From: Brachybacterium huguangmaarense
Lineage (GTDB): Bacteria > Actinomycetota > Actinomycetes > Actinomycetales > Dermabacteraceae
Assembly: GCF_025725725.1 (NCBI RefSeq)
Contig: NZ_CP107020.1
Span: 2,170,001 to 2,234,000 of the forward strand
DNA length: 64,000 nucleotides
Direction of reading: 5' to 3'
Positions 1-64,000 of the stretch are shown one piece after another (positions within the stretch are counted from its first letter, which is position 1; the number at the start of each line of letters is the position of its first letter). Below the pieces are notes generated by a model. That model was given only the letters and a program-made list of their open reading frames with translations, did no database searches and was not told the DNA's origin. A program made the translations under genes and the position numbers.

Positions 1-2683
1 TCTCGTCCTCGGTGAGGTCGCCGCGCTCGATCAGGGCCTGCGTGAACAGCTTGCGCACGCTCGGCTTCTCCTCGATGAGGGAGTACATGAGCGGCTGCGT
101 CATCGACGGGTCGTCGCCCTCGTTGTGGCCGCGGCGGCGGTAGCACACCATGTCGATGACGACGTCGCGACGGAACTTCTGGCGGTACTGGAAGGCGATC
201 TCGGCGACCCGCACGCAGGCCTCGGCGTCGTCCCCGTTGACGTGGAAGATCGGCAGCTGGGTCGCCTTGGCGACGTCCGTCGAGTAGTACGACGAGCGCG
301 ACGAGCTGGGCTCGGTCGTGAAGCCGATCTGGTTGTTGATGACCACGTGGACCGTGCCGCCCGTGCGGTAGCCGCGCAGCTCCGAGAGGTTGAGGGTCTC
401 GGTGACGACGCCCTGGCCGGCCATCGCGGCGTCGCCGTGGATGAGGATCGGCAGCACCGGGAACTCGCTGCCGGCCCGGTTCAGGCGGTCCTGCTTGGCG
501 CGCGTGATGCCCTCGAGCACGGGGTTGACCGCCTCGAGGTGTGAGGGGTTCGCGGCCAGGTACACCTTGGTGGTCACGCCGTCGCGCGAGGTGTACGTGC
601 CCTCGGTGCCCAGGTGGTACTTGACGTCACCCGAGCCGAGGCTCGAGCTCGTGCCCTCGAACTCCTGGAAGATCTGGCCGTAGCTCTTGCCCGCGAGGTT
701 GGACAGCACGCTCAGCCGGCCGCGGTGGGCCATGCCGATCGTGACCTCGTCGATGTCGTGGTGGGCCGCGTCGTGCAGGAGGGAGTCGAGCAGCGGGATG
801 AGCGACTCGCCGCCCTCGAGCGAGAAACGCTTCTGGCCGACGAACTTGGTCTGCAGGAACGTCTCGAACGCCTCGGCGGCGTTGAGGCGGTCCATGATCC
901 GGGTGAGGATCTCCTTGGACATGGGCGGGCGCGGCGTCTCGAACTGGTCCTGGAGCCACTGGCGCTCCTCGGGGTCCGTGATGTGCATGTACTCCACGCC
1001 GACGGTGCGGCAGTACGCGTCGCGCAGCACGCCCAGGATGTCGCGCAGCGTCATCGTGGAGGTGCCGCCCAGCCCGCGCGTGGGGAAGGTGCGGTCGAGG
1101 TCCCACAGGGTGAGGCCGTAGGTCTGGACGTCGAGATCCGGATGGGTGCGCTGACGGTAGCGCAGCGGATCGATGTCGGCCATCAGGTGCCCGCGCACGC
1201 GGAAGCTGTGGATCAGGTCCACGACGTGTGCGAACTTCTCCTCCGGCGAGTCGTGCAGGGGGTTGTCGGGCACCCAGCGCACGGGCTCGTAGGGGATGCG
1301 CAGCGACTCGAACACCCGGTCGTAGAACCCGTCCTGGCCCAGCAGCTTGTCGGCCACGATCTTGAGGAACTCGCCCGAGGCGGCGCCCTGGATGATCCGG
1401 TGGTCGTAGGTCGAGGTGAGCGTCATGACCTTGGAGATCGCGAGGTCCGCGAGGGTCTCGGCGCTCGCGCCCTGGAAGGGCGCCGGGTAGGTCATCGCGC
1501 CGACGCCGACGATCGTGCCCTGGCCCTTCATCAGGCGGGGGATCGAGTGCACGGTCCCGATGCCGCCGGGGTTGGTGAGCGAGACCGTGGTGCCGGTGAA
1601 GTCGTCCATCGTCAGCTTGTTGCCGCGGGCACGGCGCACGACGTCCTCGTAGGCCTTCCAGAAGCCGCGGAAGTCGAGGTGCTGGGCCCCCTTGATGCTC
1701 GGCACCACGAGGGAGCGCGAGCCGTCGGGGCGGGGCATGTCGATCGCGAGGCCGAAGTTGATGTCGGCCCGGCGCAGCATGACGGGCTTGCCCTTGTCGT
1801 CCACGTCGAAGCCGTTGTTCATGTCCGGCATCTCGGTGATCGCCTCGATCATCGCGTAGCCGATGAGGTGGGTGAAGGAGACCTTGCCCTGGCGGGCCCG
1901 CTTGAGCTGGTTGTTGATGACCGTGCGGTTGTCGAACAGGAGCTTGACGGGCACGTCGCGCACGCTCGTCGCGGTCGGCACGCTGAGCGACTCGTCCATG
2001 TTGCGCACGACGGCCGCGGCGGGGCCGCGGAGCTTGACGACCTCGGGCTCGATCGGATCGGGGCGGGGCGGGGCCTCTTGCGGGGCACGGGACCGCATGG
2101 GGCGGTCGGACGTGCTGGAGACCGTGGGCGCGGGGGAGTCGCTGGCAGTCATGGGAGCGGTGTGGTCCTTGGAGGGCGTCGCGGCGGGGGCGGAGGTGCG
2201 GGGCGTGGGGGCGGAGGTGGAGGTGGTGCTGCGGGACGTCGAGGCGCTCGGCTTCTCGGCGGTGGTCCTTCCCGCGGCGGACGCCTCCGCGGCAGGGGCG
2301 GACGGAGCCGCGGGGGCGCTCGCGGCGATCGTCGAGGGGGCGGCGTCCGGGTTCGTCTGTCGCGCCTCGGCCCTCTCGGCGGGGGCCGAGGGCACGTCCG
2401 CGGCGGGAGCCGGCGGCGCGGTGTCGGCCGGACGCTCGTCCCGCGCGGTCGTGCCTCCCTGATCGACGGGCTCGGGGGACTGCGGGGCGGGGTCGGGACC
2501 GGGGGTCGCGTCGTCCGGGCGGGGCTCCTGCGCGGCGCGGCCGCGGAAGAACTCGGCCCACGACGGGTCGACGCTCGAGGGGTCCTCGGCCCACTGCCGG
2601 TGCAGGTCGTCCACGAGCCACTGATTGGGGCCGAACTCGGGGTCGGAACCGGAGAGATCCTGATCGTGTGTCTGCTGTGACAC
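1..2683 (-). CDS. kgd: Multifunctional 2-oxoglutarate decarboxylase / dehydrogenase E1-E2 (Kgd/SucA type), 3' end outside window
   Basis: Thiamine-dependent decarboxylation of 2-oxoglutarate in the TCA cycle, of the actinobacterial kind that fuses an E2-like succinyltransferase domain to E1. The GTG start at 2683 gives an N-terminus ([15 protein letters not shown], then [11 protein letters not shown]) typical of the family. An Ala/Pro/Glu-rich linker follows to about residue 190, then the E2-like domain with [10 protein letters not shown] (His about 428), then E1 with the ThDP motif GDAAMAGQG (Asp about 751). About 894 codons are in the window; family members have roughly 1,200-1,270 residues, so the C-terminus lies beyond base 1. 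A -10 box (TAGGGT) sits 47 nt upstream. The large open frames on the other strand here are compositional shadows. Confidence 0.95.
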
Positions 2684-2729
2684 GCTCTGATCGCCAGCCT
2701 TCTGGTGTTCTCGAAAGTGGGTGCGCTCC

Positions 2730-2735
2730 ACCCTA
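2730..2735 (-). promoter_or_regulatory. Candidate -10 element for kgd
   Basis: Read on the minus strand this is TAGGGT (TANNNT class), 46 nt ahead of the GTG start in the 95-nt gap after the histidine kinase gene. It would give a leader of about 40 nt. No convincing -35 element is visible. Inference only. Confidence 0.4.
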
Positions 2736-2778
2736 ACCGCTCCGGGGGCGCCCGGCCCCTGCGCCCGTGTCCCGCGCC

Positions 2779-3860
2779 TCACGGTTTCGTCGGGAGCGTC
2801 ACGCGGATCACGGACGAGCGCCCCGACTCGCGGTGGGCGGGAAGGTCGTCGTCGAGCACCTCGATGCGTCCGCCGTGGAGCGCGACGGCCCAGCGGGCGA
2901 TCGCCAGGCCGAGCCCGGTCCCGCCCGAGGAGTCGGCGCTGCCTCCCCGCTGGAAGCGCTCGAACACCAGCTCACGGTCCTCGAAGGCGATCCCGGGGCC
3001 GTCGTCGCGGACCTCGAGCCACACGCCGTCCCCGTGCTCGCCCGGGGCCGCGGTCACCCGGATCCGGCCGCCCGCCGGGGAGTGCCGCGAGGCGTTGTCG
3101 AGGAGGTTGGCGATCACCTGGTGGATGCGCTCGGGATCCGCGTCGACCGTCAGGTCGGCCGGGCGCACGTCGATGGTCCAGTGCACGTCGCGTCCGCGCG
3201 CCCGCGCCACGAGCGAGGCGTGGTCGACGGCCTCGTGCAGGAAAGGGGTGATCTCGATCGTCTGCGGGTCCAGCTGGATCACGCCGGCGTCGAGCCGGGA
3301 CAGGTCCAGCAGATGGTCGACCAGCCGGGACAGACGCTCGGTCTCGGTGAGCGCGACCTGGAGCGAGGCGGGGTCGGCCTGGGTGACGCCGTCGACGAGG
3401 TTCTCGAGCTGGCCCCGCAGGGCCGCGACGGGCGTGCGCAGCTCATGGGAGACGTTGGCCACGAGGTCGCGCCGCATGCGGTCGGTCTCCTCGAGGTCGC
3501 GCGCCATCACTGTGAAGGCCTCGGCGAGCTGGCCCACCTCGTCGCGCGAGGTCGCCGTGATCGGCTGGGAGTAGTCCCCGCGCGCCATCGCCTGGGCCGC
3601 GCGGGTCATCTGCCGCAGCGGCGAGGTCATGCCGCGCGCGAGGATCTGCGTGATGACGAGCGCGATGATTACGATCACCGGGATCGTGATGAGCGGATGC
3701 AGACCCGCGCGGACGCCGAGCCACGCGAGCGCGGCGGCCACGGTGACCGAGACGGCGACCAGGACCCCGAGCTTGACCTTGAAGGAGGGCAGGAGCCGCA
3801 GCGGGCGCAGCCCCGGCGCGCTCTCGCGCGGATCGGGCGCCGACATGCTCACGGCGGGCC

Positions 3861-3864
<4 letters not shown>
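2779..3864 (-). CDS. Two-component sensor histidine kinase with minimal extracytoplasmic part
   Basis: 361-residue membrane kinase, partner of the response regulator just upstream. Two membrane segments (about 31-50 and 57-75) are separated by only a few residues, so there is no folded extracellular sensor. A HAMP domain follows (about 76-130), then HisKA with VSHELRTP (phospho-acceptor His140), then HATPase_c with N box [11 protein letters not shown] (about 253-263), DDGPGI and GGTGLGL. The ATG at 3864 overlaps the regulator's stop (ATGA), which fixes the start. The signal is unknown; a stimulus sensed in or near the membrane is an inference from the missing sensor domain. Residue quality suggests an active kinase. 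Confidence 0.9.
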
Positions 3865-4643
<779 letters not shown>

Positions 4644-4649
4644 GGCGTC

Positions 4650-4655
4650 ACTGTA
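4650..4655 (-). promoter_or_regulatory. -10 box of the two-component operon, leaderless spacing
   Basis: TACAGT on the minus strand, 6 nt before the regulator ATG. A start site 6-8 nt downstream would coincide with the initiation codon. No Shine-Dalgarno is present between them. Confidence 0.5.
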
Positions 4656-4732
4656 ACGGCGCGGTGTGTGCGCGTCCGGCGAACGGCGGGGACTGCCCTG
4701 GACGTTCACTGGATGGGCACACGCGCCTCCCG

Positions 4733-4738
4733 TAGAAT
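4733..4738 (+). promoter_or_regulatory. -10 box for the CNNM gene pair / leader ORF
   Basis: TAGAAT, 10 nt before the ATG at 4749. It lies in the 260-nt divergent gap between the two-component system and the transporter genes. A TTCACT motif further upstream is too distant (22 nt) to be a convincing -35. Confidence 0.5.
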
Positions 4739-4748
4739 CCTCGCCATC

Positions 4749-4907
4749 ATGAGCGATTCGCCCGTGCCGAGTACCGGCGCGCGCACCCTGAGCGGCCTGT
4801 GCCCCGCGGTGCGCGCCGACGCCCCCGGGCGTCGTCCCCTGTCCGTCCCGTCGTCCCGACCCCCGAGGCCAGCCCGGTCCCGCCGACCGATCGGGATCGT
4901 GCGATGA
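4749..4907 (+). CDS. Candidate leaderless 52-codon leader ORF coupled to the CNNM gene
   Basis: ATG at the expected transcription start of the TAGAAT promoter, followed by 52 codons rich in Arg, Pro and Ser, starting MSDSPVPSTGARTL and ending RRPIGIVR. Its TGA (4905-4907) overlaps the ATG of the transporter gene (4904-4906) as ATGA. That transporter start has no good Shine-Dalgarno, so coupled translation is plausible. I recognise no family. The chance of an open frame this long is high at this GC content, so the support comes from position rather than composition. Confidence 0.4.
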   Translation: MSDSPVPSTGARTLSGLCPAVRADAPGRRPLSVPSSRPPRPARSRRPIGIVR

Positions 4908-6241
4908 CCTTCGTCCTCCTCGGCGTCGGCGTCCTGCTGACGCTCGGCACCGCGATCTTCGTGGCCTCGGAGTTCTCCCTCGTGGCCCTCGACCGGCACA
5001 CGGTCGAGAAGGCCCAGGCGAACGGCGACCGGCGCGCCGCCGGCGTGCTGTCGGCGCTCACGCACCTGTCGACCAACCTCTCCGGCGCCCAGCTCGGCAT
5101 CACCATCACCACCCTGCTGTTCGGCTTCGCCGTCCAGGACCCGCTGGCCACCCTGCTCACGCCGCTCGCCGACGCCGTCGGCGTGCCCGAGAGCGCGGTG
5201 ACGCCCGTGGCCGTGGTCGCCGCGATGGCGATCGCCTACGCCTTCTCGATGATCTTCGGCGAGCTCGTCCCCAAGAACCTCGCGATCGCCGACCCGCTGC
5301 GCACCGCACGCATCGCCGCGCCGCTCCAGCACGCGTTCACGACCGTCTTCCGGCCGCTCATCGCCGTGTTCAACTCGACGGCCAACGCGATCCTGCGCCT
5401 GGTCAACGTCGAGCCCCAGGAGGAGCTGTCGGCCGCCCGCTCGCCAGCCGAGCTCGAGTACCTCGTGCGCCACTCGGCACGCGCCGGCACCCTCGACCGC
5501 GGCACGGCCGTGCTGCTCAGCCGCACCCTCCAGCTCGCCGAGCGCGAGGCGGGCGACGTCATGACCCACCGCGGCGCCATGATCGCGGTGGACGCGGGCG
5601 CGAGCGCCCAGGACGTGCTCGAGCTGTCCCGCACGAGCGGCCACTCGCGCTTCCCGGTCATCGAGGGCTCGGAGGACGATGTGATCGGCGTGGTCCAGGC
5701 GCGCCAGGCGATCTCGGTGCCCCGCGCGGACCGCGCGTCGACATCGGTGCGCGCCCTCATGGGGGACATCCCGCGCATCCCCGAGACCGTGGGCCTCGAC
5801 GCGCTCCTGCTCGATCTGCGCGACGTGGGCGCCCAGCTCGCCGTCGTCGTCGACGAGTACGGCGGCACCGCCGGCCTGGTCACCCTCGAGGACGTGATCG
5901 AGGAGATCGTGGGCGAGGTGAGCGACGAGCACGACGAGGACGAGCCCGAGCGGTTCGTCGAGGGCGCCGACGGCTGGACCGTGTCCGGCCTCATGCGGCC
6001 CGACGAGATCCGCCGGGAGCTCGGGGTGCTCGTGCCCGAGTCCTCCGACTACGACACCCTGGGTGGCTACGTGATGGACGTGCTGCGCCGCATCCCCGTG
6101 GCCGGCGACGTGATCGAGCGCGACGGCCTGCGCCTCGAGGTGCTGCACATGGACGGACGGCGCGTGGACCTCGTGCGCCTCGTCGTCGTGGATGCCGCCG
6201 CCCGGGTCCCCGCCCCCGAGGAGAGTGACGACGATGAGTGA
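4904..6241 (+). CDS. CNNM/HlyC-CorC family transporter with CBS pair (first of tandem pair)
   Basis: 445-residue membrane protein of the DUF21-CBS-CorC_HlyC family, associated with Mg2+/Co2+ efflux and metal homeostasis. The N-terminal DUF21 membrane domain begins MTFVLLGVGVLLTLGTAIFV and carries the SEFSLVALDRHTVE and FGELVPKNLAIADP signatures. Two CBS modules follow (about 215-345, with [21 protein letters not shown]), then a C-terminal CorC/HlyC domain. ATG 4904 is chosen because the membrane domain begins there and it overlaps the stop of an upstream small ORF; an upstream GTG (4799) is less likely. It overlaps the next, related gene by 8 nt (ATGAGTGA), so the two are probably made together. 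Confidence 0.92.
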   Translation: MTFVLLGVGVLLTLGTAIFVASEFSLVALDRHTVEKAQANGDRRAAGVLSALTHLSTNLSGAQLGITITTLLFGFAVQDPLATLLTPLADAVGVPESAVTPVAVVAAMAIAYAFSMIFGELVPKNLAIADPLRTARIAAPLQHAFTTVFRPLIAVFNSTANAILRLVNVEPQEELSAARSPAELEYLVRHSARAGTLDRGTAVLLSRTLQLAEREAGDVMTHRGAMIAVDAGASAQDVLELSRTSGHSRFPVIEGSEDDVIGVVQARQAISVPRADRASTSVRALMGDIPRIPETVGLDALLLDLRDVGAQLAVVVDEYGGTAGLVTLEDVIEEIVGEVSDEHDEDEPERFVEGADGWTVSGLMRPDEIRRELGVLVPESSDYDTLGGYVMDVLRRIPVAGDVIERDGLRLEVLHMDGRRVDLVRLVVVDAAARVPAPEESDDDE

Positions 6242-7286
6242 CGCCGCCGCCCTGATCCTCGGCCTCGCGATGCTCGCGGGCAACGCCTTCTTCGTCGGCG
6301 CCGAGTTCGCCGTGATGACGGCGCGCCGCAGCCAGCTCGAGCCGCTCGTGGCCGAGGGCCGCGCCGGCGCCAAGACCGCGCTGTGGGCCATCGAGCACGT
6401 CTCCGTGATGCTCGCCGCCGCCCAGTTCGGGGTGACCGTCTGCTCGGTCACCCTGGGCGCGGTCGCCGAGCCCGCGATCGCCCACTACGTCGAGCCGCTG
6501 CTCGAGGCGGTCGGCGCCCCCGAGGCCCTCGTGCATCCGATCGCCTTCGCGATCGCCCTGCTCATCGCCTCCTACCTGCACGTCGTGCTCGGCGAGATGG
6601 TGCCCAAGAACCTGTCGATCGCGATGCCCGTGGGCGCCGTGATCGCGCTCGCGACGCCGCTCGCGGCCGTGGCCCGCGTGTTCACGCCCATCATCTGGAT
6701 GCTCAACGCGACCGCCAACGCGATCCTGCGCATGCTGGGCGTGCAGCCGCGCGACGAGGTGGAGGCCGACTTCACCGCCGAGGAGATCGCGGTCATCGTC
6801 GACGAGTCCCGGCGCGAGGGCCTGCTGGCCGACGACCAGGGGCTGCTGCGCGGCGCGATCCAGTTCTCCGAGCACACCGCGCGCGACGTGATGGTGCCCA
6901 TGGACGACGTCGTGACCGTCACCTACGAGGTGTCCCCGGCGGGCATCGAGGAGCTCGTGGCCCGCACCGGCTACAGCCGCATCGGCGTGCGCAACGACGC
7001 GGGAGACCTCGTCGGCTACGTGCACCTCAAGGACGTCATCCTGCCGCCCGACGCGCCCGCCTCGGCGTACGACGAGCCCATCCACCCCGGGATCGTGCGC
7101 GCCGTCGTGTCGGTGGCCGACGACGACGACGTCGAGGAGGCCCTGCGCGCCATGCAGTACAACGGCGCGCACATGGCCCGTGTGGACTCGCCGAGCGCGC
7201 GCAGCGTCGGCGCGGTCTTCCTCGAGGACGTGCTCGAGGAGCTCGTGGGCGAGGTCAAGGACGTCATGCAGCGCCACGGCGTCTGA
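6234..7286 (+). CDS. CNNM/HlyC-CorC family transporter (second of tandem pair)
   Basis: 350-residue paralogue of the preceding protein: DUF21 domain (GNAFFVGAEFAVMTARRSQ; LGEMVPKNLSIAMP) followed by a CBS pair. It ends after the second CBS module, with no C-terminal CorC/HlyC domain, so it is shorter than its neighbour. A GAGGAG Shine-Dalgarno lies 10 nt before ATG 6234 inside the upstream gene. Same-length membrane domains and the 8-nt overlap suggest the two proteins act as a heteromer; that is inference. The transported ion is not determined by sequence. Confidence 0.92.
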   Translation: MSDAAALILGLAMLAGNAFFVGAEFAVMTARRSQLEPLVAEGRAGAKTALWAIEHVSVMLAAAQFGVTVCSVTLGAVAEPAIAHYVEPLLEAVGAPEALVHPIAFAIALLIASYLHVVLGEMVPKNLSIAMPVGAVIALATPLAAVARVFTPIIWMLNATANAILRMLGVQPRDEVEADFTAEEIAVIVDESRREGLLADDQGLLRGAIQFSEHTARDVMVPMDDVVTVTYEVSPAGIEELVARTGYSRIGVRNDAGDLVGYVHLKDVILPPDAPASAYDEPIHPGIVRAVVSVADDDDVEEALRAMQYNGAHMARVDSPSARSVGAVFLEDVLEELVGEVKDVMQRHGV

Positions 7287-7310
7287 GCAGCGGACCGCCC
7301 CTCGGTGTGC

Positions 7311-7338
7311 GGGACGCACGTCACGTGACGTGCGTCCC
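7311..7338. terminator. Perfect 28-bp palindrome after the CNNM pair
   Basis: Fourteen bases followed directly by their exact reverse complement (first arm GGGACGCACGTCAC), 24 nt after the stop codon. RNA could form a 12-bp stem with a 4-nt loop. There is no U-tract, as is common for actinobacterial terminators. An operator or cruciform site is the alternative. Confidence 0.5.
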
Positions 7339-7475
7339 AGGCGCCCGGGCCGCCGCGTGGTCGGCATCACCCGGAATCCGCGTGAACGTCAAGAGACGCC
7401 CCCGTGACGGGGAGGCGCGGCAAAGAGTCGGTAATCATCGCCGCGGCCCCCTCCGGCGGCCCACGTCGCCGTCAC

Positions 7476-7481
7476 TAGCCT
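7476..7481 (+). promoter_or_regulatory. Candidate -10 box for the M23 peptidase-tsaD pair
   Basis: TAGCCT in the 284-nt gap 7287-7570. It would give a leader of about 80 nt before the GTG at 7571. The leader is GC-rich and can fold locally, but I could not match it to a riboswitch family. Confidence 0.35.
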
Positions 7482-7570
7482 GATCGACGTCAGTATCGGC
7501 GACGCGCCCTTCCCCGTCCGGCGTCGCGACCGGACTGGATCCTTGACGTCGAACGGAAGCAGGCAACCAC

Positions 7571-8356
7571 GTGGCGAACCATCGCGCGACCGGCCGGGCC
7601 CACATGCGGCCGCTGGCCACCTCGGCCCGGGCCTCCCATCGCGACTCCGCGGTGGTCTCGGCCGGCATCGTCAAGGTCGGCGTGCTCGGCGCGCTCGCCA
7701 CCGCGACCATCGCCGTGCCGCTCGCCTCGGCCACCGCCGATCAGCCGGCTCCCGGCGCCTCCGCCCTGCCCGCCTCGCTCTCCGCCGACGCCCAGCCCGT
7801 CGCCCACACCCAGAGCGTCGCGGCCGCCGCGCCCGTCGCGCTGCCCGTGTCGGCCGTCGACGGCGCCGCGACCACCTCGTACGCCGACTCGGCCGTGACC
7901 TCCAACCTCTCGGCGGCGGCCGCCGTCGGCGCCGACGAGACGACGCTCGAGGACATCGTCGCCTCGGGCGACGGCTACATGAAGCCCGTCGACGCCCCCA
8001 TCTCCTCCGGGTACGGCTGGCGCGTGCACCCCACGCTCGGCACCCGCAAGCTCCACGACGGCGTCGACTTCGCCGCCGCGTGCGGCACCCCGGCGCGCGC
8101 CGCCCAGGCGGGCACCGTGATCGCCGTCGAGTACAACTCGTCCTCCGGCAACCGGGTCAAGGTCGACCACGGCAACGGCGTCGTGACCGGCTACTACCAC
8201 CTCTCGGAGTTCTCGACGACGGTCGGCGAGCACGTGGACAAGGGCCAGACCGTGGGCCTCGTGGGCTCCACGGGCCGCTCGACCGGCTGCCACCTGCACT
8301 TCGCGAAGATGGACACCGCGGGCGCCTACTCCGACCCCATGTCGCTGTTCCGATGA
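7571..8356 (+). CDS. Secreted M23 (lysostaphin-like) metallopeptidase
   Basis: 261-residue exported zinc peptidase, probably cutting peptidoglycan cross-bridges or peptide stems. A signal peptide or anchor occupies about 33-56 ([20 protein letters not shown]). An Ala/Ser-rich spacer reaches about 130. The M23 domain (about 140-258) has [10 protein letters not shown], the ligands His162 and Asp166 in KLHDGVDF, catalytic His210, and the HLH pair His241/His243. Cys171 and Cys240 could form a disulfide. The start is GTG 7571. The stop overlaps the tsaD start (ATGA), an unexpected partner since one product is exported and the other cytosolic. Confidence 0.9.
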
Positions 8357-9432
8357 GCGCGCCGACCACCCGCACCCCGGTCGTCCTGGGCGTCGAGTCC
8401 TCGTGCGACGAGACCGGCTTCGGGATCGTCAGCGACGGCGTGCTGCTCGGGCAGGGGCTCGCCTCGAGCGCCGCCCAGCACGCCGAGTTCGGCGGCGTCG
8501 TCCCCGAGATCGCGGCCCGCGCCCACCTCGAGGCAGCCGTGCCGACCCTGCGGATCGCGCTCGCCGACGCGGGCGTCGGCCTGCGCGACATCACCCACGT
8601 CGCCGCGACGAGCGGCCCCGGCCTGGCGACCGCCGTGCACGTGGGCCTCGCCGCCGCGAAGTCGATCGCCTGGGCGCTCGACGTCCCCCTGTACGGGGTG
8701 CACCACCTCGCCGGCCACGCGGCCGCCGACACCCTCGCCCACGGCGCCCTGCCCCCCGAGAGCATCATCCTCATCGTCTCGGGCGGCCACACCTCGATCC
8801 TCCACGTGCGCGACCTCGTGCGCGATCCCATCGAGCACCTCGGCGACACCCTCGACGACGCCGCCGGGGAGGCCTTCGACAAGGTCTCGCGCCTGCTGGG
8901 CCTCGGCTACCCGGGCGGCCCCGCGATCTCGCGCGCCGCTGTCGACGGCGACCCCGAGGCGTTCAGGTTCCCCCGGGCGCTGCTGCGGGCCGGCGACGCG
9001 CCCTACACGTTCTCCTTCTCGGGGCTGAAGACCGCGGTCGCGCGCACCGTCGAGACCATCGAGCGGCGCGGCGACGCGGTGCCCGTGGCGGACATCGCAG
9101 CGTCCTTCGAGCAGGCCGTCGTGGACGTGCTCGTCACCAAGTCGCTGCGCGCCGTGCGCGAGAAGGGCCTGGACACCCTCGTCATCGTCGGCGGGGTGGC
9201 CGCGAACGCGCGGCTGCGCGCCGTCGCCCAGGAGCGGTGCGACGCGGCCGGCGTCGAGCTGCGGATCCCTCCCATGTCGCTGTGCACCGACAACGGCGCG
9301 ATGATCGCCGCCGTCGGGGACCTGCTCGTGCGCTCGGGCGCCGATCCGAGCCCGCTCGGCATCGCCGCGGACCCGTCGGCCATCCTCCACGGCGCCCAGC
9401 TGCCGCTGCCCGCGGACATCGCGGCCGCCTGA
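8353..9432 (+). CDS. tsaD: tRNA N6-threonylcarbamoyladenosine (t6A37) transferase subunit TsaD
   Basis: 359-residue ASKHA-fold protein that transfers the threonylcarbamoyl group onto A37 of ANN-decoding tRNAs, working with TsaB (and TsaE). It has the N-terminal [12 protein letters not shown] signature, metal ligands in HHLAGH (His118, His122), SGGHT, and [10 protein letters not shown]. Length is normal. ATG 8353 overlaps the upstream peptidase stop by 4 nt. The usual neighbours tsaB and rimI are not next to it, but a Sua5-type synthase for the same pathway lies at 27503-28384. Confidence 0.96.
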
Positions 9433-9544
9433 GCGGAGGCACGGCGCGCCGCGGACCGCCGCCGACCGGCCGCGCCGCACGGTGACCTGCGCCTCACTCG
9501 CAGCCCAGGCCCTCCCGAGGGTCGGCACGGGGCCAGCACGTTGC

Positions 9545-9550
9545 TAGACT
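9545..9550 (+). promoter_or_regulatory. -10 box of the tRNA-Arg gene
   Basis: TAGACT, 10 nt before the tRNA 5' end, in the 128-nt gap after tsaD. Confidence 0.5.
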
Positions 9551-9560
9551 CGTGCGGTAC

Positions 9561-9636
9561 GCCCGCGTAGCTCAGTGGATAGAGCGTCTGCCTCCGGAGC
9601 AGAAGGTCGTAGGTTCGAATCCTGTCGCGGGCACCA
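9561..9636 (+). tRNA. tRNA-Arg (anticodon CCG)
   Basis: Complete cloverleaf. The 7-bp acceptor stem is gcccgcg paired with cgcgggc (9626-9632). There is a D arm with AGTGGAT in the loop, anticodon stem tctgc/gcaga with loop CTCCGGA (anticodon CCG at 9594-9596), and T loop TTCGAAT. Discriminator A9633 is followed by an encoded CCA (9634-9636). It reads CGG arginine codons. A strong hairpin terminator follows. Confidence 0.97.
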
Positions 9637-9650
9637 CAGAGGTCATGGTC

Positions 9651-9682
9651 GAGGCCCCGAGACGAACAGGTCTCGGGGCCTC
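9651..9682 (+). terminator. Terminator of tRNA-Arg
   Basis: Perfect 13-bp stem (gaggccccgagac / gtctcggggcctc) with a 6-nt loop GAACAG, 15 nt after the tRNA CCA end. No U-tract. Confidence 0.8.
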
Positions 9683-9795
9683 GCCCGTTCCTGCGTGCGC
9701 CGCCGGACCCGCCCGTGGTCGCAGCGAGGGGTCACGGCCGACCGCGTGTGCGGCGAGTTCCCAGGGACGTCCAGGCGGACCCCGTACGGTGGGCG

Positions 9796-9894
9796 CTCCC
9801 AGGGGGAGTACTCCGACACGGCCGACTCGTCACTCCGGATGCACGCGCATCCCGGGTCGCCGGTCCCGCAGCGCGGGATGGAAGAGACTCTGGC
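9796..9894 (+). promoter_or_regulatory. Probable yybP-ykoY (Mn2+) riboswitch upstream of terC
   Basis: The region holds the ordered conserved blocks I associate with this class. GGGGAGTA comes first (9803-9810). Next is a GGCCGACTCGTCACTCCGG segment closed by a GGATGC-acgc-GCATCC hairpin and CGGGTCGCC, then a CCCGC-agc-GCGGG hairpin, and finally the second metal-binding loop AGAGACTC (9883-9890). Flanking CCAG/CTGG can pair to close the element. The following gene encodes a TerC-family protein, a typical partner of this riboswitch. The Shine-Dalgarno (AGGAGA, 9917-9922) lies 22 nt after the aptamer, so control of translation is possible; the expression platform is not resolved. Confidence 0.75.
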
Positions 9895-9929
9895 GTCCTT
9901 CGCTCGCGCCATCTCCAGGAGACCCCCCG

Positions 9930-10940
9930 GTGAGTCCCACACCCCTCGTCTGGGCGATCACGTTCGCCGTCACGATCGCCTTCTTCGTCTACGAGTTCTT
10001 CGCCCACGTCCGCAGGGCCCATGAGCCCACCCTCGGCGAGTCCGCCCGATGGTCGGTGTTCTACATCGTGCTCGCGCTGCTCTTCGGGGTCGGCCTCGGC
10101 GTCGTCGTCGACTGGCGGCACGGCGGCGAGTACTTCGCCGGCTACCTCACCGAGAAGGCGCTGTCGATCGACAACCTCTTCGTGTTCCTCGTCCTCATGA
10201 CCGGCTTCGCCGTGCCGAAGATCTACCAGCAGAAGGTGCTGATGATCGGCATCGTCATCGCCCTGGTCCTGCGCGGCGGGTTCATCGCGGTCGGGGCGGC
10301 GCTCATCGAGAACTTCTCGTGGGTCTTCTACGTCTTCGGGGCGCTCCTGCTGGTCCTCGCCTACCGCCAGGCGTTCACGCACGGCGAGAACGACCCCTCC
10401 CAGGGGCGCTTCATGCGCTTCGTGCGCCGTCATCTCCCGGTCACCGACGAGTATGCCGAGGACAGGCTCACCGTGCGCCGGGACGGCCGCCGCTTCGTCA
10501 CCCCGATGCTGCTGACGATCATCGCGATCGGCTTCGTCGACCTGATCTTCGCCGTCGACTCGATCCCGGCCATCTACGGCCTGACCGAGGAGGCCTACAT
10601 CGTCTTCACGGCCAACGCCTTCGCGCTCATGGGCCTGCGCCAGCTGTACTTCCTGATCGGCGGCCTGCTCGAGCGCCTCGTCTACCTCGCGCAGGGCCTC
10701 GCCGTCATCCTCGCCTTCATCGGCGTCAAGCTGGTGCTGCACGCCATGCACGTCAACGAGCTCCCCTTCATCAACGGCGGCGAGCCGATGCTGTGGGCGC
10801 CGGAGATCCCGATCTGGTTCTCCCTGGCCTTCATCGGGACCACCGTCGCCGTCGCCACCGTGGCCAGCCTCCTCTCGACCCGGGGCGAGAGCACCGCGAA
10901 CGAGCGCGAGCCGGCGACACCGGCCGAGCAGGACCGATGA
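9930..10940 (+). CDS. TerC/Alx-family integral membrane metal transporter
   Basis: 336-residue polytopic protein with TerC signatures: the first membrane segment WAITFAVTIAFFVYEFFAHV, then EYFAGYLTEKALSIDNLFVF, and later IGFVDLIFAVDSIPA, with the conserved acidic Asp residues in membrane segments. TerC/Alx proteins are linked to Mn2+ export and metalation of secreted enzymes. GTG 9930 is chosen because it follows AGGAGA with good spacing and begins the first membrane helix; the frame stays open upstream through the tRNA by chance. A probable Mn riboswitch precedes it. A CNNM gene follows after 63 nt and is likely in the same transcript. Confidence 0.92.
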   Translation: MSPTPLVWAITFAVTIAFFVYEFFAHVRRAHEPTLGESARWSVFYIVLALLFGVGLGVVVDWRHGGEYFAGYLTEKALSIDNLFVFLVLMTGFAVPKIYQQKVLMIGIVIALVLRGGFIAVGAALIENFSWVFYVFGALLLVLAYRQAFTHGENDPSQGRFMRFVRRHLPVTDEYAEDRLTVRRDGRRFVTPMLLTIIAIGFVDLIFAVDSIPAIYGLTEEAYIVFTANAFALMGLRQLYFLIGGLLERLVYLAQGLAVILAFIGVKLVLHAMHVNELPFINGGEPMLWAPEIPIWFSLAFIGTTVAVATVASLLSTRGESTANEREPATPAEQDR

Positions 10941-11003
10941 CGCCGGCCGCGACGCCCTCCCGATACGCCCTCCGAGCCCCCACCCGCCCAAGGAGCGCCT
11001 GCG

Positions 11004-12290
11004 ATGAGCGGTGACCTCATCTGGAACCTCGCCCTCGTGGTCCTGTTCGTCCTGATCGGCGGCGTGTTCGCCGCGACCGAGATGGCCCTCGTGACGCTGC
11101 GCGAGAGCCAGCTCAGCGCGATCGCCGCCCGCGGACGGCGCGGGGAGAAGGTCGCCGCGCTTGCCCGAAACCCGAACACGTTCCTGTCCGCCGTCCAGAT
11201 CGGCGTGACGGTCGCGGGCTTCGCGTCGGCGGCCTATGGGGCCACCTCGCTCGCGCCGTCGGTCGCACCGCTGTTCGAGGCGGCGGGAGCGGACGCCGCG
11301 CTCGCGCTCACCCTCTCGACCGTCCTGCTGACGCTGCTCATCGCCTACCTGTCGCTCGTGCTCGGTGAGCTCGTGCCCAAACGCCTCGCCATCCAGCGCA
11401 ACGCGCAGTTCGCCTACGCCGTCGCGCCGGTGCTGAGCAGTTTCGCGACCCTCATGCGTCCGATCATCTGGCTGCTCTCGGTGTCGACCAACGCCCTCGT
11501 GCGTCTGCTGGGCGGCGATCCGCACAAGACCGGCGAGGAGCTGACCGACGAGGAGGTGCGCGACATCGTCGCGAGCCACGAGGGCCTTCCCGACGACGAG
11601 CGGAAGATCCTCGACGACGTGCTCTCCCTGCGGGGCCGACAGGTCAGCGAGGTGATGCGGCCCCGTCCGGACGTGACGGCCCTGGCCGTCGCCTCGACCA
11701 TCTCGCAGGCGGTCGCCTCCGTGCGCGATCTGCCGTTCTCGCGCTACCCGGTCTCCGAGGGCTCCATCGACGACCTCGTCGGCTTCGTGCACGTCCGCGA
11801 CCTGTTCGAGGCGGTCGGGGCTGACCCCGAGGGGCCCGTGGAGCGACTCGTGCGGCCCGTGCCCTACGTGCCCTCCACCGCACGGGTGCTGCCGACCCTC
11901 ACCCGGATGCGAGCCGACGGGCACCACATCGCCGTCGTCGTGGACGAGTACGGCGGCACCGACGGCATCGTCACCCTCGAGGACCTCGTCGAGGAGGTCG
12001 TCGGCGAGATCGTCGACGAGTACGACCCCGCCGCCCTGCCGGCCTCCGGCGACGACGTCGTCGACGGCCGGCTCAACCTGCTCGAGGTCGAGGAGGCCAC
12101 CGGGGTGCACCTGCCCCGAGGCGCCTCCGACACCGTCGCCGGGGTCGTCATCGAGCACCTCGGCCGGCTCGCCTGGGTGGGAGATGCGGTCGACGTGGAC
12201 GGGGCGACGCTCCAGGTTACGGCGATGGATCGCCGACGCATCGCCGAGGTGCGCGTGACGAGGCGCTCCGAGGCCGAGCCGGGCGACTGA
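11004..12290 (+). CDS. CNNM/HlyC-CorC family transporter, TerC partner gene
   Basis: 428-residue DUF21-CBS-CorC/HlyC protein, third of this family in the window. The membrane domain has [19 protein letters not shown] and [16 protein letters not shown]. The CBS pair has [20 protein letters not shown] and [21 protein letters not shown], and a C-terminal CorC/HlyC domain follows. AAGGAG lies 9 nt before ATG 11004. It sits 63 nt after the TerC gene and therefore plausibly under the same manganese-responsive leader, which would make it part of a Mn/Mg efflux module (inference). It ends convergently 27 nt from the decayed glycosyltransferase locus. Confidence 0.92.
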
Positions 12291-12317
12291 GGCCGGGCGG
12301 GGCCGAGACCGGCGGGC

Positions 12318-12857
12318 TCATGGTGTGTCGGTGTCGGTGTCGATGTCGTCCTGCGGCCCGGCTCGGGTCGAGAGCAGGACCACGAGCGCGATCGCGAGGA
12401 TCCACGGAAGGTAGGCGACGTAGCGGAACGGCAGGGCGATCGGGGCGGCCGCCATGAGCGTGGCCCACAGCAGCAGCGCCGGGGCGACGAGGGCGATCAC
12501 CTCGGCGCGACGGCGATACCAGAAGGCGAGGGTGACCAGCACGAGGGCCCACACCCACGTGCCCGTGCCCGGCGTGCGGTCGAGCACGGCCCGGTACGCC
12601 TGCTCCATGCGGGCGCCCACGGTCCCGCCGATCAGCGGGTCCTTGACGACCCCCTGCCGGGCGAGATCGCGCTGGATCTCCTCGCGATCGGCGGGGAAGT
12701 TCGAGACCGGCTCGAGGAAGAACGACTGCGAGGTGCTGCCCACGGGCACGGTGTCCCACCGCCACAGCTGCGCGGTCTGGTCGCGATATCCCGCCATCAT
12801 CGGCCCCGGGCATCGCGCCAGCGTGCGGGCGAAGGCCCCCAGGAACTCCCCCCCCCC
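12318..12857 (-). pseudogene. C-terminal remnant of a polytopic membrane protein, fused to a broken glycosyltransferase
   Basis: The reading frame continues in phase from the glycosyltransferase remnant through a run of ten G (minus strand, 12848-12857). It then encodes about 180 residues unlike that family: WRWDTVPVGSTSQSFFLEPVS, then an extracellular stretch and three membrane helices ([49 protein letters not shown]). It resembles the C-terminus of cell-surface polysaccharide membrane proteins (DUF6020-like); I am not sure of the family. Its own N-terminal half is missing. A deletion joining two tandem genes is the simplest reading. Confidence 0.6.
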
Positions 12858-13265
12858 GGCGAGGATCACCCCGGCCATCGCCATGAGGCACGCGATCACC
12901 ATGAGGCTCGCGGCGAGGAACGCGGTGGGGAAGCGCTGCACGAGGCCGGTCTGCAGCTAGTCCGTGATGACCGGGACGCCGCACACGAGACCGGCCAGGA
13001 GCGCGAGGAGGCAGGCCACGCCCCAGAACGTGAGGGGCTTCTCCATGGCGAAGAGCTTGCAGATGGCGACGATGATCCGCCGCCCGTCGCCGATCGTGCT
13101 GAGCTTCGAGAGGCTGCCGTCGGGCCGGGACCGGAACCCCACGGGCATCTCGATCTGGGGTGCGCGCGTGGTGAGGGAATGGATGGTCAGCTCGGTCTCG
13201 ATCTCGAAACGCTGCGACAGCGCGGGGAACGACTTCACGAAACGTCGGGAGAACACGCGATAACC
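12858..13265 (-). pseudogene. Family 2 glycosyltransferase, 3' part (IS-disrupted, nonsense codon)
   Basis: Continues the gene begun at 15181. After joining the two sides of the insertion and removing one target copy, the frame reads SGYRVFSRRFVKSFPAL without a break. Then come FEIETELTIHSL, SRPDGSLSKLST and a membrane helix (GVACLLALLAGLVCGVPVI). A TAG codon (minus strand, 12959-12957) interrupts the frame exactly where family members continue, and downstream LQTGLVQRFPTAFLAASLM is still recognisable. The product would be a membrane-anchored glycosyltransferase for surface polysaccharide or lipid-linked sugar. It is inactive here through the insertion alone. Confidence 0.85.
13258..13265. 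repeat. 8-bp target-site duplication, left copy
   Basis: CGATAACC immediately outside the left IS end; an identical copy lies at 14712-14719 outside the right end. Eight base pairs is the usual duplication for ISL3-family insertions. Confidence 0.95.
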
Positions 13266-14711
13266 GGCTCTTCAGAGTTGAGTGTGGGTGCGCCGGTGGT
13301 GCGGGGTAGCTGGTGGTAGGCGTCGAGGTCCCGGATGATGAGCGGACTTCTACCTCTGCTCGCACCAAGGACCTCGACGATGCACAACCATAGTTGCGTA
13401 TGCCCTGACGCGCTCGATCGCTGTGGGAGATGCGATCTTCTCCTGGACTTCCCCGGCCTTCACCTGATCGCGGTCTCGCAGGCTCCCTCAGGCCTGATGC
13501 TCGAGGTGGAGTCCTGCGATCCGGTCACGGGCTGCCCTGGCTGTGGAGTCATCGCGACTGGTCACGGCCGTGTGATGGTCGAGATGATCGATGCGCCCTG
13601 GGCCGGCAGGCCGGTGCGGATCCGGTGGCGGAAGCGCCGCTGGATCTGCCTCGAGGACATCTGTCCCGTGGCGACGTTCCTCGAACAGGATCCCGAGGTC
13701 TGCGCACCGCGGGGACTGTTGAGCATCCGTGCGGTTCGGTGGGCGATCAGCCAGCTCCGCCGTGAAGGAGCGACGATCCAGGGCCTGGCCCGGCAGCTCG
13801 GCACCACCTGGAACACGCTCTGGTCCCAGGTCCAGCCCGTCCTGACCCTGGCCGCCGAGGACCCGTCCAGGTTCGAAGGAGTGCATGTCCTGGGCGTGGA
13901 CGAGCATGTCTGGCATCACCGTGATCCTCGCCGGCGTGGTCCGAAGGAACTCACCGGGATGGTCGATCTGACGCGCGGCCCCCACCCGACCGCGAGGCTT
14001 CTCGATCTCGTCCCGGGCCGATCCGGGACGGTCTATCGCAACTGGCTCGACGAGCGGGGCGAGGAGTTCCGGCAAAGTATCGACATCGCGACGCTGGATC
14101 CGTTCCAGGGATACAAGAACGCGATCGATGACCGCCTCGAGGATGCCACCTGCGTACTGGATGCGTTCCACATCGTGAAGCTCGGCGGGGCTGCGATCGA
14201 CGGCGTCCGCCGCCGGATCCAGCAGGAGACCCTCGGCCACCGCGGCCGCAAGGGTGATCCTCTCTACGGGATCCGCAACGTCCTTCGCGCCGGCCGAGAA
14301 CGCTTGACGAGCAGGCAACAGGTGCGTCTGGCCAGCGCTTTCGACGCCCATCCCGCTCACATCGAGGTCGAGGTCGCCTACCACTGCGTCCAGGACCTCC
14401 GAGACGTGTTCCACCAGCCCACACCCGCCCGGGGTCGTCGACTGGCCGAGCAGCTTATCGAGAAGCTGCCATCGTGCCCGATCCCCGAGATCGCGCGGCT
14501 CGGGAAGACGCTACGCCGCTGGAAGACCGCGTTCCTGGCCTACTTCGACACCGACGGCGCGAGCAACGGCGGGACAGAGGCCGTCAACGGGATCATCGAA
14601 CTCGGCCGCCGCATCGCCAGAGGGTTCCGCAACTTCGAGCACTACCGACTCCGCATGCTCCTCATCACCGGCGGTCTCGACGCCTCACCCCACACTCAAC
14701 TCTGAAGAGCC
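13266..14711 (+). mobile_element. ISL3-family insertion sequence, 1,446 bp, complete
   Basis: Ends are inverted repeats identical over at least 23 bp (starting GGCTCTTCAGAGTTGAGTG), flanked by perfect 8-bp duplications CGATAACC. One transposase gene fills the interior on the plus strand. Intact repeats, an intact transposase and unmutated duplications indicate recent insertion. The target is a minus-strand glycosyltransferase gene. Confidence 0.96.
13380..14705 (+). CDS. ISL3-family transposase
   Basis: 441-residue DDE transposase. It has an N-terminal zinc-finger-like part (CPDALDRCGRC and CPGCGVIATGHGR), a helix-turn-helix (GATIQGLARQLGTTWNTLW), and the DDE_Tnp_ISL3 core with VLGVDEHVWHHR, ATLDPFQGYKNAI and SNGGTEAVNGIIELGRR supplying the acidic residues. 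ATG 13380 is preferred over ATG 13335 because AAGGA precedes it at 8 nt and family members start at this point. The stop lies 6 nt inside the right inverted repeat end. The gene appears functional. Confidence 0.93.
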   Translation: MHNHSCVCPDALDRCGRCDLLLDFPGLHLIAVSQAPSGLMLEVESCDPVTGCPGCGVIATGHGRVMVEMIDAPWAGRPVRIRWRKRRWICLEDICPVATFLEQDPEVCAPRGLLSIRAVRWAISQLRREGATIQGLARQLGTTWNTLWSQVQPVLTLAAEDPSRFEGVHVLGVDEHVWHHRDPRRRGPKELTGMVDLTRGPHPTARLLDLVPGRSGTVYRNWLDERGEEFRQSIDIATLDPFQGYKNAIDDRLEDATCVLDAFHIVKLGGAAIDGVRRRIQQETLGHRGRKGDPLYGIRNVLRAGRERLTSRQQVRLASAFDAHPAHIEVEVAYHCVQDLRDVFHQPTPARGRRLAEQLIEKLPSCPIPEIARLGKTLRRWKTAFLAYFDTDGASNGGTEAVNGIIELGRRIARGFRNFEHYRLRMLLITGGLDASPHTQL

Positions 14712-14719
14712 CGATAACC
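14712..14719. repeat. 8-bp target-site duplication, right copy
   Basis: CGATAACC, identical to 13258-13265; together they mark the insertion point in the glycosyltransferase gene. Confidence 0.95.
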
Positions 14720-15181
14720 CGAGAGAATGTCGTTGACCCTCTGGCCGAAGAGCAGGGAGACGATGCGGTTGAAGACCCGGTTTCCCTGTGCGTGGCCGTT
14801 GCGATAGGCCGTGCGTTCGGGATCATCGACACGACAGCCGAGCACGTGGTCGTAGGGCCCGTCCAGCAGCGCGGCCACCATCGCGGGCGCGGAGGCCACG
14901 TCGTAGGTGTCGTCGCCGTCGATCAGGATGTACACATCCGCCTCGACGTCGGCGAAGGCACGGCGCACCACGTTCCCCTTGCCCTGGAGGACCTCCGTGC
15001 GCACGATCGCCCCGGCGGCCCGGGCCCGTTCCCGGGTGGCATCGGTCGAGTTGTTGTCGTACACGTACACCGCGATGGAGTCGAAGGCGCCCTTGAGGTC
15101 GGTCACGACCTTCGCCACCGTCGCTTCTTCGTTGAAGCAGGGAACAATGGCGGCGATATCGAGCCGCGAGATGGCTGTCAC
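14712..15181 (-). pseudogene. Family 2 glycosyltransferase, 5' part (cut by ISL3 element)
   Basis: N-terminal 156 codons of a GT-A fold family 2 enzyme from GTG 15181. It has AAIVPCFNEEATVAKVV, VYVYDNNSTDATRERA, GKGNVVRRAF and the metal/nucleotide motif LIDGDDTYD, ending NDILSGYR at the insertion. The coding frame resumes at 13265. Left alone, this part would run a few codons into the element and stop, giving a truncated protein without the acceptor part and membrane helices. Intact relatives transfer sugars to undecaprenyl phosphate or surface polymers; the exact substrate is unknown. Confidence 0.88.
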
Positions 15182-15278
15182 CGGTGCAGAGCAGCAAGCG
15201 GATTGCCGGCCGGCGCTTTTCCGACGGGTCGCGATGGCGGCCGGTTCTCCGTTCCCGGGGTGGTTGCGGACCGCCGCT

Positions 15279-15350
15279 GCACAGATGTGACGGAGAGAGC
15301 CGCACCCCTCGAAAATCGCAGGGCTGCGGCTCTCACCGTCACATCTGTGC
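15279..15350. terminator. Long hairpin between otsAB and the broken glycosyltransferase
   Basis: Inverted repeat of 26 bp with one mismatch (arms 15279-15304 and 15325-15350, left arm starting GCACAGATGTGACGG) and a 20-nt loop, just after the otsAB stop. A terminator without U-tract is likely. Its length would also suit a small palindromic repeat element. Confidence 0.7.
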
Positions 15351-15367
15351 GGGCCGTCCCCGCCGCC

Positions 15368-17617
<2,250 letters not shown>

Positions 17618-17652
17618 GGGGGCTTCCTTCCTCGGCGGGCGCGGGCGCTTCG

Positions 17653-17658
17653 AGGCTA
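17653..17658 (-). promoter_or_regulatory. Candidate -10 box for otsAB
   Basis: TAGCCT on the minus strand, 35 nt before the start codon, in the 216-nt divergent gap shared with lysA. Confidence 0.35.
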
Positions 17659-17736
17659 TCAAGCGGCACTGGTCACATCCGCGCCGCCGACCGCCCGGTT
17701 GCTGGACGTCGACGGGCCGCCGCGCGACGCGCCGCA

Positions 17737-17742
17737 TAGGCT
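17737..17742 (+). promoter_or_regulatory. Candidate -10 box for lysA
   Basis: TAGGCT in the same divergent gap, about 90 nt before the lysA ATG. No clear -35 element. Confidence 0.3.
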
Positions 17743-17833
17743 TGCCCGGGCCCTTCGACCTGTGCGCGGGGCCCCTCCGCGGCCCGTCCGGCGCCGTCCC
17801 CGAGTCGTCCTCACCACCGCAAGGAGCACCCCG

Positions 17834-19249
17834 ATGCGCGCCCACGAGGCCGGAGCACTCCACGGCAACGACGCGAGCCCGAGCTGGCTCCCGTACCCCG
17901 CCGACGTCAACGCCCTGCTGCCCGGCCTGTGGTCCGCGACGACGCAGCGCGCCGGCGACGGCGCGCTCGAGGTCGGCGGTGTCGACGTGCACCGGATCGC
18001 CGAGGAGGTCGGCACGCCCGCCCTCATCGTCGACGAGGAGGACTTCCGGGCCCGCGCCCGCCGCTTCCGCGACGCCTTCTGCGGCGCCTTCGCCCCCTTC
18101 GCGGGGGCCGACGTCTACTACGCCGGCAAGTCCTTCCTGTGCACGGGCGTGGCCCGCTGGGTCGAGGAGGACGGCCTCGGCATGGACGTGTGCACCGGGG
18201 GAGAGCTCGCCGTGGCCCTGCGGGCCGGCTTCCCGCCCGAGCGCCTGGCCCTGCACGGCAACAACAAGTCCGACGCCGAGATCCGCCGCGCCCTCGAGGT
18301 CGGCGTGGGGCGTCTCGTGATCGACTCGCTGCCCGAGATCGAGCAGGTCGCCGCCCACGCGCGAGAGCTCGGCGTGCGCGCCCCCGTCATGCTGCGCATC
18401 ACGACGGGCGTCGAGGCCCACACCCACGAGTTCATCGCGACCGCGCACGAGGACCAGAAGTTCGGCATCTCGCTCAGCGCGGGCGACGCCCTCGAGTCGG
18501 TGCGTCGCGTGCTCGCCGCCTCCGACGCGCTCGAGCTCGTGGGCCTGCATTCCCACATCGGCTCCCAGATCTTCGACGTGGGCGGCTTCGAGGTCGCGGC
18601 CCGCCGCGTGCTCGAGCTGGTCGCCCAGGTGCGCGACGAGCTCGGCCACACGATCGCCCACCTCGACCTCGGCGGCGGCTTCGGCGTCATGTACAACAGC
18701 CAGCACACGCCCTCGACGCCCGAGGCGCTCGCGGCCGGCATCGCGACGATCGTGGAGAAGGAGTGCCACGAGCTCGACCTCGAGGTGCCGCGCCTGGCCT
18801 TCGAGCCCGGCCGTGCGATCGCGGGCCCGTCCACGCAGACCCTGTACGCGGTCGGCACCGTCAAGGACGTGCGCCTGGGCGGTCCCCACCACCGTCTGTA
18901 CGTCTCGGTCGACGGCGGCATGAGCGACAACATCCGCACCGCGCTGTACGACGCCGACTACTCGTGCCTGCTGTCCGGCCGCGTCTCGGACGCCGAGCCC
19001 GCGGTGGTGCGCGTCGTCGGCAAACACTGCGAGAGCGGCGACATCGTGGTCAAGGACGAGTACCTGCCCGCCGACGTGCACCGCGGCGACCTCGTGTCGG
19101 TCCCGGTGACGGGCGCGTACTGCTACTCGCTCGCCTCGAACTACAACCACGTGCCGCGCCCGGCCGTCGTCGCTGTGCGGGACGGACGCATCCTGCCGCT
19201 CGTCCGCCGCGAGACCGAGGACGACCTGCTCGCCCTCGACGTCGGCTGA
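17834..19249 (+). CDS. lysA: Diaminopimelate decarboxylase
   Basis: 471-residue PLP enzyme, last step of lysine synthesis (meso-DAP to L-lysine). It has the PLP lysine in DVYYAGKSFL (Lys99), GLHSHIGSQI, the glycine loop DLGGGFGVMY, phosphate-binding EPGRAIAG, the active-site cysteine in CESGD, and AYCYSLASNYN near the C-terminus. ATG 17834 follows AAGGAG by 7 nt. It heads the lysA-hom-thrC-thrB-rho-rpmE-prfA arrangement common in actinobacteria, here without argS upstream. Confidence 0.96.
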   Translation: MRAHEAGALHGNDASPSWLPYPADVNALLPGLWSATTQRAGDGALEVGGVDVHRIAEEVGTPALIVDEEDFRARARRFRDAFCGAFAPFAGADVYYAGKSFLCTGVARWVEEDGLGMDVCTGGELAVALRAGFPPERLALHGNNKSDAEIRRALEVGVGRLVIDSLPEIEQVAAHARELGVRAPVMLRITTGVEAHTHEFIATAHEDQKFGISLSAGDALESVRRVLAASDALELVGLHSHIGSQIFDVGGFEVAARRVLELVAQVRDELGHTIAHLDLGGGFGVMYNSQHTPSTPEALAAGIATIVEKECHELDLEVPRLAFEPGRAIAGPSTQTLYAVGTVKDVRLGGPHHRLYVSVDGGMSDNIRTALYDADYSCLLSGRVSDAEPAVVRVVGKHCESGDIVVKDEYLPADVHRGDLVSVPVTGAYCYSLASNYNHVPRPAVVAVRDGRILPLVRRETEDDLLALDVG

Positions 19250-19253
19250 CCCG

Positions 19254-19270
19254 GACGGCGGCCGGCCGTC
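19254..19270 (+). terminator. Small hairpin after lysA
   Basis: gacggc / gccgtc stem with loop ggccg, 5 nt after the stop. Weak; partial readthrough into hom is possible. Confidence 0.35.
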
Positions 19271-19316
19271 GCGTCATCTGCCGTCGTCCCGCGCGCGCCG
19301 AGCCCGGCCCCTCCGA

Positions 19317-19322
19317 TAGATT
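19317..19322 (+). promoter_or_regulatory. Candidate -10 box for hom-thrC-thrB
   Basis: TAGATT, 55 nt before the hom ATG. Confidence 0.4.
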
Positions 19323-19376
19323 CGCCGCAGCGTGCACGACCTCGGCACCCCTTCGATCTAAGGAACACCTGAGCAC

Positions 19377-20726
19377 ATGAGCCCTCTCGACGATCCCGCC
19401 GTGACCCCGCTGCGCGTCGCGGTGCTCGGCGCCGGCACGGTCGGCACCGAGGTGCTGCGTCTGCTCGAGCAGCAGCGCGACGACCTGGCCCACCGCGTCG
19501 GCGCCCGGCTGCAGGTGATCGGCATCAGCGTGCGCGACCGCACCAAGGACCGCGGCGACCACGTCGACCCCGCCCTGCTGACCGAGGATCCGCACGCCCT
19601 CGTGCGCGAGGCCGATCTCGTGGTCGAGCTGATGGGCGGCATCGAGCCCGCCCGCACCCTCCTGCTCGAGGCGATGGCCGGCGGGGCGAGCGTCGTGACC
19701 GCCAACAAGGCGCTCCTGGCGCAGGACGGCGCCGAGCTGTACGAGGCGGCCGACGCCGCGGGCGTCGACCTGCACTTCGAGGCCGCCGTCGCCGGCGCGA
19801 TCCCGCTCGTGCGCCCGATCCGCGAGTCCCTCGCGGGCGACCGCATCCAGCGGGTGCTCGGGATCGTCAACGGCACCACCAACTACATCCTCGACGCGAT
19901 GACCCGCACGGGCGCCGAGTTCGACGAGGCGCTCGCGAGCGCCCAGCGGCTCGGCTACGCCGAGGCCGACCCCACGGCCGACGTCGAGGGCCTCGACGCC
20001 GCCGCGAAGGCCTCGATCCTGGCCTCGCTCGCCTTCCACACCCGGGTGGGCCTGCAGGACGTGCACTGCGAGGGCATCACCTCGATCACCGCCGACGACA
20101 TCGCGGCCGCCCGGCGCCTGGGCAGCGTCATCAAGCTGCTCTCGATCGTCGAGCGGATCGACGACGAGGACCTGGGCGAGCGGATCTCGGCCCGCGTGTA
20201 CCCCGCCATGATCCCGGCCACGCACCCGCTGGCCTCCGTCTCCGAGGCCTACAACGCCGTGTTCGTGCAGGCCGACGCCGCGGGCTCGCTCATGTTCTAC
20301 GGGCAGGGCGCGGGCGGCTCGCCGACCGCCTCGGCCGTGCTCGGCGACCTCGTCTCGGTCGCACGCCAGCGCGTGCACGGCGGCAAGGGCCCGGGGGAGT
20401 CGAACTACGCGAGCCTGCCCATCGCCCCGATCGACGAGCTGCGCAACGGCTTCTACGTCGCCCTGACCGTCGACGACCAGCCGGGCGTGCTCGCCGCCGT
20501 CGCGGGCATCCTGTCCTCGCACGGCATCTCGATCGCGACGATCCATCAGGAGCCGATCGGCGCCTCCCCGGAGGCGGGGGGCGTCGCGGGGCGCGACGTG
20601 CGCGCCCGCATCGGGATCGTCACCCACACCGCCGCGGAGTCGGCGATGTCGACGGCTCTCGACGACCTGTCCACCACCGCCGCCGTGGTCGCGATCGACT
20701 CCGTGCTGCGCGTCGAAGGAGAATGA
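19377..20726 (+). CDS. hom: Homoserine dehydrogenase
   Basis: 449-residue NAD(P)H-dependent enzyme converting aspartate semialdehyde to homoserine for threonine and methionine. The N-terminal Rossmann motif is [14 protein letters not shown] (GAGTVG at 18-23). The catalytic domain has [17 protein letters not shown] and [18 protein letters not shown]-terminal ACT domain (from about 355, [19 protein letters not shown]) probably mediates threonine feedback inhibition. ATG 19377. It is followed 4 nt later by thrC and then thrB, a complete branch operon. Confidence 0.96.
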
Positions 20727-20730
20727 CCCC

Positions 20731-21792
20731 ATGGCACACCAGTGGCGCGGCGTGATCGCCGAGTACCGCGAGTTCCTCCCGTTCGAGGACTCGGACACCC
20801 TGCTCACCCTCGGCGAGGGCGGCACGCCGCTCGTGCATGCCCCCGCGCTCGGCGAGCGGGTGGGCGCCGACGTCCACATCAAGGTCGAGGGCATGAACCC
20901 GACCGGCTCGTTCAAGGACCGCGGCATGGTCAGCGCCATGTCCCGCGCGGTGAGCGACGGCGCGCAGACCGTCGTGTGCGCGTCGACCGGCAATACGAGC
21001 GCCTCGGCCGCCGCGTACGCGACGCGCGCCGGGATCGGGTGCGCGGTGCTCCTGCCGCAGGGCAAGATCGCCTCCGGCAAGCTCGCACAGGCGATCGTGC
21101 ACGGCGCCCAGCTGATCGCGGTCGACGGCAACTTCGACGACTGCCTCGAGATCGCCCGCAAGCTCGACGCCGCCTTCCCCGTCGAGCTCGTCAACTCCGT
21201 CAACCCGTACCGCCTGCACGGCCAGAAGACGGCGGCCTTCGAGGTGTGCGACGCGCTCGGCGCGGCACCCGACATCCACATCCTCCCCGTCGGCAACGCG
21301 GGCAACATCTCCGCGTACTGGATGGGCTACCGCGAGTACGCCGAGCGCGGCATCACCTCCTCGCGCCCGGCCATGTGGGGCTTCCAGGCGGCGGGCGCCG
21401 CCCCGTTCGTGCTCGGGCGCCCGATCCCCGACCCCGAGACGGTCGCGACCGCCATCCGCATCGGCGCGCCCGCCTCGTGGGATCTGGCCGTCGCCGCACG
21501 CGACGACTCGGGCGGCCTGATCGACGCCGTGAGCGACCAGCAGATCCTCGACGCGCAGGCGCTGCTGGCCTCCGAGGTCGGCATCTTCGTCGAGCCCGCG
21601 TCGGCCGCGGGCGTCGCCGGGCTGCTCCAGCAGGCCGAGCGGGGCCGCGTGCCCGCCGGCGCGACCATCGCGATCACCGTCACCGGCAACGGGCTCAAGG
21701 ACATCGACACCGCGCTCTCCCAGCGCGACGTGACCCCCACCCTGATCGACGCCGACGTCAACGCCGCCGCCGAGGCGCTCGGTCTGGCCTGA
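20731..21792 (+). CDS. thrC: Threonine synthase
   Basis: 353-residue fold-type II PLP enzyme converting O-phosphohomoserine to threonine. PLP lysine Lys62 lies in [23 protein letters not shown] and the phosphate loop [14 protein letters not shown] are present. It is the short actinobacterial form without the N-terminal extension of the E. coli type. Shine-Dalgarno GAAGGAG precedes ATG 20731; the gene begins 4 nt after hom. Confidence 0.96.
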
Positions 21793-21794
21793 CC

Positions 21795-22706
21795 GTGAGG
21801 ATCGTCCGCACCGCCGTGCGCGTCGAGGTCCCCGCCACGAGCGCCAACCTCGGCCCGGGCTTCGACGCGATGGGCATGGCCCTCGGCCTCGCCGACACCG
21901 TCGAGCTCGAGGCCGTCGCCGGGTCCTCGGAGGTCGAGGTGACGGGGGAGGGCGCCGGGAGCGTGCCGACCGACGAGTCCCATCTCGTGCTGCGCGCCCT
22001 GCGCGTGGGCCTCGACCACGCCGGCGCCCCGCAGCCGGGGGTGCGCATGCGCTGCACGAACCGGATCCCCCACGGCCGCGGCCTCGGCTCGAGCGCCGCC
22101 GCGACGGTCGCGGGGTTGCTGCTGGCCCGCGGTCTCGTCGCCGCGCCCGAGGCCCTCGACGACCGCGCCGTGCTCGACCTGGCGACCGCGATGGAGGGCC
22201 ATCCCGACAACGCGGCCCCGGCGCTGCTGGGCGGTGTCACGGTCTCCTGGACCGAGGACGGCCGCGCCCGTTCGGCCACCCTCGACGTGCCCGAGGACAC
22301 CGTGCTCGACCCGGTCGTCCTGCTGCCCGCGCGCGAGCTGTCCACCCGCACCGCGCGGGGCCTGCTGCCCGAGACCGTGCCTCATGCCGACGCCGCCTTC
22401 ACGGCGGGGCGCGCCGCGCTCCTCGTGCACGCCCTCACGCGCGACCCCTCGCTCCTGATGGAGGCGACGGAGGAGCGCCTGCACCAGACCCAGCGCGCCC
22501 CCGGCATGCCCGAGAGCGTCGAGCTCATGCGCGTGCTGCGCCAGGAGGGCTACCCGGCGACCATCTCGGGCGCGGGGCCGTCGGTGCTCGTGATGGCGGG
22601 GGGCGACGCCGAGCTCGCGCCGCTCGTGCGCCGCGTGGTCTCCGATCCCTCCGCGTGGCGTTCGGCCCGTGTCGGCCTGGACCGGCGCGGCGCTCGCCTG
22701 TGCTAA
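21795..22706 (+). CDS. thrB: Homoserine kinase (GHMP family)
   Basis: 303-residue ATP-dependent kinase supplying O-phosphohomoserine to ThrC. GHMP motifs: VPATSANLGPGFDAMGMAL (substrate end), PHGRGLGSSAAATVAG (ATP loop, motif 2) and ISGAGPSVLVM (motif 3). The GTG start lies 2 nt after the thrC stop with no Shine-Dalgarno of its own, so translation is probably coupled. The gene's last bases overlap a TAAGGT motif that may be the rho promoter. Confidence 0.95.
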   Translation: MRIVRTAVRVEVPATSANLGPGFDAMGMALGLADTVELEAVAGSSEVEVTGEGAGSVPTDESHLVLRALRVGLDHAGAPQPGVRMRCTNRIPHGRGLGSSAAATVAGLLLARGLVAAPEALDDRAVLDLATAMEGHPDNAAPALLGGVTVSWTEDGRARSATLDVPEDTVLDPVVLLPARELSTRTARGLLPETVPHADAAFTAGRAALLVHALTRDPSLLMEATEERLHQTQRAPGMPESVELMRVLRQEGYPATISGAGPSVLVMAGGDAELAPLVRRVVSDPSAWRSARVGLDRRGARLC

Positions 22707-22709
22707 GGT
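22704..22709 (+). promoter_or_regulatory. Candidate -10 box of rho
   Basis: TAAGGT at the very end of thrB. The start site would fall near 22716, giving a leader of about 390 nt before the rho GTG (22707-23105). That leader has no clear gene. It holds a 56-codon GTG frame (22708-22878) with a run of His and Asp codons, and several GC-rich hairpins. Confidence 0.4.
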
Positions 22710-23105
22710 GAGCCCGCGCTCCGGCGCATCCCAGCACCACCACGATCACGATCTGGTCGTCCTCGCCCGCGGTCCTGCCCCGCAGCCCGCCGAGGAGGCG
22801 CCCGTCGAGGTGCTCACCATCCTCCGTGATCGCCAGGAGGCCGCCCACCGGGGATCCGGTTCGGCCACGGTGCGGTGACACGGCCCGCTCCGCGCCGCGA
22901 CCACCACGGGCAGCGCCGGGCACCTCCACGATCATCTCGCCGCCCGGCTCCCGGCCCCGATGCGCATGCGCCCCGGACCGTCCGGACGATCCCGAACATG
23001 ACTGTGCACGTTCCTGCCGCTCCCCGCCGCCATGCCGCGTCGCGGCCGCAGGGCACGCATTCTTCTGCCACCTCAGGGCCGTCCGGCCCGACAGGAAGGA
23101 CACCG

Positions 23106-25031
23106 GTGACCGACACCACCACCGCGAGCGACACCGCCTCGCTCTCCTCCAAGAAGCTTCCCGAGCTGCAGGCCATGGCGGCCCAGCTCGGCATCAAGGG
23201 CGCTCGCCGACTGCGCAAGGGCGAGCTCGTCGAGGCGATCCGCACCGGCGGCGCCTCCGTGCCCGCGGCGATCCGCGAGGACGCGACCGCCGCCCCCCGC
23301 GCCGACGAGCCCCGCCGCGAGGTGGGCGAGCAGCGCCGCCAGGGCGCGCTCGACGTGCGCGCCGAGGACGCGGGCTCCGCCTCGCGTCCCGCGGACGCCG
23401 AGCAGCACGCGACCTCGACCGAGGACCGTCGCCCCGAGCGCTCCGACCGTCAGCATCGCGAGAACCGCGCCGACCGCCAGGACCGCGCCGACCGCCAGGA
23501 CCGCGACGAGCGCCGCGATCGCCCCCGCCGCGTCGAGGACATCGCCCTGCCCGACCGCTCCCGCGAGGACCACGAGGACGGCGCGCGCTCGGGCGGCGAC
23601 CGTTCCTCCCGCGAGGACCGCCAGGACCGCGGCGACCGCCAGCAGGACCGGGGCGACCGCTCCGAGAACCGCCGCGACGACCGCGACGGCGAGGACGGCG
23701 ACGATCGCCGCAACCGCCGCAGCCGCAACCGCTCGCGCGACCGCAAGCGCCGCAACCGCAACGGCGGCCAGGGCGGACAGGGTGGCCAGGACAACGCCGG
23801 CCAGCGTCCCGACACCGAGCCGGAGACCGAGGCCCGCGACGGCGAGGAGCTGGTCGCGGTCGCCGGCATCCTCGACATCCGCGACAACAACGCCTACGTG
23901 CGCACGACCGGCTACCTGCCCGCCCCGAGCGACGTGTTCGTGAGCGTCAACCAGGTGCGCAAGTACGGGCTGCGCAAGGGCGACGCGATCACCGGCCAGG
24001 CCAAGGCGCCCAAGGGCGGCGAGGACCAGGTGCTCGAGCCGCAGAACATGTCGGCCCGCCAGCGGCGCAACAACCGCAACAACGCCTCGAAGTTCGCGCC
24101 GCTCGTCGCGGTCGACACCGTCAACGGCATGACCCCCGAGCGGGCCCGCAACCGCGTGGACTTCACCAAGCTCACGCCGCTGTTCCCGGACGAGCGTCTG
24201 CGTCTGGAGACCGCCCCCACCGCGATCACCCCGCGCGTCATCGACCTGGTCTCGCCGATCGGCAAGGGACAGCGCGGCCTCATCGTCGCGCCGCCCAAGG
24301 CCGGCAAGACGATCATCATGCAGCAGATCGCCAACGCGATCACCACCAACAACCCCGAGGTCCACCTCATGGTCGTGCTCGTCGACGAGCGCCCCGAGGA
24401 GGTCACGGACATGCAGCGGACCGTCAAGGGCGAGGTCATCGCCTCGACCTTCGACCGTCCCGCCTCGGACCACACGATCGTTGCCGAGCTCGCGATCGAG
24501 CGCGCCAAGCGCCTCGTCGAGATGGGCAAGGACGTGGTCGTGCTGCTCGACTCGATCACCCGCCTCGCGCGCGCCTACAACCTGGCCACGCCCGCCTCGG
24601 GCCGCATCCTGTCCGGCGGCGTCGACGCCTCCGCGCTCTACCCGCCCAAGCGGTTCTTCGGCGCCGCCCGCAACATCGAGCACGGCGGCTCGCTCACGAT
24701 CCTCGCGACGGCCCTCATCGAGACCGGCTCGACGATGGACGAGGTGATCTTCCAGGAGTTCAAGGGCACCGGCAACATGGAGCTGCGCCTGTCGCGCACG
24801 CTGTCCGAGCGCCGCATCTTCCCGGCCGTCGACGTCAACGCGTCGAGCACCCGCCGCGAGGAGCAGCTCATGGCCCCCGACGAGGTCCAGGTCATGTGGA
24901 AGCTGCGCCGCGTGCTCGGCACCCTCGAGCAGCAGCAGGCGATCGAGCTCCTGCTCGAGCGGATCAAGAAGACGCAGTCCAACACCGAGTTCCTGCTGTC
25001 GGTCCAGAAGAACACCCCCGGCCCCAGCTGA
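23106..25031 (+). CDS. rho: Transcription termination factor Rho, actinobacterial long form
   Basis: 641-residue hexameric RNA helicase. The N-terminal Rho_N module (KKLPELQAMAAQLGIKGARRLRKGELVEAI) is separated from the RNA-binding domain by an Arg/Asp-rich disordered insert (about 60-235) typical of actinobacteria. The OSB-type RNA-binding domain follows (about 240-320). The ATPase has P loop APPKAGKT, LVDERPEEV, LLDSITRLARAYN and a conserved C-terminus. GTG 23106 follows AGGAAGGA with good spacing. ATG 22998 in the same frame is a weaker alternative that would add 36 unconserved residues. The long leader may serve autoregulation. Confidence 0.95.
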   Translation: MTDTTTASDTASLSSKKLPELQAMAAQLGIKGARRLRKGELVEAIRTGGASVPAAIREDATAAPRADEPRREVGEQRRQGALDVRAEDAGSASRPADAEQHATSTEDRRPERSDRQHRENRADRQDRADRQDRDERRDRPRRVEDIALPDRSREDHEDGARSGGDRSSREDRQDRGDRQQDRGDRSENRRDDRDGEDGDDRRNRRSRNRSRDRKRRNRNGGQGGQGGQDNAGQRPDTEPETEARDGEELVAVAGILDIRDNNAYVRTTGYLPAPSDVFVSVNQVRKYGLRKGDAITGQAKAPKGGEDQVLEPQNMSARQRRNNRNNASKFAPLVAVDTVNGMTPERARNRVDFTKLTPLFPDERLRLETAPTAITPRVIDLVSPIGKGQRGLIVAPPKAGKTIIMQQIANAITTNNPEVHLMVVLVDERPEEVTDMQRTVKGEVIASTFDRPASDHTIVAELAIERAKRLVEMGKDVVVLLDSITRLARAYNLATPASGRILSGGVDASALYPPKRFFGAARNIEHGGSLTILATALIETGSTMDEVIFQEFKGTGNMELRLSRTLSERRIFPAVDVNASSTRREEQLMAPDEVQVMWKLRRVLGTLEQQQAIELLLERIKKTQSNTEFLLSVQKNTPGPS

Positions 25032-25180
25032 CGCGCGGGAATACCGTCGCGGGGCAGGACGTTGGTCACTTTGCCCGAGTCGTGGGCGCCCCGCATCGGG
25101 CCCCGTGGCACACTTGACGCCGGTTCTGGTTCACGACGCCCGCCGGGCGCCGACCCAGCGACTGTGAGAAGGAGAGAGAC

Positions 25181-25399
25181 ATGAAGAGCGGCATCCATCC
25201 GGAGTACGTGGAGACCACGGTCACCTGCACCTGTGGCAACACCTTCACGACCCGCAGCACGAAGTCCGACGGCAAGATCAGCACCGAGGTCTGCTCGGCC
25301 TGCCACCCGTTCTACACGGGCAAGCAGAAGATCCTCGACACCGGTGGCCGCGTCGCCCGCTTCGAGGCGCGCTACGGCAAGAAGAACGCCGCCAAGTAA
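25181..25399 (+). CDS. rpmE: 50S ribosomal protein L31, zinc-binding type
   Basis: 72 residues. Four cysteines (16, 18, 38, 41) in CTCG and CSAC form the zinc site of the C+ type; [21 protein letters not shown] is the family C-terminal signature. Strong Shine-Dalgarno AAGGAGAG before ATG 25181. As a zinc-bearing paralogue type it is often replaced by a zinc-free copy under zinc starvation; no Zur site is evident here. Confidence 0.97.
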
Positions 25400-25408
25400 G
25401 CATTCGCC

Positions 25409-25447
25409 ACGACGCCGGCGGTCCCGCCCAGGGGCCGCCGGCGTCGT
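25409..25447 (+). terminator. Terminator of rpmE
   Basis: Perfect 13-bp stem (acgacgccggcgg / ccgccggcgtcgt), 10 nt after the stop codon; the 13-nt loop can pair internally. It separates rpmE from prfA by only 84 nt in total. Confidence 0.75.
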
Positions 25448-25483
25448 CGCATCCGGCCACCGAGGACAGAGGAGCTGCGGGCC

Positions 25484-26578
25484 ATGGAGGGTCTCGACGC
25501 GCTCGTGCGCGAGCACGCCGAGCTCGAACGGCGGATGGCCGATCCGGCCCTGCACGCCGACGCCGCGGCCGCACGCCGGGTGGGACGCCGCTACGCCGAG
25601 CTCGCGCCGATCGTGCGTCTCGTCCGCGAGCTCGACGCCGCGCAGCAGGACCTGGGCGCGGCGCGCGAGCTGGGTGCCGAGGATCCCGAGCTGGCCGGGG
25701 AGGCCGAGGCGCTCGAGGCCCGCTGCGCCGAGCTCACCGAGGAGCTCGAGGAGCTGCTCGCCCCGCGCGACGCCGACGACGCCCGGGATGTGATCCTCGA
25801 GGTCAAGGCCGGCGCGGGCGGCGAGGAGTCGGCCCTGTTCGCCGCCGACCTCGTGCGCATGTACCGGCAGTACGCGACCGCCCAGGGCTGGACCACCGAG
25901 GTCATCACGTCCTCGGACAGCGATCTGGGGGGCTTCAAGGACGCGACCGTCTCGATCCGTGCCGCGGGCAGCCCCGCTCCCGCCGACGGGGTCTGGGCGC
26001 ACCTGAAGTACGAGGGCGGGGTGCACCGCGTGCAGCGGGTCCCGGTCACCGAGTCCCAAGGCCGGATCCACACCTCCGCGGTGGGAGTGCTCGTCATGCC
26101 CGAGGCCGACGAGACCGACGAGGCCGAGCTGCTCGCCGACCAGATGGCCCCCGCCAACCTCCGCATCGACGTGTTCCGCTCCTCGGGGCCCGGCGGGCAG
26201 AGCGTCAACACGACCGACTCGGCCGTGCGCATCACCCACCTGCCCACCGGCATCGTGGTGTCGTGCCAGAACGAGAAGAGCCAGCTGCAGAACAAGGAGT
26301 CCGCCCTGCGGATCCTGCGCTCGCGCCTGCTCGAGGCGCTGCACGCCGCCCAGGACGCCGAGGCCTCCGCCGCCCGGCGCTCCCAGGTGCGCACCGTCGA
26401 CCGCTCCGAGCGCATCCGCACCTACAACTTCCCCGAGAACCGGATCGCCGACCACCGCACGGGCTACAAGGCCAACAACCTCGACCAGGTGCTCGCCGGC
26501 GACCTCGGCCCCGTGATCCGCAGCGCCCAGGACGCCGATCGCGCCGCGATGCTCGCGAGCGCGCAGGAGCGCGGATGA
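25484..26578 (+). CDS. prfA: Peptide chain release factor 1
   Basis: 364-residue class I release factor reading UAG and UAA. The codon-recognition motif is PVT (187-189), the RF1 equivalent of PxT. The catalytic loop [16 protein letters not shown] has GGQ at 237-239, the glutamine being the methylation target of PrmC. An N-terminal coiled-coil domain comes before. The stop overlaps prmC by 4 nt, matching the functional link between the two. Confidence 0.97.
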
Positions 26579-27498
26579 CCGCCACGGGCGAGGGCGCCGT
26601 TCGTCTCCGCCTGCGCACGGCCCTCGCGACCACGACCGGGCGTCTCGCGGGCGCCGGGATCGTCTCGGCGAGCGTCGACGCGCGCGCCCTGCTCTCCCGC
26701 GCCGCGCGCACGAGCGGCCCGCTCGTCCTGCTCGACGAGCTGCCCGAGGACTTCGAGGCCGAGCTCGAGGCGCTCACCGCGCGTCGCGAACGGCGCGAGC
26801 CCCTCCAGCTCATCCTCGGCACCGCGCCCTTCCGCCACCGGGAGCTGCGCGTGCGCCCGGGCGTGTTCATCCCGCGCCCCGAGACCGAGGTCGCCATCGA
26901 CGTGCTCCTGGCCCATGCCGCCCGCTGCCGCGTGCGGCGCGTGGTCGACCTGTGCACGGGAAGCGGCGCCCTCGCGGTGGCGGTCGTCGACGAGCTGCCC
27001 CGCGTCGACGTGGTCGCCGTCGAGCTCGACGGGGCCGCCGCGGAGCTCGCGGCCGAGAACCTGGCGGCCGCCGCCCGTCCGGGAGCGCCCGGGAAGGCGA
27101 CCGTGCGCCGCGCCGACGTGACCGATCCGGCCGCCCTCGCCGATCTGCGCGACATCGACGCCGTGCTCTCGAACCCGCCCTACATCCCGCCCGACGCCGT
27201 GCCCCGCGAGATCGAGGTCACGGCGTGGGACCCGGCCGCGGCCCTCTACGGCGGGGGAGCGGACGGCCTCGAGGTGCCGCGCGCGGTGATCGCGCGCGCC
27301 GCCGAGATGCTCGCCTCGGGGGGCCTGTTCGTCATGGAGCACGCCGACTCCCAGGGCGCCGCCGCGCGCGCCCTCGCCGAGGGTCACGGCGCCTTCGAGG
27401 ACGTGCGCACGGTGCGCGACCTGGCCGGGCGTGACCGGTTCCTCGTGGCCCGCCGACGGCCCGTGCCGCGAAGCACGGCCGCGGAAGTGAGAAACTGA
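26575..27498 (+). CDS. prmC: Release factor glutamine methyltransferase
   Basis: 307-residue SAM-dependent enzyme that methylates the GGQ glutamine of release factors. An N-terminal helical domain is followed by FIPRPETE, the SAM motif [15 protein letters not shown] (about 123-137) and catalytic NPPY (200-203). ATG 26575 overlaps the prfA stop (ATGA). Confidence 0.95.
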
Positions 27499-27502
27499 GC
27501 CG

Positions 27503-28384
27503 GTGAGCGTCCATGACACGAAGAACGACGAGACCCGCGACGCGGCCCTGACGGCCGCCCTCGACGCGGTCCGCGCCGGCAAGCTGATCGTCCTGCCCAC
27601 CGACACCGTCTACGGGATCGGCGCCGATGCTTTCCAGCCCGAGGCCGTGCAGGCCCTGCTCGACGCCAAGGGGCGCGGGCGCGACGTGCCGCCGCCCGTG
27701 CTCGTGGGCGACCCGGCCGTGCTGATGGCGCTCGCCGTCGACGTGCCCGAGTACGCCGAGCGCCTCGCCGAGGAGTTCTGGCCCGGCGCCCTCACCCTGA
27801 TCCTCACGGCCCAGCCCACGCTGGGCTGGGACCTGGGGGAGACCCGCGGCACCGTCGCCCTGCGCATGCCGGACGAGGAGGTCGCGCTCGAGCTGCTGCG
27901 CCGCACCGGCCCGCTCGCCGTCTCGAGCGCCAACCGTCACGGCAAGGACGCGGCCCTCACGGTGCTCGACGCCGCGACCCAGCTCGGCGACAGCGTCGAG
28001 GTCTACCTCGACGGCGGCACCGCCCGCATCGGCACCTCCTCGACGATCATCGACACGACCGTCGAGCCCGCCGAGATCGTGCGCGAGGGAGCCCTCACGC
28101 GCGAGGAGATCGTCGCCGCCGTCGGCGACATCTTCACCGCCGCGCAGCCCGAGGAGCCCGACGCCGCCGAGGGCGCCGCCGACGCCGCCGAGAGCGCCGC
28201 CGAGGGCGCCGCCACGGCGGAGACCGGCCAGGACGTGGCCGCCGACGCCCCCGACGCGACTCCCGCCGAGGCCGCGTCCCCGGACGAGCCGGCGGAGGCC
28301 GAGCCCGCGGACGCCCCGCCCGCACCCGTGCTGGACCTGCCCCGGGAGACCGATGCCGAGGGCACCGAGGGCCGCGCCGGGTGA
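27503..28384 (+). CDS. tsaC: L-threonylcarbamoyladenylate synthase (Sua5/YwlC/TsaC family)
   Basis: 293 residues. The first step of t6A synthesis makes threonylcarbamoyl-AMP from threonine, bicarbonate and ATP, feeding TsaD (8353-9432). The YrdC domain (about 14-205) has LPTDTVYGIGADAF, RDVPPPVLVGDP, FWPGALTLIL and AVSSANRHGKDA. An unusual Ala/Glu/Pro-rich acidic tail fills about 212-293; no Sua5 C-terminal domain is recognisable. GTG 27503 lies 4 nt after prmC. Confidence 0.93.
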   Translation: MSVHDTKNDETRDAALTAALDAVRAGKLIVLPTDTVYGIGADAFQPEAVQALLDAKGRGRDVPPPVLVGDPAVLMALAVDVPEYAERLAEEFWPGALTLILTAQPTLGWDLGETRGTVALRMPDEEVALELLRRTGPLAVSSANRHGKDAALTVLDAATQLGDSVEVYLDGGTARIGTSSTIIDTTVEPAEIVREGALTREEIVAAVGDIFTAAQPEEPDAAEGAADAAESAAEGAATAETGQDVAADAPDATPAEAASPDEPAEAEPADAPPAPVLDLPRETDAEGTEGRAG

Positions 28385-29514
28385 GGATCTACCTCTTCGT
28401 CCTGCTGATCGCGGCCGCGGTGACCTTCCTGTGCACCCCGGCGGCGCGGCTCCTCGCACGCCGCGCCGGAGCCATGACAGCAGTGCGTTCGAGGGACGTG
28501 CACGACACCGTGACCCCGCGCCTGGGCGGCGTGGCCATGCTCGCGGGCGTGCTCGCGGCCATGCTGATCGCCCGCCGCATCCCCTTCCTCGCGGGCCTGT
28601 TCGACGAGAGCGACCAGGCCTGGGCCATCGTCGTCTCCGCGACGCTCGTGTGCCTCGTGGGCGCGGCCGACGACAAGTGGGACCTCGACTGGGTCACCAA
28701 GCTCGCCGGCCAGGCGCTCGCCGCCTTCGTCCTGGCGTGGCAGGGCGTGCAGTTCACGTCGCTCCCGATCGGCGGGCGCACGCTGCTCTCGCCGACCACC
28801 CTGCTCATCCTGACCGTGCTCGTGGTGCTGGTCTCGATGAACGCCGTCAACTTCGTGGACGGGCTCGACGGCCTCGCCGCGGGCGTGATGGCGATCGGGG
28901 GGAGCGCCTTCTTCGTGTACGCCTACATGCTCACGCGCACCGTGAGCACGACCGACTACTCCTCCCTCGCGGCGCTCATCACGGCGATCCTGATCGGCAT
29001 CTGCCTCGGCTTCCTCCCGCACAACCTCACCCGGGCCCGCATCTTCATGGGGGACAGCGGCTCGATGCTGCTGGGCCTGCTGCTGGCCGCGTCCTCGATC
29101 ACGGTGACCGGGCAGATCGACACGGCCCGCATGAGCGGCGCCGACCTGTTCGCGCAGTTCCTGCCGATCCTGCTGCCGATCGGGGTCATGTTCATCCCCT
29201 TCCTCGACTTCGCGCTCGCGGTCATCCGCCGCGTCGGCTCGGGCCGCAGCCCCTTCCAGGCCGACGCGATGCACCTGCACCACCGCCTGCTGGGGCTCGG
29301 CCACACCAAGGCCGGCGCCGTCTGGATCATGTACACGTGGTCCGTCGTCGTGTGCGCGGGGCTCATCCTGCCGGTGATCGCCCCCGCCCGCGCCGTGATC
29401 GCGTTCTGGGTCCTCGGCATCCTGATCGCGCTCGTCCTGACCTTCGACCCCCTGAACCTGCGCCGCGGCCGGCGCGACCGACACGAGGAGACCGATGAGC
29501 TCACGCATTCCTGA
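28381..29514 (+). CDS. wecA: Undecaprenyl/decaprenyl-phosphate N-acetylglucosaminyl 1-phosphate transferase (WecA/TagO type)
   Basis: 377-residue polytopic PNPT-family enzyme that starts lipid-linked glycan synthesis (arabinogalactan linker, teichoic acid or similar). It has the Mg/substrate motifs GAADDKWDLDWVTKLAGQ, MNAVNFVDGLDGLAAG, ARIFMGDSGSMLLG and the HHRLL loop. GTG 28381 overlaps the upstream stop (GTGA). It overlaps the next gene by 20 nt. Its place in front of the ATP synthase genes is conserved in actinobacteria. Confidence 0.93.
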   Translation: MRIYLFVLLIAAAVTFLCTPAARLLARRAGAMTAVRSRDVHDTVTPRLGGVAMLAGVLAAMLIARRIPFLAGLFDESDQAWAIVVSATLVCLVGAADDKWDLDWVTKLAGQALAAFVLAWQGVQFTSLPIGGRTLLSPTTLLILTVLVVLVSMNAVNFVDGLDGLAAGVMAIGGSAFFVYAYMLTRTVSTTDYSSLAALITAILIGICLGFLPHNLTRARIFMGDSGSMLLGLLLAASSITVTGQIDTARMSGADLFAQFLPILLPIGVMFIPFLDFALAVIRRVGSGRSPFQADAMHLHHRLLGLGHTKAGAVWIMYTWSVVVCAGLILPVIAPARAVIAFWVLGILIALVLTFDPLNLRRGRRDRHEETDELTHS

Positions 29515-30004
29515 GAGCCCCCGCGACGGCGCCGAGGAGGACCTCGGCGCCGTGCGGGCGCACAGCGAGCAGGTGGCCGCGGCGAACGACCGGCATCTGC
29601 TGCGCGCGCTGCGCGGCGCCGTGCTCGCCGGGATCGTGCTGGACCTGCTGCTCCTGCTCGCCGCGCTCCTGCTCGGCGGCGACGGCGCGCTGGCCGGCGC
29701 CCTCATCGGCAGCGCGCTCGCGCTCGTGATCACCCTGCCCACCCTCGTGAGCGCCCGGGTGGGCGTGCGGCAGGGCCCCGCGGCGATGGCCGGGATCGTG
29801 CTGGGCGCGTGGCTGGTCAAGATGATCGTGCTGATCGTGGTGCTCCTGGCCATCCAGGACGTCGCCGGCATCGCGCGTCCGTGGCTGGGGGTCGCGCTGC
29901 TCATCGGGGCGGTCGCCCCGGCCGTGATCGAGGCCGTCATGATGACCCGGACGCGGCCCCGTCTCGAGGTCCGCGATCCGGGCGATCCGGGCGGCCGGCG
30001 CTGA
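29495..30004 (+). CDS. atpI: AtpI-like membrane protein of the ATP synthase locus
   Basis: 169 residues with four predicted membrane segments (about 43-61, 66-83, 94-118, 130-150) after a charged N-terminus. Position directly before atpB and topology fit the AtpI/UncI-like group, which assists c-ring assembly or Mg2+ supply. Sequence similarity within this group is weak, so the name rests mainly on context. Confidence 0.7.
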   Translation: MSSRIPESPRDGAEEDLGAVRAHSEQVAAANDRHLLRALRGAVLAGIVLDLLLLLAALLLGGDGALAGALIGSALALVITLPTLVSARVGVRQGPAAMAGIVLGAWLVKMIVLIVVLLAIQDVAGIARPWLGVALLIGAVAPAVIEAVMMTRTRPRLEVRDPGDPGGRR

Positions 30005-30037
30005 GCGCCGCGACGGCGGGGAAGCCATGCTCTCTGC

Positions 30038-30043
30038 TATGCT
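30038..30043 (+). promoter_or_regulatory. Extended -10 promoter of the ATP synthase operon
   Basis: TGC-TATGCT, an extended -10. The gap 30005-30340 holds this promoter and a leader of about 290 nt with two clear hairpins (GCCGGAT/ATCCGGC around 30191-30208, and CGGCGGCC/GGCCGCCG at 30232-30249). I see no gene there. Confidence 0.5.
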
Positions 30044-30340
30044 GAACGCGCACGTAGCACGCTGGCAGCCTCGTTCCAGGACAGGTCGGACGACACGTCG
30101 TCAGGCGGGTTCTCGGGGTCGCGCCCGTGCCGTACCCCTCAGCTCCTCCTTCCGGTTCCCCCTGCTCCATGACGGGAACCGCACGCGGAGGCCGGATCCC
30201 CATCCGGCGCCGCGGCCGGTGGAGCCGGAGTCGGCGGCCACGGCCGCCGGTGCTGCGGGATCCGCTGTTCGCGGGTCCACCGGAGACCACCTGCCGGAGC
30301 CGCGCCCCGAGCGCGAGACCGACGACCATGGGAGATCGAG

Positions 30341-31153
30341 CTGAACACCGCCGACGACGCGACCGTCCTCCTCGCTGAAGGGAACTCCTTCCTCGACCAC
30401 ACGCCCACGCTCAAGGAGTTCTTCCCGGACCCGTTCCTGTTCGCGGGGACCCCGTTCGAGTTCAACCGCGTGCAGCTGGTCCGCCTCATCATCGTGGCCG
30501 TCGTGCTCATCGTGATGTGCATCATCGCCTCGCGCGCCCGCCTCGTGCCGGGCAAGGCGCAGTCGGTGGTCGAGCTCCTCATGGACTTCGTCGACAACAC
30601 GATCATCAAGAACACGCTCGGCCTGCGCGAGGGACGCCGCTACGCGCCCATGCTGATCACGATGTTCTTCCTCATCCTCGCGATGAACCTCGCGGGCGTG
30701 ATCCCCGGGCTCAACCTCGCGGGCACCTCGGTGATCGGGATGCCGCTCATGCTGGCCCTGTGGACCTTCGTGACCTACGTGTACTTCGGGGTCAAGAAGC
30801 ACGGCTTCGGCGGCTACCTCAAGCACGAGACGATGCCCCCCGGCGTGCCGTGGCCCATCTACATCCTGCTCGTGCCGATCGAGTTCCTGCAGGTCGTGCT
30901 GATCCGCTGGGGATCGCTCACGATCCGACTGCTGGCCAACATGGTCGCGGGCCACATCATGATGCTCGTCTTCATCGGCATGACCCAGGCCCTGCTCTTC
31001 TCGGGCTCCTGGCTGATCGCGATCTCGCCCCTGTCGGGCGCCCTGGCCATCGGGATCTACGGCTTCGAGATCTTCGTGGCGGCCCTGCAGGCCTTCATCT
31101 TCACGATGCTCTCGGCGGTCTACATCCAGATGGCCACCGCGGACGAGCACTGA
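30341..31153 (+). CDS. atpB: ATP synthase Fo subunit a, probable CTG start
   Basis: 270-residue proton-channel subunit. The conserved pre-helix region TPTLKEFFPDPFLFAGTPFEFNR lies upstream of the first possible GTG (30470), so the gene must begin earlier. The only plausible start before it in frame is CTG 30341, 6 nt after GGAG; no ATG, GTG or TTG is in frame upstream. Membrane helices include the channel helix with the essential Arg (LTIRLLANMVAGHIMML). First gene of atpBEFHAGDC. Confidence 0.88.
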   Translation: MNTADDATVLLAEGNSFLDHTPTLKEFFPDPFLFAGTPFEFNRVQLVRLIIVAVVLIVMCIIASRARLVPGKAQSVVELLMDFVDNTIIKNTLGLREGRRYAPMLITMFFLILAMNLAGVIPGLNLAGTSVIGMPLMLALWTFVTYVYFGVKKHGFGGYLKHETMPPGVPWPIYILLVPIEFLQVVLIRWGSLTIRLLANMVAGHIMMLVFIGMTQALLFSGSWLIAISPLSGALAIGIYGFEIFVAALQAFIFTMLSAVYIQMATADEH

Positions 31154-31994
<841 letters not shown>

Positions 31995-32023
31995 CCGAGA
32001 ACTGCACGAAGGAGCACTGACCG

Positions 32024-32839
32024 ATGCGAGGAACCTCAGCAGCCTCTCTGCGCGAGGTCGTCGACGGCGCGGAGACGAGCTTCCGTTCCCCCGACGTCCC
32101 CCTGGAGCAGACGGCCGATGAGCTGTTCTCCGCTGCCCGGGTGATCGACTCCAGCAATCAGCTGGTGCGTCTGCTCAGCGACGGCGGGCGACCCGCCGAG
32201 GTCAAGCAGGCCGCGGCCCGCGACCTCTTCACGGGGCAGGTCGGCCGGACCGCCCTCGCCGTCGTGCTCGACGTCGTCGCGCACCGCTGGTCCGAGCAGG
32301 AGGACATCCTCGACGCGCTCGAGCGCGTGGGCGTGACCGCCCTGCTCACCCGGGCCGATCAGGAGGGTCGCCTCGGCGCCGTCGAGGAGGAGCTGTTCCA
32401 GGTCTCGCGCCTGATCGACCAGTCCCCGGCGCTCTCGGAGGCCTTCGACGACGCCCGTGATCGCTCCGGCGAGCGCGAGGCGATCGTGCATCGGGTGCTC
32501 GACGGTCGGGTCGACGCGCTCACCGTCCAGCTCGTGGCCCAGGCCGTGGGGCGTCGCAGCGAGGCCAAGCCCGCTCGCCGCGTGCTCGAGCTGGCCCAGT
32601 ACGCCTCCGAGCGCCGGCGCCGCCTGCTCGCGATCGTCTCGAGCGCCCGCGCGCTCACCGACGTCCAGCAGCAGCGTCTCGGCACGATCCTCGACCGGAT
32701 CTACGGGCGCAGCGTCCAGATGAACTTCGAGATCACGCCGGACGTGGTCGGCGGCCTGCGGATCCAGGTCGGCGACGACCTCTACGACGCGACCGTGCTC
32801 GCACGGCTCGGTCAGGCGCGCGAGCGCCTGGCCTCGTGA
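32024..32839 (+). CDS. atpH: ATP synthase F1 subunit delta
   Basis: 271 residues, the long actinobacterial form (about 180 in E. coli). The C-terminal OSCP-like part has RVLELAQYASERRRRLLAIVSSA and GGLRIQVGDDLYDATVLARL, which is the family signature. It joins the b stalk to the alpha3beta3 head. Confidence 0.93.
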   Translation: MRGTSAASLREVVDGAETSFRSPDVPLEQTADELFSAARVIDSSNQLVRLLSDGGRPAEVKQAAARDLFTGQVGRTALAVVLDVVAHRWSEQEDILDALERVGVTALLTRADQEGRLGAVEEELFQVSRLIDQSPALSEAFDDARDRSGEREAIVHRVLDGRVDALTVQLVAQAVGRRSEAKPARRVLELAQYASERRRRLLAIVSSARALTDVQQQRLGTILDRIYGRSVQMNFEITPDVVGGLRIQVGDDLYDATVLARLGQARERLAS

Positions 32840-32920
32840 CGGCGCCGCCGCGGCGCCCCCTCAGCACCCACACCCCTCCCCGGCAGCGCCGGGCCCACCG
32901 ATAGGAAGCGAAGCAGCGCG

Positions 32921-37337
<4,417 letters not shown>

Positions 37338-37361
37338 GCGACCCGGACCGAGGCGACGCAG

Positions 37362-37799
37362 ATGCACCTGAACGTCCCGATCACCCTGGTGGTGGTCGGG
37401 ACGTTCGTCGTCCTGCTCGCCCTCGTCTACCTCGCCCGGCAGTTCCTCGTCTCCCGCCGCCAGGGCTCCTTCGAGTGCACGCTGTGGCGTCGGGCGATCA
37501 CGGGCCGTGAAGGCTGGCAGCTCGGCCTCATGCGCTACCGCACCGACCGGCTGCGCTGGTACCGGGCCTTCTCGCTCGGCCTGCGGCCCGAGGTGACGAT
37601 CCGGCGCGACGAGATCGCCGACATCGACCGCGGCCCCGTCGTGCCGGGCGCCGGGGGAGCGGACGCCTACGTCGTGCTCGACCTGCTCCTGACCGACGGC
37701 CGGACCCGCAGGATGCTCATGGCCCGGTCCTCCTCGGCCGGCCTGCTGGCCTGGCTCGAGGCGGCACCCGCGGGCTACGTCATCACGGGCGCCGACTGA
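37362..37799 (+). CDS. DUF2550 family membrane protein
   Basis: 145 residues: one N-terminal membrane helix (about 6-27), then a cytosolic domain with GSFECTLWRR, GLMRYRTDRLRWYRAFSLGLRPEVTI and LLTDGRTRRMLMAR. This family sits just downstream of atpC in many actinobacteria; its function is unknown. Association with ATP synthase is by position only. Begins 24 nt after atpC. Confidence 0.88.
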   Translation: MHLNVPITLVVVGTFVVLLALVYLARQFLVSRRQGSFECTLWRRAITGREGWQLGLMRYRTDRLRWYRAFSLGLRPEVTIRRDEIADIDRGPVVPGAGGADAYVVLDLLLTDGRTRRMLMARSSSAGLLAWLEAAPAGYVITGAD

Positions 37800-37818
37800 G
37801 GCGGGGCCTCGCCCCTCA
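37797..37818. terminator. Short bidirectional hairpin built from two stop codons
   Basis: Between the convergent DUF2550 and nagA genes. TGA (37797-37799) pairs with TCA (37816-37818, the nagA stop in reverse) and GGGGC (37803-37807) pairs with GCCCC (37811-37815) around loop CTC. No U-tract. Compact, so efficiency is uncertain. Confidence 0.45.
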
Positions 37819-39009
37819 GGCGACCTCGACGCCCCCACGCAGCACGCGGCCCGCGTGCAGGTCGGACGTCGCGAGCAGGACGTCGGCGCGCCGGCCGGCC
37901 GCGAGCGCCCCGATCCGGTCGGACAGGCCCAGCACGCGGGCGGGCACCGCGGAGGCGGCCCGCACCGCGACGGCGAGATCGATCCCGGCCTGCTCGACGC
38001 ACAGCCGCACGACGTCGAGCAGGTGCGCGGTGCCGCCCGCGATCGCGCCGCCCTCGGTGAGGGTCGCGACGGCCCCCTCGACGGTCACGTCGAGCGCGCC
38101 GAGCGTGTAGCGCCCATCGGGCATGCCGGCGGCGGCCATCGCGTCGGTCACGAGCACGACGTGGTCGGTGCCCGCGATGTCCATGACGTAGCGCACGGTG
38201 TCGGGGGCCAGGTGCACGCCGTCGCCGATCAGCTCGACGACCATCTCGCCGCGCGCCGCGGCGTCGAGGCACGCGAGGGCGGGGCCCGGGTCGCGGTGAT
38301 GGATCGGGCGCATGCCGTTGAACAGGTGGGTCGCGGTCGGCAGGGCCGAGCGCGAGCCGCTCGTGCGCAGCGCCGCGAGCGCGCGGGCGATCCCGTGCTC
38401 CATCTGCTCCGCGGTCGCGTCGGTGTGCCCGAGCGACGGCACGGCGCCGCCGCGGGCGAGCGCGTCGATCACCGCGTCCGCGCCCTCCGCCTCGGGCGCG
38501 ACGGTCATGGTCGCGAGCGCGCCGCCGGCGATCGTGCACAGCTCGGTCACCAGGTCGGCGTCCCCCGCGGCGATGTGCGCGGGGTTCTGGGCGCCCTTGC
38601 GGGCGGGGGAGATGAACGGTCCCTCGAGGTGGATCGCGGCGAGGTCCCCCGAGCGCACGAGCTCGGCGAGCACCGTGGTGCGCGCGCGCAGCTCCTCGGG
38701 GGAGGCGGTCACGAGGGAGGCGACCAGGGAGGTCGTGCCGTGCAGGAGATGCTCGCGGGCCCCGCGGCGCGCCTCGTCGACGTCGGCGCAGTCGGGGAAG
38801 GACACCCCGCCGCCGCCGTGGCAGTGGAGGTCGACGAGCCCCGGCAGGATCACCCCGTCCCATCGCTCGGCGCGCGCGGCCTCGTGGCCCGGGGCGAGGG
38901 CGGTGGGACCCGCCCAGACGATCTCGGCGTCGGCGACGAGCACGGTCGCATCGGGCACGACGCCCGTCTCGAGCACCGCGGTGCCCCTCAGGGCGAGATC
39001 GACGTTCAC
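37816..39009 (-). CDS. nagA: N-acetylglucosamine-6-phosphate deacetylase
   Basis: 397-residue amidohydrolase converting GlcNAc-6-P to glucosamine-6-P plus acetate in amino-sugar and cell-wall recycling. Metal and active-site motifs: LPGLVDLHCHGGGG, AIHLEGPFIS, SLGHTDA, ATHLFNGM and LVTDAMAAAGM. GTG 39009 is preferred, 6 nt after AGGAGG; the longer frame to 39105 runs into the nucS gene. nagB is not adjacent. It lies 52 nt downstream of nucS and may be co-transcribed. Confidence 0.94.
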   Translation of the reverse strand: MNVDLALRGTAVLETGVVPDATVLVADAEIVWAGPTALAPGHEAARAERWDGVILPGLVDLHCHGGGGVSFPDCADVDEARRGAREHLLHGTTSLVASLVTASPEELRARTTVLAELVRSGDLAAIHLEGPFISPARKGAQNPAHIAAGDADLVTELCTIAGGALATMTVAPEAEGADAVIDALARGGAVPSLGHTDATAEQMEHGIARALAALRTSGSRSALPTATHLFNGMRPIHHRDPGPALACLDAAARGEMVVELIGDGVHLAPDTVRYVMDIAGTDHVVLVTDAMAAAGMPDGRYTLGALDVTVEGAVATLTEGGAIAGGTAHLLDVVRLCVEQAGIDLAVAVRAASAVPARVLGLSDRIGALAAGRRADVLLATSDLHAGRVLRGGVEVA

Positions 39010-39061
39010 GGAGGTCCTCCTGGAGAGCGGGGGCCGCTCGGCCCCGGATTCGAAACGGGGG

Positions 39062-39769
39062 TCAGAACAGGCGGGACTCGGCGTCGTCGATGCCGCGCAA
39101 CGCATCGTAGTCGAGCGTCACGCACGTGATGCCGCGATCGACGGCGAGCACCTTGGCCTGGGGCTTGATGGCCTGGGCGGCGAAGATGCCGCGGACGGGC
39201 GCGAGCAGCGGATCGCGGTTGAGCAGCTCGAGGTAGCGGGTGAGCTGCTCGACCCCGTCGATCTCGCCGCGCCGCTTGATCTCGATCGCGACGGCCGCGC
39301 CGTCGGGGTCGCGGGCCAGGATGTCGACGGGGCCGATCGCGGTGCCGTACTCGCGACGCACGAGCGACCAGCCCGCCCCCAGGGTCTCGATGTTCTCGGC
39401 GAGCAGCGCCTGCAGGTGGGCCTCGACGCCGTCCTTCTGCAGGCCGGGGTCGATGCCGAGCTCGTGCGAGGAGTCCTCGAGGATCTCGTGGAGGCGCACG
39501 CGCAGCCGGTCGCCGGACTTGGCGTGCACGACGTCCCACTCCTCGACCCACGCGTCGTCGGGGTCGAGGGCCGCCTCCTCCGGGCTGCGGGCCTGCGTGC
39601 GCAGGGTGCACGGCGGGCTCATCCAGTTCAGCGGCTTGTAGCTGCCGCCGTCGGAGTGGACGAGCACGCTGCCGTCGGCCTTGACAATCAGCAGACGGGG
39701 GGCGAGGGGGAGATGCGCGGTCAGTCGACCGGTGTAGTCGACGGCGCAGCGGGCAACGACGAGACGCAC
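39062..39769 (-). CDS. nucS: Mismatch-specific endonuclease NucS (EndoMS)
   Basis: 235-residue nuclease of the non-canonical mismatch repair pathway of actinobacteria and archaea, replacing MutS/MutL. N-terminal DNA-binding domain ([22 protein letters not shown]); C-terminal RecB-like nuclease with GPVDILARD and [20 protein letters not shown] (Asp149, Glu163, Lys165). It ends ESRLF, which could act as a sliding-clamp binding tail. GTG 39769 lies 6 nt after a TAGCCT -10 box with no Shine-Dalgarno, consistent with a leaderless mRNA. Confidence 0.95.
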
Positions 39770-39775
39770 CCGGAC

Positions 39776-39781
39776 AGGCTA
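39776..39781 (-). promoter_or_regulatory. -10 box of nucS, leaderless spacing
   Basis: TAGCCT on the minus strand with 6 nt between it and the GTG start codon. Confidence 0.5.
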
Positions 39782-39864
39782 CGACACCTCCGGGCCGTCC
39801 ACCCACGCGCCGCGCACGGGTGGAAGTCGTCACGTGCGCTGGAGGCGACCCGAGGGGCCCCCGG

Positions 39865-39870
39865 TAGTCT
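39865..39870 (+). promoter_or_regulatory. -10 box of the membrane protein-lipoprotein-ybbN operon
   Basis: TAGTCT. The predicted start site falls on ATG 39878, an in-frame start 27 nt before the GTG I prefer; both starts may be used. Confidence 0.45.
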
Positions 39871-39904
39871 GAACCGGATGCCGAAACCTGAGGGAGGGAC
39901 CACC

Positions 39905-40942
39905 GTGCGCAGACTGCTCGCCGTCGCACTTGTCGTGCTCGGCCTGGGGGGCCTGCTCCTGGGCCGACTGGGGGAGACCGTGTGGGCTCCGGAGACCGAG
40001 CGCACCGCCGCCGTGCAGCTCGACGACTCCGGGCCGGCCGTCGTGATCGATCCGGGCGTCGTGTACGTCGGGGGCCACGAGGGCACGCTGACCGTGACCG
40101 GGCCGGCCGACGTCTCGGTCATCAGCGCGCCGAAGGACGACGTGGCCGCCTACCTCGGCGACACCCGCCACACCGAGATCACGGGCGTGCCCGACTGGGC
40201 GACGCTCACCGCCAAGGACGTGAGCGCCGACGGCGACGCGACCCTCCCTGATCCCGCGGGCGCCGATCTGTGGCGCACGGTGCGGACCTCCGCGAGCCCC
40301 GCGGAGATCTCGCTGGCCGAGCTGTGGAAGGCCGACGGCGGGGCGAAGCCCGCGCAGCCCTACCAGGCGATCCTCATCGTCACCGACGGCACCCAGCCCG
40401 CCGCGACCGAGGTGTCCGTGACGTGGCCCGTCGAGGCCGCGAACGCGTGGGTGCCCTACGCCTACGTGATCGGCGCCGTGCTGGCCGTGCTCGGGCTGGT
40501 GCTGTTCGTGATCGACTTCTCGGCCGCGCGGACGCGCCGCCAGGCCGCCGAGGACGAGCTCGACGCCGAGGCCGCCGACACTGCTGCTGTCGAGACCGAG
40601 GCTGTCGAGACCTCGGCCGAGGCTGTCGACGCACCTGCCGAGGACGACGACGCGCCTGCCGAGGGCGCCGTCGCCGCACCGGCCGAGGCCGCTGCGTCCG
40701 AGGACGACGCTGCCGATGCCTCCCGCGTCGAGGAGACGACGGAGGCCGACCCGGCGTCGGCCGAGGAGGAGCACCGCACCCGCGTCGTGCCCGCCCGGAC
40801 GGGGCGCCACCGTGCGCTGTCCGCGGAGGAGACCGACCTGCTGACCCCGCTCGACGCGGACGGCCAGCCCCAGGACGCCGCCGAGCACAGCTCGGACCCC
40901 GCCGAGACCGACACCGCTCCCGAGGAGGGCGAGAACCGATGA
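39905..40942 (+). CDS. Two-helix membrane protein with acidic Ala/Glu-rich tail, function unknown
   Basis: 345 residues. An N-terminal membrane segment (RRLLAVALVVLGLGGLLLG) is followed by an extracytoplasmic domain (about 25-175), a second helix (about 178-202, YVIGAVLAVLGLVLFVIDF) and a cytosolic tail rich in Ala, Glu and Asp. I do not recognise a named family. GTG 39905 follows GGGAGGG at 7 nt; ATG 39878 in the same frame would suit a leaderless start from the TAGTCT promoter and add nine residues. The stop overlaps the lipoprotein gene by 4 nt. Confidence 0.75.
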   Translation: MRRLLAVALVVLGLGGLLLGRLGETVWAPETERTAAVQLDDSGPAVVIDPGVVYVGGHEGTLTVTGPADVSVISAPKDDVAAYLGDTRHTEITGVPDWATLTAKDVSADGDATLPDPAGADLWRTVRTSASPAEISLAELWKADGGAKPAQPYQAILIVTDGTQPAATEVSVTWPVEAANAWVPYAYVIGAVLAVLGLVLFVIDFSAARTRRQAAEDELDAEAADTAAVETEAVETSAEAVDAPAEDDDAPAEGAVAAPAEAAASEDDAADASRVEETTEADPASAEEEHRTRVVPARTGRHRALSAEETDLLTPLDADGQPQDAAEHSSDPAETDTAPEEGENR

Positions 40943-41994
40943 GCCCCACCGCCCGTCCCGAGCGCACCGGCGGCATCGCCCGTCGCCGCCTGATCGTCGG
41001 CTCCGGCGCCGCCGCCGTGGGCCTCGCCCTCGCCGCCTGCTCGCAGGAGGAGACGCCGCCTGTTGTGCAGACCGGGGAGGCGTCCGCGACGCCGACGCCG
41101 GTCGCCGACGCCGACCAGTTCACCCAGATCATGAAGGAGACCTCGGCCGCGCTCACGGCGGCGGACGAGGCCAAGGACCCGGCCAAGCTGGCCCCGCGCA
41201 TCGTCGGCTCGGCCGCCGAGTTCCGCACCCGGGCCTACGAGATCATCGCCAAGATCCCCGATCACGCCGAGTCCCTCGCGACCCCGTCGGCGGCGATCCT
41301 GGTGCCCGCGACCTCGGTCTCCGGCGACTTCCCGCGCACCGCGATCCTGCTGGTCGCCGACGCCGTCGAGGGCGGCAACCCCTTCTTCATCCCCTTCCAG
41401 CAGGCCGACGCCCGCTCGGACTACGCGACGTGGGGCTGGGCCCGCCAGCTCGGCGGGGTCGACATGCCCTCGGTCGAGGACTCGAGCGTCGGGGCGACGG
41501 CCGTCGCGGCCGATGCCGACGGCCTCCTCGTGACCCCGGCCGACGCCCTCGCGCTCTATGCGGCCGTGCTGAGCAACGGCGACGGCTCCGACCCCGACGA
41601 CAAGCTCGCCTCGGACCCCTTCGCGGAGTCGGTGCACCAGGGCATCCAGGACGAGCGCGCCAAGCTCAACGCGAACGTGCCGGCGAACTCCCTGGCCACG
41701 ATCCACGAGTCCTACTCGGTGCACGAGGGCGAGTTCGCGGCGCTGCGCAGCGACGACGGCGGGGCGATCGTGATCGGGACCCTGCGCTCCTCGCGCACCA
41801 TCACGGTCGTCAACGGCGCGACGCTGCGCTACGCGGATCCCGAGTCGGAGCTCGTGGGCAAGACCAGCTTCACCAAGGAGTTCGTGCGCGACTACGGCGA
41901 GGTCGTGGCGCTGCACGTGCCGACCGCCGACTCCGGCGCGCAGGTCCAGCCCATCGGCGCCTCGAAGATGCTGCTGGGCGCCCACGGCGAGTAA
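40939..41994 (+). CDS. Secreted lipoprotein, probable Tat signal, function unknown
   Basis: 351 residues. The signal sequence has ARRRLIVGSG (twin-arginine-like) and lipobox LAAC with Cys34 as lipidation site. A Ser/Thr/Pro linker follows, then a folded domain with HESYSVHEGEFAALRSDD and VVALHVPTADSG. It may belong to an actinobacterial lipoprotein family of unknown role (DUF8094-like, uncertain). Translationally coupled to the membrane protein upstream (ATGA), suggesting joint work at the membrane; 30 nt before the YbbN-like gene. Confidence 0.82.
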   Translation: MSPTARPERTGGIARRRLIVGSGAAAVGLALAACSQEETPPVVQTGEASATPTPVADADQFTQIMKETSAALTAADEAKDPAKLAPRIVGSAAEFRTRAYEIIAKIPDHAESLATPSAAILVPATSVSGDFPRTAILLVADAVEGGNPFFIPFQQADARSDYATWGWARQLGGVDMPSVEDSSVGATAVAADADGLLVTPADALALYAAVLSNGDGSDPDDKLASDPFAESVHQGIQDERAKLNANVPANSLATIHESYSVHEGEFAALRSDDGGAIVIGTLRSSRTITVVNGATLRYADPESELVGKTSFTKEFVRDYGEVVALHVPTADSGAQVQPIGASKMLLGAHGE

Positions 41995-42024
41995 GACCCG
42001 CATTCGAGAGAGAGGACAAGAACC

Positions 42025-42909
42025 ATGAGCGACCCCTACGGCATGATCGACCTGTCGACCCTGCGCCACGACGCCCCCGCCGCGGACGCCGGGGAGCCGG
42101 GCGTCTACGAGATCGCCGTGACGGAGCAGGGGCTCGAGCAGGTCATCGCCGACTCCGACACCGTCGCGACCCTCCTCGTCGTCACCAGCTCCCGGGTGCC
42201 GCGGGGGGCCGAGTTCCTCGCGGTGCTGCGCCGGCTCGTCGACGCCCAGCGCGGCGTGCTGCGCCTGGCCACCGTCGACGCCGACACCCAGCCGCGCGTG
42301 GCCGGGGCGCTGCGCGTCCAGAACCTGCCGACCGCGCTGCTGCTCCTGCGCGGTCAGATCCAGCCGCTCTTCGAGGGCGCCGTCGCCGAGGCCGAGCTCG
42401 CGCCCGTGCTCGACCAGGTGGCCCAGCTCGCCGCGTCGCAGGGCCTGCCCGGTCTCGCAGCCGGGGACGAGGCGCCCGCCGAGGAGGACGAGCCGCTGTC
42501 GCCGCTCGAGCAGGCCGCCTACGACGCGATCCAGAGCGGCGACCTCGACGCCGCCGTGGCCGCGTACCAGTCGCTCCTGAACGAGAATCCGGCCGATGCC
42601 GAGGCGAAGGCCGGCCTGGCGACCGTGCACCTCATGCAGCGCACCCAGGGCGCCGACCTCGACGCCGCCCGCACGACGGGCGCCGAGCGGCCCGGCGACC
42701 TCGAGGCGCAGCTGCTCGTGGCCGACCTGGACGTGCTCGGCGGCCACGTCGACGACGCGTTCGCGCGCCTGCTCGACCAGCTCCGCGGGGCCGACGAGGA
42801 GACCCGCGACGCGGTGCGCACGCGCCTGCTCGAGCTGTTCGAGGTGGTGGGCGCGGAGGACCCGCGCGTCGCGGCGGCCCGTCGCCGCATGGCGAACCTA
42901 CTCTACTGA
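42025..42909 (+). CDS. YbbN/CnoX-like thioredoxin-fold TPR protein lacking CxxC
   Basis: 294 residues. The N-terminal thioredoxin fold (about 20-140) has TSSRVPRGAEF at the position of the WCGPCK active site, so both redox cysteines are missing. ATVDADTQPRVAGALRVQNLPTALLL matches the typical cis-Pro region. TPR-like repeats form the C-terminal half (about 155-290). Relatives act as chaperone holdases that pass clients to GroEL or DnaK; redox activity is not expected here. AGAGAGGA precedes ATG 42025. Followed by a strong terminator. Confidence 0.88.
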   Translation: MSDPYGMIDLSTLRHDAPAADAGEPGVYEIAVTEQGLEQVIADSDTVATLLVVTSSRVPRGAEFLAVLRRLVDAQRGVLRLATVDADTQPRVAGALRVQNLPTALLLLRGQIQPLFEGAVAEAELAPVLDQVAQLAASQGLPGLAAGDEAPAEEDEPLSPLEQAAYDAIQSGDLDAAVAAYQSLLNENPADAEAKAGLATVHLMQRTQGADLDAARTTGAERPGDLEAQLLVADLDVLGGHVDDAFARLLDQLRGADEETRDAVRTRLLELFEVVGAEDPRVAAARRRMANLLY

Positions 42910-42923
42910 GGCCCCCGCCTCCG

Positions 42924-42968
42924 ACGCACGCGGCCCGCCCCGGATGCTCCGGGGCGGGCCGCGTGCGT
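42924..42968. terminator. Strong bidirectional terminator between ybbN-like gene and glgB
   Basis: Perfect 20-bp stem (left arm ACGCACGCGGCCCGCCCCGG) with loop ATGCT, between convergent genes; 14 nt from one stop and 10 nt from the other. Confidence 0.85.
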
Positions 42969-42978
42969 GAGGGACCGG

Positions 42979-45657
42979 TCAGCGCGCGGTCAGCCGCTCC
43001 GGCACGAGGATCACGGCGCCGAGCGGGGGCACCGAGAGGCGCACCGAGTGCTCGCGTCCGTGCATCGGCACCTGCTCGGCATCGACCCGTCCCAGGTTGC
43101 CCACGCCGCTGCCGCCGTACACGGGGGCATCGGAGTTGAGCACCTCGGACCAGCCGCCGCCCTCGGGCAGCGGAACCCGGTAGCCCTCCCACGGCACGCT
43201 CGAGAAGTTCACGACCACGACCACGGGGTCGCCGTTGCGGGCGCGCCGCGCGAAGGCGATCGTGTCGTGACCGGCGTCGTCGCCGACCAGCCACTCGAAG
43301 CCCGCCGGATCCTGGTCGAGCTCGGACAGCGCGGGGTAGCGGTGCTGGAGGCCGTTGAGGTCGCGCACGAGCTGCTGGACCCCGCGGTGCAGCGGGTACT
43401 CCAGGAGCCACCACGGCAGCCCGGTCTCCTCGGACCACTCGGTGCCCTGGGCGAACTCGGTGCCCATGAAGATGAGCTGCTTGCCGGGGTGGGCCCACTG
43501 GAACGCCAGGTAGGCGCGCGTCGTCGCCGCCTGCTGCCAGTCGTCGCCGGGGGTCTTGCGCAGCAGCGAGCCCTTGCCGTGCACGACCTCGTCATGGCTG
43601 ATCGGCAGCACGAAGTTCTCGGAGTACTGGTAGACCATCGAGAAGGTGAGCTCGCCGTGGTGGTACTGGCGATGGATCGGCTCCTCCGAGAGGTACTCGA
43701 GGGTGTCGTGCATCCAGCCCATGTTCCACTTGAAGCCGAAGCCCAGCCCGCCCTGGTCGGTGGGCCGCGTGACGCCCGGGAAGGACGTCGACTCCTCGGC
43801 GATCATCGTGATGCCGGGAGCGCGCTTGTAGGCGGTCGCGTTGACCTCCTGCAGGAACTGGATCGACTCGAGGTTCTCGCGGCCCCCGTACTCGTTGGGG
43901 ACCCACTGCCCGTCCTCGCGGGAGTAGTCGAGGTAGAGCATCGAGGCGACGGCGTCGACCCGCAGGCCGTCGACGTGGAACTCCTCGAGCCAGTAGCACG
44001 CGTTGGCGACGAGGAAGTTCTTCACCTCACGGCGGCCCAGGTCGAAGATGTACGTGCCCCAGTCCGGGTGCTCGCCCTTGCGGGGGTCGGCGTGCTCGTA
44101 CAGCGGGGTGCCGTCGAAGCGGGCGAGCGCGAACTCGTCCTTGGGGAAGTGGGCCGGGACCCAGTCCATGATCACGCCGATGCCGGCCCGATGCAGGGTG
44201 TCGATGAGGTGGCGCAGGTCGTCGGGCGAGCCCAGACGCGAGGTCGGCGCGTAGTAGCCGGTCACCTGGTAGCCCCACGAACCGCCGAAGGGGTGCTCGG
44301 CGACCGGCATGAACTCGACGTGCGTGAAGCCCATCTCGCGCACGTAGGCGACGAGCTCGTCGGCCAGCTCGCGGTAGCCCAGGCCCGGGCGCCAGCTCGC
44401 GAGGTGCACCTCGTAGATGGACATGGGCGAGGCGATCGCCTGGGTCTGCGCCCGCTCGGCGAGCCATGCGTCGTCGTCCCACTCGTACGAGGAGGCGGTC
44501 ACGATCGAGCCCGTCGCGGGCGGCACCTCGGTGCGCCGCGCGAGCGGGTCGGCCTTGTCGCGCCACACGCCGTCGGCGCCGAGGATCCGGTACTTGTAGA
44601 CCGCTCCGTCGCCGACGCCCGGCAGGAACAGCTCCCAGATGCCCGAGCCGCCGAGGCTGCGCAGCGAGCACGTGCGCCCGTCCCACGCGTCGAAGTCGCC
44701 GACCACCTGCACGGCCCGGGCGTTGGGCGCCCAGACCGAGAAGCTCGTGCCCGCGACGCCGTCGACCTCGCGCACGTGGGCGCCGAGGGCCTTCCACAGC
44801 TCCTCGTGGCGTCCCTCCTGCAGGAGGTAGAGGTCGAGCTCGCCCAGGGTGGGCAGGAAGCGGTAGGGGTCCTCGACGTCGACGGGCGCGGCGCCGTCGG
44901 TCCACTGCACCCGCAGGGTGTAGCGGGGGAGGTCCTCGCGCGCGACGACGGCGCGCCAGATGCCGTTGTACTCGTGCTCCATCTCGACGGTCGTGCCGTC
45001 GGGCAGCACGACCGCGACGGCCTGGGCGAGCGGCTTGAGGGTGCGCACGGTGACCGCGCCGTCGTACGGATGCGCGCCGAGCACCGAGTGCGGATCGTGG
45101 TAGCTGCCGGTCGCGGCGGCGCCGAGCTCGTGCTCGGAGGCCGGCAGCGGTCGCGGCGCCGCGGCGGGCTCGGCCGCCGGCGCGGCGGCCTTCGTGGTCT
45201 TCGCGGTCGCCCGGGTGCGGCGCGGCGCGGCCGGGGTCTCCGCGGCCTCGGCGGTCTTGGCCGTGGCGGTGCGGGTGCGCTTGGCGGGTGCGGCGGGGGT
45301 CTCCGCGGCCTCGACAGGTTTGGCCTTGGTCGCCCGCGTGCGCTTGGCCGGCGCCGCCGGGGTGCTCGCGGCGGCCTCCGCGGTCTCGGCGGCCTTGGCC
45401 TTGGTGGTGCGGGTGCGCTTGGCCGGTGCGGGGGTCGTCCCGGTGGTCTCGGCGGCCTCCGCGGTCTCGGCAGGCTTGGCCTTGGTGGTCCGCGTGCGCC
45501 TGGCCGGTGCCGCCGTGGGCTCGGCGCCCTCGGCTCCCGTGGCGGCCTTGGCCCTCGTGGCCCGCGTGCGCTTCGGCGCGTTCGGGGTGCCGGCGGCGTC
45601 CGCGGAGGCGGCGGGGTCGGCCGGCGTGGTGCGGCGGGGGGCGTCTCGATCAGGCAT
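42979..45657 (-). CDS. glgB: 1,4-alpha-glucan branching enzyme with N-terminal histone H1-like repeat tail
   Basis: 892-residue GH13 enzyme making alpha-1,6 branches; family members usually have about 630-760 residues. Residues 1-170 are an extra basic tail with six copies of a (K/R)RTR(A/T)TKAK-like core (about 29, 53, 80, 105, 126, 146) separated by Ala/Glu/Pro spacers. From about 175 the normal enzyme begins: N1 and CBM48 domains, then the GH13 barrel with MSIYEVHLASWRPG, GLRVDAVASMLYLDYSRE (nucleophile Asp about 567), MIAEEST and PISHDEVVHGKGS. ATG 45657 lies 7 nt after GAGGAGA and overlaps the glgE stop by 8 nt. Confidence 0.93.
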   Translation of the reverse strand: MPDRDAPRRTTPADPAASADAAGTPNAPKRTRATRAKAATGAEGAEPTAAPARRTRTTKAKPAETAEAAETTGTTPAPAKRTRTTKAKAAETAEAAASTPAAPAKRTRATKAKPVEAAETPAAPAKRTRTATAKTAEAAETPAAPRRTRATAKTTKAAAPAAEPAAAPRPLPASEHELGAAATGSYHDPHSVLGAHPYDGAVTVRTLKPLAQAVAVVLPDGTTVEMEHEYNGIWRAVVAREDLPRYTLRVQWTDGAAPVDVEDPYRFLPTLGELDLYLLQEGRHEELWKALGAHVREVDGVAGTSFSVWAPNARAVQVVGDFDAWDGRTCSLRSLGGSGIWELFLPGVGDGAVYKYRILGADGVWRDKADPLARRTEVPPATGSIVTASSYEWDDDAWLAERAQTQAIASPMSIYEVHLASWRPGLGYRELADELVAYVREMGFTHVEFMPVAEHPFGGSWGYQVTGYYAPTSRLGSPDDLRHLIDTLHRAGIGVIMDWVPAHFPKDEFALARFDGTPLYEHADPRKGEHPDWGTYIFDLGRREVKNFLVANACYWLEEFHVDGLRVDAVASMLYLDYSREDGQWVPNEYGGRENLESIQFLQEVNATAYKRAPGITMIAEESTSFPGVTRPTDQGGLGFGFKWNMGWMHDTLEYLSEEPIHRQYHHGELTFSMVYQYSENFVLPISHDEVVHGKGSLLRKTPGDDWQQAATTRAYLAFQWAHPGKQLIFMGTEFAQGTEWSEETGLPWWLLEYPLHRGVQQLVRDLNGLQHRYPALSELDQDPAGFEWLVGDDAGHDTIAFARRARNGDPVVVVVNFSSVPWEGYRVPLPEGGGWSEVLNSDAPVYGGSGVGNLGRVDAEQVPMHGREHSVRLSVPPLGAVILVPERLTAR
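45162..45657 (-). repeat. Degenerate tandem repeat encoding the GlgB basic tail
   Basis: Six imperfect units of about 60-80 bp coding a (K/R)RTR.TKAK core plus an Ala/Glu/Pro spacer. Unit length varies (core-to-core spacing about 20-27 residues), so it is protein-level repetition rather than an exact DNA satellite. Confidence 0.85.
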
Positions 45658-47731
45658 GGTGAGTCTCCTCGGGGTGGATGATGCGCAGGATGTGGGCGGG
45701 GCGGCTGTCGGGGTCCAGCCCCACGTAGGGGTGCTCGCCCCACGTGAAGCGCTCCCCGGTCAGGAGGTCCTCCACCTCGAACTCGCCCGAGACGCCGAGG
45801 GCACCGAGGTCGAGATGGACGGTGCCCCACGAGCCGCGGTCGTGCGCCGTCAGCGAGGCGACGATCACGGTGTCGGGGGCGCCGGTGCCGGTCGCGTCCG
45901 CGGCCAGGTGCTTGGAGAACACCAGGAGCTGGTCGTCGTCGGCCGTGTGGAACGCGATGTCGGTCAGCTGCTGGAGCGCCGGATGGTCGCGACGGATCGT
46001 GTTCAGGCGCGTCAGCAGCGGCTCGAGGGAGCGGCCCTCGCGCAGGGCGCCGGCCCAGTCACGCGGGCGGAACTCGTACTTCTCGTTGTCGATCTGCTCC
46101 TCGGCGCCCGGGCGCGGCACGTCCTCGACGAGCTCGTAGCCGGAGTAGACGCCCCACGTCGGCACGAGCGTGGCCGCGAGGATCGCGCGCAGCGTGAAGG
46201 CGCGGCGCCCGCCGCCGCTCATGAACGGCGTCAGGATGTCGTGCGTCGTGGGCCAGAAGCTCGGGCGCATGTACGGCGAGGACTCGACGAGCTCCTCGAG
46301 GTACTCGCGCAGCTCCTCGGGGGTGTGGCGCCACGTGTAGTACGTGTACGACTGGTGGAAGCCCACCTTGCCGAGCGTGTGCATCATCGTGGGCCGCGTG
46401 AACGCCTCGGCCAGGAAGATCACCTCGGGATGCTTCTCGGCGAACTCGGCGAGCAGCTCCTCCCAGAAGCGGACCGGCTTGGTGTGCGGGTTGTCGACGC
46501 GGAACAGCGTGACCCCGTGCTCGACCCAGTGCTCGAGCACGTCGCGGATGGCCGCGTACAGACCCTCGTAGTCGGCGTCGAAGCTCAGAGGATAGATGTC
46601 CTGGTACTTCTTGGGCGGGTTCTCCGCGTAGGCGATCGTGCCGTCGGCGCGCACCGAGAACCACTCGGGGTGCTCGGCGACCCACGGGTGGTCGGGGGAG
46701 CACTGCAGGGCGATGTCGAGGGCCACCTCGAGGCCGAGCTCGCGGGCGCGCCCGACGAACGCGTCGAAGTCCTCGAGCGTGCCCAGATCCGGGTGGATCG
46801 CGTCGTGCCCGCCGTCGGCCGAGCCGATCGCGTACGGCGAGCCCGGGTCCCCGGGATGCACCTCGAGGGTGTTGTTGCGGCCCTTGCGGAACGTCGTGCC
46901 GATCGGGTGGATCGGCGTCAGGTAGGCGACGTCGAAGCCCATCGCGGCGATCCGGTCGAGAGCCCCGGCCGCGGTGCGCAGGGTGCCGGAGATCCAGCCG
47001 CCGTGCTGGGCGTCGAAGCGGGCTCCCTCGGAGCGCGGGAAGAACTCGTACCACGAGCCGTACAGGGCGCGCGGGCGCTGGACCACGAGCGCGTGGGGGC
47101 CGCTCACCGTGACGCCGTCGCGAAGGGGGCGCTGATGCAGCACCTCGCGCAGATCGGCGGCGATGGCCGGCGCGAGGCGGGACTCGGGCGACAGCGCGTG
47201 ATTGCGCAGGGAGTCGATCGCCGCCCGGGCGAGGGTCGCATCCGCGGCAGGCCGGGCGCCGGCCTCCGCCTCCTCGACGACGCGCGTGAGCACGTGCACG
47301 CCCTCGGTGAGCATGAGATCGGTGTCGATGCCGGCCGGGACCTTGATCTCGGCGTTGTGCACCCAGGTGTCGTACGGCGCGGAGAAGGCCTCGATCGAGA
47401 AGGTCCAGGGGCCCTCGGCGTCCGGCCGCACCGAGCCGGCCCACAGGTCCAGGCCCGGGTTGGTCGACGTGAGCGGCGAGCGGGAGTGCTCGCTCCCGTC
47501 CGGGGCCGTGAGCACGACCTGCACGCCCATCGCGTCGTGCCCCTCGCGGAAGGCGTTGGCCCCCACGGGCACGGTCTCGCCGACCGTGGCGCGAGCCGGG
47601 AACCGGCCCCCGTCGACCACGGGGGAGACCCCCATGATCGGGACGCGTCCCACCCCGGCGGACCAGGGGGACGGGCGCTGTCCGGCTGCCTGGGAGGCGG
47701 CGGAGCGCGGCGGATCGGTGGGCTGGGACAT
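45650..47731 (-). CDS. glgE: Alpha-1,4-glucan:maltose-1-phosphate maltosyltransferase
   Basis: 693-residue GH13_3 enzyme that extends alpha-glucan using maltose-1-phosphate derived from trehalose. N-terminal domain with RVPIMGVSPVVDGGRFPA and LYGSWYEFFPRSEG. Catalytic barrel with DIALQCSPDHPWV, VTLFRVDNPHTKP (nucleophile Asp about 411), EVIFLAEAFTRP (acid/base Glu about 440) and FWPTTHDILTPFM. ATG 47731. It overlaps glgB, so elongation and branching enzymes are made together. TreS and Pep2, which make maltose-1-phosphate, are not in this window. Confidence 0.96.
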   Translation of the reverse strand: MSQPTDPPRSAASQAAGQRPSPWSAGVGRVPIMGVSPVVDGGRFPARATVGETVPVGANAFREGHDAMGVQVVLTAPDGSEHSRSPLTSTNPGLDLWAGSVRPDAEGPWTFSIEAFSAPYDTWVHNAEIKVPAGIDTDLMLTEGVHVLTRVVEEAEAGARPAADATLARAAIDSLRNHALSPESRLAPAIAADLREVLHQRPLRDGVTVSGPHALVVQRPRALYGSWYEFFPRSEGARFDAQHGGWISGTLRTAAGALDRIAAMGFDVAYLTPIHPIGTTFRKGRNNTLEVHPGDPGSPYAIGSADGGHDAIHPDLGTLEDFDAFVGRARELGLEVALDIALQCSPDHPWVAEHPEWFSVRADGTIAYAENPPKKYQDIYPLSFDADYEGLYAAIRDVLEHWVEHGVTLFRVDNPHTKPVRFWEELLAEFAEKHPEVIFLAEAFTRPTMMHTLGKVGFHQSYTYYTWRHTPEELREYLEELVESSPYMRPSFWPTTHDILTPFMSGGGRRAFTLRAILAATLVPTWGVYSGYELVEDVPRPGAEEQIDNEKYEFRPRDWAGALREGRSLEPLLTRLNTIRRDHPALQQLTDIAFHTADDDQLLVFSKHLAADATGTGAPDTVIVASLTAHDRGSWGTVHLDLGALGVSGEFEVEDLLTGERFTWGEHPYVGLDPDSRPAHILRIIHPEETHHA

Positions 47732-47766
47732 GGCGTCTCCCCCCTCGTCGGAAGCTTCGGCGAGAT

Positions 47767-50016
<2,250 letters not shown>

Positions 50017-50106
50017 GCGCAGAATCCTGCCACCCGCCGGGGGCCGGTGCGACATCAGGACCCGGCGCGCGGCGGCCCCTCCCGGCGCGGCCTCGGGCCC
50101 GGACGC

Positions 50107-50112
50107 TAGGAT
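50107..50112 (+). promoter_or_regulatory. Candidate -10 box of the MoxR operon
   Basis: TAGGAT in the 204-nt divergent gap between glgX and the MoxR gene; the leader would be about 100 nt. Confidence 0.4.
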
Positions 50113-50220
50113 CGGTGCGTCGCGACGGCGGGTGAGCCGACCCGCACGGCGATGCCGCGCGGCCGGGCCACGGGCCGGCCGCACCGATGATCCACAGCAC
50201 CACGGGGAGCGCACGGACAG

Positions 50221-51297
50221 ATGAGTCAGCCCATCCAGGCACGCCACGACGATCCCCGGCGCGCGAGCGCTCCCGTGCGCTCGGGCCGCAGCTTCACCCC
50301 GGCGACGCCCGCCCTGCGCGTGCAGGACCTCGAGCGGTCCGGTGCGATCGTCACCGCGATCTCCGGGGTCTTCGGCTCACGCGTGGTGGGCCAGGAGAAC
50401 CTGCGGCTGACCCTGCTGGCCTCGCTCGCAGCCGGCGGCCATGTGCTGCTCGAGTCCGTGCCCGGCCTGGCCAAGACGACCGCCGCCTCGGCTCTCGCGT
50501 CGGCGATCGGCGGCTCCTTCCACCGCATCCAGTGCACGCCGGACCTGATGCCCAACGACATCATCGGCACCCAGATCTTCAACTACGGCTCCGGCACGTT
50601 CACGACGCAGCTGGGCCCCGTGCACGCCAACATCGTGCTGCTCGACGAGATCAACCGCTCGAGCGCCAAGACCCAGTCGGCCATGCTCGAGGCGATGCAG
50701 GAGCGCCAGACCTCGATCGGCGGCGAGATCCACCGCCTCCCCGAGCCGTTCATGGTGCTCGCGACCCAGAACCCGATCGAGGAGGAGGGTACCTACGTCC
50801 TCCCCGAGGCGCAGATGGACCGCTTCCTCATCAAGGAGGTGCTGACCTATCCGCGGCCCGGCGAGGAGCACGAGATCCTCGACCGCTCGACGGCCGGGAC
50901 CCTCGCCGCGCCCCAGCAGGCGCCGTCGGCCGCGGTCACCCTGGACGACATCCGCTTCCTCCAGCGCGCCGTCGACCAGGTCTACGTCGACGAGGCCGTC
51001 AAGCGCTACATCGTCGACCTGGTCTTCACGACGCGCGGCTCGGGCCCCCGGCCCGTGCCCAACCTGACCCAGTCGGTGCGGGTCGGCGCGAGCCCCCGCG
51101 GCTCCCTCGCGCTCATGCGGGTGGGCCAGGCCCACGCCCTCATCCACGGCCGCGACTACGTCACGCCCGACGACGTGCGCGCCATGCGCTATGGCGTGCT
51201 GCGCCACCGCCTCGTGCTCACCTTCGACGCGCTCGCCGGCGGCGTGTCGCCCGAGACCATCATCGACGCGGTCTTCCGCGCCGTGCCGATGCCCTGA
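50221..51297 (+). CDS. MoxR-family AAA+ ATPase
   Basis: 358 residues. Walker A ESVPGLAKTT (about 79-87), Walker B IVLLDEINRSS, sensor 1 MVLATQNPIEEEGTY, and the MoxR signature LPEAQMDRFL. MoxR proteins are chaperone-like ATPases that assemble or activate complexes, commonly together with von Willebrand A proteins. The five following genes form a canonical MoxR-DUF58-vWA cluster. The start ATG is 4 nt after a CGGACAG stretch; a stronger Shine-Dalgarno is not evident. Confidence 0.93.
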   Translation: MSQPIQARHDDPRRASAPVRSGRSFTPATPALRVQDLERSGAIVTAISGVFGSRVVGQENLRLTLLASLAAGGHVLLESVPGLAKTTAASALASAIGGSFHRIQCTPDLMPNDIIGTQIFNYGSGTFTTQLGPVHANIVLLDEINRSSAKTQSAMLEAMQERQTSIGGEIHRLPEPFMVLATQNPIEEEGTYVLPEAQMDRFLIKEVLTYPRPGEEHEILDRSTAGTLAAPQQAPSAAVTLDDIRFLQRAVDQVYVDEAVKRYIVDLVFTTRGSGPRPVPNLTQSVRVGASPRGSLALMRVGQAHALIHGRDYVTPDDVRAMRYGVLRHRLVLTFDALAGGVSPETIIDAVFRAVPMP

Positions 51298-51301
51298 CCG
51301 C

Positions 51302-52198
51302 ATGGCCGCCTCTCTGCTGACCCGGGTCAAGGCCAAGGTCGACCTGCACACCTCGCGCCGCGCGCGGGGCCTGATCCAGGGCCGCGGCCGCTCGATGTTC
51401 AAGGGCAGCGGCGAGGACTTCGACGACCTGAAGTTCTACCAGCCCGGCGACAAGATCTCCGACATCGACTGGAAGGCCACGGCCCGCTCGGGCGAGCCCC
51501 TCATCCGCCAGTTCAACGAGGAGCGGGTGCGCCACCTCTCGATCGTCGCCGACACCTCCGACGCGATGGCGGCGACCGCGGCCGACGGCACCTCCAAGCG
51601 CGAGGCGATGATCCTCGCGGCGGGGCTCGTGTGCTTCCTCGCCCAGACCAACGGCGACCTCGTGGGCCTCGTCGCCGGCAGCCCCGCCGGGCCCGTGCAG
51701 CTGCCCTCGCGCTCCTCCGACGGGCACCTCGAGCTGCTGCTGCGCACCATCCAGCAGAGCACGGACACCGCCTCCCCGGCCCCCGACAGCGCGTGGCTGC
51801 TCGAGCGCGCCTTCCGCGTGACCCGCCACGCCTCGCTCATGACGATCATCACCGACGAGGCGCACCCCGCCCTCGAGGACTTCTCGATGCTGCGGCGCCT
51901 GACGACCCGCCACGACCTCCTCGTGATCCGGATCGCGGACGCCGACCCGCTGCTCGCCGACGACCTCGACCACGACGTCGTCGACGTCAACACCCCGCGC
52001 GAGATCTCCTCGATCTCGCGGTCCTCGGCCCGGGTGCGGCGCGACGTGCAGGCCTACCGCACCGGCCGCCGGGACGCGATCTCCGGCATGCTCGACCACC
52101 TGCACGTCTCCCACCTGGTCACCCAGGGCGAGACGACCGTGGTCGACGACATGGTCACGCTGCTGCGACGCAGGGAGTTCCGCCGTGACCATCGCTGA
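51302..52198 (+). CDS. DUF58 domain protein
   Basis: 298-residue protein with the DUF58 signature FDDLKFYQPGDKISDIDWKATARSG and FNEERVRHLSIVADTSDAM, the latter resembling a vWA-like fold. Typical second gene of MoxR clusters. Begins 4 nt after moxR; overlaps the next gene by 14 nt. Confidence 0.92.
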   Translation: MAASLLTRVKAKVDLHTSRRARGLIQGRGRSMFKGSGEDFDDLKFYQPGDKISDIDWKATARSGEPLIRQFNEERVRHLSIVADTSDAMAATAADGTSKREAMILAAGLVCFLAQTNGDLVGLVAGSPAGPVQLPSRSSDGHLELLLRTIQQSTDTASPAPDSAWLLERAFRVTRHASLMTIITDEAHPALEDFSMLRRLTTRHDLLVIRIADADPLLADDLDHDVVDVNTPREISSISRSSARVRRDVQAYRTGRRDAISGMLDHLHVSHLVTQGETTVVDDMVTLLRRREFRRDHR

Positions 52199-52658
52199 CG
52201 GACCCCAGATCATCGACCCGCCCCAGTACTCGATCGCGTGGCTCATCCTCGCGGTGCTGTGCGTGCTCGTGATGCTCGCCCTCGTGCTCGGCACGCTCCG
52301 TGTGACGCGCGCGGTCGTCGAGCGCGCCGCCTACCGGGCGCGGCCGAGCGACATCGAGACCCTCAAGGCCGAGTTCCTGCGCGCGGTCAACGACATCGGC
52401 GACCGCTTCGACGAGGGCGAGCTCGACGCGCGCGCCGCCCACCGTGAGCTCACGGGCGTCATGCGGCGCTTCGTGCGCCGCACCACGGGCTTCGACGTGA
52501 CCAGCCAGGACGTCACGACCCTGCTCGCCGACGCCCGCACCCGGGAGGTCGGGCGCCTCGTGGCCGACCTCTACGAGCCCGAGTTCGCACGCGCGAGCGA
52601 GCGCCAGCTCGCCGAGTCCCTGCGACGCGCCCGGGGGGTGGTCCGGTCGTGGTCATGA
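52185..52658 (+). CDS. Single-helix membrane protein of the MoxR/vWA cluster
   Basis: 157 residues: one membrane helix (about 16-38, IAWLILAVLCVLVMLALVLG) and a cytosolic helical part (ETLKAEFLRAVNDIGDRFDEGEL; MRRFVRRTTGFDVTSQDVTTLL). Comparable small membrane proteins (DUF4381/BatD-adjacent position) occur in such clusters. GTG start inside the upstream gene; the stop overlaps the next start as ATGA. Confidence 0.8.
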   Translation: MTIADGPQIIDPPQYSIAWLILAVLCVLVMLALVLGTLRVTRAVVERAAYRARPSDIETLKAEFLRAVNDIGDRFDEGELDARAAHRELTGVMRRFVRRTTGFDVTSQDVTTLLADARTREVGRLVADLYEPEFARASERQLAESLRRARGVVRSWS

Positions 52659-53671
52659 GCCTGTGGTGGGTGACGCTGCTGCTGCTCGTCGCCGGCGTCG
52701 CGGTGTGGGCTATTGCCTTCTGGAACCGGCGCTCGACGCGGCGCGCACCCGTCGTCGTCGCCAACTCCGAGTTCCTCGAGCGCGTGCCGAGCTTCGCGCG
52801 CTCCCAGTCGACCGCCCGACTCCTGCGCGTGCTGCTCGTGGTGATCGCCGTGCTGGGCCTGGTCGGCTCGTCCGTGCTCTCGGGCCGCGTCGCGACCGAG
52901 CGCGTGCAGACCCCGGCCTTCGCCAACCGCGACATCGTGCTGTGCCTGGACATCTCGGGGTCGATGTACCAGTACGACACCGAGATCCTGTCGACCTTCG
53001 CCGACATGGTCGACTCCTTCGAGGGCGAGCGGGTGGCCCTGTCGATCTTCAACTCGACCTCGCGCACGGCCTTCCCGCTGACCAACGACTACGACCTGAT
53101 CCATCGGGAGCTGTCGGCCGACGCCCAGGCGATCGACTTCGACGAGCAGGGCTACCGGATGGGCACGCGCGAGTACTCGGCGGACAAGCGGCGCCAGTTC
53201 GCGGACTTCATCGCGGGCACCCGCGGACTGGACGACCAGGCCTCTCTCGTGCCCGACGGCCTCGCGGCGTGCGCCCAGGAGTTCGACCACGCCGAGCAGG
53301 ACCGGAGCCGGTCGATCATCCTGGCCACCGACAACGAGGTCAACGGCGATCCGATCTACTCGCTCGACGAGGCCGCCTCGACCCTCGACCAGCGCGACAT
53401 CACCCTCTACACGTTCTACCCCGGCGCCTCGGAGTGCTCGAGCACGTGCGCCGACGAGCTCAAGCAGGTCACGGAGGGCCACGGCGGCCACTTCTTCTCC
53501 TCGAGCGACCCGAACGCGATCCCCTCGATCCTCAACCAGATCCAGAAGACGCAGGCGGCCGAGATGGGGGCGACACCGACCCTGATCCGCACCGACCACC
53601 CGCTGTTCGGCTGGGTCGTGAGCTTCCTGGCGGTCCTGGGCGTCATCCTCGCGGGATGGAGGTCGCGCTGA
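52655..53671 (+). CDS. von Willebrand A domain membrane protein (BatA-like)
   Basis: 338 residues. N-terminal membrane segments (about 2-22 and 57-77), a vWA domain with MIDAS motif LDISGSM (DxSxS), and a C-terminal helix (about 317-334). ATG 52655 overlaps the upstream stop; GTG 52649 is possible. Metal-dependent binding of a partner in the envelope is expected. Confidence 0.9.
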   Translation: MSLWWVTLLLLVAGVAVWAIAFWNRRSTRRAPVVVANSEFLERVPSFARSQSTARLLRVLLVVIAVLGLVGSSVLSGRVATERVQTPAFANRDIVLCLDISGSMYQYDTEILSTFADMVDSFEGERVALSIFNSTSRTAFPLTNDYDLIHRELSADAQAIDFDEQGYRMGTREYSADKRRQFADFIAGTRGLDDQASLVPDGLAACAQEFDHAEQDRSRSIILATDNEVNGDPIYSLDEAASTLDQRDITLYTFYPGASECSSTCADELKQVTEGHGGHFFSSSDPNAIPSILNQIQKTQAAEMGATPTLIRTDHPLFGWVVSFLAVLGVILAGWRSR

Positions 53672-54681
53672 TGCTGCGCGCCGAGCACCTGATCCCGCTG
53701 TGGCTCACGATCGTCCTGTTCGTGCCGCTGCTCGCCGCGACCGTCGTGCTGCTCGTGCGCCGGCCGCGCCAGCGCCTGGCCTGGCTGCGCCGCGCCCTCA
53801 TGGTGCTCCTGCTGCTCGTGGTCGCGATCCGCCCCGCGACCCCGCTGGACACCGAGCAGACCCATCGGATGAACGCCAACGTGTTCTTCGTGGTCGACCG
53901 GACCGGCTCCATGAACGCCGAGGACTACGACGGCGACACGCCGCGGCTCGACGGCGTCAAGGACGACATGCGCGCGATCGCCGGCATGACCGAGGGCTCG
54001 CGCTACTCGATCATCAGCTTCGACTCGAGCGCGACCCAGCAGCTCCCGCTCACGACCGACGCCGGCGCCCTCGACGCCTGGATCGACACCCTCACGGTCG
54101 AGCCGACCGCCTACTCGAAGGGCTCGAACGTGGACCGTCCGCTCAGCACCCTGCTGAGCGCGGTCTCCGAGGCCAAGCGGGACGACCCCGAGTCCTCGGT
54201 CCTCGTGTACGTCCTGTCCGACGGCGAGAACACCGACTCTCAGGAGTCCGAGACCTTCAGCGCCGCCGCCCAGTTCGTCGACGGGGGCGGCGTGCTCGGC
54301 TACGGCACCGCGCAGGGCGGCCCCATGAAGACGACCGGCGGCCCCGACGCCGGCCAGTACATCACCGACTCCTCCGGCGCCCGCGGCATCTCGAAGATCG
54401 ACGAGAAGCAGCTGCAGACGATCGCTCAGCAGCTGGGCGTGCCCTACCTCCACCGCACCGAGCCCGGGCAGGACCTCTCGGCGACCATGGAGGGCATCAC
54501 GCTGCGCTCCATCCCGTCCACGAGCAGCCGGCGCGCGCCGTCGTTCGAGGACTGGTACTGGATCGCGGCGATCCCGCTCGCCCTGCTGTTCATCTGGGAG
54601 CTCGGGGAGATGACCTACCGGCTCCCGCGCCGCATCGAGCGCACCGACTTCACCCGCTCCGGATCCGAGGGGGGACCATGA
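53671..54681 (+). CDS. von Willebrand A domain membrane protein (BatB-like)
   Basis: 336 residues: two N-terminal helices (about 7-25 and 36-53), vWA domain with MIDAS variant VDRTGSM (DxTxS), YVLSDGENTDS, and a C-terminal helix (about 295-313). ATG 53671 follows GGAGG and shares a base with the previous stop (TGATG). Second vWA paralogue of the cluster; heterodimerisation with the first is plausible. Confidence 0.9.
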   Translation: MLRAEHLIPLWLTIVLFVPLLAATVVLLVRRPRQRLAWLRRALMVLLLLVVAIRPATPLDTEQTHRMNANVFFVVDRTGSMNAEDYDGDTPRLDGVKDDMRAIAGMTEGSRYSIISFDSSATQQLPLTTDAGALDAWIDTLTVEPTAYSKGSNVDRPLSTLLSAVSEAKRDDPESSVLVYVLSDGENTDSQESETFSAAAQFVDGGGVLGYGTAQGGPMKTTGGPDAGQYITDSSGARGISKIDEKQLQTIAQQLGVPYLHRTEPGQDLSATMEGITLRSIPSTSSRRAPSFEDWYWIAAIPLALLFIWELGEMTYRLPRRIERTDFTRSGSEGGP

Positions 54682-55601
54682 CTGCACCCGCCACCGACCG
54701 TCCCGAGACTCCCGACGCCGACGTGCCCGAGACGCTCGCGCAGCCCGAGCCCCGGCGCCCGCGCGACTTCGGCATCGACACCCGTCGCCTGCGGCGCCTG
54801 CGACGGATCGTCTTCGCGATCCTCGCCCTGCCGCTGCTCGTGCTCGGCCTGCTCGCGATCAAGTTCGTGTCGATGCCGCTCACCCAGGCGTGGTCGACCT
54901 CCGCCTACGACGACGGCGACTACCCCACGGCCGTCGAGCGGCTCGGACCGCTCGGGGTCGTCAACTGGTTCGAGCCCTACCTGCCCCATCTCACGCGCGG
55001 CACGAACCTGCTCCAGCAGGGCGACGACGCCGCCGCCGAGAAGGAGCTGCGGATCGCGCTGAGCGACTGGGAGAAGGCCTCGGACCTCAACCATCCCCTG
55101 CACGCCCAGTGCAAGATCCTCAACAACCTCGCGATCTCCATCGAGCGCCAGGCCGACCGGATCGAGGATCCCACCGAGCGCGGCGACCGTCTCTACGAGG
55201 CCGAGCAGCTGCTCGCGCCGTGCGCGGGCGGCGGCGGAGGCGGCGAGGGGCAGGGCCAGGGCGGCGGAGGCGGCCAGGGCAACGAGGACGAGGGCACGAC
55301 CGGCGACAACGGCAAGCGCATCGAGGACAAGCGCAAGCAGGCCGACGAGGAGTCCGGGCGCGGCGAGCGCGAGGGCGACCAGGACGAGGGCTCCGCGCCC
55401 CAGACCGACGAGCGCGACGACAACGACCCCAAGCACGACGACCCGTCGGGCACGGAGCCGCCCGAGGAGGCGCCGACCCCAGGCGACAGCGACGACCAGG
55501 ACAAGCAGGACCAGCTCGAGGAGCGCAACCAGAGCGCCAACCAGGGCGAGGGCGACGAGTCCGACGACGGCGCCTCGCAGAACCCGGCGAAGCCATGGTG
55601 A
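54678..55601 (+). CDS. TPR-like membrane protein with acidic disordered tail (BatC-like)
   Basis: 307 residues: a cytosolic N-terminus, one membrane helix (about 44-64), a short TPR-like segment (about 75-175, AEKELRIALSDWEKASDL and HAQCKILNNLAISIERQAD), then a glycine-rich stretch and a long Asp/Glu/Gln-rich tail (about 180-307). Position and layout match BatC-type members. Overlaps genes on both sides by 4-7 nt. Confidence 0.82.
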   Translation: MTAPATDRPETPDADVPETLAQPEPRRPRDFGIDTRRLRRLRRIVFAILALPLLVLGLLAIKFVSMPLTQAWSTSAYDDGDYPTAVERLGPLGVVNWFEPYLPHLTRGTNLLQQGDDAAAEKELRIALSDWEKASDLNHPLHAQCKILNNLAISIERQADRIEDPTERGDRLYEAEQLLAPCAGGGGGGEGQGQGGGGGQGNEDEGTTGDNGKRIEDKRKQADEESGRGEREGDQDEGSAPQTDERDDNDPKHDDPSGTEPPEEAPTPGDSDDQDKQDQLEERNQSANQGEGDESDDGASQNPAKPW

Positions 55602-56776
55602 GCGCCGACCGCGCGCCCCGCGCCTACCTCGACCACGCCGCGACCACGGCGCTGCGCCCGAGCGCGCGCGAGGCCTACCTCGCGACCGCGGACGTCCTCG
55701 GCAACCCGACCTCGATCCACGCGTCGGGGCGGCGGGCCCGCGCGGCGCTCGACGACGCGCTCGACTCGATCGCAGCGGACCTCGGCGTGCCGCGCACGTG
55801 GCTCGTGCTCACCTCGGGCGGCACGGAGGCGGACAACCTCGCCGTGCGCGGCGGCGCGCTCGGCGCCCTGGCCGCCGACCCCACCCGCACCGCGGTCGCC
55901 GTCTGCGCGACCGACCACCCCGCGACCCTCGAGGCCGCGCGGGCCCTCGGCACCTCCCATGAGGTGCGCGAGCTCCCGGTCGACGCGGACGGCCGCCTGG
56001 ACCCCGGCGCCGTCGACGAGGCGCTCGCCGACGGCCGCGTCGGGCTCATGACTCTCGCCCTCGCCAACAACGAGACGGGGATCCTCCAGGACGTCGAGGG
56101 CCTCGCCGCGATCGCCCGGGGCCACGGCACCCTCGTGCACACCGACGCCGTGCAGGCCGTCGGGCACGCGGACCTGCCCGCCCCCGGCGCGGTCCCGCTC
56201 ATGACGATGACCGGCCACAAGATCGGGGCGCCCGTCGGGGTGGGCCTGCTCGTGGCCGACCCCGACGTGCCGCTCGTGCCGCAGAGCGCGGGCGGGGGAC
56301 AGCAGCGCGGGGTGCGCTCGGGGACCCTCGACGCCCCGCACGCCGCGGCCCTCGCCGCGGCCCTCCACGAGACTCTCGGGGACGCCGAGGCCGAGCGGGC
56401 CCGGCTGCGCGACCTCGGCGCCCGACTGCGGGCGGGCATCCGCGCGCTCGACCCGAGCGCCCGCCTCACGGCCGGCGACGGGGTCGACGTCGCCGACCAC
56501 GTCGTGCACGTGCTCTTCCCCGGCGCCGACGCGCAGTCGCTCCTGTACCTGCTGGACGAGCGGGGGATCGACGCCTCGGCCGGATCGGCGTGCAGCGCGG
56601 GCGTCACCCAGGCGAGCCCCGTCCTCGAGGCGATGCACGTGCCCGAGCACCTCGCCCGCGGAGCCCTGCGCCTGTCGCTCGGCTGGACGAGCACCCAGGA
56701 CGACGTCGCCCGGGTGCTCGCCGCCCTGCCCGAGGTGCTCGAGCGCTCGCGCGCCGTCGCGTCCCTCACCCGCTGA
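55595..56776 (+). CDS. Cysteine desulfurase (IscS/NifS family)
   Basis: 393-residue PLP enzyme releasing sulfur from cysteine. N-terminal YLDHAATTALRPSA; PLP lysine Lys209 in MTGHKIGAP; HTDAVQAVG; catalytic Cys333 in ASAGSACSAG. The next gene is mnmA, so its persulfide probably supplies tRNA 2-thiolation. ATG 55595 overlaps the preceding stop by 7 nt; GTG 55598 is possible. Confidence 0.94.
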   Translation: MVSADRAPRAYLDHAATTALRPSAREAYLATADVLGNPTSIHASGRRARAALDDALDSIAADLGVPRTWLVLTSGGTEADNLAVRGGALGALAADPTRTAVAVCATDHPATLEAARALGTSHEVRELPVDADGRLDPGAVDEALADGRVGLMTLALANNETGILQDVEGLAAIARGHGTLVHTDAVQAVGHADLPAPGAVPLMTMTGHKIGAPVGVGLLVADPDVPLVPQSAGGGQQRGVRSGTLDAPHAAALAAALHETLGDAEAERARLRDLGARLRAGIRALDPSARLTAGDGVDVADHVVHVLFPGADAQSLLYLLDERGIDASAGSACSAGVTQASPVLEAMHVPEHLARGALRLSLGWTSTQDDVARVLAALPEVLERSRAVASLTR

Positions 56777-56810
56777 GCCCGGCGCCGCCCGGGCCTCGTG
56801 CGCACGGTCG

Positions 56811-56816
56811 TAGACT
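56811..56816 (+). promoter_or_regulatory. Candidate -10 box for mnmA
   Basis: TAGACT in the 96-nt gap before mnmA; would give a leader of about 50 nt. Confidence 0.35.
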
Positions 56817-56872
56817 GCGCCGGGTGCCCGGCCAGGGCGCGACCACGACCCGGGACACAGGAGCGGACGGAC

Positions 56873-57961
56873 ATGAAGGTGCTGGCAGCGATGAGCGGCG
56901 GCGTGGACTCCGCGGTGGCCGCCGCACGCGCCGCGGAGGCCGGTCACGACGTCGTCGGCGTGCATATGGCCCTGTCGAAGTCGCGAGCCCAGACCCGCTC
57001 CGGCTCGCGCGGCTGCTGCACGGTCGAGGACGCCTCCGACGCCCGCCGCGCCGCCGAGCGCATCGGCATCCCGTACTACGTGTGGGACCTGTCCGACGAC
57101 TTTCACCACCTCGTGGTCGAGGACTTCCTGTCCGAGTACGCGCAGGGACGCACCCCCAACCCGTGCGTGCGCTGCAACGAGCGCATCAAGTTCGCCTCCC
57201 TCCTCGAGCGCGCCCGGATCCTGGGCTTCGACGCCGTGTGCACGGGGCACTACGCGCGCATCGGCACGGACGGCCCGGACGGCGCCCCCTCGCTGCACCG
57301 CTCGCGCAACCTGCCCAAGGACCAGAGCTACGTGCTCGCCGTGATGGGGCCGGACGCGACCGGCCGTGCCCTCTTCCCCCTCGGCGAGTTCGAGGACAAG
57401 CAGGCCGTGCGCGAGGAGGCCCGCGCCCGCTCGCTCGGCGTCTCGACCAAGCCCGACAGCTACGACATCTGCTTCGTCGCCGACGGGGACACGCGCGGCT
57501 TCCTCTCCCGTCATCTGGGCAGCGATCCGGGCCAGATCGTCGACGCCGACGGCACCGTGCTCGGCGAGCACGATGGGACCCACGGCTTCACCGTCGGACA
57601 GCGCAAGGGGCTCGGGCTCTCCCGCCCGGCCCCGGACGGCAGGCCCCGCTACGTGCTCGACGTCGACCCGGCCTCGCGCCAGGTCGTCGTCGGCGCCGCC
57701 GAGCTGCTCTCCCGTCGCGAGCTCGTGGCCCGCGACGTCGTCGGCTTCGAGCCGATCGCCCCCGGGCGGGAGGTCACGGCCCAGATCCGCGCCCACGGCG
57801 AGGCGACCCCGGGCATCGTCGAGGCGGTGCCCACGGACGGCGAGGGCGTGCTGCGTGTGCGCCTGGTCGCCCCCGTGCGCGGCGTCGCGCCGGGGCAGAC
57901 CCTCGTCCTGTACGACGGCGACCGGGTGCTCGCCTCCGCGACCCTCGAGAGGCACGCGTGA
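56873..57961 (+). CDS. mnmA: tRNA-specific 2-thiouridylase MnmA
   Basis: 362-residue enzyme forming 2-thiouridine at U34 of Lys, Glu and Gln tRNAs. PP-loop SGGVDS (8-13), catalytic cysteines Cys98 (TPNPCVRCN) and Cys200 (SYDICFVAD), [11 protein letters not shown] and C-terminal barrel. ATG 56873 follows CAGGAG. The stop overlaps the next gene (GTGA). Confidence 0.96.
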
Positions 57962-59058
57962 GCGCGCCGCTCCTCACCGTGACGGGCGACGGCACGTTCC
58001 GCGTCGCGCCGGATCCCCGCGGTCTCGAGGGCACGGGGGACGCGGCCCTCGACGCCCTCGTGCGCCTGCGGTCGCTCCTGGGCGACGACCTCGAGGAGCA
58101 GATCGCTGCCCGCCTGTACCTGCCCGCCGCGCTCGGCACCGAGAGTGCCGACCACGTGCTGCCCGCCTCGCTGTCCCTGCTCGCGGGGACCACGGGCGAC
58201 CTCACGAGCTACGGCTGGCGGCTCGGCGCCGGGACCTCGCACGCCTGGCAGCGCGCGCGGGAGCTCGCCGACCGCCTGCTCGACGCCGCGCGTATCGCCC
58301 TGCTCGAGTACAGCGGACCGCTCGTGACCACGACGCTCGGCCCCCTCACGCTCGCCGCCGCGACCTTCCTGCCCTCGGGGGAGCGCACCCTCGCCGATAC
58401 CGGCGCCCTCCGCGACCTGCCCTCGCTGCTCGCCGAGGGTCTCGCCGAGCGGATCGCGCTCGTGACCGACCGCGTGCCCGGCGCGACGCCCGCGGTGCTC
58501 GTGCGCGAGGACGGGGTCGGGGCCGTGCACCGCGGCGCCGTGCCCACCGCGTCCGGGTATCGCCGCCATCGGGCGCTCGCCGCCCCGGAGATCGGCGCCC
58601 GCTGGCAGACGCTGCGCGAGGAGCTGACCGCGGCCGCGGGTCTCGACGCGAGCGGACTGACCCTCGCCCTGCCCGCCGACGCGGACCTGATCGCCGCCGC
58701 CCGCACGGCGGGCTGGCGCTCCCTCGCCGTCTCTCCCGCCGCGGCGCCGAGACTGGAGACCTCGGCGGGGCGCCGGGTGTGGGAGACGATCGCCGACGCC
58801 CGCGAGAGCGGCGTGGAGCTCACACTCGTGGTCGACCCGGCGCGGCTCGAGCGCGAGCTCGAGGCCTTCGCGGGGGCGTGGACCCAGCTCGGGTACGCGC
58901 TCGCCGACGCGCGCGGCACGACCCTGCTGGCCCATCCCCGCGCGGAGCGGCCGCAGGACCCGGCCGCGGAGCCGGGGCGTGCGGCCCTGCTGGGCGAGCA
59001 GGGCCTCGAACGCCTCCTGCGCGCCGCACCGGCCTGGGCCGAGCGTCTCGAGGCGTAG
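57958..59058 (+). CDS. UROD/MetE-like (methionine synthase-like) protein without zinc ligands
   Basis: 366 residues. It resembles the C-terminal half of cobalamin-independent methionine synthase: [41 protein letters not shown] and [13 protein letters not shown]. It contains no cysteine at all, so the MetE zinc site cannot form and methionine synthase activity is unlikely. Homologues lie beside mnmA in many actinobacteria. The GTG start overlaps mnmA by 4 nt, pointing to a role near tRNA thiolation (inference). Confidence 0.8.
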
Positions 59059-59103
59059 CGCGGGGGTCGGGAAGGCGGTCGCGGCAGACGGGGCGGTGGC
59101 CGC

Positions 59104-59158
59104 GGCGGACGTCGGTCCTGCCCTGTGGCGGACGGTCCTGCCCCGTGGCGGACCGTGG
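59104..59158 (+). repeat. Short tandem repeat upstream of the HNH gene
   Basis: Two and a half copies of a 20-23 bp unit (GGCGGAC..GGTCCTGCCC(T/C)GT) at 59104-59126, 59127-59146 and partly 59147-59158. No function is visible. The rest of the gap 59059-59370 holds the promoter and LexA box annotated separately. Confidence 0.7.
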
Positions 59159-59333
59159 CACGGCGATCTGGGTCCGTGAGCGGGCATGTGGCATGTGTGG
59201 CGTGTTGTCCCCGCGCTCCGCCTCCCTGCTCCCTTCGTGCGGCACACCTCGCTCTCGCGAGCCCCTCGTCTCCTCCGCGGGCTGAGTTGTCCACAGGTGA
59301 AGCCCGGCTCTCCCGAATGTCGGGCCGCCGCCC

Positions 59334-59339
59334 TATCCT
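59334..59339 (+). promoter_or_regulatory. -10 box of the DUF222/HNH gene
   Basis: TATCCT; the start site would fall near 59346, within the LexA box that follows. Confidence 0.45.
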
Positions 59340-59343
59340 GAGA

Positions 59344-59359
59344 TCGAACAGGTGTTCGA
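59344..59359 (+). promoter_or_regulatory. LexA (SOS) box, perfect actinobacterial consensus
   Basis: TCGAAC-AGGT-GTTCGA, an exact 16-bp match to the TCGAAC-N4-GTTCGA operator. It covers the expected transcription start and ends 11 nt before the ATG, so bound LexA would block the promoter. Confidence 0.85.
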
Positions 59360-59370
59360 AGGGGGTGGTC

Positions 59371-61134
59371 ATGGTGCGGGACTGGAGGACGAACCGGCGG
59401 CACCGTCTGTCCCCGCTGACCCGGCGTGGTCTCGCCGCGCGAGCGGGCACGCTGGACGACCTGGTGCTGTCCGACGACCTGCGGGAGCTGTGGGACGAGG
59501 CGGTGGCCGCGTCGCGGCGCCTGGCTGTGGAGATGACCTCTCTCGCACGCTTCTGGGTGGACCCCGATGCTCCCGGCAGCGATCCCGGCGAGGCCGATGA
59601 AGCGGACCTCCGGGTCGCCCTCGCGCTGCGCGTCACCGAGCACGTGGCCCACCGGCGGATCCGTCAGGCGCACGTCGTCGTGACCGAGCTGCCGCAGCTG
59701 CACGTCCGGCTGGCGGCCGGCGAGCTTCCCGTGCCGTGGATGTCACGGGTGCTCCAGCGGACCCGGGACCTCACCCCCGCGCAGCGGGTCGATGTCGATG
59801 CCGAGGTCGCGTCGTGGGATCTGGCGATCACGGCCGAGCAGTTCACCCGGCAGCTCGGCCTGATCGTCGCGCAGGCCCGCTCCCGCGGGCCACTCGCCGC
59901 CGAGCAGACGCCCGAGGCGCGCCGCCGGGTCGAGGTGACTCCTGTGGACGAGGAGGGGCTCGCGTGCCTGCGGGTGCTCGGGCCGGTCCCGGAGATCAGG
60001 TCCCTGGCGATCCGCCTGGACGCCGCGGCCCGGGCCGTGCAGGCGGCCCAGCGTCATGCCCTCTCCGCCCCCGAGGGTCCCGGCATCGAGGGGTGCGATG
60101 CGGCCCTCCCCTTCGATGACGGCTCTGTGGCGACGAGCGGACGAGCGATGTCCCTCGCGCGCCTGCGCTACGAGATCGCGACCCGATCGGTGCTGCAGAC
60201 CGGTGGGGTGGAGGTGCCCGCCGCGCGGTTCCGGATCGGCGTGACCATCCCGTCCACCACCCTGCTCGGCGCCGGGGACGAGCCAGGACTGCTCGACGGA
60301 ACCGTGCCCATCCCCGCGGCGATGGCGCGGTCCCTCGCCGGTGGGGAGAGCACCTGGTACCGGGTGCTGACCGACCCGGTGACCGGCGCCTATCTCCCGG
60401 CGCGGCAGGAGAGGTATCAGCCCACCTCGGCCATGCTCGAGCACCTCCGCCATCGCCAGGGGACATGTGCGGTCCCCGGCTGCGCGCGGCCCGTGTCCTG
60501 GGCCTCGGAGTGCGACCACATCGAGGAGTACGACCACGCCGACCCCGCAGCGGGCGGCAGGACCGAGGTCGAGAACCTCCATCTGCTGTGCTGGCAGCAT
60601 CATCTCGCCAAGACGCTCGGGCGCCTCGATCCCTCCCGCCTGCCCACCGCCGATCGCGCCCGAGGGGTCACCCGCTGGGAACTGGGTGCGGGCACCTCGG
60701 TCGACGTGCCCGACGACACCGACCTCTGGTCGGCGCGGATCGCCGTCGAGCTCGAGCACCATTGGCGGCTTCACGAACAGCTCGAGCGTCGACGACGGCA
60801 CGAGGAGCCGGGACGCGAGGAGCAGCGACGCGAGGAGCGGGGACGCGAGGAGCAGCGACCGGGCGAGCCCGGCGGCCGGCAGGACGATCGGGGAGCCGTG
60901 GATCCGCCGGCGGACGGTCGGGAGCTGCCGATCGCACCCCCGGACGAGCCCCTGTGCGCGCCTCATCTGCACAGACCGCGAGACGTGCATCACGGCGAGG
61001 GGTCCTCCGAAGGTGCTGATTCCCGCCCGATCGAGCTGCCGAAGGGTCGTCACGGCGATCCGCCGTTCCCCGGGCATTCCCAGGGAAACGACGCCGCTCG
61101 GCCCGACGATGATCTCGGCCCGCCGCCGTTCTGA
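59371..61134 (+). CDS. DUF222 / 13E12-type protein with C-terminal HNH endonuclease domain
   Basis: 587 residues. DUF222 region (about 60-350). HNH core with GTCAVPGCARPVS, ECDHIEEYDHADP and ENLHLLCWQHHLAKT (about 365-415). A charged low-complexity tail from about 470 contains repeated REEQR units (15-bp DNA repeats). ATG 59371 follows AAGGGGG. The family occurs in many copies in actinobacterial genomes, often under SOS control; here the LexA box is perfect. The exact substrate and role are unknown. No other SOS gene is nearby. Confidence 0.9.
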   Translation: MVRDWRTNRRHRLSPLTRRGLAARAGTLDDLVLSDDLRELWDEAVAASRRLAVEMTSLARFWVDPDAPGSDPGEADEADLRVALALRVTEHVAHRRIRQAHVVVTELPQLHVRLAAGELPVPWMSRVLQRTRDLTPAQRVDVDAEVASWDLAITAEQFTRQLGLIVAQARSRGPLAAEQTPEARRRVEVTPVDEEGLACLRVLGPVPEIRSLAIRLDAAARAVQAAQRHALSAPEGPGIEGCDAALPFDDGSVATSGRAMSLARLRYEIATRSVLQTGGVEVPAARFRIGVTIPSTTLLGAGDEPGLLDGTVPIPAAMARSLAGGESTWYRVLTDPVTGAYLPARQERYQPTSAMLEHLRHRQGTCAVPGCARPVSWASECDHIEEYDHADPAAGGRTEVENLHLLCWQHHLAKTLGRLDPSRLPTADRARGVTRWELGAGTSVDVPDDTDLWSARIAVELEHHWRLHEQLERRRRHEEPGREEQRREERGREEQRPGEPGGRQDDRGAVDPPADGRELPIAPPDEPLCAPHLHRPRDVHHGEGSSEGADSRPIELPKGRHGDPPFPGHSQGNDAARPDDDLGPPPF

Positions 61135-61381
61135 CATGGCGGGCGGGAATTCCTGCCGAGGCGGATCGATCCTGTGGGCGGCGGTGAGCTGGGGGTTTTC
61201 CGGATCCCCGGTCCGCGGCGCCTCCTCCGGGCCGTGCCGCGAGGTGCGGGGAGCCCCTCTCGGCGGCGATTCAGCCTGCTCACGGGATAGCCGCCTCTGT
61301 TGCGTAATGGTCTGATCCATGTGGGCGACGCCATGGTGAAGGAGATGTGAACCATGCAGACCGGGGAACAACCGGCGCTCT

Positions 61382-61387
61382 AGTGTG
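61382..61387 (+). promoter_or_regulatory. Candidate -10 box for the small unknown gene
   Basis: TAGTGT in the 341-nt gap 61135-61475, giving a leader of about 80 nt. The gap also holds two tiny frames beginning at 61332 and 61354 (5 and 9 codons, the latter behind GAAGGAG); otherwise nothing recognisable. Confidence 0.35.
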
Positions 61388-61475
61388 GTTCCAGGAGATC
61401 GGTCCGCAAGACCCGTCGCCGTGCGGCCATCAATGGCGCTGTCGCATCAGATCGCCACCCATTGAAGGAGTCCTC

Positions 61476-61835
61476 ATGGATCACATCGAGCTGGATCAGT
61501 TCTTCGCCGACCGTCTCGCGGCCGACCGGTTCCCGGTCGTCTCGATCGAGATCTCGACCCCGAGCGCCGCCCTCCGCGACGCCGTCTACGCAGGCGTCGC
61601 CCGCATGGCGACGTCCCACAGCGTGCGCCTCGAGAACGGCGCCGTCGACCTCTCGCGCACCCCCGTCTCCGGCATCCAGGTGCTGGCCGTCGGCCGCCAC
61701 AGCGTCGCCGACATCAAGGCTGCCGTGCGCTCGTCCAAGTCCCTGCGCGCAGGCATCGTCGTCATCGACGACTTCTCCGAGCCGGAGCTCACCCGCTTCC
61801 TCGGCCACTTCGTCGACATGCCGGCCTTCGCCTGA
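61476..61835 (+). CDS. Conserved-looking small protein, function unknown
   Basis: 119 residues beginning MDHIELDQFFADRLAADRFP and ending FLGHFVDMPAFA. Mixed alpha/beta composition, no signal peptide, membrane helix or cysteine. Segments such as GIQVLAVGRHSVADIKAAVR and AGIVVIDDFSEPELTRFL look like strands and helices of a compact domain. I do not recognise a family. TTGAAGGAG gives an excellent Shine-Dalgarno, codon use matches neighbours, and its own promoter and strong terminator indicate a single-gene transcript, probably well expressed. Confidence 0.8.
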   Translation: MDHIELDQFFADRLAADRFPVVSIEISTPSAALRDAVYAGVARMATSHSVRLENGAVDLSRTPVSGIQVLAVGRHSVADIKAAVRSSKSLRAGIVVIDDFSEPELTRFLGHFVDMPAFA

Positions 61836-61870
61836 TCGTCTCGCGACGGGACACCTCCCGTCGCCCACCG

Positions 61871-61903
61871 GAGCCCCCGCAGCGCCACGCGCTGCGGGGG
61901 CTC
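61871..61903 (+). terminator. Terminator of the small unknown gene
   Basis: Perfect 14-bp stem (gagcccccgcagcg / cgctgcgggggctc) with loop CCACG, 36 nt after the stop. It can also stop transcription arriving from the minus-strand genes at 62 kb. Confidence 0.85.
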
Positions 61904-61988
61904 TTCGCATCTGCGGCGCAGCGCCAGGACGTCGCCCCGAGCGTGGAGTCGCGCGCGCTCCTGCTCCCGCACCTGCACCTGCTCCTGC

Positions 61989-62669
61989 TCAGAGCATCGC
62001 CGAGAGCACGCGCAGCGCCAGACCGCGCACGGTCACGACGGGGGTCCCGTCGCCCGCCGCCACGGCGGCCCGCCGCATCTCCTCGTCGAAGCCGATGCAG
62101 TCGAGCACCACGAGGTCGCTCGTCCGCGCCACCTCGCGGGCCGCCGCCGCGATCTCCTCCCGCGTCCCCGTGTAGGGGCTCGCGGCGCTCACCGCGACCG
62201 GTCGGACACCGATGGAGTGCCCCCACTGCGGCAGGGCCTCGGCTGTCTGCTCCGGGAGCGGCCTCACGATCCCGAGCCGGTCCGAGCCGAGCCCGCGCAG
62301 CAGGCTCGCCGTCGCATCGTGGGCGAGACGTTCGGTGAGGAAGAGCGGTCGCCCGTGGCGGACCGCGGGGAACTCGCCCGAGCACAGCAGCAGGGTGGCA
62401 TCGGCCCCGGAGGCCTCGGCCCGGCCGACGGCCTGCTCGACGAGAGGCACCGCCTGGTCGTGCCCGAAGACCGCAGAGCCGCCGTCGCGCAGGCGCGAGG
62501 TGAGCGCGGACTCCCCGGGGCGCGGCGCCAGGGCGGCGATCTCCGCCCCGGTGAGCCCGTCGAGCGCGCCGTGCTCGGTCACCTCGGCCTCGGCCGGCAG
62601 CAGGGCGTGCAGGTCCTCGGACAGGTCCGCGCGCGGCGCCTGCCCGATGGTCACGAGGCCGAGTCGCAT
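61989..62669 (-). CDS. AroM family protein
   Basis: 226 residues starting MRLGLVTIGQAPRADLSEDL, the AroM hallmark; further RPLFLTERLAHDATASLL and LVVLDCIGFDEEMRRAA. The family has an Asp/Glu racemase-like look and no established function; the name comes from position near aroL in E. coli. Strong Shine-Dalgarno AAGGAGGA. It lies 34 nt downstream of the peptidase-like gene, likely one transcript. Confidence 0.88.
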   Translation of the reverse strand: MRLGLVTIGQAPRADLSEDLHALLPAEAEVTEHGALDGLTGAEIAALAPRPGESALTSRLRDGGSAVFGHDQAVPLVEQAVGRAEASGADATLLLCSGEFPAVRHGRPLFLTERLAHDATASLLRGLGSDRLGIVRPLPEQTAEALPQWGHSIGVRPVAVSAASPYTGTREEIAAAAREVARTSDLVVLDCIGFDEEMRRAAVAAGDGTPVVTVRGLALRVLSAML

Positions 62670-62703
62670 CGGTCCTCCTTCCGGTCGGCGGCGGACGACG
62701 TCC

Positions 62704-64000
62704 TCATCGCCGCAGGGTGGTCAGGAGACGGTCGAGCAGGTGCCGTCCGTCCACCCGGATGCCGTCGTGCTGGTACTCGTTGGTGATGAGAGGACGCAGC
62801 CCGCGGGTCGAGGCCGCCGTCCGCAGGGACAGCTCGCGCGGCACGAACATGTCGTCGTGGTACACGGCCGCCGCGACCGGGACCTCGTTGTGCGCGAGCA
62901 CCTCGGGGTCGTACAGGGCCGGGAAGTCCTCGCGCTCGGCGAGCAGATGCGCCGTCTCGCGCAGCGGCACGAGAGCCGGGTCCTCCTCGAACTGCCACGG
63001 GAAGATGTGCTCGCCCGTCAGCAGGGGCGCGTCGAGGTCGGGGTCGAAGGCCGGCAGCTGTGCGCGCACCCGCTCGGCGCTCCAGCGGGTGGCCCCCTCG
63101 GACGCCGCCCCCTGCGCGTAGATCGTCTCGTGCAGGAGGGCGTACAGCGGGTTGCCGGCGAAGGAGACCTTCGCCCCGACCTCCCGCAGGAAGCGCTCGC
63201 GCAGTCGCCGGGACCCGTGCACCGTCGTGAACGGGTCCTCGAGCAGGTAGTGCAGGCCCTCGAGGCCCGTCGCGGATCCCAGCGCGATGCCGAGGAGCAG
63301 CAGCCGGCGCACCGACAGCCGCTCTCCGCTCGGCAGGCGCTCGTCGGTCTCCCGCAGGTGCGCCGCGACGTCGCGCAGGGTCGCCGCGTCCTGCGGGTAC
63401 CGCTGCGCGAACTCCCCGTTGCGCCGCGCCGTCTGGGCGAAGGTGAGCTCGTAGACGCGGTCGGGCGCGCCCGTGAGCGCGGGCAGGCCCGCGGTGATGA
63501 GCACCTCCCGCAGCGAGGCCGGGGCGGCGGACAGGTACGCCGTCGCGATGAAGCCGCCGAAGGACTGCCCGAGCACGCTCCAGCGGGTCACGCCCAGGGC
63601 CCGACGCAGGCACTCGGCGTCCCCGACGATCGCATCGGCCCGGAAGTGCGCGAGGTACCGCGCCTGCGCGGCCGCATCGCCGATCTCGGCGAGGGTCTGC
63701 CGATCGGCGGGGGTCGACAGCCCCGTGCCGCGCTGGTCGAGGAGGACCACCCGGTACTCCTCGAGCGCCCGGTCGAGCCAGCCTCCGATCGACTCGGGGC
63801 GGTTGGCCCGGTTGCCCGGACCGCCCTGGAACCAGATCAGGCGGGGCCGGTCCTCGCCGCCGTCGCGCACGACCTCGCGGGCGAAGACCTCGAGGGTCTC
63901 GCCGCCGTGGGGCCGGGCGTGGTCGAGGGGGACCGCCAGCCGGTGCTCGTGCAGGCGGTGGCCGTCGATCCGATGGCTCGTGGTCTCGAGGCGCTCGGGC
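62704..64000 (-). CDS. Proline iminopeptidase-like alpha/beta hydrolase (S33), 5' end outside window
   Basis: At least 431 residues are encoded; the frame is open to the end of the window, so the N-terminus is missing. Oxyanion motif FQGGPGNRANRP, LLDQRGTGLSTPAD, nucleophile elbow WSVLGQSFGGFIA (Ser), and a C-terminal ITNEYQHDGIRVDG with the probable catalytic His. It fits the S33 group that removes N-terminal proline from peptides. Paired with the aroM-family gene downstream. Confidence 0.9.
   Translation of the reverse strand, partial: PERLETTSHRIDGHRLHEHRLAVPLDHARPHGGETLEVFAREVVRDGGEDRPRLIWFQGGPGNRANRPESIGGWLDRALEEYRVVLLDQRGTGLSTPADRQTLAEIGDAAAQARYLAHFRADAIVGDAECLRRALGVTRWSVLGQSFGGFIATAYLSAAPASLREVLITAGLPALTGAPDRVYELTFAQTARRNGEFAQRYPQDAATLRDVAAHLRETDERLPSGERLSVRRLLLLGIALGSATGLEGLHYLLEDPFTTVHGSRRLRERFLREVGAKVSFAGNPLYALLHETIYAQGAASEGATRWSAERVRAQLPAFDPDLDAPLLTGEHIFPWQFEEDPALVPLRETAHLLAEREDFPALYDPEVLAHNEVPVAAAVYHDDMFVPRELSLRTAASTRGLRPLITNEYQHDGIRVDGRHLLDRLLTTLRR

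Follow-up and report, generated by a model that had tools for sequence, protein, structure and literature searches.

The glycogen branching enzyme (GlgB) of Brachybacterium huguangmaarense starts with 174 residues of basic, repeat-built, low-complexity sequence that is very probably disordered according to structure prediction. This tail appears to be one case of the recurrent Lys-rich low-complexity N-terminal tails that are found on actinobacterial GlgB and occasionally on GlgE. The sequence pattern suggests to us, at about even chances, that it serves as a disordered polycationic tether making loose electrostatic contacts. Long GlgB N-termini are an already described class, and the recurrent basic tail is apparently undescribed as such. 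The features of the locus, which lies in a window of 64,000 nucleotides (the whole stretch of DNA that was analysed), are collected in Table 1.

Table 1. Features of the glgB region of B. huguangmaarense, with positions counted from the first letter of the window
Feature	Positions	Strand	Basis or remark
glgB, 892 aa	42979..45657	-	ORF list and Pfam/NCBIfam matches
Shine-Dalgarno GAGGAG of glgB	45665..45670	-	within the end of glgE; SD-like motifs also across the genus
glgE (maltosyltransferase), 681 aa, 5' end provisional	45650..47695	-	GlgE_dom_N_S and GLGE_C matches
GlgB N-terminal tail, residues 1-174	45136..45657	-	net +17; residues 1-165 predicted disordered
Repeat block 1, 10 residues from 29, begins KRTRATRAK	45544..45573	-	
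Repeat block 2, 10 residues from 53, begins RRTRTTKAK	45472..45501	-	
Repeat block 3, 10 residues from 80, begins KRTRTTKAK	45391..45420	-	
Repeat block 4, 10 residues from 105, begins KRTRATKAK	45316..45345	-	
Repeat block 5, 10 residues from 126, begins KRTRTATAK	45253..45282	-	
Repeat block 6, 10 residues from 146, begins RRTRATAKT	45193..45222	-	
Imperfect DNA tandem array in the glgB tail	45219..45573	-	periods 63, 81 and 156 nt; 74-80% matches

The encoded protein consists of the basic tail followed by GlgB_N (N1), CBM48 (N2), the alpha-amylase catalytic domain and an all-beta C-terminal domain. Pfam matches covered residues 176-265 for GlgB_N, 291-373 for CBM48 and 789-886 for the C-terminal domain, and the best stretch for the catalytic domain was 436-506. 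Six NCBIfam branching-enzyme models were matched, three of them above their cut-off (NF003811 with 992.8 against 741, TIGR01515 with 944 against 463.95 and NF008967 with 884.3 against 577) and three narrower ones below it (NF011293, NF009221 and NF011294). By its domain set and these cut-offs, the protein is a glycogen branching enzyme of the GH13 N1+N2 type.

The tail is composed mainly of Ala (34%), Thr (18%), Pro (13%), Arg (11%) and Lys (8%). It contains 14 Lys, 19 Arg, 4 Asp and 12 Glu and has a pI of 11.23, while the core (residues 175-892) has a net charge of -43 and a pI of 4.97. In the first-pass annotation it had been described as a histone-H1-like basic tail with six copies of (K/R)RTR.TKAK. 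Its basic, repeat-built and H1-like character was borne out by the composition, the net charge of +17 and six [KR]RTR blocks, starting at residues 29, 53, 80, 105, 126 and 146; its position and frame, the Shine-Dalgarno sequence and the 8-nt overlap with glgE (45650-45657) were also all as claimed. However, only the blocks at 53, 80 and 105 match the proposed core letter for letter, the other three reading KRTRATRAK, KRTRTATAK and RRTRATAKT. H1 and H1-like nucleoid proteins have a Lys/Ala/Pro-rich, basic, disordered tail, and the GlgB tail shows such a composition together with predicted disorder. It is similar to an H1 tail without being typical, as it is rich in Thr and Arg also; the likeness is compositional and we do not file the tail as a member of that class.

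When the residues of the tail were shuffled (n=5000), a mean of 0.065 and a maximum of 2 blocks was obtained, compared to the 6 observed. Shuffling its bases (n=2000) gave a mean of 2.5 and a maximum of 8 Lys against 14 observed, and Arg was below expectation (19 observed, 33.3 expected). The Lys excess therefore does not result from the high G+C content, and pure G+C drift was rejected as its source. At the DNA level, the tandem array was detected in four rows (45219-45390, 45294-45534, 45303-45562 and 45294-45573), from which we infer that the tail may have grown by in-frame internal duplication. Between the repeat copies (15 pairs of 9-codon cores) pS was higher than pN (0.37 and 0.22, respectively).

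To place the tail within the genus, 38 Brachybacterium genomes were used, including this one and one of Brachybacterium alimentarium. GlgB was found in all 38, in two pieces in G027, and the tail test given below was positive in 1/38, the present genome. In the other 37, the extension ahead of the core has 15-74 residues with 0-1 Lys, compared to 174 residues and 14 Lys here, and the two nearest GlgB (85% and 84% identity) have extensions of 63 and 22 residues. Since 37 of the 38 genomes have such short extensions with hardly any Lys, the tail is, judged by sequence comparison, an expansion at species level of what was a short neutral N-terminal linker. The likeliest route is that a unit of roughly 20-27 residues would have been duplicated in frame within the linker that the rest of the genus has in common. 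The long upstream frames of two further genus loci (L221 and L222) seem to come from reading the adjacent gene out of frame.

We then searched for basic tails in other actinobacteria. The tail test asked for at least 5 Lys, at least 9 Lys+Arg, a net charge of at least +4, few hydrophobics and low complexity within 50 residues; it was run on the in-frame region ahead of the GlgB core, with frames read to the upstream stop, and its thresholds were chosen after GlgB tails had been seen, a choice that favours GlgB. Basic tails were present at 11 of 80 loci (the best 80 of at least 592 relatives) and at 13 of 100 loci of the class, together 24 of 180 other actinobacterial loci. Neither set gives an unbiased prevalence, the class loci having been hand-picked among the matches listed, best first (262 of 296 genomes matched), so as to favour a spread of genera and long contigs, with many more taken from family f23, which is probably Streptomycetaceae. 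The 100 loci come from 97 genomes (G133, G189 and G274 with two each), and one locus of the 80 (L037) is the same as L224 of the genus set, with no further duplicates between the sets. The mechanical ORF caller missed GlgB at 28 of the 100 and 6 of the 80 loci, and the GlgB counts therefore use the BLAST frame. Arg read out of frame before the true start inflates some weak GlgB positives (L082, L086 and L088), and other ORFs likewise; by Lys alone, 15/180 GlgB have at least 10 and 20/180 at least 8 per 50 residues. Tail-positive taxa include Streptomyces, Modestobacter, Blastococcus, a Microbacteriaceae genome and the families f5, f21, f23, f35 and f37. The earlier statement that glycogen enzymes are not known to have such a composition thus failed, comparable tails being present on these 24 GlgB and on a few GlgE. 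The first-pass annotation had also proposed a search of related genera for such tails and a comparison of copy number. Tails were indeed found elsewhere, mostly with other motifs; as none of the 37 other genus genomes is tailed, copy number is not comparable inside the genus.

The tails of the other actinobacterial GlgB (L063, L094, L097, L110, L178, L189, L192 and L211; L070 and L091; L047, L148 and L180) are likewise N-terminal, Lys-rich and of low complexity, but their motifs are mostly unlike those found here (KKAAAKK, KTPTAK and similar), the nearest being AKRTRKAAA, present twice in Modestobacter (L070). A quick tree with 218 rows of GlgB requires at least 14 changes of the tail trait, 8 of them forced by well-supported branches, with gains and losses not separable. 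Because the motifs differ among lineages, the tails were likely gained in separate lineages and probably have several origins. The ten closest pairs of tailed GlgB, all from Streptomyces or f23, are 35-90% identical with many gaps in the 150 residues before the core and 90-97% identical in the core. Their pN/pS was 0.63-0.96 before the core and 0.13-0.33 in the core; the 150 residues lie partly outside the protein, which blurs both identity and pN/pS. Four f23 genomes have two GlgB. One copy is tailed in G274 (L189, not L204); in G143, L178 is tailed and the 743-residue open frame of the other copy leaves little room. In G133 and G189, neither retrieved copy passes the tail test. In S. coelicolor, two clusters are described as serving vegetative and aerial cells (PMC2374992). 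Arthrobacter maltokinase-GlgB fusions (L048 and L053) also have an extra, linker-joined N-terminal part before GlgB_N, but this part is a maltokinase (Mak_N_cap), of which there is none in the Brachybacterium GlgB studied here. A relict linker of such a fusion was dropped as an origin of the tail, as no fusion was seen in the genus.

The 673 other ORFs at the 180 GlgB loci, an incomplete list in which some frames are perhaps wrong, served as a control. With at least 5 Lys, the test was positive for 24/180 GlgB and for 4/673 other ORFs, all four of them GlgE according to Pfam. Requiring at least 6 Lys left 24/180 and 3/673; the strictest setting gave 15/180 and 2/673 (both GlgE), and the loosest hydrophobicity limit 26/180 and 9/673. 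Some low-complexity stretch is present in 58/180 GlgB, basic in 25 of these and acidic in 19. Other ORFs with such a stretch were basic in 5/58, namely four GlgE and one subtilase. As the low-complexity stretches of neighbours are rarely basic, linker tolerance alone fails to explain the sign of the charge. A narrower, GlgE-only test found a basic tail in 3/105 GlgE; GlgE is tailed far less often than GlgB. In these sets, GlgB had an unusual propensity for basic tails, a strong contrast that is not a calibrated probability, with thresholds set post hoc, sets that are not random and rows that are related. Of 321 ORFs in 464 kb sampled from the own genome (the window plus 400 kb), 49 contain a low-complexity stretch, acidic in 31 and basic in 2. 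The two basic cases are GlgB and a class A penicillin-binding protein, the latter with an acidic stretch as well. A whole-genome search for other copies of the tail returned weak matches (best E 0.02, with 150 of 261 candidates scored), which sit in frames unlike basic tails.

We propose that the cationic tail would hold the acidic GlgB to a polyanion or to acidic partners, such as GlgE or other GlgB cores, and that this tethering would bring the enzymes of glucan building together at a single site. Both the binding itself and the choice of ligand are inferred; the first-pass annotation had put forward nucleic acid, polyphosphate or a wall teichoic polymer as possible ligands, or a role in organising the glucan granule. 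Because tails recur on GlgB, sometimes on GlgE and hardly on neighbours, a role in the assembly of glucan enzymes is favoured over a general property of the proteome. Against a tether speak the 37 of 38 genus genomes that lack a tail, including the two nearest by GlgB identity, as well as the fast turnover of the tails and the missing relation to core charge. Tailed cores were no more acidic than others (-36.2, n=12, compared to -38.8, n=97), and charge matching between tail and core was dropped.

A serious rival to the tether is that the tail is nearly neutral. GlgB would tolerate long low-complexity N-terminal linkers, replication slippage in very GC-rich DNA would lengthen and shorten them, and the basic ones would have no selected function. 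We consider this quite possible, if clearly short of even chances. This reading is in line with the presence of the tail in only 1 of the 38 genus genomes, with the many GlgB that have low-complexity stretches, acidic ones among them, with the fast turnover seen as high pN/pS in the close pairs and with an array built of recognisable DNA repeats. It is harder to reconcile with a Lys content far above and an Arg content below the expectation from base composition, with the rarity of basic stretches among neighbours (5/58 compared to 25/58 in GlgB), with the excess of pS over pN between repeat copies and with the recurrence on both GlgB and GlgE.

As a special case of the electrostatic tether, the tail might keep GlgB, and with it the glycogen granules, attached to the nucleoid or to RNA, by analogy to the repeats of topoisomerase I (TopA); we regard this as rather improbable. 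The Lys repeats of actinobacterial topoisomerase I are described as histone-H1-like and are credited with stabilising the complex with DNA, a role that has been proposed and partly shown (PMC7398561). That domain resembles the GlgB tail in having degenerate Lys-rich H1-like repeats on the tail of an enzyme from GC-rich Actinobacteria, and the own TopA ends in a short basic tail, KRSTAKRAPAKKATSTRKKS. The composition of the GlgB tail would suit such a role too. However, the topoisomerase I repeats are C-terminal, belong to a DNA enzyme and are tied to processivity (PMC7398561), whereas the GlgB tail is N-terminal, belongs to a glucan enzyme and is also rich in Arg and Thr. In addition, GlgB has no nucleic-acid-binding domain according to Pfam, the enzymes that carry such tails, GlgB and GlgE, both act on glucan, and no report of such a link was found in the open-licence literature covered.

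An annotation or assembly artefact, that is a downstream start or a sequencing error in the repeat, is very improbable. The two-contig assembly has an estimated completeness of 99.99%, and the frame of the tail is open through into the catalytic core. After its first codon, glgB offers no further in-frame ATG, GTG or TTG before codon 192, which falls inside GlgB_N. Initiation near residue 170, named beforehand as an observation that would count against the tail, therefore lacks a usable start, and a downstream start was rejected. With the start at 45657, the stop end of glgE runs 8 nt into glgB. A script found an SD-like motif ahead of an in-frame ATG in 38/38 genus genomes, its pick in L028 being 12 codons upstream of the likely ATG. 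Among the 23 of 38 genus genomes in which the glgE stop was placed, the glgB ATG lies from 11 nt before to 34 nt after the end of glgE, and the 8-nt overlap is present in 14. Codon use of the tail is close to that of the core and slightly looser (GC3 0.937 and 0.972, respectively), and the AGG and CGA codons of glgB are confined to the tail. Together with the GAGGAG motif, the open frame and the lack of another start support the suggestion of the first-pass annotation that the tail is probably translated; from the sequence, we consider this very probable.

Wang et al. 2019 defined Type 3 branching enzymes (GBE), 147 enzymes mostly from Actinobacteria, by at least 100 residues ahead of N1 and more than 200 ahead of CBM48 (PMC6339891). 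They suggested a CBM48-like N0 domain in this extension and left the role of long branching-enzyme N-termini open (PMC6339891). The GlgB studied here has Type 3 lengths, with 175 residues before GlgB_N and 290 before CBM48. The suggested N0 domain is not part of the length definition and was not found in the tail; the class is defined by length with a folded N0 suggested (PMC6339891), while the extension here is polycationic and predicted to be disordered. In an AlphaFold2 run with a 21-row alignment, the mean pLDDT of GlgB was 72.1, and residues 1-165 were below 50 without secondary structure. Averaged over 10-residue blocks, pLDDT was 24-31 for residues 1-160 and 84-95 in the N1 domain. The other rows covered cores only, with zero depth over the tail, and the low tail pLDDT is therefore expected as well as indicative. 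A folded N0 carbohydrate-binding domain that alters the length of transferred chains, as suggested for Type 3 enzymes, is in keeping with the published lengths (PMC6339891) but is scarcely credible here and was rejected, because the tail has no Pfam match before residue 176, is of low complexity with repeats and is predicted to be disordered.

The part of Wang et al. 2019 covered here makes no mention of a basic or a repetitive make-up, and nowhere in the paper does the term 'disordered' appear (PMC6339891). Beyond the long N-termini of that paper, no report of a Lys-rich, basic or disordered branching-enzyme N-terminus was found in the portion of the open-licence literature covered, nor one of H1-like tails in actinobacteria. 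The first 300,000 characters of a review on alpha-glucan enzymes (PMC11046441) do not contain 'N0 domain', 'N-terminal extension' or 'disordered'.

The folded N0 domain, which in the sources covered is the sole published proposal for long N-termini (PMC6339891), thus does not fit the GlgB described here. As a broader and tentative idea, which we think unlikely but worth stating, GlgB and GlgE would repeatedly evolve polycationic disordered tails that act as an electrostatic glue with their acidic cores (-43 for the GlgB core and -39 over the 681 residues of GlgE), and gathering in a condensate or on a polyanion would set where, or how densely, alpha-glucan granules form. If the basic tails of GlgB and GlgE do tether, a storage-polymer pathway would be spatially organised by a disordered tail of the nucleoid-protein type. 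If they are neutral, they would make natural material for following the gain and loss of disordered tails.

In the 464 kb of the own genome that was sampled, a class A penicillin-binding protein was the sole match besides GlgB in our compositional test for basic tails, and its basic low-complexity stretch precedes the transglycosylase domain. The topoisomerase I of this genome (TopA, locus L249) bears a short basic tail at its C-terminal end, KRSTAKRAPAKKATSTRKKS.

A basic low-complexity stretch was also observed ahead of the N-terminal domain of four GlgE proteins, as on GlgB; three are from family f23 and one from a Bifidobacteriaceae MAG. At loci L195 and L196, two of those where GlgE bears such a stretch, the GlgB proteins were negative in the tail test.

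Judged from its domains and place, the product of the gene upstream of glgE in the window is putatively GlgX-like, giving the order glgX-like, glgE, glgB. In congener G027, the two-piece GlgB match possibly reflects a frameshift, and in another congener (L022) a TGA lies inside the GlgB frame; assembly error or decay could account for each of these observations. In the maltokinase-GlgB fusions of Arthrobacter, a linker is found where the GlgB of the window bears its basic tail.

Coordinates of the features discussed
Feature	Location	Strand	Remark
GlgB, congener G027	G027:C1:2121217-2123384		two overlapping pieces; 5' part in L228
GlgX-like protein	window 47767-50247	(-)	CBM48 + alpha-amylase
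GlgE with basic stretch	L189:92-2443		
GlgE with basic stretch	L195:4420-6900	(-)	
GlgE with basic stretch	L196:4350-6794	(-)	
GlgE with basic stretch	L050:2-3232		
GlgB behind maltokinase	L048:1890-5648		Arthrobacter
GlgB behind maltokinase	L053:1848-5654		Arthrobacter
Class A penicillin-binding protein	L234:14099-16810		own genome; tail test positive
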